Source: Candidatus Altimarinota bacterium | Lineage (GTDB): Bacteria > Patescibacteriota > Gracilibacteria > BD1-5 > UBA6164 | Direction: 5' to 3' | Length of the DNA stretch: 64,000 nt | NCBI GenBank assembly: GCA_030683605.1 | Contig: JAUXPL010000001.1 | Span: 1 to 64,000 of the forward strand | Shown here: one piece after another, positions 1-64,000 of the stretch | Numbering within the stretch: the stretch's first letter is position 1 | How the letters are laid out: every line of letters starts with the position of its first letter | The notes under the pieces: generated by a model | The model's input: the letters and a program-made list of their open reading frames with translations, nothing else | The model's database searches: none | Told to the model about the DNA's origin: nothing | Made by a program: the position numbers and the translations under genes

Positions 1-1
1 A

Positions 2-331
2 ACGTTTTTAGTACTCTTTTATATTTTTTATGATTTTTCTTTTAAGTTTTCTTATATCATTTTATCTGTCTTATTTAAAGTATTATTCTTGTTTTTACTG
101 TTTTTCTGTCAAGCTAAAATTTCGTTGCTGAGTAGTTACACATATTTTCCATTTGACAAATTAATACTTTTTTATATAATCACGGGGCTTTTTAAGAAAA
201 TATCACGAAAAGTTTTTGAAGAGGTTAAGTTAGACTCCATTTATATAAAAGGAAGTTTAACCTCTAACTTTAATTTTGTAAACATATTTTTATATGGCTT
301 GAATTATAGCTACAAAGTTGGAAATGACTAG
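2..331 (+). CDS. Partial hydrophobic ORF before rplC, doubtful
   Basis: An open frame enters from the window edge and ends in TAG at 329-331, overlapping the rplC start by 8 bases. The first 35 or so residues are very hydrophobic (Phe, Leu, Ile), followed by a more mixed tail. It does not look like uS10, which usually precedes uL3. All four glycines use GGN and none uses TGA, unlike the neighbours, so it may be only a chance open frame in AT-rich leader DNA or the end of a membrane protein. I do not recognise it. Confidence 0.25.
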   Translation, partial: TFLVLFYIFYDFSFKFSYIILSVLFKVLFLFLLFFCQAKISLLSSYTYFPFDKLILFYIITGLFKKISRKVFEEVKLDSIYIKGSLTSNFNFVNIFLYGLNYSYKVGND

Positions 332-902
332 AGTGATTAAGGATGATAAATTTATCCCTATTACTTTACTAAAAGTTCCTACTTTAAAAGTAGTATGATT
401 TAAAACTCTTGAAAGAGATGGTTATAAAGCTATCATAATCTGAGTTTTAAACGATAAGGTTGAAGATGCTCAACTAGTGGAATGAAAAGTTACATTAAAT
501 AAAAGTAATTTTTCAAAAATAGTAGAATTTCCAGTTTCTGAAGAAGAATCTGAAAAATATAAAGTTGGTGATACTCTATCATTAGATATGATTGAAGAAA
601 ATGTAAAAGTTTCTGTAGAATGATTTTCAAAATGAAAATGATTTACATGAGCTATGAAAAAACATAATTTTCACGGATGACCTGGTGGACATGGTTCAAA
701 ATTCCATAGAGCCCTATGATCAATCGGTAACAGGAAACCAACAAGAACTCACAAGGGTAAAAAGATGCACGGTCATCTTGGTAATACTAAATTTACTATT
801 AAAAAAGTTCCAGTGGAACTAATTAATAAAGAAATTAGTGTAATCGGTGTTAGATGAGGAGTTCCAGGATGAAGAAATTCATTCGTAAATATTATTTTTT
901 AG
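324..902 (+). CDS. rplC: Ribosomal protein uL3
   Basis: Encodes large-subunit protein uL3 (192 aa, slightly short for the family), which sits near the peptidyl transferase centre. The conserved loop around residues 115-125 reads FHGGPGGHGSKFHR and is followed by GSIGNR and the basic GKKMHGHLGN stretch. Several of these glycines are TGA, which supports UGA = Gly. The ATG at 324 gives the usual uL3 N-terminus. It is the first recognisable gene of the S10-type operon; uS10 is not seen upstream. The next gene, rplD, starts 20 bases after the TAG stop. Confidence 0.95.
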
Positions 903-922
903 TTATTAATTATATTACTCTG

Positions 923-1546
923 ATGAAGACTAATTTATTTGATCAAAAAGGTAAGTCAGTTTGAGAAATTGAACTAAATGATTTAGTATTTTGATTAGAA
1001 CTTAATGAAGGACTTATTCATAGAGCTTTAGTATATCAACTAGCTAATAATAGAATGGTTGTTGCTCATACTAAAACTAGATGAGATAGAAGAGGTTCGA
1101 CAAGAAAGATTTATAAACAAAAAGGTACAGGTAGAGCTAGAATGGGTTCAAACAGATCACCAATCAGAAAGAAAGGTTGAGTTGCATTTGGTCCAAGAAA
1201 CACTGTAAACTTTACATTGAATATGAATAAAAAAGAGAGAAGAAAAGCATTATTTACTGTTTTGTCTTCTAAACTAGCTAATAATGATTTAATTATTGTA
1301 GATAATATAACATTTTCTGAAGCAAAAACAAAAAATATGGTAGAAGTTTTTAACGCATTACCATACAATGAAAAAGCTTTACTTGCATTACCTGCAAGAA
1401 ATGAAATTATTGAAAAATCTACTGCTAATATATCATACGTTAAAAGTATACTTGTAGATTACTTGAATGTTAAAGACTTACTTAAATATAAAACATTAGT
1501 TTTATTAAAAGATTCTTTAGCTAAACTAGATAATCTAACTAAATAA
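923..1546 (+). CDS. rplD: Ribosomal protein uL4
   Basis: Large-subunit protein uL4 (207 aa, normal length), whose extended loop lines the peptide exit tunnel. The loop signature KGTGRARMGSNRSPIRKKGG at about residues 67-86 is clear, with the last GG partly TGA-coded. The ATG at 923 gives a typical start with MKTNLFDQKG. It lies between rplC and rplW in the standard order. The stop codon is followed at once by a two-hairpin GC-rich repeat (1547-1587). That repeat could act as an attenuator or processing site, but it is not a U-rich terminator. Confidence 0.95.
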
Positions 1547-1587
1547 CCCAGCAAGTAGACTGGGCCCCGACTTTAGCGGGGTTTACC
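1547..1587. repeat. Two-hairpin GC-rich repeat, rplD-rplW gap
   Basis: Two adjacent stem-loops begin directly after the rplD stop: CCCAG...CTGGG and CCCCG...CGGGG, the second with loop ACTTTAG, followed by TTTACC. Read on the other strand it carries GCTAAAG inside the stem. That core also occurs at 6573-6612, 30312-30392 and 35168-35200, so this looks like a dispersed element rather than an operon-specific structure. Confidence 0.7.
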
Positions 1588-1604
1588 TCTAAAATATATA
1601 AAAG

Positions 1605-1901
1605 ATGAGAATTTTTAGAATTTTAAAAAAACCAATTACTACTGAAAAAACTTCTGTTTTAGAGATGACAACTAATACTTATGTATTTGAAGTTGACTCT
1701 AGTGCAACAAAAATTGATATTAAAAAATCAATTTCTGAACTATATAAAGTAGAAGTTGCTTCTGTTAATGTTTTGCATACTAGAGAAAAATTCAAGTATG
1801 GTAAAAAAAGATGAATGCAATTAAGAAAAAGATCTACTAAAAAAGCTTATGTTACTTTAAAAGATCCAAAAGCTAAAATAGACTTTTCTATTATAAAATA
1901 A
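1605..1901 (+). CDS. rplW: Ribosomal protein uL23
   Basis: uL23 (98 aa) binds 23S rRNA at the tunnel exit and is the docking site for trigger factor and SRP. The N-terminal KKPITTEKTSVLE and the later ALKPKxxKK-like basic tail are family features. One TGA sits at the conserved glycine near residue 71 (KKRGMQLRKRS). The ATG at 1605 follows the hairpin repeat by 17 bases. Standard position between uL4 and uL2. Confidence 0.95.
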
Positions 1902-1924
1902 TTTAGTTTTTAAAAATTTTAACA

Positions 1925-2770
1925 GTGGGAATTAAAAAATTTAAGCCTACCACTCCAGGTAGAAGATGAATGACTGTTAATACGTTTGAAGAAATTACAA
2001 CTTCAACTCCGTATAAACCACTTACAGTAAAATTAAAAAAACATTCAGGTAGAAATAATACTTGAAGAATTACAGTAAGACACCAATGAGGTGGTCATGC
2101 TCAAAGATATAGACTAGTTGATTTCTTCCAAGTTGATAAAAAATGAATACCAGCTAAAGTTGAAACAATTGAATATGATCCATATAGATCAGCATTTATC
2201 TCATTAATCTGTTATAAAGACGGAGAAAGAAGATATGTGATTGCTCATAAGGATATGAAAGTATGAGATATAATTGTTACTGATGATAAAGCTACATTAG
2301 AATCTGGAAACAGAATGGAAATAGGAAACATCCCTACATGATTACAAGTGTATAATTTGGAATTAATTGTTGGACAAGGTGCTTCTTCTATAAGATCTGC
2401 AGGTTCTTTCGGTACAGTTTTTTCACAAGAAGGTGAATATACTCAAGTAAAAATGCCTTCATGAGAAATCAGATTAGTACATAAAAAATGTTTTGCTACT
2501 CTTGGTCAAGTTTCTAATCCAGATCACAATCAAGTTGTTATTTGAAAAGCTTGAAGATCTAGATGGATGTGAAAAAGACCAACTGTTCTTGGTAAATCAA
2601 TGAATCCTGTTGATCATCCACATTGAGGTTGAGAAGGACATTCTCCAATTGGTATGAAAGGACCAAAAACTCCATGGGGGTTACCTGCATTGTGATATAA
2701 AACAAGAAGTAGAAAAAACACTACATCTAAATGGATATTAAGAACAAGAAAAGGTAAATTAATGATGTAA
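1925..2770 (+). CDS. rplB: Ribosomal protein uL2
   Basis: uL2 (281 aa, normal length) is required for subunit joining and peptidyl transfer. The N-terminus [17 protein letters not shown] and the C-terminal block with PVDHPHGGGEGHSPIG-like residues are recognisable; here the latter reads NPVDHPHGGEGHSP with TGA glycines. GTG at 1925 is the only start that keeps the conserved N-terminus. There is no in-frame ATG before residue 15. The 178-base gap to rpsS is filled by a palindromic repeat (2792-2888). Confidence 0.95.
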
Positions 2771-2791
2771 GAAGGATAGATGTATTTTTAT

Positions 2792-2888
2792 AACCCTATC
2801 CTAACCTTTCCCTTGAAAAGGGCAAGGAATAGAACATTCTTAATAAATCTTCCCTTTTTAAGGGAAGTACCCGTAAGGGGGATGGGTT
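2792..2888. repeat. Palindromic repeat with inverted ends
   Basis: About 97 bp in the rplB-rpsS gap. Its ends are inverted copies (TAACCCTATCC at the left, GGGGGATGGGTTA at the right). Inside lie TTCCCTTgaaAAGGGcaa and CTTCCCTTTTTAAGGGAAG stem-loops. It belongs to the same family as the elements at 23634, 32233, 61764 and the in-frame copies in leuS, the FemAB gene and rnpA. Confidence 0.75.
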
Positions 2889-2948
2889 ATGATTTATATC
2901 AACTTTTAAAAATCCTTAATATATACAACTTATAACTTATAACTTATT

Positions 2949-3212
2949 ATGACAAGAAGTTTAAAGAAATGACCATACATTGATGAAAGACTATTAAAAA
3001 AAGTAGTTGCAATGAATGATTCATGAAAAAAAGGTGTAATTAAAACTTGGTCAAGAGCTTGTACAATTATTCCAGAATTTGTTGGACACACATTAGGTGT
3101 TCACAATGGTAAAGTACACACTCCAGTTTTTGTTACAGAAGATATGGTATGACACAAATTATGAGAATTTTCAATGACTAGAACATTCAAGGGTCATGCT
3201 TGAAATAAATAG
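2949..3212 (+). CDS. rpsS: Ribosomal protein uS19
   Basis: uS19 (87 aa) of the small-subunit head, which works with uS13 at the A site. The sequence starts [19 protein letters not shown] and carries the family core [30 protein letters not shown] split over residues 34-65, ending with [12 protein letters not shown] encodes the glycine of KKGPY. ATG at 2949 is the family start. Standard order between uL2 and uL22. Confidence 0.95.
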
Positions 3213-3262
3213 AAATATTTTATACATCCCTTAATTTGGGTATAACTATTAAAATTAATACT

Positions 3263-3589
3263 ATGAAAGCATACGGAAAAAATATAAGAATTTCTCCGAA
3301 AAAATTAAGAGTTGTTGCTGAAATTGTTAGAGGGCAAAATGCTGAACAAGCATTAAAATTTCTAAAATTTGCTCCTACAAAATGAGCTGACCTTATGTAT
3401 AAAATTTTAGCATCTGCAGTTGCAAATGCTGAAAATAATGATAATCAAAAATTATCTACACTATATATAAGTACTCTTAGTGTAAACAAAGGAATTGTTT
3501 ACAAAAGATGAAATCCTGTATCAAGAGGGAGGATGCATCCAATTTTAAAAAGAACTTCTAATGTAAAATTAGAGCTACAAGTTAAGTAA
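3263..3589 (+). CDS. rplV: Ribosomal protein uL22
   Basis: uL22 (108 aa) lines the exit tunnel. The N-terminal IRISPKKLRVVAEIVRGQ matches the family, followed by the ALKFLKFAPTK helix and a long beta hairpin containing KRGNPVSRGRMHPI with TGA glycine. ATG at 3263. It sits in the usual place between uS19 and uS3, with gaps of 50 and 80 bases. Confidence 0.95.
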
Positions 3590-3669
3590 TAACTCAATTT
3601 ATTTTGAAAAAGATATTTGATGATAATACTTATACACAGTAATAATAATTTATTAACACATTTTAATTT

Positions 3670-4302
3670 ATGTGACATAAAGTAAGTCCGATAGCTTTTA
3701 GAATTCCATATATAAAATCATGGAAATCAATTTGGTATGAAGACATAAAAACATATAAAAGCTCATTAAGCTTAGATATAAAAGCTAGAGAAATTTTAAA
3801 TAAAGAATTAACTTGAATTCCTGTGTGAGATATTTTGATATCTAGAAATCAAGATATTATAGATGTTGTTGTTTATACTGCAAAATCTGCATTAATACTT
3901 TGAAAAACAGGTGAAAATAAAGAAAGATTAGTAGCTTTGTTAGTTTCAAAACTTTGACTAAAAGTAAATCTTGAAATTAGAGATATTAAAAATCCAGATT
4001 TGAATGCTAAAATCGTATGATTTAACATTGCAAACCAAATAGAAAAAAGAATGCCTTATAAAAGAGCAATCAAACAAGCTATTGCTAAAACAATGGAAAA
4101 AGGTGCTAAATGAATAAAAGTTAAAGTTGGTTGAAGACTAAACTGAGCTGAAATAGCTAGAAAAGAAACTTTTAAAGAAGGTAATATACCAACACAAACT
4201 ATCAGATCTGATATAGATTATGTTACTGTTAGAGCAGAAACTGTTTATGGAACAATTTGATTAAAGGTTTGGATATATAAATGAGACATTTATAAAAAAT
4301 AA
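3670..4302 (+). CDS. rpsC: Ribosomal protein uS3
   Basis: uS3 (210 aa) forms part of the mRNA entry channel. The start [12 protein letters not shown] has TGA as its second codon, which matches the invariant glycine of the family start MGQK. A KH-type domain lies in the first half, and the C-terminal half shows [13 protein letters not shown] and KGIKVKVGGRLNGAEIAR, both family signatures. Standard order before uL16. Confidence 0.95.
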
Positions 4303-4348
4303 AAAATTTGACATTAAAATTTTTTTTATATACTAATTGTGCAAAAAA

Positions 4349-4753
4349 ATGTTACAACCAAAGAGAACAAAATATAGAAAGACCTTCAGATGAAGATTGA
4401 AAGGAAAGGCTGTTAGATGATCTACGTTAGCTTTTGGTGAATACGCTATCAAAACAACGACTAGATGATTTATCACTTCAAGACAAATTGAATCTGCTAG
4501 AAGAGCTATGGTTAGATATATTAAAAGATGAGGTAGAATTTGGATAAGAATTTTCCCTGACAAAGCTTTTACAACTAAACCATTAGAAGTTCCGATGGGT
4601 TGAGGTAAATGATCTGTAGAAATGTATAGAGCCCCTGTAAAACCTGGTAGAGTGTTATTTGAAATAACATGAGTTACGCCAGAAATTGCTAGGGAAGCTT
4701 TTAGACTGGCTTCTTACAAGTTACCAGTAAAAACTAAAATAATAGTTGACTAA
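4349..4753 (+). CDS. rplP: Ribosomal protein uL16
   Basis: uL16 (134 aa) organises the tRNA-binding sites of the large subunit. Starts MLQPKRTKYRKTFRGRLKG and contains RQIESARRAMVRYIKRGG and the loop VPMGGGKGSVE at about residues 76-86, where two glycines are TGA. These are all family signatures. ATG at 4349; 11 bases separate its stop from rpmC. Confidence 0.95.
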
Positions 4754-4764
4754 TCATTTTTAAA

Positions 4765-4989
4765 ATGAAAGAAATAAAAGATTTAAAACTCCAAGAAATA
4801 GGAAAACTTAGAGAATTAAATGAAAAAGATTTAAAAGCCGAATTAACTAAATCATCTAAAGAATTATTTACTCTTAAAATGAAAAAAGAATTGGGTGAAT
4901 TAAAGCAAACTCATTTAATTAAAGCTCTTAGAAGATACACAGCTCTACTAAGAACTGTAGCAACTTCTAAATGATTTAATATAGGTTAA
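4765..4989 (+). CDS. rpmC: Ribosomal protein uL29
   Basis: uL29 (74 aa), a small helical protein near the tunnel exit. The central ELTKSSKELFTLKMKKELGEL and the THLIKALRRYTALLRTV helix match the family (LRFQxAxGQLxNxxRIKxVRRxIAR type). The family stretch closes near residue 70 and a short SKGFNIG tail follows, read through one TGA. Standard uL16-uL29-uS17 order. Confidence 0.93.
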
Positions 4990-5012
4990 TTATTTTTAAT
5001 TAAACAAAGTTT

Positions 5013-5240
5013 ATGAGAACAAAAAAAGGTGTTGTTACTAGCACTAAAATGGACAAAACAATTGTTGTATCAGTACATACATATAAAAGTGATGCTAAAT
5101 ATAAAAAAAGATTTAGAGTAACTAAAAAATTCTATGCACATGATGAAAACAACACTTGTAATGAATGAGATCAAGTTACAATAAAAGAAACTAGACCAAC
5201 ATCAAAATTAAAAAGATGGGAACTAGTAGAAAAAATATAG
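5013..5240 (+). CDS. rpsQ: Ribosomal protein uS17
   Basis: uS17 (75 aa), an OB-fold 16S rRNA binder. [20 protein letters not shown] at residues 2-21 is the family core. It is followed by [17 protein letters not shown] and the [13 protein letters not shown] end. One TGA at the GD turn (NEGDQV). ATG at 5013, standard position before uL14. Confidence 0.95.
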
Positions 5241-5268
5241 TTAATTTTAACTTTTAAGAACGTATTTT

Positions 5269-5637
5269 ATGATACAAACAGAGTCAAGACTAGTAGTTAC
5301 AGATAACTCTTGAGCTAAAGAAGTATTATGTATTAAAGTACTTGGAGGTTCACACAGAAGATATGCTTCTGTTTGAGACATTATAGTTTGTACTGTTAAA
5401 AAAGCTGCTCCAGATGGATCAGTTAAAAAGAAAAAAGTAGTTAAAGCTGTAATTGTTAGAACTTCAAAAGAAGTAAGAAGAAAAGATGGATCGTATTTGA
5501 GATTTGATGATAACGCTTGTGTAATAATAGACGACAATAATAATCCTAAATGAACTCGTATTTTTGGACCTGTTGCTAGAGAATTAAGAACAAAAGGTTT
5601 CCAAAAAATCGTGAGTTTAGCTCCAGAAGTTTTATAA
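5269..5637 (+). CDS. rplN: Ribosomal protein uL14
   Basis: uL14 (122 aa, full length) forms inter-subunit bridge contacts and binds release of silencing factor RsfS in many bacteria. [27 protein letters not shown] is split around a TGA glycine at residue 15, and [28 protein letters not shown] ends the protein in two parts, as in the family. First gene of the spc-type half of the cluster. Confidence 0.95.
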
Positions 5638-5657
5638 TTATTATTAAATAAAGAATT

Positions 5658-6008
5658 ATGAAAATTAGAACTTGAGATAAAGTTATGATAATGTCAGGTA
5701 AAGAACAAGATAGAGGTCAGTTGGCTGAAGTTTTGAAAGTATTTAATGATGAGAACAAAGTTCTTGTTAAATGAATAAATCTTGTTACTAGACATATTAA
5801 AAAACAATGAACTAACCCAGGTCAAATAGTAAAAATGGAAAAACCTATCAATGCATCTAATGTAATGTTAGTTTGTCCTTTTACAAATAAACCTACTAGA
5901 GTTGGTTATGTAAAAATTGAAGAAAAATGAAAAATAAAAAAATTTAGATTTTCAAAAAAGGCTGTTAAAGAAAACGGTTGAGAAGCTAAAAAATTTATTA
6001 TTAAATAA
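5658..6008 (+). CDS. rplX: Ribosomal protein uL24
   Basis: uL24 (116 aa) has the KOW motif at the N-terminus ([19 protein letters not shown], with TGA for the motif glycine) and later [19 protein letters not shown], typical of uL24. The C-terminal 20 residues are very basic. ATG at 5658, 20 bases after rplN. Confidence 0.94.
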
Positions 6009-6034
6009 TTTACTTATATTATTTATAAAAGAAA

Positions 6035-6571
6035 ATGCTTAAGGAAAAATATTTAAAAGAAATTGCTCCTGCTTTAAAAGAAAAATTAGAAGTTTCTAAT
6101 GTAATGGAAGTTCCAAGATTAGAAAAAGTTGTATTAAATATGTGAATTTGAACATATATAAGACAATGAAATAAAGATTTTTCTTCACTACAAGAACATT
6201 TATCATTAATTGCTGGACAAGCTTGTACAGTTAGATATGCTAAAAAAGCAGTATCGAACTTTAAATTAAGAGCTTGAATGCCTGTATGATTAACTGTTAC
6301 TTTGAGATGAGAAGCAATGTACAACTTCCTTGAAAAATTAATCAATGTAGTATTACCTAGAGTAAGAGACTTCAGATGAATTAATAAAAAAGGATTTGAT
6401 AACCAAGGAAATTACAATTTCTGAGTGAAAGAACATTCTATATTTTTAGAAGTACCACACAATGATGTAATCAAAAACCACTGATTACAAATTACAGTTA
6501 AAACAACTGCTAAAAACAAAGAGGCTTGAAAGGAATTATTAACACAAATGTGATTTCCTTTTTCTAAATAA
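6035..6571 (+). CDS. rplE: Ribosomal protein uL5
   Basis: uL5 (178 aa, full length) binds 5S rRNA in the central protuberance. Family blocks: [18 protein letters not shown] near residue 30, the [17 protein letters not shown] block, and [22 protein letters not shown] near residue 115, with frequent TGA glycines. The stop is followed by a two-hairpin GC repeat (6573-6612). Confidence 0.95.
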
Positions 6572-6572
6572 A

Positions 6573-6612
6573 AGCCACGCTAAAGACGTGGTCCAGGATT
6601 TAGCTGGATTTA
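6573..6612. repeat. Two-hairpin GC-rich repeat, rplE-rpsN gap
   Basis: CCACG-ctaaaga-CGTGG followed by TCCAG-gattta-GCTGGA and a TTTAC tail. It has the same layout and GCTAAAG core as the element at 1547-1587 on the opposite strand. No U-run follows, so it is unlikely to end transcription of the operon. Confidence 0.65.
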
Positions 6613-6631
6613 CTTTATAAGAAAAATTAAG

Positions 6632-6856
6632 ATGGCTAGAAAGTCAAAAATTGCTAAAGCAAATAGATTAAAAAAGACATTTTTACAAGCTATAGCAGAT
6701 TGAAGAAAACCTAAAGAATCTACAAAAGTATTTAATTGTTGTAGTATCTGTGGTAGAACTAGATGATATCTAGGGAAATTTGATATTTGTAGAATTTGTT
6801 TTAGAGAAAAAGCTAACGCATGAGAATTACCAGGTGTTAGAAAATCTAGTTGGTAG
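6632..6856 (+). CDS. rpsN: Ribosomal protein uS14, zinc type
   Basis: uS14 (74 aa) of the small-subunit head. It is the zinc-binding form: CSIC and CRIC pairs spaced C-X2-C-X12-C-X2-C in residues 38-57, followed by FREKANAGELPGVRKSSW, the family C-terminus. ATG at 6632 gives MARKSKIAKANR. TGA encodes three glycines. Standard place between uL5 and uS8. Confidence 0.94.
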
Positions 6857-6862
6857 TATAAA

Positions 6863-6907
6863 ATAGTCAGGGTGAATTGCGAAAGCAAGAGAAGGTACCC
6901 GGGGGTA
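6863..6907. repeat. Structured GC-rich intergenic element
   Basis: Between rpsN and rpsH. A TTGC-gaaa-GCAA stem-loop is nested inside GGGT...ACCC, and an adjoining TACCC/GGGTA inverted pair gives alternative pairing. It stands out from AT-rich surroundings, and I do not recognise it as a known riboswitch. It may be another copy of a dispersed hairpin family or a local operon structure. Confidence 0.45.
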
Positions 6908-6939
6908 TAAAATAAATTTAGTTTATTAATTTTATTGTT

Positions 6940-7335
6940 ATGATAATAGATCCAATCGGAGATTTATTAACAAGAATTAGAAATGCATATATGGCTAGAA
7001 TTGTAAGTGTTAAACTTCCATATTCTAAATTAAAAACAGATATAGCAAAAATTCTTAAGAAAAATAAATATATTGTTGATTTCGAAATCACTGATGAATG
7101 AAACAATAAAAAATCAATTTTACTTACTCTAAATGATGTAAGAACAACTAAGTATGTTCCTACTTTCACTAGAATAAGTAGACCAGGACAAAGAATCTAT
7201 ATCTGAGCAAAAGATATTAGAAAATCTAGAGATGGTAACGGTATTTATATCGTTTCTACTCCTAAATGAGTTGTAACTGGTTATGAAGCTAGAAGTTTAA
7301 ATGTTGGTGGTGAACTTCTTTGTGAAGTTTACTAA
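6940..7335 (+). CDS. rpsH: Ribosomal protein uS8
   Basis: uS8 (131 aa) binds the central domain of 16S rRNA and in many bacteria represses the spc operon. IIDPIGDLLTRIRNAYMA opens the protein and KPGQRIYxG-like RPGQRIYIGAKDI plus DGNGIYIVSTPKGVVTGYEA are family blocks; the second reads through TGA glycines. ATG at 6940. Confidence 0.95.
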
Positions 7336-7405
7336 TATCTACATTTTATAAACGAGAAATGATTATATAATCGTTGTTCCGATTTATATTTATAATAAAA
7401 AAAAT

Positions 7406-7948
7406 ATGTCAAGAATTGGTAAATTACCTATTGTAGTACCAGGAAATGTTGAAATTACTTTGGCTAACAACAATATTAAAGTAAAATGACCAAAAGGAGA
7501 ATTATCATTTGATTATTCTGCTAAGGTTGAAATACTTAAAGAAGAAAACAATTTAATTGTTAGACCTTTAGATGATACTGCAGGTGCTTTATGGGGAACG
7601 ACTAGAGCTATAGTTAGTAACTTAGTTATTGGAGTTTCAGAAGGTTATAGTAAAAGTTTGGAAATCATTTGAGTTGGTTACAAATTTGAAATTACTTGAG
7701 ATAAGCTTACTTTAAGTATAGGTTTATCACATAAAGTTGATATGATTGCTCCAGCTTGAATCAAAATCGAAATGGATGAAAAAGCTAAAAATATAATGCA
7801 TATATCTGGTGCTGATAAACAATTAGTATGAGAATTTGCATCTAAAATTAGAGCAAAAAAGAAACCTGAACCATATAAAGGAAAATGAATTAAATATGTT
7901 GGAGAACATGTTGTTAGAAAAGCAGGTAAAACTGGTTCAAAAAAGTAA
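7406..7948 (+). CDS. rplF: Ribosomal protein uL6
   Basis: uL6 (180 aa, full length), two-fold repeat protein near the factor-binding site. SRIGKLPIVVPGNVEIT starts it, LWGTTRAIVSNLVIGVSEGY lies near residue 70, and the C-terminal KKKPEPYKGKGIKYVGE stretch with TGA glycines is a family hallmark. ATG at 7406, 70 bases after rpsH. Confidence 0.95.
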
Positions 7949-7974
7949 AAATTTAACTTATAATAATTTTAAAG

Positions 7975-8319
7975 ATGTTACACAAAACATTAAAAAGATT
8001 AAGAAGAAAAAATAGAATAAGATCAAAAATAAGTTGAACTGAATTAAAACCTCGTTTAGCAGTATATAGAAGTAATACTAACATATATGCACAACTTATT
8101 GATGACACAGCTTGAAAAACTCTTACATCTTTTTCAGATTTAAAACTAGATAAAGCTGGTACTAAAACAGAAATGTCTAAAAAAGTAGGTGAAGAAATGG
8201 CAAAAAAAGTTCTTGATTTAAAAATCACTGAAATAGTGTTTGATAGAGGTGGATTTGCTTATCATGGTAGAGTTAAAGCTTTAGCTGAAGCTTTAAGAGC
8301 CTGAGGACTAAAATTTTAA
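7975..8319 (+). CDS. rplR: Ribosomal protein uL18
   Basis: uL18 (114 aa) binds 5S rRNA. The order [41 protein letters not shown] and the C-terminal [27 protein letters not shown], each shown here in part, follows the family closely. ATG at 7975. Standard order uL6-uL18-uS5. Confidence 0.95.
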
Positions 8320-8338
8320 TTAATTAATACAAATAAGT

Positions 8339-8818
8339 ATGGCTTTTTCTGGAAATGACAATAAGAAATGAAAATTTTCAAAACCAAAGAAAGAATTTAA
8401 GGAAGAACTACTTGCTATTGATAGAGTAACTAGAGTTACTTCATGAGGTAGACAACTTAGATTTAGAGCTGTTATGGTTATTTGAGACGGTAATGGTAAA
8501 GTAGCACTATGAACATGAAAATCATGGGAAGTAGTTGATGCTATAGCTAAAGCTATTTCAGATGCAAAGAAAAATTTAACTGAAGTTACAATTAAAGATG
8601 GTACTGTTCCATATAATGTAGAAGCTAAATATAAAGCTGCAAAAATAATGGTACACCCTGCTTCTGAAGGTACATGAATTATCGCTGGTTGAGCTGCTAG
8701 AAAAGTTTTAACTGTTGCTTGATATCAAGATGTACTTGCTAAAAGATATGGTTCATCTAATATGATTAATAATGCAAGAGCAACTATTAAAGCTTTATCT
8801 TCATTTAAAAAAATATAA
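8339..8818 (+). CDS. rpsE: Ribosomal protein uS5
   Basis: uS5 (159 aa) at the mRNA entrance. The double-stranded RNA-binding region (ELLAIDRVTRVTSGGRQLRF) and the C-terminal GTGIIAGGAARKVLTVAG are typical, the latter with TGA in place of several glycines. In most bacteria uL30 follows; here the next gene is rplO. The gap contains a palindromic repeat (8817-8933) and no uL30 gene. Confidence 0.95.
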
Positions 8819-8933
8819 ACCCTTCTTTTGTCCTATATGGACATACTTCTCATTATAGTGGGAGGAATAGAATAATCTAATAAATCTTTTTCTACCATGA
8901 TAATGGGAGGTATTTATAGAAGAAGAGGGTTTA
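8817..8933. repeat. Palindromic repeat with inverted ends
   Basis: Fills most of the rpsE-rplO gap. Outer inverted ends AAACCCTTCTT and AAGAAGAGGGTTT enclose GTCCTATATGGAC and two further imperfect inverted segments with GGGAGG. The overall plan (inverted ends, two inner palindromes, about 115 bp) resembles the elements at 2792 and 61764, though the sequence is more diverged. Confidence 0.6.
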
Positions 8934-8959
8934 TTATTATATATATAACCTTAATATTT

Positions 8960-9415
8960 ATGTTATCTTTAACAAATCTAAAACCAAATTCTGGTTCGAG
9001 AACTACATCTAAGAGACTAGGTAGAGGTAATGGTTCATGAAAATGAACTTTCTGTGGTAGAGGTTGTAAAGGTCAAAATGCTAGATCTGGTGGGTGAGTA
9101 CCTGCTTGGTTTGAATGAGGACAAACTCCTTTATTTAGAAGATTACCTAAATTAAAAGGTTTTTCAAACGCAAAATTTAAAACTGAATATAGTATTATTA
9201 ATTTATCTGATTTAGCTTTATTGGCTGGAAAAGGTATTACTACTATAAACAAAGAAGTATTACTAGAAAATAAATTAATAAGAAGAAAATCTCTTCCAGT
9301 TAAATTATTAGGACAGTGAGAACTTACTAGTAAAATAGATGTTGTTGTTGAAAAAGCTTCTATTACAGCAAGAGAAGCTGTTGAAAAAGCTTGAGGAAAA
9401 CTTGAAACTAAATAA
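8960..9415 (+). CDS. rplO: Ribosomal protein uL15
   Basis: uL15 (151 aa), late-assembly large-subunit protein. SLTNLKPNSGSRTTSKRLGRGNGS is followed by the glycine-rich GRGCKGQNARSGG block and FEGGQTPLFRRLPKLKGF at about residues 50-70. Both hold TGA glycines at invariant positions. ATG at 8960. A terminator follows, so secY may be transcribed separately. Confidence 0.95.
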
Positions 9416-9422
9416 TGTAGAG

Positions 9423-9460
9423 AAACCCGGCTTTAAAAAGTTTGGGTTTTTATTTTTTTT
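9423..9460 (+). terminator. Rho-independent terminator after rplO
   Basis: AAACCC...GGGTTT stem with an A-rich loop and a T-run (9447-9460). It closes the ribosomal gene cluster and separates it from secY. Confidence 0.7.
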
Positions 9461-9548
9461 GAGTATAATGCTACAAATTACTTTCTTTTATTATAAATTT
9501 TATTATAATATTGACTAAGTAATTAAATTATTTTATAAAAAATTATAT

Positions 9549-10820
9549 ATGGTACTAAATAATATTAAGTCTATATTCCAAAATGAATCAATAAAGAAGA
9601 AAATTATTGCTACATTATTGCTTGTTTTGGTATATAAGTTTTTATCAGTTATTCCAGTTTATTGAGTTGATACAACAAAACTTAGTGCAATAATGGAAGC
9701 TAATAGATGATTATCATTTTTTAGTGCTTTAATGGGAGGTTGATTGTCTAATTTTTCTATTATTCTAATGGGACTTTCTCCTTATATTAATGCATTGATT
9801 ATTATTCAATTACTTTGAGTTATAGTACCTAAAATCTGAGATATTCAAAAAGAGTGAGAACAATGACAAAAGAAAATCAATAAGTATACTAGATTATTAA
9901 CATTACCATTAGCTTTTGTTCAATCTTATTGAATGATTGTATTATTAAATACTTTAGCTTCTGGTACTATAATAGATATTTCTAATACTCAAACTGTTCT
10001 GACAGCTATGACAATTGTTACAACTGGTACATTATTTCTAATGTGGTTGTGAGAAGTTATGACTGAAAAATGAATATGAAATGGTATTAGTATAATTATT
10101 ACAGCTTGAGTATTATCAAGTGTACCATGAACTATTATGTGACATATTTCATCATGAAATTATCCATTATTAATTTGATTATTAATTGCAAGTTTAGCAA
10201 TTATATACATAATTATTAAGTTTACTGAATGAAATAGAAGAATACCTATCATTTATACTAGAACTGGAAGAGAAGAAAAATCATATTTTCCTATTAGAAT
10301 AAATCAAGCATGAATGATACCAATAATATTTGCTGTATCATTAGTTACATTTCCTGCAATTGTTTGACAAATATTATCTTGACCTTGATCTAGTGAAACA
10401 TCTAGTAATATTTGAAAATTCTTGTTAGAATATTTCAGTATGTCTAATCCTTCTTGGATATTTATATTAATATATTTTTTCTTGGTACTTGGTTTTTCTT
10501 TCTTCTATGTATCTATTACATTCAATACTGAAAATGTAGCTGAAAGTATACAAAAAAGAGGTTGATATATACCATGAATTAGACCAGGTGCTGAAACTGC
10601 TGAATATTTAACTAAAGTATCTGATCATTTAAATTTGTTTGGTGGATGATTCTTAGCTTTGATAGCAGTATTACCTTATATAATGTCAAAAATAATGTGA
10701 CAATCTGTTGATTTTATTATATCAGCTTCATGATTAATCATTATAGTTTCAGTAATACTTGATCTAGTTAGAAAAGTTGATGCAGAAATGAAAATGTTTG
10801 ATTATGGTAAATTTAAATAA
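9549..10820 (+). CDS. secY: Protein translocase subunit SecY
   Basis: SecY (423 aa, near normal) is the channel of the general secretion pathway in the inner membrane. Ten hydrophobic segments can be traced. Supporting motifs are IPVYGVDTTKL after TM1 (family IPVPGID type), NASIIIQL-like INALIIIQLL near residue 80, and GRIPIIYTRTGR-like sequence before TM7. The ATG at 9549 lies 134 bases after rplO. Instead of adk, map and infA, a convergent unrelated gene follows, sharing its terminator. Confidence 0.93.
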
Positions 10821-10821
10821 T

Positions 10822-10854
10822 AAAAAAAGTCTAAATTTTATTTAGACTTTTTTT
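10822..10854. terminator. Bidirectional terminator, secY and DUF342 gene
   Basis: AAAAAAAGTCTAAAT, short loop, ATTTAGACTTTTTTT. A strong symmetric hairpin with A-run and T-run serves convergent genes. The stop codon of the leftward gene (10831-10833) lies inside the stem. Confidence 0.85.
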
Positions 10855-13428
10855 ATTATTATTTTTTATTTCTAAATAATTTAAATATTTACCTATATCA
10901 CTTTCCATCATTGATCATATAAAAAATCAAGAAATTTTCTTGTAATGTTCATATTCTTCTATACGAGTAATCCAAAATGTAGATTTTACTTCAGTAAGAC
11001 ATTTATCAGTTTTTAAATCAAATTTTACATCTATACTAGAGTTTATTTCATGTATATCATTCTTTTTGTCTATTACAAATGATGAACCTCTCATACTCAA
11101 GTCATTTATATAACTATCTGTTAATCAATCTATACTTACTTTTATTAAGTTATAATTTTTTATCTGAGCTTCTGATATCTTGTTTGTACCATTATTCTTA
11201 TATATTATATTTGGATCTACTTTCATTATAACATACCTTCTTTCATCTAGTCTATTTCATGTTACATTGTTATATCATTCATTATTTTTACTTATTATAT
11301 GGTCTTTTATTAAATCATATCATTTTTTATGTGTTATGCTTATTTTTTTTCATTTTTCATCCAAATTTATTTTTTTGTCATTAGTAAATTTGTACTCATT
11401 TAATGAATGTAGAAATAATAGTTTATTTTTAGCTCTATTTTTAAAATCATTAGGATTTAATGATAAATGCTGATTATCATCAAATATGACTCAAGTAGGG
11501 TGTAGTATTATATCACTATTTATGTTTAAATAATTAATATTTAAAATATCTGTATCCTTATTATCTTCAAAGAATTCTAGGAAATTTTCAATTCTTGATG
11601 AATATTCTTTGTCTTCATTTATTTTAGCTATTAGGTTATCTCATTGAGTTTTTAGAATATCTATTTCTCTAAGGGTTTTTAATCTATCATTTGATATATT
11701 CTTTTTTAGTTCATAATCTTCTGTTGATAAAAATTTAGATCTTAATATATCTATATATTTTCTTTTTTCTAATATTAGTTCTTTTAATTGATTTATTTTT
11801 GCTTTAAATCTATCTTTATTTAGATTTGATAGCTTTATATGTCTTTTAAATTTATCTATTGCATAGAATAATATTAATACTATTTCATTGTCTCAAGTAT
11901 CAGATTTAATTTTTATATTTTCTCATCTGAGTCTACATTTTTGACGAATTTCTCATTGAATATCAATCTTTCTTGCTATAAGAGTAGATCAAGTAGCATT
12001 TCATTTAATCAATATTTCATTTGCAATAATTGTTGTATGTTCTATATTTCAATTAATAGTAACTCTTCAGTTTATTGCAAAAATTTTACTATTTGTATGT
12101 ATTAGAGATTTTGATGAAAGATATACATTTCAATTTATACTTTGTAGACTTCAATTGCATATATTGTTTTTTCACATTAATATAATATCATTAGTTGATA
12201 CTACTCTTCAATTTGCTAATAATTCTGTGTCTGAAAGTATTATTTCTAGTCATTTAATATAATATCATTCTGATATTTTTCATTTTTGATGAAAAGATGT
12301 TGAATCGTTTTTGACTTCTATATTTCAAGTTTCAGGTCAAATTGTATTTAAATTTATTATTTCATTTATTCAAACAGCTATTCATATTGCTTTTCATTTT
12401 TCATATTCTTCTAAGTTTCAACTAGAAGGATTTCTTACAAAGTTTAAATATATATCTTCTTTAGCTATTAATGTAATTATTTTATTTCAATCTTGTTCTT
12501 CTACTTCTTTTGTTATGTATTCTGCTCATTCGTAAATAAATTTTTCTTCATTTATTTTGTATGCTTTGTTATATTCCACTTCTTTTCATTTTATATCTAT
12601 TCAAGTGTGTCAATTATTTCATATTTTAATTTTTAGTATTATTTCTCATTTTTTAACACGCGGATATTGCATATCATATGTAGGTATAACAGATTTTTTT
12701 CATTGAGTAATGTTTTTTCTAAATTTAGAAAATTTTACTTGTAATCATAGATTTACTTCATCTTCTTTGTCATCAACTGGTTTTTTATTTGATGCAATTT
12801 TTATTGTATTTCAATTTAATAATTCTCTTTTTATTCAATTAAATTCTGGTCATATTAATGCTTGGTAATTTAATCAATATCTAATTAATTTCTCTGACCA
12901 TAAATATGCAAAAAAATCAGAAAAATTTACTTTGAATTCAGAATTTTCAAAATTTTTTTCTCACAATAGATTTTTTAGTATTGATTTTTTTTCATCATCA
13001 AAATTATCAAGTTTTAATAACAATTCTCAATCTTTTTCTTCATAAATTCACTCATAATAGGTTTTCAATACACTTTTATACAATTTTTTTACTCAATTCG
13101 CTATTTTAATAGGTTTATCAGATTTTATATCTCAATATATTAAATTTTCAATTTGCTTGTAATCCAATCAAATAAATCATTTTTTATCATCTATTATTTC
13201 GCTTATTAAGCTTTTCATAGCTTCTTTAGAAAAATTTGTACTTTTGTAATTTATTAGGATTTCTCAATTTTTTCACACAATAATAAAAGGGTATTTATTT
13301 ATTACTCCATTTAATAATATTAAAGCATCATTAACTTTATCCTTAGTATTATCAGAAATATTTATTACTTTTGGATTTGTTAGATGATTATTAGTTTCCG
13401 GATTATTGTTATTTCATTCCAATCCCAT
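10831..13428 (-). CDS. DUF342 (FapA-like) protein with C-terminal PilZ domain
   Basis: An 865-aa protein. Residues about 256-505 form a run of short beta-strand repeats (NGNVYLSSKS, NGRVTINGNI, IANEILIKGN, IARKIDIQGE) typical of the DUF342/FapA polymer-forming region. Residues about 535-610 look coiled-coil. The last 130 residues carry a PilZ signature: DERRYVIMKV supplies the RxxxR part and DLSMRGSSF the D/NxSxxG part, so cyclic-di-GMP binding is a fair inference. No signal peptide is visible, so it is probably cytoplasmic. The ATG at 13428 is the first in the frame. No flagellar genes are nearby; a role in pili or surface assembly is only a guess. Confidence 0.75.
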
Positions 13429-13490
13429 TTGTATTATTAATATATATCTTTACTATTTTAGCATATATTACATAAAAAAGTAAAATTTTA

Positions 13491-13527
13491 CCAAAAAAAA
13501 TCTTGAATTAATTCAAGATTTTTTCAT
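13491..13527. terminator. Symmetric terminator hairpin
   Basis: AAAAAAATCTTGAATT directly followed by AATTCAAGATTTTTT. Strong A-run/T-run hairpin between def and the DUF342 gene, able to act in either direction. The end of def (14068-14080) carries the same AATTCAAGATTTTTT sequence, so one copy may derive from the other. Confidence 0.7.
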
Positions 13528-13772
13528 TATAATACTTAATATGTTCTTATCCATCATAATTTTTTAGATATTTCTCTACATTTCATATTTTTGTTCCAAT
13601 TTGTACCATTTTCTTTATTTTTAATAGTTAGTTTATTTATTATTAGATCAATTTTTGATATATAAAAATAAAAATTCTTCAGAAAATACTTTTGTTTATA
13701 TTGTTATTAATAAATATAGGTCTAGATATCCAATTAAAAAATATTTTTTTATGAAAATTTTATATAAAATTT

Positions 13773-13800
13773 TTGCAATTTGAAATTAATTTATTATAAT
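13773..13800 (+). promoter_or_regulatory. Sigma-70-like promoter of a small RNA unit
   Basis: TTGCAA (13773-13778), 16-base spacer, TATAAT (13795-13800). Transcription would start near 13806 and run only about 55 bases to the terminator at 13833-13863, with no ORF. Confidence 0.55.
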
Positions 13801-13805
13801 ATATA

Positions 13806-13863
13806 CATCTCATACAAGCATGGGGAAATAAAAAAAGAGAGGGGGCTAACCTCTCTTTTTTTT
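13806..13863 (+). ncRNA. Putative small RNA, copy 1
   Basis: Short predicted transcript behind the promoter at 13773-13800. It contains CTCATACAAGCAT and GGAAATAAAA, then the stem GAGAGG/CCTCTC with a long T-run (13853-13863). A second segment with the same two motifs precedes another terminator at 13984. No coding potential. Function unknown; it could equally be a leader whose structural gene was lost. Confidence 0.4.
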
Positions 13864-13939
13864 CGCTTTCTTCTTTGTATTATTTAAAATACTGAAAGCA
13901 AAAATATATCCATTCTTTAATTTGAATGATAGATATATT

Positions 13940-14010
13940 CTCATAACAAGCATAGTTAGGAAATAAAATACTACTTCCTATGGAAAAAGCTTCCATAAAG
14001 GAAGCTTTTG
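13940..14010 (+). ncRNA. Putative small RNA, copy 2
   Basis: CTCATAACAAGCAT and GGAAATAAAA recur here in the same order as in copy 1, followed by a terminator AAGCTTCC/GGAAGCTTTT at 13984-14010. Upstream (13901-13939) lies a long inverted repeat (AATATATCCATTC/GAATG..GATATATT), and before it a GCTTTC/GAAAGC hairpin. The promoter is less clear than for copy 1. Confidence 0.35.
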
Positions 14011-14064
14011 TATTGTAACTAATTATTGTAATTTGTAAATATAAAGTATATAAAAAGTATATAA

Positions 14065-14550
14065 TTAATTCAAGATTTTTTTTGGTTTTAGATAGTCTAC
14101 AAATAATTTACCATTTATATGATCCAATTCATGTTGAATTATCCTTGCTTGTAATCAATGTAAAATCAGTGTTTTTTGATTGTTTTTATCGTCTTGGTAA
14201 GTAAGTTTTATCATATTGTATCTCTCTACTTTACCTTTCACTCATGGTACTGATAAACATCATTCTACTTCTAGTTGAGTTTCTGTTCAATGTTCAATAA
14301 TTTCTGGATTTATTAGCATAATAGTTTTGAAATTTTCATCTTCCCGATCTTTTAGCATACTTACTACTACAAGTTTCCATGAAACTCATATTTGTGGTGC
14401 AGCTAATCATACTCATCCATTTTCAGGATCTTTTATGTATTTAATCATTTTTTTTCATAATTTCACGGCCTCTTTGAAATCCTTATCTGTAACTCTATCA
14501 GCTATTTTTCTAAGTATAGGATTATCTACTCATGTTTCGATTTTAAACAT
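14065..14550 (-). CDS. def: Peptide deformylase
   Basis: Removes the formyl group from N-terminal methionine of new proteins; an Fe/Zn hydrolase of 161 aa. All three family motifs are present: GVGLAAPQIG at residues 46-55, EGCLSVPG at 96-103 and HELDH at 140-144, supplying the Cys and two His metal ligands and the catalytic Glu. The ATG at 14550 gives a standard-length N-terminus. It runs in the same direction as gdhA upstream, 75 bases away, and the two may share a transcript. Confidence 0.95.
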
Positions 14551-14624
14551 TTTTATTAAACTTATTTATAATTTCATATATTATAATCAAAATATACTAT
14601 TTTACCAGTCATATTATGAAAAAA

Positions 14625-15884
14625 CTATATATTTCATCTATCTGACATAGCATCAAATATTCTTTTCATAGCTATAATATATGCTGCTGTTCTATATGTA
14701 GTGCTATATTCTTTAGCTAAATTAAATACATCTCTTGTTGCTCATTCTATTTTAGTTTTCAATTTAGTATTTACTTCTTGTTCTTCCCAATAATAATTTG
14801 CATTATTTTGAACTTGTTCGAAGTATGATACCATTACTCAACCTGAATTAGCTAGTATATCGGGTATTACTTCTATTTTTTTACTAGTCAATACTTCGTC
14901 AGCTTCTGGTGTAACAGGTCAATTTGCTAATTCCAATATTAATTTTGCTTTTATATTTTCTACATTACTAATTGTTATTTGATTTTCTAGTGCTGCAGGT
15001 ATTAGTATATCACAGGCTTTTTCAATTATTTCTGCATTATTAATTATTTCTCATTTAGTATATTCTATTACAGATTTATTATTATCTTTTAGTGTTATAA
15101 TTTCATCAACTACTAATCATTTTTCATTATATATTCATCATCTAGAATCCGAGATTCATATCAATTTTGCTCATAATTCTGAAAGCATTTTTGCCATTGT
15201 TAATCATGCATTTCATGCTCATTGAATGATGATTTTTTTTCATTTTATTTTTTCTTTTTTTAGTTTAAGTATTTCTTGTAATACATAAACTCATCATTGT
15301 GCAGTAGCTTCTCATCTTCACTTAGATCAACCACTTGAAAGAGGTTTACCTGTAAAACTTCCTGGAGAATATACTCATACTAATTTAGAATATTCATCCA
15401 TCATCCAAGCCATTATTTGAGGTGTAGTATTTACATCTGGAGCTGGAACATCTTGCTCTGGTCATATATATTTATATAATTCTCTTACATATCATCTAGA
15501 TAATCTTTCTAATTCTCACTCTGATAATTCTTTTGGATTTACTATTACTCATCATTTTCACCCTCATAATGGTAAATCAATAACACTACATTTTATAGAC
15601 ATCCACATTGAAAGTGCCTTTACTTCAGAGACATTTACATCTTGGTGAAATCTGATTCATCCTTTGAAAGGTCATCTAGAATCATTGTGTTGAGACCTGT
15701 ATCAAGTAAATATTTTTATTTTTCAGTTATCCATCATTACAGGTATACTTATTTCTATTATTCTTTTAGGATTTGAAATAATATCTATTTTGTTTTTGTG
15801 ATTATCTTTATCTTTCATTAAGTTGTACGCCAGTGACATTTGTTTTTGTGCATTTATAAAAGGGTCGTTTATTTTTGTAGACAT
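14625..15884 (-). CDS. gdhA: Glutamate dehydrogenase family (Glu/Leu/Phe/Val) protein
   Basis: Oxidative deamination of glutamate to 2-oxoglutarate and ammonia, or the reverse, with NAD(P). 419 aa, typical for hexameric bacterial/archaeal enzymes. The dimerisation and substrate domain has YRSQHNDSRGPFKGGIRFH and the catalytic-lysine segment PLGGGKGGV near residue 110. The Rossmann part has the nucleotide loop QGAGNAG near residue 210, and ANGPVTPEA follows. In a genome with little amino acid metabolism it could feed on host-derived glutamate (inference). Confidence 0.92.
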
Positions 15885-15984
15885 ATATTATTATAATTTG
15901 GTTAGTAGTTAAATATTAACAATTGTAATAATATTAATGAAACTAATAAAGTCAAATTTGAAATGAGAATAATTCTTGTTATAA

Positions 15985-16016
15985 CAAAAAAAACTAGAAT
16001 TTTCTAGTTTTTTTTG
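15985..16016. terminator. Terminator after clpB
   Basis: AAAAAAACTAGAA/TTTCTAGTTTTTTTT hairpin. It contains the clpB stop codon (16004-16006) and ends the leftward clpB transcript. Confidence 0.75.
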
Positions 16017-18529
16017 ATTAATAAATCACCTTTTTCATCCACATCTATAAGCACATTATCTCCAGCATTCATATCTCCATTTAACAGTTTAACTGATAAA
16101 TTATTGCTTATTATATTAGTTATTGCTCTTTTTAATGGTCTAGCTCCAAATTCTTGGTCATATCAAGTCTTTGCTATATATTTCTTGATATTATCACTGA
16201 AACTAGCTTTTATTCATTTATTGTTCAATAGCACTACTACATTTTCAAGTAAAATGTCTATTATTCAAATAATTACATTTTCATCCAAACTATTAAATTT
16301 CACTATATCATCTATTCTATTTAGAAATTCTGGTCTGAAGAATGTTCTGAGATTTTCTTCTTTTATATTAGAAGTCATTATTATAATAGTATTTTTGAAA
16401 TCAACAGTTCTACCTTTAGAGTCTGTCAATCTACCATCATCTAACACTTGTAATAAGGTATTAAATACATCTGGATGTGCTTTTTCTACTTCATCGAATA
16501 ATATTACTGAGTATGGTTTTCTTCTAACTGCTTCTGTCAATTGTCCACCTTCTTCGTGTCAAATATAACCAGGAGGTGAACCAATCAATCTAGATACAGA
16601 ATGTTTTTCCATATATTCACTCATGTCTATTCTGATAAATGCATTTTTATCATTAAACATTACTTGTGTAAGTGCTTTTGCAGTTTCAGTTTTACCTACT
16701 CAAGTAGGTCCCAAGAACAAGAAACTTCCTAGAGGTTTTCATTCTTCATTTAGTCATGCTCTAGCTCTTCTAATAGCATTTGATACACTTGTTATAGCTT
16801 TGTCTTGTCATACTACTTTTTCTTTCAAATAATCTTCTAAATTTAGTAATTTTTCTTTTTCAGTTTCTAGTAATTTAGTTGCTGGTATACCTGTCCACTT
16901 AGCTATTATTTCGGCTATATCTTCTTCTGTTACCTTGTCTTTTAAGAAACTTTTTCAACTAGCATGTATTGTATTTAATTTTTCTGTTACTTCTTCTATT
17001 TTTTTCTCTTTAGTTAATATTTCACCATACCTTATTCTAGCTACTTCTCAGAAATTTCATTCTCTTTCATAACTATCAGCTTGTATTTTCAGTTTATCTA
17101 TTTCTTCTCTGATACTTTTCAATTCTTCTATTAAATCTTTTTCTTTTTTCCAAGCTGATATTATAGTAGACAATTGTTCTTTTTTACTAGCTATTTTTTT
17201 CTCAATTTTTTCTATTTTTTCTTTTTCTATTTTTTCTGCTTTTTTCGCTTCCAATTCTATTTCTAGTGTCCTTAGTTCTTTTTCTAATATTTCTACCTCC
17301 ATAGGTTTAGAAATAGATGTCATTTTAACAGATGAAAGTGCTTCGTCTATCAAATCTATTGCTTTATCTGGTAATTGTCTATCTTGAATGAATTTAGTAG
17401 ACAAACTAACAGCTGCTTCTATAGCTTTGTCTGTTATTTTTAATCAATGATGTGCTTCATATTTGTCTTTTATTCATCTAAGAATTGCAAGTGTCTCTTC
17501 TTGGCTTGGTTCATCTACTATTACTTTTGCAAATCTTCTTTCTAATGCACTATCTTTTTCTATATATTTTTTGTATTCGTTTATAGTTGTTGCTCATATC
17601 AGTTTCATAGCTCATCTAGCTAGACTTGGTTTTAGTAGATTTCAAGCATCTCCTTGTCATTCAGCTGCTCCTGCTCATACAATAGTATGAATTTCATCTA
17701 TAAACAATATTATTTGTCAGTCAGATTTTTCCACTTCTTTGATAACTGCTTTTAGTCTTTCTTCAAATTCTCATCTATATTTTGCTCAAGCTAATAATGC
17801 TCACATATCTAGAGTTATTACTCTTTTGTTTATGAGATTTTCAGGTACTTCTTTGTTTACTATTTTAAGTGCTATTCATTCAACAATTGCAGTTTTACCT
17901 ACTCATGGTTCTCATACTAATACTGGATTGTTTTTTGATCTCCTAGATAATATTTGCAGAGTTCTTCTTATTTCTTCTTCTCTACCTATTACTGGGTCTA
18001 TTTTTCACTTTTTAGCTAATTCAATCAAATCAATTCAGTATTTTTTCAGTGTATTCATTTTTGATTCTGGGTCATTGTCTGTTACTGTTTCACCGTTTCT
18101 CATTTTGTCTATTATTTGTTTAGTTTTATTATAATCTATTCAGAAACTTTTTAATATATCTTTTGTTGTATTATCTGAATAGTCTATCAAAGCTAGAATT
18201 AAATGCTCTTCTGTGATAAATTGGTCCTTATTTTTATCAGCTATTTTTTCTGCTTCAATAAATACATTATTCAATTCATGAGATAATGTAAGCTGATAAT
18301 TCCCACTAATAGTAGGTATTTTAGCTATTTGATTTTTAATATTAGCACTAAGTATTTGTAAATCTACTCACATTTCTAGTAATATTTCTTTTACTATTGA
18401 GTCTGTACTTGTAACAATACTAAAAAGTAAATGCAAGGGAAGTATCTGATTATTTTTTTGTTTATTTGCTAGGTTTTGAGCTTCTTCTATTCTCTTACTA
18501 GCATTTATTGTAAATTTTTCAATATTCAT
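16004..18529 (-). CDS. clpB: ATP-dependent disaggregase ClpB
   Basis: AAA+ unfoldase that rescues aggregated proteins together with DnaK. 841 aa, full length. Order seen: an N-terminal Clp repeat domain (residues 1-145), NBD1 with GEPGVGKT near 205 and the DEIHTI Walker B, a long charged coiled-coil middle domain (about 390-520, Lys/Glu-rich) which marks ClpB rather than ClpC or ClpA, then NBD2 with GPTGVGKT near 605, [24 protein letters not shown] (shown in part) and the D2-small domain. ATG at 18529. Preceded by a TTGACA/TATAAT promoter overlapped by a CIRCE-like operator, suggesting HrcA heat-shock control. Confidence 0.96.
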
Positions 18530-18553
18530 AATATTTATAGTTAGAAATTATTA

Positions 18554-18580
18554 TTAGCACATAAGTATTATATGTGCTAA
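18554..18580. promoter_or_regulatory. CIRCE-like operator before clpB
   Basis: TTAGCACAT-N9-ATGTGCTAA, a perfect inverted repeat with the exact 9-9-9 layout of the CIRCE element (TTAGCACTC-N9-GAGTGCTAA), the binding site of the HrcA repressor. The stem extends outward with ATTAT/ATAAT. It covers the -10 box and lies 25 bases before the clpB start. Confidence 0.8.
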
Positions 18581-18594
18581 TAATAATTTGTCAA
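18567..18594 (-). promoter_or_regulatory. clpB promoter
   Basis: On the minus strand TTGACA (18594-18589), 16-base spacer, TATAAT (18572-18567). Both hexamers match the sigma-70 consensus fully. The -10 box lies inside the CIRCE-like operator. Confidence 0.8.
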
Positions 18595-18616
18595 AAGAAT
18601 TTTCAGAAAATAAAAT

Positions 18617-18640
18617 AGAGGTGTTATTAACACCTCTTTC
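18617..18640 (-). terminator. Terminator of the 72-aa gene
   Basis: AGAGGTGTT-att-AACACCTCT, a perfect 9-bp stem just downstream of the gene at 18650-18868. On the leftward strand it is followed by a short A/T-rich stretch with few U, so strength is uncertain. Confidence 0.5.
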
Positions 18641-18649
18641 CTCCGTAGT

Positions 18650-18868
18650 CTAAGAATAACAGCATTTTAACTCTCGAACAAGTTCGTTCATGTTGTGCCG
18701 ATCTTGTTTGATAATACTGCGTCTCTTGCCAGAAACTTTTGCTTTTTGTTTTCTTTGAGAAGTATTATCCCAATTATCCAAAGATATTGCAAAAGTCTTT
18801 CTTATGAGCCTATGAGAGATACTCTCATCATAAGCACCATCTATTCTTACACCTTTATTTTTTCGCAT
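18650..18868 (-). CDS. Unknown small basic protein with strong expression signals
   Basis: 72 aa, rich in Lys and Arg (MRKNKGVRIDGAYD..., KQKAKVSGKRRSIIKQDRH), ending CCYS. I do not recognise the family. It has the best expression signals in the window: TTGACA-N16-TATAAA, a Shine-Dalgarno AAGGGGA at 8 bases from ATG, and a hairpin after the stop. Most neighbours have no Shine-Dalgarno. It uses CGA, CGC and CGG arginine and GGC glycine codons, which are rare in the window, and has no TGA codon, so it would also translate under the standard code. This suggests recent gain or a special role. Confidence 0.55.
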   Translation of the reverse strand: MRKNKGVRIDGAYDESISHRLIRKTFAISLDNWDNTSQRKQKAKVSGKRRSIIKQDRHNMNELVRELKCCYS

Positions 18869-18900
18869 TTTAATTCCCCTTTATGTATAAATGCAAGATA

Positions 18901-18928
18901 TTTATAATATTAATATATAAAATGTCAA
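18901..18928 (-). promoter_or_regulatory. Promoter of the 72-aa gene
   Basis: TTGACA (18928-18923), 16-base spacer, TATAAA (18906-18901) on the minus strand, about 30 bases before the start codon. Confidence 0.65.
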
Positions 18929-19106
18929 GTTAAAATATATAATAAAATTTGATTAAAAATTTAGTAGTATATAATAGGTGTATATTAATTAATGTTTTTT
19001 AATTTTGAAAAAGCATATTAATAGATAAAATGAGGGAATTAATTATGTAAAACTAAATGGATGATGATAATTAAAAATACTGATTTTATATTTAACTTAT
19101 GTAGCA

Positions 19107-19403
19107 ATGAAAATACTAAATGAAAAAGAAGTCTTACATAATTTTATTATAGAAAAACAGGAAGATTTATGTTTTTGAAAAATGCAGAATACAAAAATAA
19201 TTTTAAAATTAGATAATATAGCATTAATTCAACTATGTATTTTAAATATTTACTGAGAAAAATTAGAGAAAGAATGATTTAAATTTGAAATTGAAATTCA
19301 AAGCAAAGATGTTATTAAAGAGTTGGAAGCATGGAAAAACTCAAATCCATTTGCTATAAAATTATTAAATAAGCACAAAATAAAAAAACGAATTGTAATT
19401 TAA
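19107..19403 (+). CDS. Hypothetical protein, 98 aa
   Basis: Reads through three TGA codons, which supports it as a real code-25 gene. The sequence is charged (MKILNEKEVLHNFIIEKQED; later KELEAWKNSNPFAIKLLNKH) with no signal peptide or membrane segment. The pattern of alternating hydrophobic and charged residues suggests a small alpha/beta protein. It opens the accessory stretch that ends at ruvB. No family recognised. Confidence 0.5.
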
Positions 19404-19522
19404 GAATTTAGATTTTAATATGTAAAATAGACTTAATTAATAATAAAAAGTAAGTATTAAAAAAGATAGATGTTTTTTTTCTAGTATTATTTAAATTGTT
19501 TTTATAATTTTTTTATAAATAT

Positions 19523-20167
19523 ATGACAAAAGTTGAAGCTATTATTAAAGTAATGCAAGATAATTGAGGTATTGCTAATTGGAAAATTCTTTATAATGAA
19601 CTTGAAAAATACTATCCTGAAATTAAAAAATCTAATGAATGGCAAGCGTGAATAAGGTGAGTTCTTTATAGAGAAATAAAAAATTGAAAAAATTTTAAAA
19701 AAATCGATGAATGAATTTTCTCTTTATTTGATTATGATGAAAATAATTTATTATTAGATGAAGATGGTAGCGATATAGTTACTCAATGAAAATCATTTAT
19801 TAAAACTAGAATTAAGCAATCTCAATTAAGAACTAAAATAATAAGAGATTTAAAAATTTGTCCTTTTACTCAAATAAATGATGATAGATTATTAATTGCA
19901 AGTCATATTAAACCATGGGCTTTTTCTAATAATAGAGAAAGATTAGATTTAAATAATGTATTTATTTTCAGCCCACTATTTGATAAATTGTTTGATAGAT
20001 GATTAATTTCATTTTGAGAGAATAAGTCATTATTAGTATCAAGATGATTATCTGAATATAACAGAAAAAGAATTGGTATTTTTGAATGACAAATTATTAA
20101 TTTATTACCAATTAATTGAAGAGAAAATTATTTACATTTTCATAGAGAAAAAGTTTTTTTAGACTAA
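19523..20167 (+). CDS. HNH endonuclease with N-terminal HARE-HTH domain
   Basis: 214 aa. Residues 1-75 resemble the HARE-HTH winged helix (KVEAIIKVMQDNGGIANWKI, then NEWQAGIRGVLYREIK) found in restriction enzymes. The C-terminal part is an HNH_2-type nuclease: LLIASHIKPWA carries the catalytic His, followed by RLDLNNVFIFSPLFDKLFDRGLISF (shown in part) with the Asn and the second Asp/Lys set, then the LLVSRWLSEY region. Single-gene modification-dependent or solitary restriction enzymes often have this layout. No methyltransferase lies beside it, so a role in defence against foreign or modified DNA is an inference. Confidence 0.8.
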
Positions 20168-20189
20168 TTATTATATTTTAATTTAAAAT

Positions 20190-20510
20190 ATGAAACATAA
20201 TATAATAAATTTAAAAAATAAAATGTTGTATGATTATAAAATAGCTGTTTGAGAATGTTTATATTATAGTAATATGTCATTTTTTAAAGAAGATAATATT
20301 AATATAATTAAAAATGAATATAATTTGCTATTTGATATGGAATACTCTAAATATATTCAACAATTTGAAAAATATGAATATGAAGATTTGGAAAATATTT
20401 TAAGTATTTTAGATATAGAAGCAGATAATGAGTGGATTAATGCAAATAGATCAGAAGCAAGTGCAATAATATTGTCTGAATATTTAAAAAAGATAAATCT
20501 ACAGACATAA
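20190..20510 (+). CDS. Hypothetical acidic protein, 106 aa
   Basis: Begins 22 bases after the HNH gene and may be co-transcribed. The first ATG (20190) reads through one TGA at residue 21 and is preferred to the internal ATG at 20274. Very acidic in the second half (KYEYEDLENILSILDIEADN). No membrane segment. I do not recognise it. Its position and charge would suit an inhibitor or accessory factor of the nuclease, but this is only inferred. Confidence 0.5.
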
Positions 20511-20598
20511 TAATGATTTATGAGACTATTTTGAGAAAATAAAAAAATAAGTATAAATATTAAATGTAAATATAATTTTAAATTTTAAATAAAACACA

Positions 20599-21093
20599 AT
20601 GAGAAAAATAATAATATTATTGTTTTTAATTATTAATTTATCAAGTTGTTCAATTGATTGGAATTGAGAAAAAGATAAAAGAATTACTGAACTTGAAAAA
20701 CAATTTGCAGAACTTAAAAAAAATAATTTTTCTAAAAATATTATTCCTGAAACTTCTTTTAAAACTCATTTAATACAATTTTGATGATTGCATTCTTCAT
20801 TATATGATGGTGTTTTTTGGGAAATTTCATCTTTAGATGAACCATACCCAATGAATGATAGTTTAATATCGGATATTAAAAATTTATGAATAAATGTAGA
20901 TTATAGATGAAGAAAGGATTATTTTGAAATATGATGTCCTAAATGATTTCAAATTACTAATTGTGAAATTAATAATCTTTCAGTAGAGTCTATTGAAAAT
21001 AAATGTTATTTATATTTTCCTCAAGAATGAAATAATAACTCAGATATTAGTTTTATTTGTAATAATGGTAAACTATCTACTCCTTTATATTAA
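20599..21093 (+). CDS. Putative lipoprotein, 164 aa
   Basis: The N-terminus MRKIIILLFLIINLSSCS is a lipoprotein signal with lipobox LSSC at residues 14-17. A short helical Lys/Glu-rich linker follows (ITELEKQFAELKKN), then an unknown domain with Cys near residues 115, 123, 136 and 153 that might form disulfides. Several Gly codons are TGA. No family recognised. It lies in the accessory stretch between clpB and ruvB. Confidence 0.55.
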
Positions 21094-21099
21094 TAAATT

Positions 21100-21912
21100 A
21101 TGACCACACAATTTCAAGTCCTATGAATAGACATTAATCATTTGAAATTTAAAGATGAAGACTATATTTGTATAACTGACATGTTAAAATGAAAAGATGG
21201 TGATTTTTTTGTCTCAGATTGGCTTAGAAATAGAAATACTATCGAATTTTTATCAATATGGGAAGAAGTAAATAATCCTACTTTTAATTATGGCGAATGT
21301 GCCATAATTAAAAGTAATGCATGACTTAATAATTATAAAATAAGTGTTAAAGAATGGACACAAAAAACAAATGCAATTTGAATTGTTGCTAAAACTGGGC
21401 GTTACTGATGAACTTATGCACATAAAGATATTGCTTTTGAGTTTTGAATGTGGATTAGTCCAAAATTTAAAATTTACCTCATCAAGGAGTTTCAGAGGTT
21501 GAAACAAGATGAATTAAAATTTATTGATTGGAATGTGAAGAGATTTTTAACAAAAGTAAATTATAAAATTCATACTGATGCTATAAAGGAAAATCTTATT
21601 CCAAAAATACTTTCAAAAAATGAAATAAATTTTATTTATGCAGATGAAGCAGATATATTAAATAAAGCTTTATTTGGTATTACTGCTAAAGAATATAGAG
21701 AACAAAATCCATGAAATAAGTGAAATATAAGAGATGATGCATCAATTGAACAACTTATAATTTTAGCAAATATTGAGAGTATGAATGCTGAATTTATTAA
21801 AATGTGAATTAAACAGACTGAAAGGTTAGAAACTTTAAATAAAGTTGCAATCACACAAATGAAATCACTTTTAAATATTAATATACCTGAAAATCTTAAA
21901 ATAATAAAATAG
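21100..21912 (+). CDS. KilA-N domain protein
   Basis: 270 aa. The first 140 residues match the KilA-N DNA-binding domain of phage antirepressors and bacterial relatives: YICITDML, WLRNRNTIEFLSIWE, and the strongly conserved GRYGGTYAHKDIAFEFGMWI followed by FKIYLIKEFQRLK. The C-terminal half resembles the usual partner region, with TDAIKENLIP and ADEADILNKALFGITAKEYR. It starts 6 bases after the lipoprotein gene. Such proteins are common as isolated genes in bacteria, and the sequence does not show whether it regulates transcription. Probably phage-derived. Confidence 0.85.
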
Positions 21913-21925
21913 AATAATATAACAT

Positions 21926-22939
21926 ATGGTAATAGAATCATCAAAAAAAGATAAGAAAGAAAGAGTAGTTTCATCTACTGAAAAAGAAGTAGATAAATGA
22001 AGGTTTAGTAATATTTTGAGACCTTTGAAATTGGAAGACTATGTAGGGCAGGAGAGTATAAAAAAACATCTCTCTGTCTCTATTGCTTCGTCAAAAATCA
22101 GATGAAAAGCTATGGAACATGTACTATTTTATGGTCCTCCAGGATTGTGAAAAACAACTCTTTCAAATATTATATCAACAGAAATGGAAACAAATCTGAA
22201 ATCTACTAGTTGACCAGCTATAGATAAGCAATCAGATTTGGTAAGTATATTGTCCAATTTAGAAAATGGAGATATACTTTTTATAGATGAAATACATAGA
22301 CTTAGACCTCAAGTAGAAGAGATACTTTATACTGCTATGGAGGATTTCGAGATTGATATTATGGTGTGATCTGGTACTTGAGCACAGAGTGTTAAATTAC
22401 CTTTAAAAGAATTCACTTTGGTTTGAGCTACAACTAGACTTAGTGCATTGTCTTCACCTCTTAGAGATAGGTTTGGTAATGTTTTGAAGCTGGATTTCTA
22501 TAATATAGATGATATTTCACTTATTATTCATAAAAATGCATCCAAATTAGATTTATTTTTTGAAGAATCTATATTAGAAATAATAGCTAAAAAATCTAGA
22601 TGAACACCTAGAATAGCAAATAGACTTCTAAAAATAGTTAGGGATTATCATACTATTTGAAAAGATGTAGCTAGTTTGGATATATTAGAGTCAATTTTCA
22701 AAGATATTTGAATAGATGAGCTATGACTAGATTATTTGGATAGGAAATATTTGTCTACATTGTATGAAAATTTCAATTGATGACCTGTCTGATTGAATAC
22801 TTTAGCTTCTGCAATTTGAGAAGAAGAAGCAACATTAGAAGATGTAGTAGAGCCATATTTATTGCAAATATGATTTTTAGAGAGAACACCTAGAGGTAGA
22901 AAAATATCATGAGCATGAATTAACCATTTACAAAAATAA
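21926..22939 (+). CDS. ruvB: Holliday junction branch migration helicase RuvB
   Basis: AAA+ motor for branch migration of Holliday junctions with RuvA. 337 aa, full length. N-terminal [13 protein letters not shown] is typical, Walker A is [14 protein letters not shown] near residue 69 (two glycines TGA-coded), Walker [10 protein letters not shown] near 118, sensor 1 [19 protein letters not shown], and the winged-helix end [16 protein letters not shown] at 21926, 13 bases after the KilA-N gene. ruvA and ruvC are not in the window. The next gene starts one base after the stop. Confidence 0.96.
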
Positions 22940-22940
22940 T

Positions 22941-23633
22941 ATGAAAGTAAAATCATTTCCACTGTATGAATGACTATTTAAAGCTAAAAGAATAATAAAA
23001 GAAAAATGGACTCAAAAAGATATACTTTTTGTATTTATTGCATGATGATCAGCATCAGGTAAAACGTCAAATGTAGCTAATAAAATAGCTAAATTTTATA
23101 AAAATGACTCTGTAATATTATCTATGGATAATTATTTTTATTGAGCAGAATATGTAAAAAAGAACAATATCACTTTTGATCAACCTGAAGCTATTAATAT
23201 TAAACTTCTACATGAACATCTAGAAATATTATCTACTTGAAAAGAAGTCTTAATACCTAGTTATGACTTCATTGAGTCTAAATCTATAGCTAATTCTATC
23301 AAAATAGAACCAAAAAAAGTAATAGTAGTAGAATGATTATTTACACTTCATGAAATACTTATTAGTTTGTCAGATTTGAAATTGTTTGTTGAGACTTCTA
23401 CACATGGTAGATTAATCAGAAGAGTACTTAGAGATATGAAAAGGACTAGGCAAAAAGTAAATGAGATAGTACATATTTTTGAAACAGTAGTAAATCCTAT
23501 GCATGAAAAATACATAGAACCACAAAAAGAAATTTCAGATATGATAATATTAAATGAATTTGATCCATATTTAGAGCTTAGATGATTTGATTTAGATAAA
23601 TTTATAAAAGAAAATAATATTCCTAATATCTAA
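22941..23633 (+). CDS. udk: Uridine kinase-like P-loop kinase
   Basis: 230 aa, phosphoribulokinase/uridine kinase family. The P-loop is FIAGGSASGKTSN near residue 33-44, followed by SMDNYFYG with the acidic residue that binds substrate, the FDQPEAINIKLL segment and IVVEGLFTLHE, all typical of uridine kinases that phosphorylate uridine or cytidine with ATP or GTP. The lid region has RLIRRVLRDMKRTRQ. It starts one base after ruvB, so translation may be coupled. The exact substrate cannot be fixed from sequence. Confidence 0.85.
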
Positions 23634-23676
23634 TTAACCCATTCCCTTCGGGACTTCCCTTGTAAGGGAAGAATTA
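23634..23676. repeat. Palindromic repeat, short copy
   Basis: TTAACCCATTCCCTTCGGGA and CTTCCCTtgtAAGGGAAG directly after the udk stop codon. It shares AACCC..CCC and CTTCCCT..AGGGAAG with the copies at 2792 and 61764; it appears truncated at the right. Confidence 0.65.
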
Positions 23677-23696
23677 TATTTCCTTTTTTAATTAAT

Positions 23697-24617
23697 ATGT
23701 CTATTTGGCAAACAAAAAAATGGTGAGAAATGCTAGTTGCATCATGACAAGCAGAAAAAATAATAGAATCAAACTGAATATTTATAGAAAAGAGAAAAGT
23801 CGCATTATGAGAATATGGGCTTTTTGTATTGTGACTAGAAAAACAATTAAGTGAACAAGATGTTAATGAAATGATTAAACTTTGTAAAAAAGAAAAGGCA
23901 TTGTTTTTACAAGTTGAAGCTATTAATTTTAGCTCATCCCAAGCTTCTCCTTTGGAGGAGAAGGAGCAAGAACAAAAAGTATTTAAAAAGTGATATTATA
24001 AGAAATTTATTACTCCATATACTGCAGTTATAGACACAAGTTTGACAGAAGAACAAATACTGTCTAACATGAAACCAAAAGGGAGATATAACATTAAATT
24101 AGCAGAAAAAAAATGAATAAAAGTAATATCTGTTGATAAAATAGATGAAAATATTGAGTTATTTTATAAATTGATGCTTGAAACAACCACTAGAGATTGA
24201 TTTAATTGAAATACTTTTGATTTTTATAAATCTTTTTTAACTATATTAGAAAATTCTAAATTATTATTAGCTTATTATGAGTGAGTAGTAATTGCAGGAT
24301 GAATATTTGTTTTTGATGCAGATGCTAGTATTTATTATTATTGAGCATCATCTTGAGATAGTAATTATAGAAATCTGATGTCACCTTATCTATTACAATG
24401 GGAAGCTATCAAAATAGCTAAATGACTTGGTTCAAATATATATGATTTTTTATGAGTAGCATGACCAGATGATATTGATAGTCCTCTTGCATGAGTAACT
24501 GATTTCAAAAAAAAGTTTACTAGTGATATCAGAGATGTAAGTGAAAGTTATATATATGTAAATAAGAAATTGAAATATTTTATAATTAATTTAATTAGGA
24601 AGTATAAAGGGAGGTAA
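23697..24617 (+). CDS. FemAB/FemX-type aminoacyl transferase
   Basis: 306 aa. The family adds amino acids to the peptidoglycan stem peptide using aminoacyl-tRNA. Recognisable parts: WQTKKWGEML near the start, NMKPKGRYNIKLAEKKGI, IAGGIFVFDADASIYYYGASS, LMSPYLLQWEAIKIAKGLGS and PLAGVTDFKKKF (FemX-type C-terminus). Residues 79-93 (SSSQASPLEEKEQEQ) are encoded by a palindromic repeat inserted in frame and have no counterpart in the family. Cytoplasmic face of the membrane. Whether the GNAT folds still tolerate the insert is not known, but the frame is open throughout. Confidence 0.85.
23931..23977. repeat. Palindromic repeat inside the FemAB gene
   Basis: Contains TTCTCCTTTGGAGGAGAA as a clear stem and CTCATCCCAAG at the left, ending with CAAGAACAAAAA. 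The same tail ends the copy in leuS (30131-30179, minus strand). In-frame, adding 15-16 residues. Confidence 0.7.
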
Positions 24618-24772
24618 ATTTAAGTTAAGCATAAATGGCTGAAGCCATCAGTTGAAAATTATTTATCAAATGCTTTAGCTTTCTGTGAATATTACTTTTC
24701 TTTTTTTTTACTTGATTTTATAATGAGAATGATTACTATTTTGGTAATATTTTAATATTTAAATTTATAATT

Positions 24773-25348
24773 ATGTTTAAACTACCTGAATTACCTTATG
24801 AAATGAATGATTTAGAGCCATATATTTCTGCTGAAACACTTGAATACCATTATGGTAAGCATCATAAAACCTATGTGGATAATTTAAATAATTTAACTAT
24901 TTGAAGCGATTTTGATAATGATGATTTAGAAAATCTTATAAAAAGCTCACAGTGACCAATGTTTAATAACGCAGCTCAAGTATGGAATCATACATTTTAT
25001 TGGAATTGTTTAGCACCTAATTCTTGATGAGTTCCAAAATGAGATATAGTTGAACTTATTGAAAGAGATTTTGAATCATTTGAAATTTTCAAAGAAAAAT
25101 TTACAGCAAGTTCATTGTCAAATTTTGGCTCAGGATGGACTTGGTTAGTATTAACTCCTGCATGAAGATTGGAGATAGTAAATACTTCTAATGCTGGTAC
25201 TACATTAACAACAGAATACAAAGCACTATTAGTAGTTGATGTTTGGGAACATGCATACTATATTGATACTAGAAATGCTAGAGCTAAGTATTTGGAAAAT
25301 TTTTGGAATTTGGTTAATTGGGATTTTGTAAATAATAATTTGAAATAA
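24773..25348 (+). CDS. sodB: Superoxide dismutase, Fe/Mn family
   Basis: 191 aa, cytoplasmic; converts superoxide to oxygen and peroxide. Metal ligands fit the family: His in [11 protein letters not shown] (residue 26), His in [11 protein letters not shown], and Asp/His in [24 protein letters not shown] with the Gln is typical of the Fe-type enzyme. [10 protein letters not shown] precedes the ligand block. ATG at 24773, with its own terminator at 25355. Useful for an organism facing oxidants at a host surface or oxic zone (inference). Confidence 0.94.
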
Positions 25349-25354
25349 TATAGT

Positions 25355-25388
25355 AAAAAAGACATACTAATTTTAATATGTCTTTTTT
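25355..25388 (+). terminator. Terminator after sod
   Basis: AAAAAAGACATA, loop, TATGTCTTTTTT, a 12-bp stem with T-run just after the sod stop. Confidence 0.85.
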
Positions 25389-25456
25389 AAAACTTGTATT
25401 TATTTATAATTTTGTTATATTATTTTACCAAATATAATTAATTAAATAGTATTAAA

Positions 25457-26182
25457 ATGAATATAAATGATAAGTTTCCAGAAGTAGATATTTATTCTGA
25501 CTGATGATCAGTTCCAAATCCTGGAAAGTGATGATATTGAGTTATTCTTCATTATAAATGAGTAAAAAAAGAATTTAGTCAGTGATATAAACTGACTACA
25601 AACAATAGAATGGAGCTTACTTGAGCTATTACTTGACTAGAAAAGCTAAAAACTAAATCAAAAGTAAATATTTATACAGATTCACAATACACTATTAATT
25701 GAATAGAAAAATGATGGGCAAAAAAATGGAAAGAGAATAATTGGTATAGAACTAAAAATAAAAAAGCAGTTAATTATGATTTGTGGGAAAAATTGCTTGA
25801 ATTAGTATCAAAACATGAAGTAAAATTTCACTGGGTAAAATGACATAACGGACATTCAGAAAATGAAAGATGTGATGAATTAGCAACTCAAGCAATGAAT
25901 AGAAAGGATTTGATAGATGATATTAATTACATTCCATCTAAAGATGAAATAGAAAAATCTACCAAGGATTTTTTAAAAACAAATAATGTAGTAGAATTAA
26001 ATAAAAATGTAAAAATCACAAAAAAATGAGATTTATGTAGAAAATGTCATACTCCAGTTGAACAAAAGCAACCAAAAAATGCTAAAAAAGAAAAAAAATG
26101 AGATTATTATTATCTATATTACTTATCATGTCCATGATGTAAGACAATATATATGGTAGAAGAAGCAAAAGTATATTTGTAA
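25457..26182 (+). CDS. rnhA: Ribonuclease HI with C-terminal zinc-ribbon-like extension
   Basis: Degrades RNA in RNA-DNA hybrids. The 150-residue catalytic domain has the DEDD set: YSDGGSVPNPGKGGYG (Asp near 14), NNRMELTGAITGLEKL (Glu), YTDSQYTINGI (Asp) and HWVKGHNGHSENERCDELA (His and Asp). The family usually ends near 155; here about 85 more residues follow, with CRKCHTPV and CPGC pairs that look like a zinc ribbon. ATG at 25457. The extension may aid substrate binding (inference). Confidence 0.92.
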
Positions 26183-26183
26183 C

Positions 26184-26220
26184 AAAAAAACAATTAATCA
26201 TTATGATTAATTGTTTTTTT
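26184..26220. terminator. Bidirectional terminator, rnhA and spermidine-synthase-like gene
   Basis: AAAAAAACAATTAATCAT/ATGATTAATTGTTTTTTT, a near-perfect 16-bp stem between convergent genes. It overlaps the first two bases of the leftward gene's stop codon. Confidence 0.85.
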
Positions 26221-27640
26221 AATAATTGTCTTTAAATAACATATATTTATCTATTTCTTGAGTTCATTTATCATCTGTATATATTCATAAATCTTTAAAT
26301 CTATCTATTTTTTTAAATCACTTATATTCTTTATTTATGACTAAAAAATTTCAATATTCTCATACAAACTCAGATACTCATTTCAAATATACACTTCATA
26401 AGGAATTGCTTAATGTATTTACTGTTTTTTTGTAATATGTTGAATTATTATTTTGATCAAAAATATAATTAAAAACAATAGCTCAAGAAGATATTTTGTT
26501 TAATCAATCATAGAATTCTTTAGTTAATAGTTGAGAAGGAACTGATTTTCAAGTATATGCATCTATAAATATAAAATCATATTTTTTTCATTCTTTTAGT
26601 TTCTGATTTACTAAGTATTCAGCTGGAATTCAATAAAAATTAACTTTATCATTTAATTTTTCTTCCAAAAAATATTTTTGTGATATATTATATAATTCTA
26701 CATCAATTTCTGATACATCAATACTATCTATAAAGTCTAATTTAGATACATAATAAGGTAAACTAAATCAAGCTCATCATACTACTAATATATTTTTTGG
26801 TTTTAATTTTTTTATTATATTTTGAGTTTCTATTATATAAGTGAAGTAACTTTCTTTATTTTCTTTATATATTCATGAACTAAATGCTCAATTTAATAGC
26901 ATAATTCTTTTATTATCTTCATAATCTATAATATCAATATCATTATGTGATGAATCAAATGAGTATACATAATTTTTATCAAAAATATTAGATAAAATCA
27001 ATTTTCAAAATATTACTAATAATAATAAATTTATTATTAGAATATAATCCTTGAATGATTTTTTGTTTATAATAATTATTATCAGAGATAATGTAAGTAA
27101 TATTATTCAATTTAAAATAATAGTTTTGCTTACTCATAAATATGGAAAAAGTACTAAACTAGTTGTAATACTTCATATAAATGATCAAATAGTTGAGTAA
27201 AATAACAATTTTCATACTAATTCAGATTTTTTTTCTGAATCAATTAATTCGTTTAATAATGGTATAGTTTGACTAGCTAAAAAAACAGGAACAAAGAACA
27301 ATAAAAATATAGCTATTAATATTGATAACGCATATCAAATTCATGTATTTAGCAGATAAGTTAACACTATATTTTCAAGAGGAAAAGAAATTAAAGTGTA
27401 TATTAATCAAGAAATAAATAGATTAATAAATAATCTTTTTATTATTTTTTCCTTACTTGAATTACTTGCTATTTTTCATCATATATAATATCAATAACTC
27501 AAAGCAACTAATATAACTCATAATATTATAGAAGTAGTAATAGAGTTTGAACCGATTACACTTACACATCTCCTAATAGCAAGTATTTCTACTGATAATG
27601 TAGTAAATCATTCTAGAAAAACTATTATAAAATATATCAT
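26219..27640 (-). CDS. Membrane protein with spermidine synthase-like domain
   Basis: 473 aa. Residues 1-215 form about seven hydrophobic segments (start MIYFIIVFLEGFTTLSVEIL, a motif common in membrane-linked spermidine synthase-like proteins). Residues 230-440 hold a Rossmann methyltransferase-like fold: ILVVGGAGFSLPYYV for the nucleotide loop and DSIDVSEIDVELY, with FIFIDAYTGKSVPSQL. This fused form is widespread and its product is unproven; true polyamine synthesis is doubtful because no decarboxylase is nearby. ATG at 27640. Confidence 0.75.
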
Positions 27641-27646
27641 TTATTA

Positions 27647-30250
<2,604 letters not shown>

Positions 30251-30311
30251 CTTTCTTAATTAATTATGTAATATCTAATAAAACTCTTAACAAGTTAATA
30301 ATTTCTATCTT

Positions 30312-30392
30312 TTTTACTGTGTCAAGTCTTTCTCGCTAAAGACCGGACTCGTAGCTGGAAAGTGTGTATCCAACAAGTATGGAGGGATTATT
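30312..30392. repeat. Structured GC-rich element upstream of small membrane gene
   Basis: Three hairpins in the 263-base gap after the leuS start: GTCTTTctcgctAAAGAC, CCGG..CTGG and TCCA-acaagta-TGGA. The GCTAAAG core and the ACAAGTA loop also occur in the element at 1547-1587. Not a tRNA: no acceptor stem or T-loop can be drawn. Confidence 0.45.
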
Positions 30393-30513
30393 GTAAATTT
30401 GAATTAGCTTGAGTTTTCTTGATTATAAAACAAATTATTTTTTTTTCTAGTTTTTGTTGAAAAAAAATAAACTTAGTCTATAATGCTTTATATTAAAATA
30501 TAAAATAAAAACT

Positions 30514-30726
30514 ATGAATTATGCATTAGTGTTTTGAGGAATTGCTTTAGCTGCTATATTGTTTATAGAAAATGCTGTTATATGATGATGAACTACTTAC
30601 ATATTTTTGTGGCATTCAAATGCAGGGACATTAGTTTTAGTATCTTTATTTATCTGAATTCTTATCTGATTTTGATTAAAATCTTTTATGACAGATAAAT
30701 CTAGCACTGAAGATGAAGATTTTTAA
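30514..30726 (+). CDS. Small two-segment membrane protein, 70 aa
   Basis: MNYALVFGGIALAAILFIEN (first membrane segment) and GTLVLVSLFIGILIGFGLKSF (second), followed by an acidic tail (SSTEDEDF). It resembles the LapA/DUF1049 class of small inner-membrane proteins, but the match is weak. TGA codes six glycines. Followed by a strong terminator shared with the convergent pilin gene. Confidence 0.6.
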
Positions 30727-30760
30727 AAAAATAGTATCTTTTTTAGATACTATTTTTTTA
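30727..30760. terminator. Bidirectional terminator
   Basis: AAAAAATAGTATCT, tttt, AGATACTATTTTTTT. Ends the small membrane gene and, on the other strand, the pilin gene whose stop is at 30758-30760. Confidence 0.8.
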
Positions 30761-31159
30761 CTGATTTATTGTTTGGTTATTATTTATACTATTTCATCAT
30801 ACAACATCTGGATCAGAAAGTATGTCTATTACCCATCTGATTAAGATGCTTGATAAAAATATTACTATAAGTCATAATACTACATATATAACTATATTTT
30901 TTCATTTAGTTACTTTATCGTCTTCTCATCATGATGTCAAGATTACAAATCATCAGTATATTCATAACATAACTGCTATGAAATAGAAAAGTCATATTAT
31001 ATATCAAAAAATATTATCTACAGTAGATACAAAATCTAGATCTCAATTCATATATCTTTCATCAACTCTACCTATTCAAAAAAGTGTTGCTGCATTTTCA
31101 GCAGAACAAAAGTTTATAAATAATAAATAAAAGAGGATAGTGTAAATTAATTTTTTCAT
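30758..31159 (-). CDS. VirB2/TrbC-like type IV secretion pilin
   Basis: 133 aa with signal peptide (MKKLIYTILFYLLFINFCSA). Then a membrane segment (NIFGYIIGLFYFIAVMLGIY), the polar loop TSGGEDDKVTKGKN and a second membrane segment (IVIYVVLGLIVIFLSSIL). This two-helix plan with a GGEDDKVTKGK loop is the hallmark of the CPR T4SS pilin family. It follows a paralogue (31161-31529) by one base, likely the same transcript from the promoter at 31565-31593. No VirB4 or other secretion ATPase is in the window. Confidence 0.8.
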
Positions 31160-31160
31160 A

Positions 31161-31529
31161 TTATTTTATAACGGTAGAAGTTAATGAAATTACCCAACGA
31201 ATTATTATACTTGCTAGAAATATTACAACTAAACCAATTACTGCATTTATCAATGTAGTTTTTCATTTTTTAACTTTATCTTCATCTCAACCTGCTGTAA
31301 GTATTTGAAAACCTCAATATAGTGCAAAAATTACAGCTATAAAGTACAATAAACCTAATGCATATCATAGAATATTATCCAAAGTTGTTATCAAATCTCA
31401 ACTTTGTCCAGAATCTCAAGTAGTTGTACTTTTAGAACCCGTAATATCTATTGCATTAGTTACATTAGCTAAACCACCAAGTGATAATCAAGCTAAAGTA
31501 TATAAACCATTTTTAATTACATTATTCAT
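31161..31529 (-). CDS. VirB2/TrbC-like type IV secretion pilin
   Basis: 122 aa. Signal-like N-terminus, segment NILGYALGLLYFIAVIFALYGG, loop TAGGDEDKVKKGKT and second helix VVIFLASIIIRWVISL. Closely related to its downstream neighbour (30758-31159) but shorter at both ends. ATG at 31529 follows a promoter by about 30 bases. Two pilin copies together suggest major and minor subunits, or duplicates; this is inference. Confidence 0.8.
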
Positions 31530-31564
31530 ATGTATAAAAATTATTATTAAATTATAACTTGCTT

Positions 31565-31593
31565 ATTATAATGAAAATATTTTAAAAACGCAA
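31565..31593 (-). promoter_or_regulatory. Promoter of the two-pilin operon
   Basis: TTGCGT (31593-31588), 17-base spacer, TATAAT (31570-31565) on the minus strand, 36 bases before the ATG at 31529. Confidence 0.6.
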
Positions 31594-31673
31594 GTTTTTG
31601 TTGTAAAATATTGCAAAAAATTTATTTTAGAATAAATTATATATATAAAATTATTAATTTAAAAGTATTATAA

Positions 31674-32231
31674 GTGGATAGAATAGAATATTTAAAATCA
31701 TTGAGACAGTATTGAATAATAAATACTGTTCCTAATATAAGTGATGTAAATGTAAAATTTTTGCGTGATTTGATAAAAATATCAAATACTAAAAATATGC
31801 TAGAGATATGAACAGCTAATTGATTCAGTGCTATCAATTTTTGAATAGAGCTTGAAAAGGTATGATGAAAATTATTAACAATAGATTTTTCTCCTAAATC
31901 TCATGAAGAAGCAAAAATAAATATCAAAAATGTATGATTATTAGATACAGTTTATTTGGTATTATGAAATGCTTTAGATGAAATACCAAAATTACTAGAT
32001 AATAGTTATGATTTCATTTTCATTGATGGTATGATGAGAAGAAGCAAAGATTTTTTAGAATTATCATTACCAAAATTAAAAAAATGATGAATAATAATCA
32101 TAGATGATGTTATAAAGTTCAAAGATAAAATGATATGACTTCGGGAATTTATAGAGGAAAATAATATAGAATATAATGTTTTACCAATTGATTTAGATGA
32201 TTGAGTAATGATGATAGTGAAAGAGCTATAA
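31674..32231 (+). CDS. O-methyltransferase family protein
   Basis: 185 aa SAM-dependent methyltransferase of the catechol/caffeoyl-CoA type: MLEIGTANGFSAINFG (SAM loop), LLTIDFSPKSHEEA, NALDEIPKLLDNSYDFIFIDG (acidic metal site) and IIIIDDVIKF. GTG at 31674 is used, since no ATG precedes the conserved N-terminal helix. The substrate is not predictable. It is divergent from the pilin operon upstream. Confidence 0.8.
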
Positions 32232-32232
32232 T

Positions 32233-32350
32233 TCACCCTAACCCTCCTTTAATACTAAAGGAGGGGATAGCTCAAAAATAAAACAGTACTTAGTAAAAAA
32301 TGCTTCCTTTAGTATTAAAGGAAGCTGTCCGAAGGACTGATGGATTATTC
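32233..32350. repeat. Palindromic repeat, two inner palindromes
   Basis: ACCCTAACCC at the left, then CCTCCTTTAATACTAAAGGAGGG, later CTTCCTTTAGTATTAAAGGAAG, then TCCGAAGGA and GATGGATTATT. The inner palindrome and the GATGGATTA end recur in the element at 61764-61913. Confidence 0.7.
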
Positions 32351-32370
32351 AAAAACTTAACCAAACAATA

Positions 32371-33882
32371 ATGAAATATATAGTAAAAATCTCACCAGAA
32401 TTGTCTATCAAGTCAAGATGAGTTAGGAAAAGAGCGGTTATTAATCTTAGAAATAATATAAAAACACATTTAGAATTTAATAATATCAAAGCAAATCTTA
32501 CTTGAAATTGGGATAGGATAAATATTGATTCTAAAGATAATAATAATATAAGTAATATACTTTTAAAAATACCAGGTATTTCAAATTTTTTGGAGGTAGA
32601 AACTATATGATTATATGATAATAATGTAGAATCAGTAGAAAAATTATCTCTTAATGAAGTATTTGAATTGATTTATACAAATGTAAAAGATTATTATCTA
32701 GATAAAGTTCATAATAAAACATTTTCAGTCAGGGTAAAAAGAATAGGTAATCACTCTTTTAAGTCAATTGATTTAGAGAGATTTTTGTGATTTTCTTTAT
32801 TAAGAGATTCTAATAACTCTAAAGTTAAACTAGAATTACCAGATATAATAGTTAAAATTGAGATAAAAGATTATAATTTATATATAGTTAAAAATAAAGT
32901 TGAAGGTATTTGATGATATCCTGTTTGATTTCAAGATAGAGTTTTGAGCTTGATTTCATGAGGATTTGATTCTTGAGTAAGTACTTATTCAATGATTAAA
33001 AGATGATGCGAAGTAGATTATTTATTTTTTAATTTATGATGAAATGCACATGAGCTATGAGTAAAACAAGTATCTAATTATTTGTGGAGAAATTTTTCTA
33101 TTCCTTATAAAAGAGCCAAATTTATAACTGTTAATTTTGAAGAAATTGTAAAAGAATTAATAGAAAAAGTTAATCATAAATATAGATGAATTATTTTGAA
33201 GAGATATATGTTAAAATTAGCTTCAATAATTTCCGAATGATCACACTATGCTCTTATTAAATGAGATAGTTTAGGTCAGGTTTCTAGCCAAACTTTAAAA
33301 AATATTCATGTAATAGATAAAGCAAGTAATAATCTAGTATTTAGACCGTTAATTTCTTACAATAAACAAGAAATAGTAGATATATCAAAACAAATTGGAA
33401 CATATAATTTCGCATGTAATATGCCGGAATATTGTTGAGTAATATCTGATAGACCTTCAGTTTGAGCTAAACTTGAAGATATTTTATTGGAAGAAGAAAA
33501 AATACTAGATGAAGTATTATTAAGAGCAGTAGAAAATAAAAAAATAGAGTTTGTAAAAGATATGATGGAACAATATAAATGAGTTAATGCTACTGTTCTT
33601 GATGTTGTTTTTTTACCTTGAGATAATGAAGTAATTATTGATATTAGAGAAAAAACAAGTATAGATAAAAAACCATTAATTATTGAAAATGTTGAAAAAA
33701 TAGAAATACCATTTTATGATATTAATTATAAATTCGAATCTTTAGACAATACAAAAATTTATTTATTGTACTGTGACAAATGAATATTATCAAATTTACA
33801 TTGATTATATTTGATAGAAAAATGATTTCAAAATGTCAAGATTTATAGATCAATTATTAATGATAAATCATGTAGTATATAA
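32371..33882 (+). CDS. thiI: tRNA 4-thiouridine synthetase ThiI with rhodanese domain
   Basis: 503 aa. Makes s4U in tRNA and can donate sulfur for thiamine. The N-terminal ferredoxin-like and THUMP region (residues 1-165), the PP-loop SGGFDSGVSTYSM near 195-207, and the C-terminal rhodanese domain ending YLLYCDKG near 466, with the persulfide Cys, give the long form of ThiI. It starts after the repeat, 139 bases from the methyltransferase. An IscS-type partner is not in the window. Confidence 0.93.
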
Positions 33883-33988
33883 AAAATATTGATTTTTTAA
33901 CATAAAATTGTTTAATATTTAAAAAATAGCTTGTAAAATTTGTATTTTCGCTATAATAAATGCACTTTTAAAAAAGATAACAATAAAT

Positions 33989-35158
33989 ATGACAAGTAAA
34001 TCAATTTTAACCGGTATTATATGAGTAATAATTTTTAGTTTAGTTTTTTGATATACTCTTGTTTTTGCATGAACATGAATATTTGATTATAATACTAAAA
34101 TAGAATATAAGTTATCAGATAATATATATTTGGATTCAGCAGAATTAAATAAAACTAATATATTATTTAAATCATGAAATAATTTAAGTAAATATAAAAT
34201 AAAATCAGAATGTAAAATATCTTCAAAAATCACACATAAAAAATGAAATTCTTATATGTTTGATTTGAAATTTTTAGATAATAAATGTAAAAATAATAAT
34301 TTTGTTTTAGTAGATGAAAAAAATATTATTAAATTACAATTTACTATAAATATTATATCTGAATATAATATATTATCAGTGATGCTTGATTTGAAAGACG
34401 AACAATTATCACGTTTTCAAGCTAGTTTGAACAGAAAAATAAATTCGCTTTCAAAATTTTCTTCATATGATAAATCTATAGAGGAAAATTATTATATATA
34501 TTTATCTAATAATAGATCTTTACAGGAAGCAATATATAATCAATGAGTAGTTAGTAATATTATTTCTAAAAGAAGTCAAAAATATATAGTACCTGTTGAT
34601 TGATTTAAAATGCCTACTAATTTTTCTAAAATGCCAAATTCTCCGAGGGGATATAGAAAAGATTATACATATTGAATACATGAGTGATGGGATATTGATA
34701 CAAGATTTTGAGAACAAGTAATTGCTTTGGATGACTGAATAATAATAAGGACAATATCTGATTTTGTTTTTTCTGATTTGAATGCTATAGTAAAATGAAA
34801 TAATTTATCGGATGAAAATTTGGTTAAAAATCTAGATATATTGAGATGAAATCAAGTATGGTTAAAAACAATGAAATGAGATGTAATAATGTATAGTCAT
34901 TTAAATGAATTAGTTTCAAATATACAAGTTTGAGAAGTTGTTAAAAAATGACAACCTTTATGAACTATATGAATTAGTTGAGTACCAGATGAAAAATATA
35001 CAGATTATCATTTGCATTTTGAAGTTCATAGGAATCCATTTAATTTAAAAAAATGAGAATCATATGATTTTGATGATTATATGAGATGGGATTGGCTATT
35101 TAAATGAAAGTCATATGAATATATATTGGAAAATCAGTTAAATTATTTTGAAGAATAA
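33989..35158 (+). CDS. M23 (LytM) family metallopeptidase, membrane anchored
   Basis: 389 aa. N-terminal membrane anchor (ILTGIIGVIIFSLVFGYTLVFA), a long variable extracellular region (40-200), then the peptidase: GIHEGWDID near 229 supplies His and Asp, YSHLNELV follows, and YHLHFEVHRNPFN near 341 holds the HxH pair that completes the zinc site. Such enzymes cut peptidoglycan cross-links. Its own promoter (TTGTAA..TATAAT) lies upstream. Could act on its own wall or on that of a host or prey (inference). Confidence 0.85.
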
Positions 35159-35167
35159 GAAAACGCT

Positions 35168-35272
35168 ATTCCATCCTTGAGTTCTCCAGCTAAAGCTGGG
35201 GTAGGTTACAAAATTATAAAATGTAGCCCATTTCCCTTTATTAAAAGGGAAATGATTCAGGATAGGGATATT
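35168..35272. repeat. Palindromic and hairpin repeats
   Basis: CCATCCTTGAG, the stem CCAGCtaaaGCTGG, then GCCCATTTCCCTTTATTAAAAGGGAAATGATTCAGGATAGGG (shown in overlapping parts only: TTTCCCTTT...AAAGGGAAA). It combines the GCTAAAG core of one family with the CCCTT/AAGGG palindrome of the other. Confidence 0.55.
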
Positions 35273-35346
35273 TTTTTGATTTTAAAAATTGTTTAATTAT
35301 ATATAATAGTTATAATCAAAAAAAATTAAAATAATAATAATAAAAT

Positions 35347-35814
35347 ATGAAGAAAAAATGATTAGATAATCTCATAACAAAGAATAAAAAAGCATATTTT
35401 GATTATGAAATAACTGATAGTTGGGAAGCTTGAATAGAACTAAGATGATATGAAACAAAAAGTGTAAGAAATTGACATGTAAACTTAAAATGAGCTTATA
35501 TAGTAGTCATAAATGGCGAATTGTATGTAAAATGAATGCATATATCAGCATGGAAAGCATTACCAAATAGAGAATCAATAGAAGTAGATAGGGTGAGAAA
35601 AATATTTTTACATAAAAAAACAGTATTATTTTTGATTTGAAAAATAAAAGAAGTTTGATATTCTATAATACCTTTAGAATTATATTTTGTATGAAGCTTG
35701 ATAAAAATTAGGGTTTGATTAGCTAAATGAAAAAAGGCTTATGAAAAAAAGCAGATATTAAAAGAAAGAACAATGGATAAAGAAGCAAAAATAGCTATGA
35801 AAAAATATATATAA
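35347..35814 (+). CDS. smpB: SsrA-binding protein SmpB
   Basis: 155 aa; binds tmRNA and delivers it to stalled ribosomes. The pattern GLDNLITKNKKAYFDYE, SWEAGIELRGYETKSVRNG and GMHISAWKALPN is the SmpB core, and the tail is basic with KKAYEKKQILKER. ATG at 35347. Start follows the repeat region. tmRNA itself is not found in the window. Followed by a good terminator. Confidence 0.95.
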
Positions 35815-35842
35815 AATCAACTTTTTAAGTTGATTTTTTGAT
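35813..35842 (+). terminator. Terminator after smpB
   Basis: AAAATCAACTT, ttt, AAGTTGATTTTTTG; overlaps the smpB stop codon. Confidence 0.75.
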
Positions 35843-35882
35843 TTTTTAGCTATAATAAGAGAAATAATTCTAATTTTAAAGT

Positions 35883-36056
35883 ATGAAAACTAATACATAT
35901 ACAAAACCAGAAAATTTTATAGATTTTGAATCACCTGATGCAGAAGAAATAATTGATAGATTGCTTGCTGAAGCAGAGAATTCTCCAACTATTTCGTTTG
36001 AGGAATTTTTTGATGAAACAAATAAATTTAGAATTAATCTATGAAAAAATGTATAA
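35883..36056 (+). CDS. Antitoxin of a RelBE/ParDE-type pair
   Basis: 57 aa, acidic (ESPDAEEIIDRLLAEAENS, SFEEFFDETNKF), ending GKNV. Its stop overlaps the start of the toxin gene (36049), the usual translational coupling of toxin-antitoxin pairs. It lacks a clear N-terminal DNA-binding domain, so it may only neutralise. Identification depends mainly on its partner. Confidence 0.7.
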
Positions 36057-36342
36057 AATTAAATTACTAACTGAAACAAAAAGTGATTTAAATATAATTA
36101 CTGATTTTATTTATAGCTATACTTTTTCAAGTGAAATTGTTGATAATATTTATAAAGATATTGTGTCCTGAATATATTCTCTACAAATATTTCCTCATAG
36201 ATTTAAAGAGTATAAAAATAATATTAGGGTAATAATAATTAGATGAAAATACAAAGTATTTTATTGAGTTAATGAAGAATCTAAAACTGTAACTGTGTAC
36301 AGAATATTTTCTAGTTTACAGAACTATGAAAATATAATTTAA
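36049..36342 (+). CDS. RelE/ParE-family toxin
   Basis: 97 aa. MYKIKLLTETKSDLNIITDFI and later IYSLQIFPHRFKEYK, IRVIIIRGKYKVFYGV and VTVYRIFSS follow the RelE/ParE order, where the C-terminal strands carry the K/R and Y residues. Starts at ATG 36049, overlapping the antitoxin by 8 bases. The frame is intact. It is either an mRNA endonuclease or a gyrase poison; the sequence does not decide. Confidence 0.8.
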
Positions 36343-36361
36343 AAATTAAAAAAACAAAATC

Positions 36362-37621
<1,260 letters not shown>

Positions 37622-37629
37622 AAAAATTT

Positions 37630-37657
37630 AAAAAATCGCTTGAAAAAGCGATTTTTT
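37630..37657 (+). terminator. Terminator after serS
   Basis: AAAAAATCGCTT, gaaa, AAGCGATTTTTT. Confidence 0.85.
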
Positions 37658-37756
37658 GTATAAATTAATTATACAAAAAATGTTGTAAAATATAGATTTT
37701 TTAGTAAAATGTTAAAAAGTACTTTTTGTTTTATTTATTTAGCGAAAAAATTGGTT

Positions 37757-40700
37757 ATGAATTACTCTAAATTTCAAAAATTTATATCAAGTTTTTTAAT
37801 TTTTTCATTACTTTTTAGTATATCTTTTAGAGTTCCTTTTAACTTCGATACTTTCGCTTGAAGTTCAGATTTTTATAATCTGGTGTCTGTTATAGTTGAT
37901 GAAGATACATATGATGAATTGAAGTCTGAAATAAATAGATATTCAAAAGATATACAATGAGTATTAGAAAACACAAAAGTTGTTATTTTACCAACTCCTG
38001 TTAATACTCCTGCCTTTAACATTGCTTCATTAAACGAATCTCTATATACACAGTGATATAAATCTGTAGATAAAAATGTAGATTTTGAATCAAAACTTGT
38101 ATGAACAGTAATTATTTGAGATTTTAATTTACCTACTGTTTTTGATAAAAATACATATTCAAGAACTATTTTACCATTGACAGACTTTGATGATAAGGTT
38201 TATATATATAATCATGAAACAAACAGGTATGAAAAAAATGTAGATAATAAAGATTGATTGAAATCAGAGATATGGCATTGAGTAATAACTCCAAATCTTT
38301 GAACATTTGAAAAAAATATTTCATGAATTAGAGATTATTTAGACAAAAATCATGATTATTATTCATGAACAGGTAATTTTAAATATTCAGCTTGAGTATT
38401 AAATTGAAATAATAAAGTATGAATTCCTAGCGTATATGAGCCTTATGTATTTTATTATGATCAATTTAGAGAAGAAAAAGCGCTTAATTATAATAGTTAT
38501 GAAGCATATGAATCATATTTAGAAAATAAAGAAGATATTCTTTATTCTAGATTTAATAAAAAATTATCAGATGCAGTTATAAATAAGAGTAGCTCTAGTT
38601 CTAATGAAACAATAGCAAAATTATTAGAAAAAGTAGATCCTAATTATTGAAAAGAATATATATGAGAAAAACCAGATACTAGCAGAGTTCCAGATATTCA
38701 TAATAGGTATTTAATAAATAATGTTACTAAAAAATTTTTAGAAATTTTTGCTAAATGAACTATTTGAGATTTCAGAAAAGATGTTCATAATGCTTGAAGA
38801 TATAACGGAACTTGATCATCATTAAATGTAGATATGATTCCTTATTTTGTAACTGTACTTGACTTAGTAAATGATGAAATCACAAAAGATATAAATACAG
38901 AATTAGAAAAACAAATTGATGAATTAGTTAAAACAGGATTGTCTAGATATATTGCTTTACCAACAAGTGTTTCTGATAGTAATTGATGTTGAACAACTTT
39001 TCAAAATTATTTATTTTGAAAAAAAGCTAGTGATATAAAATCTGCTGCAGAATGTAGTATTTATAGATGATCTAACCTAAGTTGAGGAACATTGGTTGAG
39101 GCAAATAGATGATATAATATAAATTATTCAAATACTGATAAAGATACATTGTATAATGAACCAGATAGAAATTATTGTTTTCAAAACCTTATTTCTTGAA
39201 GTTCACTTAATTGATTTTGGTGAGGGAATAGTCCTTTAAATCTTGATACTAAACAATTAGTAAATGGTTCTAGAGTACTTAAAAATAGAGATTTTAAATG
39301 AGCTATTTATCCAGTTTTTGATATATGATGATCACAAATAAGAACGGATAGTTCAAAAATATATTCACCTCTTAACTGTTTGGAAAATAATTTTATTCTA
39401 GCACAATCCCATGATAGGGATTCAGATGGTAAATGTTATGTTGATTATAGAATTCCAACTTTTTGATGAAGAGTTAATTGGTCTTGTACTACTGATAATA
39501 ATTCTGGTAAGACTTTTTCTTTTTCTAAAAATTTTGAAAATAATTATAAAAATCCAAGTTGAAATATTATTTTAGATTGAAAAAATGTAGCATGAAATGG
39601 TGATTATACATTTTCATATAAAAAAATACCTTCATTTTTAGAGCATAAGTCACCAACTAGTGATGAATTAACAAAACAAATAGAATCAATGATTGCTGAA
39701 TCATTGCCAATAGATAAAAATAGATATGTTGATTTTGTAGCATCTAATTGAGAATATGCAAAAATAGAGTATCCTAACTTATTTAGATTAAAAATAGAAG
39801 ATAATTCTAAAGTATCTTATGCTACTATTTCTAAAGAATTAGATAAAGTACTTGATGAAAAATCAAAAGAGATTAATGAATTAATAAGAAAAACTAATCC
39901 AAATTCATTAATTTGAAAAGATAAAGATATTTATAATTTATTGAAAATAGGATCATTTCCAAAAGATAATTTTGATTTAACAAAAATACTTAAAAATAAA
40001 GAAGATAAAACTTTTAAAGTTGCTTGAGATGAAAAAACACTAAGTTATTATGATACTCTAGTTTTATCTTTATATTGGAATAATCTGAATTCTACATCTG
40101 CTAAGTATTGATTTATTTTTGATAACTATTTGATTGATCAATTTGGAGAACAAGAATCGAAATATTTATTACCAAAAAATAAAAAACAGTATGAGATATC
40201 ATATTTATGAGCACCTTGAGATGCAAAAAATATGTATATAAAAATGGATCCAAAAGCTAAAGCACAAAATCCATATGCAGATATATTCACAAATAATATA
40301 AATTTATCATCTACATTACTTTGAGCTAATGTATCTTGAAATGATTCGGCTTGAAATAATAATCAAACTTTTAAATGTGCCCCACCTGATTGAGTACCTA
40401 TTTGGAGTTGGATACCTGCTGTTATGTGTTGGTTGTGAGATATGATGCCACCATCAATATCTATTTCAGAGTGAGTATGTTGACCTAGTATAATATGAGA
40501 ATCAGGAAATCTTTTAGAAAGTAGTTTTTTGTCTGATGAAGAGAGAAAAGAAGTATTACAATGTAATTGAGATGTAGATAAAAATTGAATTAATGATTGT
40601 ATAGAACAAAAATTAAGTTGAGCAAAATTAGAATTAAGTAGCGATAGTGAAAAATATTTTTATAACAAAAATGCTATACTAAAAGCAGAAATAAAGGATA

Positions 40701-43700
40701 AAAATTGAAAAACTGTAAAAATTGCTAATAGTACAGATGTTTATTTTGAGCTATATAAATTAGAAATAGCCAAAGATAATAAAAAAGATATATCGACTAC
40801 AAATAAAACAATTGTTTATAATATAAAAGATAGTTCTAATAGTGATTTATCTAAAGTAACTAAATATATTACATTTAAAGAATGAAAAGTTAGATCACAA
40901 TGAGGAATAGCAAATTATTGAATTTGACTAAAATTTACTGATGCAAACATATTTTTGAAAGCATATATAAGAGAAAAAGATTCTAATAAAAAAGAAGCAA
41001 TATTTTTAGACTCAGATCCTATAGAAATACAAGTAAGAGGAGATAAATTATTTAATATTTCTTATAAATTAGTAAATTCTACATCAGGATTGGATGTTGA
41101 TTTGTTATCTAATTCTTTAAAAGTAAATGATAAAACAAATTTGTACTTAGTTGATTGAACTATTAATAATATTAAATCTGTATCAAATCTGATTAATAAT
41201 TCGTCAATAAGTAGTGAGAAATTTGTACTATTATTGGAAAACATAGATGCAAACTGAAAAAAGTCACCAATCAATTATCCTCTAAATATAAGTATATTAG
41301 AATGAAATAATAAAATAGTTGAAGATTTCACAGTATCACAGAGTGAATTAAATACTTTTAAATGATTGTTTTCTGTAAAAAAATCATGAAGTTATAAATT
41401 GGAAATAACTGATTCTAATTGATTTAAAACTACAAAAAGTATTACTTTTTTACCAGAAATACCTAATAGTGTAGACATAAAATTGGGTACAAGTGTAATG
41501 GAATCTTGATGAAATATTTCTACTAATTTTTTAACAATTTATGATAAATTTTTAAATCCAGTTGTATGAGAATTTTATGACATTGATTTATCAATTGATT
41601 GAAAATCGATCCAATTTTTGGATAATTCATCTGATAAATTAAAATCTACTACTTTTGAATGATATAAAGTATTTAGATTAAAATCTACAGATAAAACTTG
41701 AAAAAGTACAATAAAGGTATCAGTACTAAATGATGATGGAAAAGAAATTATTAATACTTCAAAAAATATTGAAGTATATGATGATATTAACTTAGTTGCT
41801 AAACCAATATCTGGTAATATAAAAGTATGATGATGAAAATATAAATTTGAAGTTTCCCTTAGAGATTCTAACTGAAAACTATTATCTGATTTTAATTCTA
41901 GAGCATACATGGTTGCTGATACAATATTTTTGGATACTACTAATCCATATTTTGAATTAAAAAACTGAGTAGCTGAAGTCGAATTTACAACGAAGAGGCT
42001 AGCTTGAAAAAATATTCCTGTAGAATTTCAAGTAGAATGATTAAAAAAGATTGTTCAAAAAAATGTAACAATATATCCTGACAAGGCTGTAAAGATAGAT
42101 TTGAATTTGTCTAAAAGCAAAATAGAAGCATCACCGATAGCTTTTTCAAATTTAAATGTTGAACTAAAAGATAGGTATAACAATCTTGTTTTCAATGATA
42201 ATACTACAGTTACAACTATAGAAATATTAGATCAATATGCTAATATTATAAGTTCTGATAAAAGTGAAGCTATTGTAAAAGAATGAACTAGCAGTTTTAG
42301 AATTAATTGAACTGTAAATCCTTGAGTGGCATATTTCAAAATTGGAACTAATCCAAGTTTATTTTTGAATTCATTTAAAATTCAATCAGAAAAATGAGAA
42401 GTGGAAATAAAATGAGTATGAGAAAATGCATTAAAAATAGAAACATTTTACTTTTGGAATGATAGTAAATTGAATTGAAAAAAATATAATTCTATTTATA
42501 CGACATTATTATGATCAAATTATTGAGATATATATGAGCAGGATTATTTAGCTGGTAGTTTACTTTTTGAAAGAAATAATAGATCATTAGCAGTTACATC
42601 AATATTGAATAATCCGTTTTCATATAATAATATTTTAGATTTAAATAATTTTGGTTGAATAAAAACTTTGTTTTCAAAAAATGATTTATCACAAGATTTA
42701 CAAATAAATCCATATTTTGTTAATAATAAATTGTGATTAAATATTTATAATAAGGCTCTAAATATATTTGTAGCTAAAGTTTATTATAATTTTGGTTCAA
42801 ATATTAAATTATCAACATGTGAAAATAATATTTCTACATGTGTTGATCCTAAAAAAACTTCTATAGTATTAAAATCATCATCACAAAATTATAAGGTTTA
42901 TAATAACGATTCAAAATTAATATTAAGAGATATATATTGAAAAAATCTTTTAGAAATTTTAAATGATTGAACTATTAATAGATTATGATCAGTAGAATTT
43001 GAATTTAATAATAATAATTCTGCTAAGTATTTATCAATTAATATTAAATCTTGATGAAAGATTATATGAGAATTATGATACAATTTTATAAATCCTACTA
43101 TAAGTACTTCTAATGATGATAATATATTTGATTCAAAAATTAAAAATACAAGTAATTCTATAGCAATATTGATTAAGTCTGGAGCATATTGAACATATAA
43201 TAATTGAAATATAAATAGTCAATCAAAGATATTTTATTATAATGATCCTTTTACAAAATCTAATAAATTAAATTCTTTTTCTAGTAGTAGTACAGATTGA
43301 ATTGAAAATTTTGCTAACAAAAAATGAATAGGGTGGGATGCATGAAATAAATCTCTTCTTGCATTTTCTGCATGAAAATCTGTTTGAGAATCTGTTAAAG
43401 ATTATATGAGTTTTTGAGTAATAAATTTATGAGATCCAGTTATAACACTCAAACAAATTAAACAAAAATTGCCCAAAACAAATATAGATAGAAAATATGA
43501 TTCAACTATATGAAAATTACTTTCAATAGATGATGATGTCAAATCATATCAAGTATTTGATTATAATAATGATAATAAAGCTGATATATTATTAGTTAAA
43601 AATGATAATTATTTGAAATTATTAGAAAATAAAAAAGTAGAACAATATTTATTAGATAAGTGAAATGTTGTAAAATTAGTTGATTTATGATCTCATGATT

Positions 43701-46700
43701 TATTAAAGACTTGAGATTTTACTTGAGATTGATACGAAGATATATTTTTTGTATCAAAAGATTGAAAACCGTTTTTATTAAATAATGAGAATAAGGATTT
43801 TTCTAGGATTTCGTTAATAGATAATTTTTCTCTTGCTTGAAGAATTGTAAGAGCTGAAAAATTTGATATGGATAAAGATTGAAAAGATGATTTAGTTATT
43901 TTAGATGATTTTTGAGAACTAAATATTTTTTATTGATGAGGTAGTAGTAATAAACCTATATTTACGAAAAAGAGAATTTCTGCATATCATTGAGTAACTC
44001 TAAATTCTAATACTAGAAATGACTGATGATTAGTATTTTTTGATTGATTATATCAACCAGGTGATAAAGTTAATAAAAATTCTCAAGTAGATAGCTATTT
44101 ATTTATTAAATATCCTTACTCTAATTGAAAATTAGTATTAGATAAAGAAAATTATATTTCTTGAAATGAAGATTTTTCTAATGATAGATGAAGTTCTTAT
44201 TTTTTGAAAAGTGAATATAGTGAATATAGTTGATTAAAGGTTGAAAAAACATACATAGATAAGAATAGTAAATTTATTTCAGCTAATGATATAGTTGAAG
44301 TAGAAGTAAAACTTAAAAATGTTTCAAATACTAATTTAAAAAATGTTGTTTTTGCTGAAAAGGTACCAGATGTTTTTAGTTTGGACAAAAATTCATTTAA
44401 ATCATTAACAGATTTTGATATATTTGACTGAAATGTTTGATATTCTTATTTGATAGATAATTTTGATATTCCTTTAAACTGAACTGTTACTTTTTCTTAC
44501 AAAACAAAAGTTAAACCTCTTAAATATAATAAATTAGAAGTTTGATTGTTTGAAACTTGAGAACTATGAGACGATATTTATGGTGATATTATATTAAAAC
44601 CTAATAACCAAAATTGTAGTAATCCATTAGAGATTTATAGGTCATGATTAGTAGCTAGAACATATGAAAAATGAACTAAAACTCCAGTTTGTGATGAACA
44701 AAAATCAATACTACCACCAGAGATTGAACAAAATACATTTGATGCAGATTGAAATTGAGTACCTGACTATATAGATAAATTAACGAATACCAATGATACA
44801 AATGAACTACAAAAATATTCAAAACAAAAATTATCAGAAATTAATCTAGATAGTGATTATGATTGAATACCAAATGATGAAGATAATTTTAATATGGATT
44901 GAAGTATTACAGTTGATTTATGATGAATGTGAGCAAAAGTGGATTCAGCATTGGATTCTGTTGATAATATTGTACAATGATTAAATTGTTGATTTGGTAA
45001 TGAATCTTGTTTTGCTTCTCCGTTGAATTGGGCACCATTAGCTCCATGATCTGATCCAATTTTTATGTGAAGAACTATATGAGATTGATTAAAAGTAGAT
45101 GAATGATTACCAATATTTTCAATGAATACTTGGCAAAGTGTTTGACCTTTATGTGTACCTTCATATTGGCCTGCTTCAGTAAGCTCTATATGATGTTCTT
45201 GAAAATGAGCATGAGGTGCTTTATGAATATACAATCCTACTAATTTTTTCAGAATATTTGTTACCCCTACACTTACTTGATGAGTATGAACAGCTATATG
45301 TTTTTGATGACCAGCAGCAATTGCTTGAATATCTATTCCACAAGCATTTAGTCCTTTATTTCCAGGATGAAACTGTATTGTCGTAGCTAAAAAAACATTT
45401 GGATGTGCAGGGGATTGATCAGATTGAGATGTATGATCTACTGGAATACCAAATTATTCTACAGATTGAAGTTTTGGTTTGATTAATTGAAATTGTAAGC
45501 AAGATGAAAAATCAAGCTTACCTTCTAATGAAAAACTAGGTATTTATTTGCAAGAAGCTAAAAAGTGACCAGTAGAGAAAGCATTTGAATTTTTACCATG
45601 AGATTTTTCTGATACCCCAATTACTCCTTTGTTTAGTCAGTGAGATACTTGAGCAGAAGTAAGTGTTGATCTAGAATCTTTATTTAGTTGAGATTTCGAA
45701 GATGTTATCAAAATTGATATGAGTAGAATAAGTCCATTTCCTAGTTGGTTAATGGATTGGGTAACTAGACAAATAGAGGAAATAGCTAATAAGCTTACTG
45801 ATTTTCCTACATTATTTGTTATATTACCTGATTTTACTTGAATTCTTGATTGAAATTGGTGAGAAATGAGCTGAAATAAATCAAGAGCTCAATTGGATAA
45901 TTTATCTATAGATCCAAATCTTATATGAAATGAATCTGTTGATAAATATGCACAAAAAGTAAATTCTTGAATAAAAGAAGCATATGAATTTATTGGTAGT
46001 TTACCTCTTGTATATATTGACCAAGAAACTGTAAATATAAATCTACCTTGGTTATCTGATGCAGAATTAAATAGAACTATTTCTACTTGGTCAAACACAT
46101 TAGATCAACGGGAATTTGAAGTAAATAGGGCTTCAGAAGCATGGTCTATGTGAAATACTTGTAAATATTCAAATCCTGATGACCAAAAGGCTTGTGTAGA
46201 AAATAATGAATTATCAAGTAAAGCTTCCGTTCAATTATTAGCTAATGCTAATGGTATGATCTGATCTTTAAGAAATAATATAGAAGTAATAAAATCTTAT
46301 AAAAGAATACCTGAAGATATTAATGATTTAATTACAAAAAAACAAGATTATTTGGAACAAACTTTATGTAATATTGATACTATTTCGTTTATATTGTGAT
46401 GACGGATATGAAAAAATGGTATTAGATTTAAAGCTTGGGTAGAATTGTATATTTTGATTAAAGCTGTTCTTAAATCTTGGCAATTACTTGTTGACGTGTT
46501 TTTTGATTATGAACAAGAGTGTCATGATTGTAAAAATGAAAGACAGGATGCATTAGAAGAGGAATTTTCATTAATTGATATGATAATGCCAAAAATTCCA
46601 ATAATTAGATTTCCTAAATGGCCTGATATTATATTAGATTTACATAATATTAGAGCTTGATTAAGAGTTACTTTACCAGAATATAACATCACATCTAAAC

Positions 46701-49700
46701 CAATTATTTTACCAAGTTTACCAGAATTAAATTTACCAAATGTTCCTAGTGTAGATATGGCATTGAGTGTACAATTACCTGAAATACCTGTTTTACCTAC
46801 TTTGGAAATACCTAGATTACCTGATTTACCTTCATTGCCAACTATTGAACTTCCAGATTTACCACCACCACCAAAATTACCAAAATTATTATCTAGTATA
46901 GAAATAATTGTAGACATAATAAAGCTTATCACAAAAGCAATGTGTATTTTGAAATCATCTGTTCTTCATCCAGAGTGGAGAGCTTGAGATCAGATTGCAT
47001 TTTTAACTGAAAGAACTGGTTATTTATCATTTGATTTTTTTCAAAATACTTCTCCAGAATTTTCGTTTCCATTTATTGATGCTATAAAGGTAAGTACTTA
47101 TGTAAATATGGAATTTGAAGCTGATTTTATAGTAGAATTAGCTAGACAAATGGCTATGCCAATAAATGCATTCACAAATGATTTTACTAATATGTTTGAT
47201 GTTAAGTCAAGTGATATGGATTTCAGAGATATTGCACCTGTTTGACCTTGAAATATTGATATAGAAGTATCTCCAAATTGAATTGATAATAGTTTTTGAA
47301 AATCTAGTATTAATAATAAATTGGCTAATATATTAGCTCAAAAAGTTTCTACAAATATACAACACCTTGCTAATACTATGGAAGAAAAAAAGTGAGAAAC
47401 GGTAGATAATACAGAATTTAAAAAATTAGTTAATAATTCTTTGGCTTCAAAAACTATTACTTCTGATCCTAAACTAGATAGTTTGAGACAAGTATGGGAA
47501 CATGTAAACAGTTATACTTATTCTAATGAAGATAAATTAATAAAAGAATTACAAGATGCTAATACTGAAAAATTTGATATCGTAACTGATATATTGAATA
47601 CTGAAATAATAAAAAATAAGGAATTAAAGAAACAATTGGAAAATTCTAGAAAAAATACTATTATAACAAAAGTTTGATCAAATGATTCAAATAAAAAAAT
47701 AGAAGATTATAACAAAAAATTATCAAAATATAACGATAATTTCATAGAAAAAGCAAAAAATCTAGTAGATAATAAATGAGATGGAATAAGAGAAGAATTG
47801 AAAGAATCTTCTAAAGAATTGTTAGATTCTATTAAAACTCCTCTAGAAAATTATAAAGATTCTCAATCAAAAATATCAACAAATAATTTATTAGCAGCTA
47901 CAAATACAGATATTTCTATCAATTCTAATACTGCTACTGTTAATTCTTGCCAAGCCCAATCTAAATCTCAATATAAATATAAGTATGAATGATTGTATAT
48001 TTTAGAATGAAATACTTCATATAGATTATTTGATTATTTGGATGAACTGGATGGAAATGAACAAACAAAAATTATTGATATAGATAATGATTGAGATGAA
48101 GATCTATTATATTTTGTTAATTGACAATTGTTTTTAAAAGAAAATTTACAAAACAAACCTACAAAAATTTATTTAACAACTAATCCTTTAGTTTTGAAAT
48201 CTAGTGATAATAAATTTTTTAACTGAGATGTATTTTTTGATACAGTAAATAATTTTAGAGAATTTGGTAATACTAATTCTACTATAAATATTTGATTTTC
48301 TGCATCTACTAATAAAACAATTAATAATTATAGAATATGATTTTATCAATTGATTGATAAGTATTTATGGGAAAAAGATGTTAATTATAGGCCTCAAAAT
48401 GTAATGAAGAGTATTATTGATGGAGTATCAAATATAAATCAAACTACAAAAATTTCTGAAAATGAAGTATATGTTAAAAGAAATAATATTGTATATATCA
48501 ATAATGTTTGAAATCTAAAATGAGTCAAATTGCAAACATCAAATCTAATAAATATAAAAGATGACTTATGAGATAACAAAGTAGTTAATTTAAATAAAGG
48601 GACACAATTGTATGCATGAGGAAATTCTTTTTCTATAAATTATTTAGATAAAAATGACGATAAAAAAGTAAAAAGAGCAAATGCATGAGCTTATGAGAAT
48701 CTAGAATTTCTGACTGATATAAAAATCATTTGAATATCAGGAAGCGCATATATAAAGTGATCAAATATAATAACTTATGAATGACCAGCTATAAGAAATT
48801 ATTTAAATAAACCATTATTTCCTGGGACAAAAATATTGTATGATTGAAATGAAAATATTATAAATGAACAAACTTATATAGATATAAAATATTATGATAA
48901 TTCTGAATTATGAATTGATTTTTCAAAAACTAATTCTTGGGAATTATATGATTTATGATACAAATCAAAGGATTATTATATTAGAACAAATAAAGATAAT
49001 GATTTGTATTATGCTAAGATTAATTCTTTCAAAAATAATATAGATTCTACTTTATCTAGTCAAGTATTATTTGCTCCTCAAAAAGAAGCAGATACTCAAG
49101 CTCCAGAATTGAGACTAAGTAATATTAGAATCCCTGTATACCAAAAAAATACTACAAATCTAACACAATATATTTATGAAGATTCTTGAATAAGAAATAT
49201 CAAGAAAATTATTGTAGATATGGACTTAGATAAGGATACTGACGGTGATGGTAATTCAAAAAATGATGATGATTGAAATATAGCAGGAATATATAAAGAT
49301 GTAGTAAAGGTTATTTATTCTCCAACTGCTATAAAACTAGAATTTGCAAAATTTGATAACTTATTCAAGAAAAAGATTTGAATTACTATGTATGATGCAA
49401 ATAATAATCGTGGTTATAAAGAAGTAAATTTGGAAGTATATTCTCCAAAACCAAGAGTTAATTCTTTTAATTCTTGAACAGTTAGTTGAAGTATAAATGA
49501 AAATTTGACTGATGAACCTATAAATCTATATAGATTTAGATGAGGTGTAGTCTCTAGTTTGAATGATGATTCTTGAATAAATAAATCTAATACTATTAAA
49601 TGAAATTACAAATTTAATATTTCTTCTACTGGTAGTTGATTAAAACTATACAGGCAAGGATTAGAAATTGCTAATATAGATGAAAATTCTTGAAAGATAT

Positions 49701-50167
49701 CTTTTAATGATTTAGCTATGACTACACAAGTACTTTCTTCTAATAGTTCTTTGAACGATTCTGTGTTTCCAAAAATATTAGTAAAGGATTCTTGATTAGA
49801 TATTTACTATCAATATGTACATATCCAGTGAGTAAATAAAGTAAATGTAGTAGAAGATTTCCAAAATTTAAAAGATAAATGAATATATTTTGTGTTAACT
49901 AATAAAGCAAATTATTCATTTTACAGTACACCAGAAACTTTAGACTATAATCCATGAGCATTATCTATTTATAGAATATGAGATAAAGACAAAAAAGAGT
50001 TGTTCACAATTTTTAAAGATTGAAGAATAAATACTCAAAACGAAGCTTATAAACTTGAATATGTAGTAACAGATAAATATTGGTACTTCAAACTAATTGA
50101 TACTAGTTTAAATAAGGAAGTATGAAGGCTGATGTTTATTGCAAATGCTGATTATATCATGAGGTAA
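37757..50167 (+). CDS. Giant secreted multidomain protein, 4136 aa
   Basis: One open frame of 12.4 kb if UGA is Gly. Signal peptide at residues 1-34 (ISSFLIFSLLFSISFRVPF). Residues 1-900 are unlike known folds. At about 880-905 a Cys-Pro-Trp stretch (CAPPDGVPIWSW). Ca-binding or dockerin-like DVDKNGINDC near 935, DADGNGVPDYIDK near 2329 and DSDYDGIPNDEDN near 2365. Several Ig-like strands between 1000 and 1500, with a DUF11-like stretch near 2158-2210. FG-GAP/VCBS-like DYNNDNKADILLV, FTGDGYEDIFFV and FDMDKDGKDDLVIL at 1930-2045, and DIDNDGDEDLLYF near 3440. A glycine-rich hydrophobic patch at 2490-2555. A Leu-Pro repeat at 2978-3046 (LPDLPSLPTIELPDLPPPPK). Coiled coil at 3230-3380. No C-terminal anchor. 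A role in attachment to a host is likely but unproven. Confidence 0.85.
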
Positions 50168-50173
50168 AAACCT

Positions 50174-50210
50174 AAAAAGTAGCAAACAATTTTGATTTGC
50201 TACTTTTTTT
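50174..50210 (+). terminator. Terminator of the giant gene
   Basis: AAAAAGTAGCAAA, 9-base loop, TTTGCTACTTTTTTT just after the stop codon. Strong. Confidence 0.85.
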
Positions 50211-50265
50211 GATAGAATATAGAAGAAATATCGCAACAATAATTATATATTATAATTGTTTACTA

Positions 50266-50303
50266 AAAAAACTCCCTTACTCAAAATAAGTAGGGGAGTT
50301 TTA
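50266..50303. terminator. Terminator of the 117-aa secreted gene
   Basis: AAAAAACTCCCTTAC/GTAGGGGAGTTTT, directly downstream of the leftward gene at 50307. Faces the giant gene's terminator. Confidence 0.75.
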
Positions 50304-50306
50304 CTT

Positions 50307-50660
50307 TTATAGTTGATAATTCAATAACAAAAGAGTTCTATAATATATATTGTTATATAGATTTAGTTTTTTTCTCTCATCACTTGTTAGATTTGTTTTT
50401 GTATTCAATTTATCTATACCTTTTTTTACTATATTTTGAATATTTTGAGCTTTTACTCTATCTTTGTCGTATCTGAATTTATTAAATGCTTTTTCAATCT
50501 TTTTAACTAAATCCTTACCATTTATATAATCAGTTTTTATTTTGTTAGTAGAAAGTATAGCATCTTTATAAAGCTTAGCTTCAGATTCTGCCGCAGATAC
50601 TCAAGTGAAAATAATACTAGAAAACAATAAAGAAATTATTAACAAAGCTATTTTTTTCAT
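50307..50660 (-). CDS. Small secreted helical protein, 117 aa
   Basis: Signal peptide MKKIALLIISLLFSSIIFTGVSAA, cleaved near residue 24. The mature part is rich in Lys, Asn and Leu (KIEKAFNKFRYDKDRVKAQN), predicted all-helical. No Cys. I do not recognise a family. It lies between the giant surface protein and the DsbA-like gene, so it is part of an envelope-related cluster (inference). Confidence 0.65.
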
Positions 50661-50776
50661 ATTTATCGAGTTATATAATTAAATATATTTGAATAATAAC
50701 AAATATTATAGAATAATCAAGTTTTTCATTACATCATAAATCTATATATTAAACTTAGTGATTGTGGTCTATAGTT

Positions 50777-50827
50777 TTATCCCTACCCCCCTGCAGGGTA
50801 TACCGAGGTATGAGGGGATGGGTTAGA
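50777..50827. repeat. Palindromic repeat
   Basis: TTATCCCTACCCCCCTGCAGGG, TACCGAGGTA and GAGGGGATGGGTTAG. Inverted ends ATCCCTACCCC and GGGGATGGG; same family as 2792 and 61764. Confidence 0.6.
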
Positions 50828-50863
50828 AAAAATAGTACAGCTATTTTCTTCTAGGTAGGAAAC

Positions 50864-52117
50864 TTACTTCAACAAACTATCAATTACTCTTTCAAATTCA
50901 CTTGTAGGATATGCTCCAGATATTACCTCATATTCTCATGTTTCATTATTTATCAGTACATTTCATGGTGTTCATGTAACAGCAAACATTTCAGTTCATA
51001 CTTTCATTTGGTCTTTTACTTTTTGTGTATATTTTCCATCATTTATACATTTTTCTAGATTTGTTTTATTAGCTCATAAAGATACAGCTTGTTCTATAAT
51101 GTATGATTTAGATGAAATTTCATCTACATAAATTTTGTCTATCAATTTATAAAATACATCTGCTCATTTTTGTTCTGTTGTACATTCCAATGCTTCTGCT
51201 GCTATTTGTGCATTTTCATGAAATTCTAGATGGAAGTGATTAAAAATAATATTCAATTTATCACCATATTTTTTTTGCAAATCTACGGCTGTTCAATTAT
51301 TATGTAATTTAGCACAAAATGGACATTGTAAGTCTGAGTATTCTATCCAAGTTATTTTTGCATTTTTATTTCATTTTACATATGATGAGTCTTTTATTTT
51401 TTGTAATTTATCTTTTTCTAAAATTAGAAATCATTTTGCACTTCTTTTTATAAAAGGGTTAAAATTAGCTCATATTGATAAGCTATATTCTGAGCTAGGT
51501 AATTGTATTAAATAATTGTTTATTTTAGCATTTTCTGGTCATTCATCTTTTGATACATCGAAATTATTAGTACTAAATACAATAAGTGGTAAAGCAGTTA
51601 CTTCATTGTCTTTTAAGTATTTTTCTACTCATGTATCTAAAAAATCTTTTTTTATTATTTCTACTCATGATATAGATGGCAATAGTTTCAATTGGTCTAT
51701 TACTTCTTGAGTTGGACAGTTTGTACATCTCTTGTCATCATAGACAGTTATAGACAATTTTTCATAACTGATTACTGGATTATTTTTTAATAGGTTTATA
51801 TTATTGCTAGCCATTTTTAATACTGTACTCAAGTACATCAAGCTATTTACTGTATCTTGTTTTTTTATTTGAGATATATCTATTGATTCTATTTTGTTTA
51901 ATAATTCATTTATTTTTGTTTCATTTTGAGCATTTTGTTCTAAAAATTTATTTATAGTTGTTATAATTTTTTTTCATTTTACTGTTTTATTAAGTTGATT
52001 TTCGTATATTGTTTTGTTTTTAACTAGATAATCATCAACTATTGGTGAAAGTGCATATGCACTAAAACTATTAAAATAAAATAGGCAAAACACAATCAAA
52101 CTTAGGAATTTTTTCAT
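50864..52117 (-). CDS. DsbA-like thiol oxidoreductase with two thioredoxin-type domains
   Basis: 417 aa with signal peptide (FLSLIVFCLFYFNSFSAYA). First thioredoxin-like part (about 120-220) has the CTNC pair near residue 131 and the usual cis-Pro segment EVTALPLIVFS. The second part, from about residue 250, is DsbA-like: YSDLQCPFCAKLH near 265, NIIFNHFHLEFH, and GTPGNVLIN with the cis-Pro. The DsbA class oxidises or isomerises cysteines outside the cytoplasm. It fits the Cys-containing surface proteins nearby. Two domains in one chain is less usual. Start ATG at 52117. Confidence 0.85.
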
Positions 52118-52118
52118 A

Positions 52119-52158
52119 AAAAAAGAGTTAAATATATAAAATTTTAACTCTTTTATTT
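52119..52158 (-). terminator. Terminator after the O-antigen ligase-like gene
   Basis: AAAAGAGTTAAA, 10-base loop, TTTAACTCTTTT; lies in the 40-base gap between the two leftward genes. Confidence 0.75.
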
Positions 52159-53420
52159 TATTTTTTATTGTAAATTAATCAAACAAAAATGAATAATAAT
52201 ATAGATAGGTAAGTAGCCTCAAATATGTGTAAAAATATATTCATTACTAGAATTGCTATGAGTCATACAAATATGGATTTTGAGTTTGTATATAATCTGT
52301 TCAAAATATTTACAAGAATAAATATGAATAGTAAAAAATATATAATTCATCATTCTACTAATTGTTGTATGAACCAACTCTCAGGTATATAATATTGTTC
52401 ATCTAGTTTTGTTTGTTTATCTGGATATATGCTTCTATATGCTGGACCAGATTCAGCTAATCATGCTCATAATGGTTTTTCTAGAAATCTATCTATTCAT
52501 ATCTCCATTCTATCAAAATGTCATGTAGTAGATGAAGTTCTAAAGAATATATTATGAACTCTATCACTAAATATCATAAGTAATATTCAAGTTATGATTA
52601 ATATACTCGTTATAACATTTATTAATATTTTTTTATGGTTTTTGTATATTGTTTTAATATTTAATAATATTAGTAATCCAGATCATGAAACTACTCATAA
52701 TAGAGCACTTCTAGAATATGTAATAAATAATAGTATAAATAAAAAAATTAATACTAGAATTATATGGTATTCAAATTTCTTTTTTAGATAATGCATCATT
52801 ATTGAAGTGTAGAATATTAGATAAAAAGCCATTTGATTTGGGCCATCAAATATTCATTGAAATCTTTTTATACCACTATTTTCTAATCCATGATAACTAG
52901 GGATTTTTCAAGAAAATGTCCAGTTGCTTACATAATCAGTAAATCAAAAAGATATAAGAGTTTGTTCTCAAAGTCTGAATTTAATCATTAATGAGAACAT
53001 TATAGATAATCATCAACTAATAAGTAATAATTTACATAAATCTTTATTTTTAACTTGTAAAAATTCATTTCAATGCTTGTAGATCAAAAATACAATAAAA
53101 AATATGAAATCATATCTTCAACCATAAAATATACTATCTAATCATAATCAGTTTATAAATGTAATTATTATTCAATAAAATATATATCAAAATATTAAAT
53201 AATCTATGGTATCAAATTGGGGTATCTTTTTATTTTTTACAAATTCATAAATTAAACTAAATGCAAGAAGTATAATAATGAACTCTTTTATGAAAAATCA
53301 TGCATTAGTTATTCATACTATTTGGCTAAAAAAAACTGCAATAAGAACATAAAAAGGTAACACAATAATCAAAAATTGTGTAAGTATCGTAAATAAATTT
53401 TTTTCTAATAATTTTTTCAT
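52158..53420 (-). CDS. O-antigen ligase/polymerase-like membrane protein
   Basis: 420 aa with about 11-12 hydrophobic segments and short charged loops. The periplasmic region FDRMEIGIDRFLEKPLGAGLAESG and NQMAFYLIFYTSIMM, then TYSRSALLGVV, are the pattern of the Wzy_C/O-antigen ligase family (PF04932). It would join or polymerise surface polysaccharide. A glycosyltransferase lies 0.5 kb upstream. This suggests a polysaccharide or glycoprotein coat, though the rest of a pathway is not here. Confidence 0.8.
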
Positions 53421-53436
53421 GGTAATATATAATATT

Positions 53437-53471
53437 TTAAAAAATAAGAATTTAGTATAAATTCTTATTTT
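53437..53471. terminator. Terminator of the broken toxin-antitoxin operon
   Basis: AAAAAATAAGAATTTA, gtata, AAATTCTTATTTTTG. It overlaps the original stop codon of the toxin (53452-53454), as usual for this arrangement. Confidence 0.7.
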
Positions 53472-53730
53472 TGAATACTCAAATTATAAATATAGTATCA
53501 TTTTCAATTTTGTAAATAATTCTCTATTTAAAAGCTGGTTCAATAATTTCTCTAAGATTAAATCAATTTCAATTCTGTTTTCATAACATAGGAAAAATAG
53601 CTAAATAATTGATAAAGTTAAAAATAGTTTCTTGTACTTTTATAGCTACTTGCAAATTATCAACACTTATGTAATCAAATATCTCATTAATGTCATTTAA
53701 AGATGAAGGTCTATATATTATTTTGTACAT
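53452..53730 (-). pseudogene. RelE/ParE-type toxin broken by an in-frame TAG
   Basis: Starts at ATG 53730 (MYKIIYRPSSLNDINEIFDYI) and reads to FNLREIIEPAFK, then a TAG at 53524-53526. The frame continues with RIIYKIENDTIFIIGVFKNKNLY to a TAA at 53452-53454. The family has Y-R-I-I-Y-K here, so a single change TAT/TAC to TAG removed the last 24 residues, including strands of the active site. The 68-aa product should be inactive. TAG is a normal stop in this genome (for example rplC), so readthrough is not expected. Confidence 0.8.
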
Positions 53731-53885
53731 AATACTTTTTCTCTATGTTTTAATAGTTCCATATATAATTCAGCAGGTGTATATCATCAATCTTCTCATA
53801 AAGCATTATCTATATGTTTTATTTCTTCAAATGTATATCAAGATTCTTTGAAAGAATCTATTTGAGATTTATCTAAGTTATTCAT
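53718..53885 (-). CDS. Antitoxin of the broken pair
   Basis: 55 aa, MNNLDKSQIDSFKESGYTFE with Gly from TGA and a Glu-rich C-terminus. It overlaps the toxin start by 13 bases, as in the intact pair at 35.9 kb, though the sequence is different. Likely neutralises the toxin; now possibly without target in this copy. Confidence 0.65.
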
Positions 53886-53931
53886 TTTTTTAATTATTAA
53901 TTGATAATAATATATATACTATACATATTAT

Positions 53932-55083
53932 TTAATTATTTACAAGTTCTTTAATTCTTTTTTCAAATTTACTTAGAGAGAATATTTCTGCTTGAGATTT
54001 ACAAGCATCTATAGTATAAGTTCAGTTAATATTATTTTGGTTAAATTTTTCGAATTTTTCTATGAAATCTACACCATTTTTGTCATCGAAAAATTCACCT
54101 GTGATTCATTCTACTACTGTTTCTAATAATCATCCGCATCTATATGCAAATACAGGTTTACCTGCTGCCATTACTTCTACTGGTACAATTCAGAAGTCTT
54201 CTTCACCAGGAAATATTAGTCACAAACTATTTTGTACCAAAAATACCAATTCGTCATCATATTTCGCTCATGTGAAGATAATATTTGTATTTGCATTTTT
54301 CTTCAGAGTATTTTCATAGTCTCATTTTCATATTATTAGTAGTTTATGATTTGGCATTTTATTAAATCATTGTATTGCTACTTCTATTTTTTTGAATTCT
54401 GTTAATGCTGAAATTATGATATAATATCACTCTTGAATATCTTGTATTTGACTTGATAGAGGAGCTTTTGTTCATAGTTTACCAAATCTATTTGTTTCTA
54501 CTGGTGGGTATAATATTTCAGAATCTTTTCTATAATATTTATTGATTCTTTGTTTTGTATTATGTGAGTTAGCGAGAGTTATATCTGCTCTTTTAGATGC
54601 TATATAATCCCATTGTCTTAGCTTCAAAAATAATTTATTTATGATTATTCATAGAGTGTATTTTTTGATACCAGAATTTAGTCCTAAATCTCTTTTGTAT
54701 TCATTTGTCCAGTCCCACATATATCTAGCAGGGGAATGACAATAAACTATGAATTTCGTTTCAGGTTTTGTAATAGCTCCATGAGCAAATCAGCTAGAAC
54801 TACATAATACTACATCATAATCAGAAAAATCTAGCTGTTCAATAGAAATAGCCATAAATGCTAGACAGAGCCTTTGTTTTTTTGTATATTTATATATTTT
54901 TTGAGATTTCAAATCAAATACTTGTGTATTTATTTTGTTTTTTGGAAATACTTTTCATACTTTTTCTTCATCATAAATCAGAGTAAATATATCTGCATCT
55001 GGAAATATTTTGCACCAGTTTTCTACTACTTTTTCAGCTCAACCAAGCTTAATAAACATTTCATGAAGTATTGCTATTTTCAC
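53932..55083 (-). CDS. Glycosyltransferase family 4 (GT-B) protein
   Basis: 383 aa. KIAILHEMFIKLGGAEKVVENW is the N-terminal GT4 pattern, FIVYCHSPARYMWDW and ANSHNTKQRINKYY follow, and IFTGAKYDDELVFLVQNSLG plus LIFPGEEDFGIVPVEVMAAGKPV form the nucleotide-sugar block, with the E-X7-E pair (EDFGIVPVE). Transfers a sugar, probably mannose or a related one, in surface polysaccharide or glycoprotein synthesis. GTG at 55083 is the start; no ATG lies before the conserved N-terminus. Confidence 0.88.
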
Positions 55084-55167
55084 TTTTGTATTAGTTATGG
55101 AATAGATTATTCACTATAAATATAATTATTTTTTGTAAAAAATGAATTTTATGTTAAAATTTCACAA

Positions 55168-55195
55168 AAATAATTAGTAATTAATTTATATTATG
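55168..55195. repeat. 28-bp direct repeat, left copy
   Basis: Identical to 55614-55641. It contains AAATAATTAGTAATTAATTT and ends with the ATG of the MNT gene. Flanks the MNT/mini-HEPN module. Confidence 0.8.
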
Positions 55196-55498
55196 AAAAA
55201 TAATGTTTTAGATTTTCTGAAATCTGATGAAGTAAAATCTACTTTAAATAAATATTCTATTAATCATTTGTACTTATTTGGTTCTTATTCTAGATGACAA
55301 GAGACTAAATGAAGTGATTTAGATTTGTTAATTGAATATGATAGATCTAAATATAAAATTACTCTTTTTGATTTGGTTAAAATAGAAGAATATTTTAAAA
55401 ATACATTTTGAGTTAGTAGTGTAGATTTTGTAACAAAAAAATCAATTAAACCAAATTTAAAAAAATATATAGAGAAAGATTTAATAAAAATTTATTAA
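55193..55498 (+). CDS. MNT-type nucleotidyltransferase (MntA-like antitoxin)
   Basis: 101 aa. LYLFGSYSRGQETKGSDLDLLIEY holds GSYSRG and the SDLDL acid pair of the polymerase-beta superfamily, and VDFVTKKSIKP carries the third site. Such proteins AMPylate and silence a HEPN toxin (MntA-HepT). Here the neighbour is a shortened HEPN remnant whose ATG overlaps the stop by one base. Start codon lies in a 28-bp repeat shared with the next operon. TGA codes three glycines. Confidence 0.85.
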
Positions 55499-55623
55499 TG
55501 AGATGATTAAGAAATAGAATTACTCATGATTATATGGGACTAGATTGTGAAATATTGTGGGATACAATAGTTGTAAGTATACCTGAATTGAAAAAAGTAA
55601 TTCAAGAATACCTAAATAATTAG
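55498..55623 (+). pseudogene. Truncated HEPN (HepT/DUF86) toxin, 41 aa
   Basis: MRGLRNRITHDYMGLDCEIL and WDTIVVSIPELKKVIQEYL match the C-terminal third of DUF86 proteins, with the catalytic R-X4-H-X-Y set (RNRITHDY). A full protein is about 110 aa, so roughly 70 residues at the N-terminus are missing. ATG overlaps the MNT stop. The TAG stop lies inside the right 28-bp repeat. It may be a deletion remnant, or a short functional piece; the motif is intact. Confidence 0.7.
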
Positions 55624-55641
55624 TAATTAATTTATATTATG
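55614..55641. repeat. 28-bp direct repeat, right copy
   Basis: Identical to 55168-55195; ends with the ATG of the first pilin gene (55639) and begins inside the mini-HEPN reading frame. Distance between copies is 446 bp. Confidence 0.8.
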
Positions 55642-56205
55642 TTTAAAAAAATATTTACATTTATGTTTATATTCATAGTTTCAGGTTATTTTAGTGTTTT
55701 TGCAGTTTGAGAAAAAGATGCTTATTATAATACATTAAAAACTGTTAATTGATATGAATCAGCTATAAAAAATGCAAAAAATGAAACTGAAAAAGCTGAA
55801 ATAAAAAGAGCATATGATGCTTATAAATCAAGTAATGATATAGATTCATTAAAAGAAGCTTATGATAATTCAGCAGAATCACAAGATGATATAACTAGTA
55901 GATGATTTACTATAAGTGTAGACGATGTTTCACCAGGTATGTGAGTATCTTGAACTACAACCAAAGAGAATGTTAATTATTTATTATGAACAATTATTCA
56001 AAATTTGATGATAGCATTATGAAGTTTAGCATTATTAATAATGACTGTATGAGCTTGATATATTTTGCTTCATCATTGAGAAGATGAATTATTGAGCAGA
56101 TGAAAAAATATATTTATGTCTTGAATATATGCATTAGTAATTGCTCTTAGTTCTTATTATTTAATATCAATTGTTAGATATTTACTTTATTTTTGAGATA
56201 ATTAA
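55639..56205 (+). CDS. VirB2-like pilin with extra N-terminal domain
   Basis: 188 aa. Signal peptide (MFKKIFTFMFIFIVSGYFSVFA), then a 90-residue charged, helical part (YESAIKNAKNETEKAEIKRA), then the two membrane helices with the loop HHGEDELLSRGKN. The extra domain sets it apart from the three shorter paralogues that follow. First gene of a five-gene cluster, with start codon in the 28-bp repeat. Possibly a structural or adaptor subunit of a type IV secretion/pilus system (inference). Confidence 0.75.
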
Positions 56206-56213
56206 TAAAATTT

Positions 56214-56588
56214 ATGTTTAAAAAATTTTTAACAATAACTATATATTTTTTATTAAATAGTTATACATATGCAGCAGCACCAACATTAAATTGTGTTGGA
56301 TTACCTGGATGTGTTGATTCAGATATCATGAATCCTACTAATCCAAATATATCTGATAATATTTGAGCAATGTTGATATCAAGTATAATATGAGAATTAA
56401 TTCAATATGTAGCAGCAATAGCTGTATTAGCACTTATAATTAGTTGAATTATGTATTTATTATCATGATGAGAAGAAGAAAAAACTAAAAAAGCAAAATC
56501 TTGGATTACTTGGTCATTGGTTTGAGTTTTGGTTTCTATATCAGCTTGGTGAATAATAAATGTTTTGAATAATATATATATATTTTAA
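56214..56588 (+). CDS. VirB2/TrbC-like pilin
   Basis: 124 aa. Signal peptide ending SYTYAAA, Cys pair in NCVGLPGCVDS, helix IGELIQYVAAIAVLALIISG, loop SGGEEEKTKKAKS and second helix ITWSLVGVLVSISAWGIINVL. Starts 8 bases after the previous pilin gene. Cys pair suggests a disulfide in the mature N-terminus. Confidence 0.8.
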
Positions 56589-56599
56589 TGTACATAAAT

Positions 56600-56986
56600 A
56601 TGTTTAAAAAAATAATTTTTTTATATTCTTTTTTGGTAAATATCTTTTTTATTTCTATTGCAAATGCTGCAACTAGAGAAGTATGAAATGGAACTATAAG
56701 AGATGTATTGTTATGAATTACTGATAACGATGTTTTGCCATCAGATTGAGATTGATTGTCCATGCTTGATAATATTTTTATATGGATAAAAGATTCGTTA
56801 ACATGATTGATTGTTTTGATAGCTGTTTGAGCTTTTTTGTTTATATGAATTAGATTGGCTATGGCTAGATGAAATCCAGAAGAATTTAAAAAAGCTATTA
56901 ATCAATTGATTTATGCAATAGTATGAATATTTATTGTTGCATTTGCTTGGGCTGCTGTTACTCTTGTTGCTTGATTAAATCTTTAA
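56600..56986 (+). CDS. VirB2-like pilin variant
   Basis: 128 aa. Signal peptide (MFKKIIFLYSFLVNIFFISIANA), then a polar N-terminus with GLSMLDNIFIWIK, helix GLIVLIAVGAFLFIGIRLAM, loop ARGNPEEFKKAIN and helix LIYAIVGIFIVAFAWAAVTL. The loop lacks the GGED motif. An in-frame ATG at 56588 would add four residues and overlap the previous stop; the 56600 start better fits a signal peptide. Confidence 0.7.
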
Positions 56987-56997
56987 TTATATATAAA

Positions 56998-57444
56998 ATG
57001 AGAAAAATATTTGTTTTATTTTTGTTGTTATTTTCATTATTTTTTAATATTAATAATCTATATTCAGATCTAGAATGAACATCTTGATGAAATCAATGAT
57101 GAATTACTAATTGTACATTTGATTGAGAATGAGATATTTGAGATGCTTTGGATTGATGCTTACAGGGGACAGGCTTAGTAAGTTGAAATAATGTTACTGT
57201 TGATTGAACCGGTTGATTTGCTGATAAAATATCAAATTGGGTAAATAATATATCTATTTATTTATGAATTATTGCAGTATGATCTATTGTATATTGATCT
57301 CTTATTTTGACACTTAGTGCATGAGAAGACGAAAAAATAACTAAAGCAAAAAATATTATTAAATGGTGAATTTTATGATTTTTATGACTTATTTCTACTG
57401 CTGCTATTATTAACTTGGTGGTAAATATTATGTATTCATTATAA
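56998..57444 (+). CDS. VirB2/TrbC-like pilin, glycine-rich N-terminus
   Basis: 148 aa. Signal MRKIFVLFLLLFSLFFNINNLYS, then a glycine-rich segment (EGTSGGNQGGITNCTFDGEG) with two Cys. Then helix ISIYLGIIAVGSIVYGSLIL, loop SAGEDEKITKAKN and helix IIKWGILGFLGLISTAAIIN. Many glycines are TGA-coded, so under the standard code this gene would vanish. Fourth pilin of the cluster. Confidence 0.8.
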
Positions 57445-57448
57445 TTTT

Positions 57449-58300
57449 ATGAAAAAACTATATTTATTTATTATAACACTTACAATATTTAGTTTTTGAA
57501 TTTATATTATCAAAAACTATTTTTTGTGAAATTATGAAAATGACTTAAATAATTATATAGAGAATAAATATATAGAGCCTGTTGAAGATATTGAAGATTT
57601 AAATTCTTGAGATGAGTCAGTAAAAAATAAAATAAGTGAAAAAAATATTACTAAAAAAATAAATGAAATTGAAAAAAAAATCATTTTTTATTATTTTCCT
57701 GATAGTTTTAATTCTGATATTTTGAATTATACTAATTGATTAAAAAGTTTTTTTCATAGCTATTTAATTATTGATAAAATAGATTTATTAAAAGTTGAAA
57801 TGCATCAGGATAAATCTAAAGTAAGATGAAATATGAAAGAACGTAAAATTAGATTATTTTGAGTTAAACAAATGAGTATTCCAGAAACTGTATCTGTATG
57901 AATTCATGAATTCGGTCACTTTATAGATTTATATTACTTTAAAAAACAAGTATTTACTGATATTAGTTATTATTTTTATAATATTTCTTGGGATTGAGTT
58001 AAAGTAATTAAATCAGGACATACATATGATGATTTTGTTTCTTGATATGCTATGACTAATAAGTATGAGGATTTTGCTGAAAGTTTCATTTATTACATTT
58101 TACATAATAATGATTTTCAAGAGAGAGCTAAAAAATCTATTATTTTGAAAAGTAAATATGATTTTTTTAGTAAATATTTGTTTAGAAATAAAGAATTTGA
58201 TAAAACTAATTTTTGAGATGGAAAAATCAAGCCATATTATCGGGATACTACTAAAATAAATTTTTCTTTGCAAAATTTTTTGGAGTTTTTGAAAAAATAG
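57449..58300 (+). CDS. Membrane-anchored zinc metalloprotease, HEFGH motif
   Basis: 283 aa. N-terminal anchor (LYLFIITLTIFSFGIYIIKNYF), then a soluble part. The zinc-binding HExxH is VGIHEFGHFIDLYYF near residue 153, and a third ligand candidate is Glu in KYEDFAESFIYY near 215. This gluzincin-like plan, with an HExxH...E(D)xxE pattern, resembles putative zinc-dependent peptidases in CPR. It is last in the pilin cluster, 4 bases after the previous gene, so it may trim the pilins or other surface proteins (inference). Confidence 0.75.
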
Positions 58301-58616
58301 ATATAATCTGTCTACCTATAAAAAATAACTTCAAAAATCAATTTCAATTTGAGCCTCTTTCCCGCTTTAGTGTGAAAGAATCCAAGAGAGAGGTTTATGG
58401 AAAAGTGTTTTTTGAAACAAATACAATCAATCAAAAATTTTTTGTTAAATAATTATATGGCTAATTTTATTAGCTATATTATTTAATTATATATAATTAT
58501 TATTCAGAATAAAATCAAGCAAAAAATCATAATAGTTTTAAAATGGGTATTAATTTTTTTGTGGTTGTATAATATAAATTGGTAAAATAATTTTAATTTT
58601 TAAATTCAATAATTTA
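58301..58616. other. 316-bp intergenic region
   Basis: Contains the hairpin repeat at 58353-58398; the rest is AT-rich, with possible promoter hexamers before RNase J. No ORF is supported. Confidence 0.5.
58353..58398. repeat. Hairpin repeat
   Basis: CCTCTttcCCGCTTTAGTGTGAAAG..AGAGAGG: outer CCTCT/AGAGG stem enclosing a CTTT/AAAG pair. The CGCTTTAG segment resembles the core of the elements at 1547 and 6573 (GCTAAAG on the other strand). Confidence 0.45.
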
Positions 58617-60671
58617 ATGAAAGATTTCTTAGATGAATTAGATATGGAGTTATCATGAACTGATAATTTGGATATATCAGATGATGATAATATAGTGAAA
58701 AATGAAGATTTTGTAGAACAAAAAGCTGAAAAAACAACTGAAGAAAAAACAGAAAAAAGGGAAATATTAGTGGTAAAAAATACTGAAAAAAAAGAATTCA
58801 GTAAACAAAATAACATTAAAAATTCAAATCCAAACCAAAATAATAAATATAATAATCAGAATCAAAACAATAATAAGTCAAATAACACTAAACAAATATC
58901 AAAAAATCCTGATGCAGAAATAAAATGAAAATTTATATCAAAATTTCCAGATACAAAGTTTTATTTACCATCACTTAGACAATGATATACTAGATATATG
59001 CCTATTTGAGGTAATAATGAAACTGGTGCAAAAAATATGTGAATGGTACAATATGATGAAGATATTATATTGATTGACTGTTGAGTACAATTTGCTGATC
59101 CAGATATGTTGGGGGTAAATTATTCTATTCCAGATGTATCATTTTTAACTAAGTACAAAAAAAATATTAAATGATTTTTGATTACACATGCTCATTTGGA
59201 TCATATTGGTTCACTTAAACATGTAATGCCAGCATTGGGGATGCCTACATTGTATGGTACTAGATTCACTTTATGATTAATCAGAAAGATTTTCGAAGAA
59301 GCGGGATTATTACCGTATGCTACACTTATTGAAGTAGATGCTCATAGTTCAGAAAAAATAAAAATCTGAAAATTCAAAGTAGAATTTTTTAATGTAAACC
59401 ATTCAGTTCCAGATTGTGCATGAATATATTTAGAATCAGATGGTTGAACTAAATTAGTTCATACTTGAGATTTTAAAATTGATCACACTCCTGCTATAGA
59501 TAAACCAGCTGATTTGGATAGAATAGCTGAAATAGGGAAAAGATGAATAAGTATGTTATTATCTGATTCTACAGGTTCTATTAGAAAATGATTTTCAATG
59601 AGTGAAAAAAATGTATGAGAAGAATTAGAAAAAATAGTTTCAAATCATACTAGAGGTAGACTTATTATTGCTACTTTTTCATCTTGGATTTCTAGAATTC
59701 AACAATTAATAGATATATGTGAAAAACATGATAAAACTATCTTTTTGAGTGGTAGGAGTATGGTAGAAAATGTAGCTATAGCTAAAGAGTTATGATATCT
59801 GAATATCAAACAAGGAATTGTTAAAAAAATGACTCCTAAAAATACAGAATGAATAGCACCACATAAGCAAATAATTATTACTACATGAAGCCAATGAGAA
59901 GAATTCTCAGCTCTATCTAGAATGGCAGAATGAAAACATACATCAGTAGAGATTATTAAATGAGATACTGTTATATTTTCATCATCTATTGTACCAGGTA
60001 ATGAAAAATCTGTTATTTCTATTATTAATAGACTTATTAGGCTTTGAGCAAATGTAATCACAAAAGATGACTGAGAAGTACATACTGGATGACATGCATT
60101 TCAAGAAGAACAAAAAATAATGTTACAATTAGTTAAACCAAAATATTTTATGCCTATATTCTGAGATTTATATTTCAGAACATTACATAAAAATACTGCT
60201 ATGGATACTGGTTTCAAAGAAGACAATATATTGATGTTAGACAATGGTAATATGGTAGATTTTGCTCCTAATAATTGAAATGTATTCAAATCTAGAATCA
60301 AAGCTCCTATTCAAGAATTGGTTATTGATGGTTATGGTATGTGATTGGCTAACAGTCATGTAATCCAAGCAAGAGAAAAAATGATGAATTCATGAGTACT
60401 AGTTGTAACATTCAAAGTAGACAAAAAGACAAAAACTATTCTATGACATATGAAACTTGAAAGTAGAGGTTTAGTTTATCTAGATGAAGTAAGATATATT
60501 CATAGACTAATTATCAAAAAAGCTAGAGAATTATACGAAAATACTGTAAAAGATGTTCCAGATATGGAAGAAAAAGATTTATTAAAAATTATTAGAACAG
60601 ATTTAGAAAAATTCTTATTACATAAATTGGATAGAGAACCTATGATTATTCCAATGTTGATTGAAGTTTAA
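58617..60671 (+). CDS. rnj: Ribonuclease J
   Basis: 684 aa, metallo-beta-lactamase/beta-CASP nuclease for RNA turnover and rRNA maturation. Residues 1-100 are an extra low-complexity N/Q/K/E region (PNQNNKYNNQNQNNNKSNN) not found in most RNase J. The active site includes HAHLDHIG near 190, VDAHSS and FNVNHSVPDCAG, HTGDFKIDHT, SDSTGS and GHAFQEEQ (beta-CASP). The C-terminal domain ends IIPMLIEV. Two ATGs are near; 58617 gives the longest frame. Terminator at 60678 follows. Confidence 0.94.
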
Positions 60672-60677
60672 ACTTTA

Positions 60678-60715
60678 CAAAACACAAAAACTTTTTATTA
60701 TGTTTTTGTGTTTTT
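60678..60715 (+). terminator. Terminator after RNase J
   Basis: AAAACACAAAAAC, loop, GTTTTTGTGTTTTT followed by T-rich DNA. Confidence 0.75.
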
Positions 60716-60734
60716 ATTTTTTTAATAAAAAATT

Positions 60735-61766
60735 ATGAAATATAACTATAAAAAATCTATAAATATTCTATCAGTTTTATTCTTAATATTAGTGTTAAGT
60801 TCATGTTTTGGTTGAACTAATGAAGATGATGTAGAAAAGGCTAAACAAGATTTATGAATAATAGAACAAAGCACTAGTAATGATGAAGATACATGATGAA
60901 GTATTGATATCGAAGCAGATTCTTTAGAAGGAGAAGAATTGAAGGAATTTAAACAAGTGGAAATTACAAGTATTACAGATGAGCAATTTATAGAATTAGA
61001 TGATTTATCAGGTGAAGATTTTTCTGACTGAGAAGTAGAAATTAAATGAATTACTCTTCAAAATGTAGATAAAATAATTATTACATTTGAAAACAAAGAT
61101 TCACAATTCCCAATTGATAAATATGATTTGAAACAATTTAAAAAATGAGATAAGACTTTTTTATATAGGGCTTTTTCTAGATATGAAACATTAGATTATG
61201 GTAAAAATATTTATATAATAGAAGCTTTTTCATGAGATAAAGTAAGTAAAACTCAATTAGTAATAAATCTTGAACAAGATTTATTAAAAAAAGAAAAAGT
61301 AAAAGATTTAGTTTCTTCTGAAAATATTGAAGAATTAAGTACTAATTCATTACCTACTTGAGTTAAATTTGGTACACCTACTAAATTAGGGAATTGAAAA
61401 ATAGGTTACACTGATTTAAAATGATTGGAAATCAAAACTAAAATCTTTCCAGATTTGTCATGTGAAAATTTAACAGAAGTATATTCTGATGTTATTTGAT
61501 GATATTTTTATTGGAATACATGTCGTCCATTATGAAATAATGAGTGATTTAGTTTTTTTGTAGTTAGATTAGATTGAGATAAATATTTTTATGAAAAACA
61601 CTATTATTTATCTAATAATTCTATATACTGAGTACAGGAATTAGAATCATGAGAATGAGTTGCTCGTGAGACATTATGAGATAAAAATACAGAATTAAAA
61701 GCTAAAAATTCTGAGTATCCAATTCTTAAGATATCTGATAGTTTATTTAATGAAATAATGAAATAA
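60735..61766 (+). CDS. Putative lipoprotein, 343 aa
   Basis: SVLFLILVLSSCFGG is a lipoprotein signal, with LSSC lipobox near residues 22-25. Then an acidic linker (EDDVEKAKQD...SDGEEDTGGSIDIE-like, many TGA Gly) and an unknown extracellular region, with Cys near residues 238 and 262. No family recognised. Its stop overlaps the first bases of a palindromic repeat (61764). Confidence 0.65.
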
Positions 61767-61913
61767 TCCATCAGCCTATCGGCAGCTTCCTTTAATACTA
61801 AGGGAAGCCATGCTATTATATTTTTGTTAAATTTTTAGTTAAGTTAAACAAATACTTAAATCAACTTTCTTCCTTTAGTATTAAAGGAAGTCCCCTGAAA
61901 GGGGGATGGATTA
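61764..61913. repeat. Complete palindromic repeat with inverted ends
   Basis: About 150 bp. Ends TAATCCATC and GATGGATTA are perfect inverted copies. Inside lie CTTCCTTTAATACTAAGGGAAG and CTTCCTTTAGTATTAAAGGAAG, plus TCCCCtgaaaGGGGGA. The best-preserved full-length member of the family in the window, resembling a non-autonomous, MITE-like element. It supplies the last stop codon of the upstream gene. Confidence 0.8.
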
Positions 61914-61943
61914 TTAATTAATTATACATTGTAAAAATAAATA

Positions 61944-62636
61944 ATGAGAATATTACTAAAAATATCTGGAGAAGCATTGAAATGAGAAAAAGAATTTTGA
62001 ATTGATCCAGATTTTACAAAAAATGTAGTAAAAATAATAAAGGAAATATACGATAAATGAATACAAATAGCAATAGTTATTTGATGATGAAATATATATA
62101 GATGATGAAGTTTGATATCAGCATGAGTAAATCCTGCTGATTCTCATAATTTGAGTATGTTATCTACAGTATTTAATTGAGTTGTTTTAAAAAATTTCTT
62201 AGAAAAAGATTGAATTGATTCTGTTGTAATGGACCCAAATGGTATAAATTTCGTTGAAGATTATTCCAAAAATAATGCTTTAAAATACTTGAAAGAATGA
62301 AAAATAGTAATTTGTACATGATGAATAGGTAATCCTTATTTTACAACTGATACTTGATGAGTACTTAGGTCGTTAGAGCTTGATTGTGAAATGATGATAA
62401 AAGCTACAAAAGTAGATGGAGTGTATGACAAAGATCCTATGAAATTTGATGATGCAGTATTTTATGAAAAAATTAGTTATGAAGAAGTAATTAATAAAAA
62501 TCTAAAGATATTAGATCAAAATGCAGTTGCATTAGCAAAAGATAATAATGTAAAAATAAAAGTAGTAAATATATCTAAATCTTGAGCAGTTTTGAGAGCT
62601 GTAATAGGAGAAAAAGAAGGTAGTTTGATATCTTAA
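61944..62636 (+). CDS. pyrH: UMP kinase
   Basis: 230 aa, UMP to UDP with ATP; amino acid kinase fold. ILLKISGEALKGEKEFG starts it, IAIVIGGGNIYRG with TGA glycines is the phosphate loop, VVLKNFLEKDGIDSVVMD follows, and KATKVDGVYDKDPMKF plus KILDQNAVALAKDN complete the family blocks. ATG at 61944, just after the palindromic repeat. Confidence 0.95.
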
Positions 62637-62747
62637 AAAAACTTTTGACATTTATCTGCTTTTATATATTATGTTGCAGCAATTTTTAAGAGAATATATA
62701 CACCTTTTAGGAATTAATAAAATAAATTAAATTTTAATAAATCAACA

Positions 62748-62993
62748 ATGTTAGGAAAATTAAAGAAAAGAAAAAGACTTAGAGTTCATGGATTTCTAAG
62801 TAGAAGTTCAACTGCAAATGGTAGAAAAGTACTTAAAAATAGAAGAAGAATGTGAAGACATGAATTAACTGTTTCATATCCAAAAAGATACCAAGAGATT
62901 AATGGTAAAGCTAGAATGCATATTATTGCATGAGGTACAGCTAAAAAATCACCTTTTGATGGTAAAGGTAACTATATAGTTAGAAAAAAATAA
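62748..62993 (+). CDS. rpmH: Ribosomal protein bL34 with C-terminal extension
   Basis: RLRVHGFLSRSSTANGRKVL and KNRRRMGRHELTV (residues 10-43) match bL34. The family is usually about 45 aa; this one has 81, with an added basic tail KRYQEINGKARMHIIAGGTAK. It sits next to rnpA in the usual chromosomal order. Whether the tail is part of the mature ribosomal protein or fused after a stop loss is unknown. Confidence 0.9.
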
Positions 62994-63012
62994 TTAATTA
63001 TTTATCTAAATT

Positions 63013-63432
63013 GTGATTCCAAAATTAAATAGATTAACTGAAAAAGAAGTAAAAAAGGTTTTGACTAGGTGAAAACCTTTTTTTTCTTATTGAATAGTTT
63101 TGAATTATCAAAAAAATAATTTAGAAAAAAACAGATTTGCTATTGTAATTTGATGAAAATCTGTTAAAACTAGTGTAGAGAGAAATTTTTTTAGAAGAAG
63201 TTTTTATGACTTAGTGAGAAATTCGATTAATTTTCTACCTTTCTCAAAGGGAGCGCCCTGAAGGAAGTACTCTTGGGGAGTACCCGAAGGGGGAGGGATT
63301 AAAGATAATAATACTAATAAGTCATACGATTTTGTATTTGTAGTAAAAAAACAGACAAAATTGGATAAAAACGATGAAAATATTATAAATTCTTTCAAAA
63401 AAGATATAAAATTTTTATTAAGTAAAATATAA
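63013..63432 (+). CDS. rnpA: Ribonuclease P protein component with repeat-encoded insert
   Basis: 139 aa. Protein part of RNase P, for 5-prime tRNA maturation. LNRLTEKEVKKVLTRGKPFF, FAIVIGGKSVKTSVERNFFRR (RNR motif variant) and YDFVFVVKK are family blocks. Residues about 75-97 (LPFSKGAPGRKYSWGVPEGGG) come from a GC-rich palindromic repeat in frame, between the RNR helix and the YDFVFV strand. GTG at 63013 is used; 19 bases after rpmH. yidC follows three bases after the stop. Confidence 0.9.
63235..63300. repeat. Palindromic repeat inside rnpA
   Basis: CTACCTTTCTCAAAGGGAGC, AGTACTCTTGGGGAGTAC and CCCGAAGGGGGAGGGATTA: GC-rich, with AAGTACTCttggGGAGTAC as a perfect stem. Ends CCCGAAGGGGGAGGGATTA like other copies. 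Confidence 0.75.
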
Positions 63433-63435
63433 AAA

Positions 63436-64000
63436 ATGAAAAAATTTTTAGATATATTAATGATAGTGGCACTTACTTTATTAGTTGTGAATATATTTAG
63501 TTGAGATAAAACTGAAATAACTAATAAATCTGTTTCATTCGAATTTAATAGTGATAGTTATAATATTCCTGCTTCTGTTATTTTAAAAATAGTAAATAAT
63601 TCAGATGAAGCTATTTCTTTTAATACTTGTGAAAATATAAAAATTAATAATTCATGAAGTGATATTAAGTTTTCAGAATCATTTTGTAAAGATATTACTT
63701 TGAATTCTAGTTCAGGTACTACAATAGATTATTCTACTGAGTATGAAAAATTTTTTACTACTTGAAAATATAATCTAAGTGTAAACTATGATGATAAACA
63801 ATTTTATGATCAATTTGAATTAGATAACAAAGGTACATTCAAAAAAATTTTTGTATGATTATTTTATGCTCCTATATATAATTTAATGATTTTTTTATTA
63901 AGTATATTTTGATGAGTATTTGGATGGGCTATACTATCTATTACAATTATTATTAGGCTTATTTTACTATACCCTCAACACAAAATGATGGTAAGTCAAA
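63436..64000 (+). CDS. yidC: Membrane insertase YidC/Oxa1, partial
   Basis: The N-terminal 188 residues are present, cut off by the window end. The sequence has a first membrane helix (FLDILMIVALTLLVVNIFSG), a short periplasmic domain of about 100 aa (small for the family), then FYAPIYNLMIFLLSIFGG, VFGWAILSITIIIRLILLYP and QHKMMVSQ, the start of the conserved core. Position after rpmH and rnpA is the classic rpmH-rnpA-yidC order. YidC inserts membrane proteins, with or without SecY. Confidence 0.9.

Follow-up and report, generated by a model that had tools for sequence, protein, structure and literature searches.

How ultra-small bacteria that depend on hosts attach to other cells and feed on them is still an open question, and comparable systems have been described in predatory relatives of the organism considered here. 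Giant surface proteins with adhesion-type domains have been reported in Vampirococcus, where the longest has 4,163 aa (PMC8080830), and in Strigamonas (PMC13059738), as far as the parts of these two reports drawn on here describe them. VCBS-repeat proteins have been detected in Gracilibacteria proteomes (PMC11452946), which we do not equate with the protein presented below. The open-licence literature searched yielded no description of an orthologous giant family or of a five-gene operon. Our subject is one gene in a window of 64,000 nucleotides (the whole stretch of DNA that was analysed) from Candidatus Altimarinota bacterium. Judged by its relatives in sequence, this gene is the local copy of an ancient single-copy family present in most of the class, and looks unlike a lineage-specific adhesin. 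The locus has the following features.

36362-37621, + strand: seryl-tRNA synthetase gene (serS), upstream neighbour kept as such only by close relatives; not a partner
37630-37657, unstranded: hairpin with a T-run, between serS and the giant gene
37757-50167, + strand: gene of the giant secreted protein; product 4,136 aa with UGA read as Gly
37757-37861, + strand: signal peptide, residues 1-35 (aligned in homologues; hydropathy scan)
37862-40156, + strand: N-terminal module, residues ~36-800 (AlphaFold2 mean pLDDT 81 over residues 36-985)
41459-42190, + strand: bacterial Ig-like (Big_1/Invasin_D3-type) domains, residues ~1235-1478 (profile match to 4e9l; boundaries approximate)
43715-43900, + strand: FG-GAP_3 repeat, residues 1987-2048 (E 1e-8)
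44741-44881, + strand: Asp-rich Ca-binding (TSP3-like) stretch, residues ~2329-2375 (sequence, motif scan)
44987-45496, + strand: Cys-rich block, residues 2411-2580 (C2418, C2515 and C2540 in all aligned homologues)
46058-46522, + strand: predicted long helices or coiled coil, residues 2768-2922 (moderate-confidence model, whole-model mean pLDDT 64)
46676-46882, + strand: Leu-Pro ladder, residues 2974-3042, conserved in homologues
46883-46957, + strand: conserved hydrophobic helix with invariant C3063, residues 3043-3067, following the ladder
47333-47869, + strand: second helical block, variable, residues ~3193-3371 (alignment, structure model)
47984-50164, + strand: C-terminal region, residues ~3410-4136 (SLH absent here, present in 5/6 distant homologues scanned)
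50174-50208, unstranded: terminator-like hairpin with a T-run, 7 bp after the stop codon
50867-52117, - strand: Thioredoxin_4/DsbA-like protein gene beside the giant gene, a proximity shared by only some close relatives

The boundaries of the open reading frame were confirmed exactly: under translation table 25 it encodes 4,136 residues, contains 224 in-frame UGA codons read as Gly and ends in TAA. An alternative in-frame ATG lies 16 codons upstream, at 37709, and we prefer the start at 37757 because the homologues have their signal-peptide start in common, aligned at MNYSKFQKF. The frame is not a product of chance, since none of the other five frames stays open for more than 290 codons, 200 base-shuffles give at most 143, and the table 11 reading of the locus at most 108. 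Independent support for this reassignment comes from 14 standard-code homologues, which place Gly at the giant's UGA sites (frequency 0.38) as they do at its GGN sites (0.31), against 0.046 at non-Gly sites; their Trp frequency at the UGA sites is 0.007. Among code-25 homologues the number of UGA codons in the gene varies widely, from 1-6 (L094, which is partial, and L087) to 273-291 (L057, L092).

For the terminator previously ascribed to the gene there is a candidate in the terminator-like hairpin with a T-run at 50174-50208; the hairpin on the other side of the gene, at 37630-37657, is of the same kind. A promoter of its own, also ascribed to it, is not, for promoter-like sites occur at chance level (129 found against 132 expected). 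We rejected an operon with the window neighbours (serS, the thioredoxin/DsbA-like gene, an O-antigen ligase and a glycosyltransferase), which are neighbours at family level only. Elsewhere in the window (10834-13428, - strand) an 865-aa protein has a sub-threshold FapA_N match (flagellar assembly protein A N-terminal region; E 1e-5, below the curated cut-off).

Most of the domain composition first read from the letters survives, in part by way of relatives. The signal peptide is N-terminal, starts at a position aligned across homologues and exceeds a KD19 hydropathy of 1.6, as does only one other stretch, the internal residues 3047-3065; no C-terminal TM segment was found by hydropathy at that threshold, in keeping with the supposed lack of a C-terminal anchor. 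For the Ig-like parts the support comes from relatives: in Pfam scans 11/29 giant homologues match Invasin_D3 and 3/29 match Big_1, with the window protein singly below threshold, and a profile of the middle region matches 4e9l, the structure of an attaching-and-effacing protein (E 7e-7). What had been called FG-GAP/VCBS-like corresponds to the one FG-GAP_3 match listed above, and an FG-GAP match recurs in 28/29 of the homologues scanned. Long helices are predicted, with moderate confidence, where a coiled coil had been proposed, and the Leu-Pro repeat is clear in the sequence; the DUF11-like stretch proved weak (2/29 homologues). Class-wide, the most conserved part is the Leu-Pro ladder with the flanking C2922, C2925 and C3063, and the alignment of full-length homologues contains about 210 near-invariant columns.

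Structure was predicted by segments for two parts, residues 36-985 (pLDDT 81) and 2395-3490 (pLDDT 64). In the window protein the N-terminal module matches no Pfam family, and its model (residues 36-985) has no significant fold match in the PDB or BFVD. Short motifs seen by eye had given us the idea of a peptidase C25 or caspase fold for this module, which we rejected: Pfam C25 matches number zero in 51 giant homologues, the PDB offers no sequence or fold match, and a caspase-domain match in BFVD is weak (E 0.07) and was not counted as evidence. For the core (residues 2395-3490, comprising the Cys-rich, Leu-Pro and coiled-coil parts) there is no fold match either, which says less because the mean pLDDT of the model is only 64; its PDB matches (apolipoprotein, TRIM25 and others) reflect coiled-coil composition, not homology.

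Within the limits that contig breaks and incomplete genomes set on per-genome counts, the N-terminal and C-terminal halves are each present in 59/59 genomes of the order, almost always in single copy, and the core profile, which covers the block of highest conservation (residues 2860-3125), has matches in 211/311 genomes of the class. The lineages concerned are Gracilibacteria (Gracilibacteria/Altimarinota among the named loci), Peregrinibacteria, Peribacteria and a UGA-recoding family, f158. Absconditabacteria had been named as a place to look for homologues, and f158, which has UGA codons inside its giant gene and which we take to be probably Absconditabacteria, does carry one; f158 is a lineage of the class other than the window's Gracilibacteria, and it also has the system. 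Outside the class the core profile is absent from all genomes sampled, 344 by count of listed rows among 381 genomes searched, and the N-terminal profile is absent from every other-class genome (~325) in a sample of 361. Within it, two families stand apart: the core profile has no match in f12 and five weak ones in f8 (E 7e-4 to 1.5e-8), and the N-terminal profile finds nothing in the 16 f8 and three f12 genomes tested. Since f8 and f12 are without the giant system, some members of the class can do without it.

Homologues are co-linear single open reading frames of roughly 3,000-5,850 aa where contigs allow, usually 4,000-5,300 aa; the longest of these has 5,849 aa. One f157 genome has a frame of 7,874 residues with an N-terminal profile match (L177, L178; G438:C6). 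At genus level, every 100-residue window has at least 60% identity to the nearest relative, and there is no hypervariable segment. A quick tree of the conserved blocks splits code-25 Gracilibacteria from Peregrinibacteria with support 100, which is consistent with vertical descent. On one contig (L081/L082, G034:C37) the gene occurs twice as mirror images, with the same sequence on opposite strands; this looks like a palindromic assembly artefact.

The gene does not stand alone in all of its relatives, a point that the sequence-only reading missed. At 15 distinct Peregrinibacteria/Peribacteria loci, including one in which the giant is split (L117), it is followed on the same strand by three genes, A, B and C, with gaps mostly of about -55 to +95 bp, and a fourth, D, comes after these wherever the flank reaches that far. 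A, B and C are small secreted Cys-containing proteins, D is likewise small and secreted, and in Peregrinibacteria the five genes form one operon with the giant at its head. The same five-gene layout recurs in f158, where four secreted-protein genes follow the giant at gaps of 8-23 bp. Gracilibacteria have their partner genes at separate places, C with a D-like gene after it near clpB/map, and in the window genome C and its D-like neighbour are unlinked to the giant gene. Evidence for homology is strongest for C: a profile built from Peregrinibacteria only, without the window genome (A6), matches C there (E 5e-7, and E 2.6e-12 against open reading frames, contig C21), in f158 (E 3e-10) and in other Gracilibacteria. 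A broader profile (A8) finds C across the class, strongly in f158, whose C is itself one of its rows; since A8 includes Gracilibacteria members, the low E-values there arise partly by construction. In f8 and f12 the A8 matches are only weak (f8 E 1e-3 to 7e-7). The weakness of the f8 matches to the giant and to C, together with the lack of any match to the N-terminal profile (A3) in the f8 and f12 genomes tested, is our reason for not scoring them as presence. Giant and C co-occur in families throughout the class, and at comparable strength both are absent from f8 and f12. Matches of C to spike glycoproteins reflect coiled-coil composition and were set aside.

For the other partners, the f158 match to B is weak (E 0.0024), a search of the window genome for B found none, and A was looked for in the retrieved loci only. 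Between Peregrinibacteria and other groups, A and D correspond by position only; homology of D between Gracilibacteria and Peregrinibacteria was considered and not accepted (hhalign probability 7%). In four f2 genomes (L151, L155, L170, L171) the gene immediately upstream of B encodes a TrwB/TraD-like T4SS ATPase, and in L151 a T4SS_pilin gene (PF18895) lies beside B.

In proposing a role for the giant, we infer with good support from its signal peptide, the SLH domains of its relatives and its invasin-type Ig and FG-GAP modules that it is a secreted surface protein. SLH (S-layer homology, PF00395), a domain that anchors proteins to the cell wall, is found near the C-terminus in 5/6 distant homologues scanned, the f158 homologue being the one without, and Pfam reports none anywhere in the window protein. 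In a 14-genome sample, Peregrinibacteria, f8 and f12 have 22-58 SLH matches per genome and the window's family 2-6. On balance, and with slightly better than even confidence, we favour the reading that the giant serves as scaffold in a cell-surface apparatus of several proteins, as yet undescribed, vertically inherited in most of the class and probably contacting other cells. Such contact is suggested by the modules, by SLH in relatives and by the giants reported in predatory relatives (PMC8080830, PMC13059738). The giant would be exported by Sec, its Cys-rich core would fold with disulfide bonds, and its Ig-like and FG-GAP modules would form an extended stalk or display; A-D may dock on the Leu-Pro ladder and helical core, and the assembled structure would project from the cell wall and contact other cells in host attachment or predation. 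A more specific version, to which we give rather less than even weight, is that these are the five proteins of a previously undescribed secreted machine, ancestral to the class, in which a giant scaffold with at least one new fold physically links the cell to its host or prey.

Two other functions could be claimed for a protein so widely kept. It might be a structural protein of the S-layer or envelope, belonging to a housekeeping wall coat that plays no particular part in host contact, and its near-universal, even conservation, almost always in single copy, together with SLH in several Peregrinibacteria copies, would suit this. However, the proteins of S-layer lattices tend to be smaller and variable, and a basic coat would not be expected to have a five-protein operon or FG-GAP and invasin-type modules, nor to be absent from f8 and f12, whose tested genomes are rich in SLH (34 matches in G222, 24 in G389). 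We consider this explanation unlikely. Alternatively, the giant and A-D might form the part outside the cell of a type IV secretion-like system of CPR bacteria for DNA or effector transfer, powered by the TrwB/TraD-like ATPase. The position of B behind that coupling-type ATPase in four f2 genomes, one of them with the adjoining T4SS_pilin, speaks for it, but the ATPase also occurs in G222, an f8 genome in which no giant was found, it is unlinked to the giant gene itself, and in the window genome the gene downstream of it is not B; we regard this as distinctly improbable.

The earlier interpretation, that of a lineage-specific host-recognition adhesin, holds up only in part. A secreted protein with Ig-like, FG-GAP and Ca-binding parts is what it would predict, the VCBS-repeat proteins of Gracilibacteria proteomes noted above would be in its favour if this protein is among them, and the placement at the surface is retained. 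A host-specific, fast-evolving adhesin is argued against by a gene that all sampled members of the order retain, that is co-linear throughout the class and that shows no 100-residue window below 60% identity to its nearest relative, and host recognition of this kind seems very improbable. A family common to Gracilibacteria, Peregrinibacteria and probably Absconditabacteria, its partner genes named, can be addressed directly by proteomics, imaging and structure determination, also in lineages with co-cultured predators, and its absence from f8 and f12 provides a natural comparison.

The giant has partial analogues among known surface proteins. A phage origin was rejected, there being no relative in viral contigs and no PHROG match. 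With invasin/intimin-type proteins it shares Big_1/Invasin_D3 Ig-like domains, but these form one segment of it (residues ~1235-1478), and the membrane-barrel domain of intimin and invasin is absent in Pfam scans; in place of an outer-membrane beta-barrel N-terminal domain there are a signal peptide and the N-terminal module. Giant RTX-type adhesins have C-terminal RTX nonapeptides or a type I secretion signal; the general Pfam scan of the window protein reports no such repeat family, and the hydropathy scan points to an N-terminal signal peptide. A sortase anchor (LPXTG-TM-tail) is lacking at the C-terminus, which ends in IANADYIMR with no hydrophobic segment. SLH-anchored surface proteins are resembled by the distant homologues, whereas the window protein and the f158 homologue have no such domain. 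A further likeness is to the giants of Absconditicoccaceae (PMC8080830, PMC13059738), which are likewise very large and carry adhesion-type domains (DUF11, integrin, fibronectin); in the parts of these reports drawn on here they are given per genome as a mixed group, and a class-wide orthologous family, a partner operon or co-occurrence is not described. The longest giant of Vampirococcus lugosii, at 4,163 aa, is close in length to the f158 homologue, at 4,169 aa, and the two are possibly the same protein.

What the first reader, a model, noticed from the sequence alone, without database searches (positions are those of the whole stretch)
55168..55641. MNT/mini-HEPN module bounded by perfect 28-bp direct repeats
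The two repeats are identical over 28 bp, 446 bp apart. Each ends in the ATG of the following gene, so the leader and start region of the pilin operon appears duplicated around the module. Insertion by recombination at a leader, or capture of a promoter by the module, would give this. It also means that recombination between the repeats could delete the module cleanly and restore the pilin leader.
Basis: partly seen in the sequence, partly recalled or inferred. Interest (0 to 1): 0.7.

Follow-up and report, generated by a model that had tools for sequence, protein, structure and literature searches.

The report
Stowaway gene pair in pilin leader
A tiny antitoxin gene plus the stub of its toxin has been inserted between the promoter and the start of a pilin operon in a Gracilibacteria-type bacterium, duplicating the 28-base leader so that the pilin gene kept its own start; similar long duplications flank about one in fifteen related gene pairs in other genomes, which may be a trace of how such pairs spread.

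Summary
Two identical 28-bp repeats (55168-55195, 55614-55641) flank an MNT gene and a 41-codon HEPN remnant, and occur nowhere else in the genome at up to 3 mismatches. Two of the four other species held from the genus have the empty site: G004 and G002 carry the same promoter and a single leader straight before the pilin. Copy 1 therefore keeps the ancestral promoter flank and copy 2 the ancestral pilin flank: an insertion of 418 bp with target duplication. Only the leader was duplicated, not the promoter. Copy 1 supplies the MNT start codon; copy 2 supplies the HEPN stop codon and the pilin leader. The MNT keeps GSX10DXD and the HEPN stub keeps RX4HXY, but the stub lacks the first two thirds of the domain: probably a dead toxin beside an intact antitoxin. 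Of 183 MNT-HEPN modules, 12 have exact flanking repeats of 20-95 bp, against 0 of 1091 mismatched pairs and 4 of 885 same-size placements elsewhere in the same loci. In four cases beyond the window copy 1 is the neighbour's own 3' end or terminator; one has an empty site in relatives. How the insertions happen is not shown. MNT-HEPN mobility was known; I found no report of the long duplications or recurrent stubs.

The parts
53932..55083 (-). Divergent glycosyltransferase (383 aa), conserved left neighbour of the pilin operon
   Evidence: PF00534/PF13692 above cut-off; orthologue next to the pilin in most family members
55133..55160 (+). Predicted extended -10 promoter of the pilin operon (TTGTAA-16-TAAAAT, TG before -10), left of copy 1 only
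   Evidence: the surrounding 46 bp are identical in G004 and G002 and the motif recurs in the same intergenic region across the family
55168..55195 (+). Repeat copy 1: pilin leader plus ATG, in its ancestral place behind the promoter; its ATG is the MNT start codon
   Evidence: 23 of 28 bases identical to the single leader of G002
55196..55613 (+). Inserted segment proper, 418 bp: MNT codon 2 up to within the last codons of the HEPN remnant
   Evidence: absent from the orthologous site in G004 and G002
55193..55498 (+). MNT antitoxin-like nucleotidyltransferase, 101 aa, GSX10DXD motif intact
   Evidence: PF01909 53.1 bits (cut-off 21), PF18765 44.1; NCBIfam MntA 40 bits, below its cut-off of 60; motif columns invariant
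55498..55623 (+). HEPN/HepT remnant, 41 aa, starts at a native internal Met, keeps RNRITHDY (RX4HXY); last two codons and stop lie in copy 2
   Evidence: PF01934 42.2 bits over positions 83-119 of 120; nearest full-length relative in G026 has 109 aa
55614..55641 (+). Repeat copy 2: HEPN stop codon, then pilin leader and pilin ATG
55639..56205 (+). First pilin gene of a run of T4SS-pilin-like genes (further ones at 56214, 56588, 57000)
   Evidence: PF18895 weak on this gene, above cut-off on the next three; matches in 45 of 49 genomes

Best explanation
A compact MNT-HEPN (type VII toxin-antitoxin-like) unit was inserted into the 5' leader of the pilin operon in this species, and the 28-bp target was duplicated. 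Shown: single-copy empty site in two congeners, ancestral flanks on the two copies, no promoter duplication, one insertion unit. Inferred: the insertion came from DNA capture at a staggered break, or from a replication fork that left the template, copied the module and rejoined 28 bp behind; no transposase is encoded. The duplication made the insertion tolerable, because the pilin keeps its leader and ATG and is read through from the same promoter. Inferred: the HEPN part, lacking the first helices and the dimer surface, is not toxic. The MNT survives as an orphan antitoxin, which may neutralise related HEPN toxins or may be decaying.
For: Repeat unique in the genome. Empty site with a 46-bp identical promoter stretch in G004 and G002, single leader, no MNT or HEPN hit there. 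HEPN covers profile positions 83-119 only, whereas relatives of the MNT are mostly followed by full HEPNs. The genome's other MNT-HEPN pair also has a broken HEPN, frameshifted. Modules elsewhere show the same architecture: 12 of 183 with exact flanking repeats of 20-95 bp. In several of these, copy 1 is the neighbour's own 3' end: tatD in L206, the gene before thrS in G492 (single copy, directly followed by thrS, in G382 and G361), a terminator in L113 whose second copy is only half a hairpin. HEPN dimerisation and part of the active site use helices 1 and 2 (PMC11586414), which are missing here.
Against: No reads or strains of the same species were available, so recent excision or insertion polymorphism is untested. 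G004's leader is diverged, so the exact ancestral 28 bp is inferred mainly from G002 (23 of 28). Only 5 genus members are held, and in G001 and G003 the region is rearranged or broken. The HEPN ORF is intact with a neat TAATG overlap, which could mean it is expressed and selected. Some flanking repeats in the survey may be local repeats: L010 has pilin-like genes on both sides, L264 carries a hairpin. Counted per locus rather than per placement, the control contrast is not significant (9 of 181 against 3 of 100 loci).
Confidence: 0.72

Rival explanations
1. The 28-bp repeats are attachment sites: the module is a minimal integrative element moved in trans by a tyrosine recombinase, with attL and attR at gene ends.
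For: Direct repeats of 27-95 bp at gene 3' ends or leaders look like att cores; tatD 3' end in L206 and the gene 3' end in G492.
Against: No integrase in the 418-bp insert; the repeats differ completely from module to module and vary from 20 to 95 bp, whereas one integrase uses one core; the window's target is a leader, not a gene end.
Confidence: 0.12
2. The two leaders were made alike by gene conversion or selection after the module arrived, rather than by the insertion itself.
For: AT-rich leaders are alike in this genome; the second pilin has an 81% similar leader.
Against: The identity is 28 of 28 and starts and stops abruptly; the same pattern recurs around unrelated targets where the second copy has no use, such as coding fragments of tatD or half a terminator.
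Confidence: 0.06
3. The MNT plus 41-aa HEPN stub is a working derivative: the stub, which keeps the RX4HXY substrate motif and a translation-coupling overlap, is a substrate, decoy or regulator for the MNT, now co-expressed with the pilin.
For: Comparable MNT-abutting C-terminal stubs in L006 (G076), L133 (G173), L240 (G429, ATGA overlap) and an in-frame MNT-stub fusion in L137 (G187); breakpoints cluster just before the motif. HEPN domains fused to MNT are often catalytically inactive and domesticated (PMC3710099).
Against: No close homologue of this stub exists in the genus, so selection cannot be measured; the internal Met is native, so an ORF is expected by chance; decayed intermediates (frameshifts, stops) are common; the mirror case, HEPN cut at the C-terminus, also occurs (L136, L212).
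Confidence: 0.2

Closest known systems
Class I HEPN/MNT (HepT/MntA, type VII toxin-antitoxin; Shewanella SO_3166/SO_3165; PMC7641770)
   Same: Gene order MNT then HEPN, PF01909/PF01934 pair, GSX10DXD and RX4HXY motifs present
   Different: HEPN lacks about the first 70 residues; both NCBIfam models score below their cut-offs; no own promoter; located in a pilin operon
MNT-HEPN insertion polymorphisms in Deinococcus and Thermus (PMC2701414)
   Same: MNT-HEPN module present in one species or strain and absent from the syntenic site of another
   Different: The term 'direct repeat' does not occur in that paper's main text; the present case shows a target duplication that preserves the neighbour
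HEPN-MNT of Legionella pneumophila (PMC11586414)
   Same: MNT without the long C-terminal helix; the tyrosine of the RX4HXY loop is the AMP acceptor
   Different: There the HEPN is full length and uses helices 1-3 for dimer and tetramer formation, which the stub here lacks

Membership tests
Class I HEPN/MNT toxin-antitoxin (type VII) | MNT with GSX10DXD | tested here: met
   GS at 30-31, DLD at 42-44 of the 101-aa protein; columns invariant in the alignment
Class I HEPN/MNT toxin-antitoxin (type VII) | HEPN with RX4HXY | tested here: met
   RNRITHDY; PF01934 42.2 bits
Class I HEPN/MNT toxin-antitoxin (type VII) | Adjacent genes, MNT upstream | tested here: met
   1-nt overlap TAATG
Class I HEPN/MNT toxin-antitoxin (type VII) | Full-length HEPN domain (four helices, about 110 aa or more) | tested here: not met
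   41 aa, profile positions 83-119 of 120; the shared part aligns to residues 90-128 of HepT in the PDB
Class I HEPN/MNT toxin-antitoxin (type VII) | RNase toxicity neutralised by AMP transfer | not testable with these tools
   needs expression and an adenylylation assay
Insertion sequence or transposon | Encoded transposase and terminal inverted repeats | tested here: not met
   The 418-bp insert is filled by the two ORFs; no inverted repeat listed pairs its two ends
Insertion with target duplication (general) | Single-copy empty site in a relative, with the repeat's outer flanks matching it on both sides | tested here: met
   G004 and G002
Integrative element | Site-specific recombinase acting on a conserved att core | tested here: inconclusive
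   No integrase in cis; repeat sequences differ between modules; an enzyme in trans cannot be excluded

The most novel reading that the evidence does not exclude
Small toxin-antitoxin units, MNT-HEPN above all, spread through Patescibacteria and others by a transposase-free route that duplicates 20-95 bp of the target, mostly at gene ends, so that the neighbour gene survives; after insertion the toxin is often cut down to its C-terminal stub carrying the AMP-acceptor motif.
Probability: 0.33. Interest if true: 0.75.

Novelty: new variant of a known kind. Interest (0 to 1): 0.5.

Why it matters
How toxin-antitoxin pairs move without any transposase is an old open question. A recognisable scar, a long target duplication that leaves the neighbour gene intact, makes single insertion events identifiable and testable against empty sites. 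The window is a clear case of it and also shows a toxin-antitoxin unit captured into a surface-appendage operon, where its expression is tied to the pilin. The recurrent loss of the toxin's N-terminal part next to an intact antitoxin shows one path by which such modules decay or are tamed.

Tried and rejected
(1) Common leader hypothesis: rejected, no other copy at up to 3 mismatches in the genome. (2) A conserved 'mini-HEPN' family: not supported; the nearest relative (G026) and most others have full-length HEPNs, stubs are scattered independent deletions. (3) A bias towards N-terminal rather than C-terminal HEPN loss: suggestive counts only, with detection bias; not claimed. (4) A VanZ-like gene in G000 contig 54 (L138 7465/8156, 34-bp repeats overlapping a gene end and terminator) as a second case in the same genome: not clean, since G004 has a different downstream gene. 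(5) Diversity-generating retroelement reading of the G492 repeat (a reverse-transcriptase gene lies next to it): set aside, because the copies are identical over 72 bp and relatives have a single copy followed by thrS, but not formally excluded. (7) A further empty-site search for G303 found no orthologous site in its family. (8) Literature searches for direct repeats or target duplications around toxin-antitoxin modules found nothing equivalent; subscription papers are not held.

Full report
WHAT IS THERE. The genes here read only with TGA as glycine, as in Gracilibacteria and Absconditabacteria; the genome G076, of the same order, appears to be a named Candidatus Gracilibacteria MAG (L160, the same 16,691-bp contig length as G076:C85). 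Between a glycosyltransferase on the minus strand (53932-55083) and a run of T4SS-pilin-like genes (from 55639) lie two identical 28-bp repeats, AAATAATTAGTAATTAATTTATATTATG, at 55168 and 55614. Between them are an MNT gene of 101 codons and a HEPN fragment of 41 codons that overlap by one base (TAATG). No third copy exists in the genome at up to three mismatches and shuffles give none.

THE EMPTY SITE. The glycosyltransferase-pilin neighbourhood is conserved through the family. In G004, the closest relative (glycosyltransferase 91% identical), the intergenic space is about 110 bp; in G002 it is about 190 bp. Both have no MNT and no HEPN hit. A 46-bp stretch with an extended -10 promoter (TTGTAA-16-TAAAAT) is identical in all three, and the promoter motif is recognisable across the family. 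Downstream of it G002 has one leader of the same length, 23 of 28 bases identical to the repeat, ending in the pilin ATG. Copy 1 thus has the ancestral left flank and copy 2 the ancestral right flank: 418 bp were inserted and 28 bp of target were duplicated. The promoter was not duplicated. The insert begins at MNT codon 2 and ends in the last codons of the HEPN; copy 1 gives the MNT its ATG, copy 2 gives the HEPN its last two codons and stop.

THE GENES. The MNT matches PF01909 at 53 bits and keeps GSX10DXD; its family in relatives is well conserved. NCBIfam names the nearest models MntA antitoxin and HepT toxin, both below their cut-offs. The HEPN covers PF01934 positions 83-119 of 120; the corresponding part of the family aligns to residues 90-128 of solved HepT. 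It keeps RX4HXY, the motif whose tyrosine is adenylylated by MntA (PMC7641770). In the Legionella HEPN the dimer surface and the residues Q44 and E47 of the active site lie in helices 1 and 2 (PMC11586414), which are gone here. The full-length relative in G026 (61% identical over the shared part) has 109 residues. The genome's second MNT-HEPN pair (contig 54) has a frameshifted HEPN. So the likeliest state is two intact antitoxins and no working HEPN toxin of this family. That step is inference.

OTHER STUBS. MNT directly followed by only the C-terminal part of HEPN was also found in L006/L160 (G076), L133 (G173) and L240 (G429, ATGA overlap), with an in-frame MNT-stub fusion in L137 (G187) and a shorter deletion in L018 (G070). 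They are isolated cases among mostly full-length HEPNs, so recurrent deletion is the simplest reading. Retention of the AMP-acceptor motif in all of them leaves a decoy or substrate role open.

IS THE REPEAT ARCHITECTURE GENERAL? I collected 183 distinct MNT-HEPN modules with flanks, from Patescibacteria and from the named loci. Twelve have an exact direct repeat of 20 bp or more between the 250 bp upstream and the 250 bp downstream (lengths 20, 27, 28, 28, 30, 32, 34, 34, 43, 47, 72, 95). Pairing upstream and downstream flanks from different modules gives 0 of 1091, longest 15. Same-size placements elsewhere in the same loci give 4 of 885, from three loci (Fisher p about 4e-7; with doubtful cases removed, 9 of 181, p about 4e-5; counted per control locus, 3 of 100, not significant). 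The placements overlap each other, so these p values are optimistic. In several cases the target is recognisable: the last codons of tatD (L206), the last 72 bases including the stop codon of a gene that in G382 and G361 is followed at once by thrS (G492), the 3' end of a ferredoxin-like gene (L285) and the right arm of a terminator whose second copy lacks its left arm (L113). L195 has two adjacent modules, each with its own different repeats of 43 and 47 bp. L206 also has a ParE/RelE-like pair between 29-bp repeats. Doubtful: L010 (pilin-like genes on both sides) and L264 (hairpin-rich repeat).

MECHANISM. Shown: insertion, target duplication, no encoded mobility gene, position behind the pilin promoter. 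Inferred: the DNA was captured during repair or replication, either by filling in a staggered break or by a fork that switched template and rejoined 28 bp behind. Variable duplication length and unrelated targets argue against one transposase or integrase. Selection probably keeps the cases where the neighbour is unharmed, which a duplication ensures. Several other modules have upstream sequence of their own between repeat and MNT; here the module has none and must use the pilin promoter.

COMPARISON AND VERDICT. MNT-HEPN mobility, including strain-specific insertions, was described in 2009 (PMC2701414), without mention of direct repeats. The window is a well-supported instance with a visible scar and a truncated toxin. 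I regard it as a new variant of a known kind, of moderate interest by itself and of higher interest if the long target duplication proves to be a common route.

Noticed in passing
L206 2084-2648 (JACQLN010000014.1, Parcubacteria group): A small antitoxin-like gene and a ParE/RelE-like toxin gene lie between exact 29-bp direct repeats just upstream of a leucyl-tRNA-synthetase-like gene, a second cassette with its own repeats about 1 kb from the MNT-HEPN cassette.
   Followed up: partly
L195 1406-3182 (PFLF01000052.1, Roizmanbacteria): Two adjacent MNT-HEPN modules, each flanked by its own different direct repeats (43 and 47 bp), followed by a third, HEPN-first pair.
   Followed up: partly
L241 438-1901 (G492): A decayed MNT-HEPN lies between 72-bp repeats copied from the 3' end of the upstream gene; a reverse-transcriptase gene sits next to it. 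Congeners G382 and G361 have one copy followed by thrS.
   Followed up: partly
G000 contig 54 (L138), 1190-1825: The genome's other MNT-HEPN pair: MNT intact, HEPN split by a frameshift and stop.
   Followed up: yes
window 53524-53885, minus strand: A ParE-like toxin gene with a small partner gene between the glycosyltransferase and an O-antigen-ligase-like gene, another toxin-antitoxin pair about 1.3 kb from the module and without flanking repeats.
   Followed up: partly
G000 contig 54 (L138), 7465-8189: A VanZ-like gene between 34-bp repeats that overlap a gene end and terminator; the G004 orthologue of the upstream gene has a different downstream gene.
   Followed up: partly
L141 (G000 contig 2), 7452-15453: Dispersed G+C-rich hairpin repeats (CCCTCCCTAATTTTAGGGAGGG and variants) in an AT-rich genome, REP-like; a similar hairpin-bearing stretch sits in the G002 glycosyltransferase-pilin spacer.
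   Followed up: no
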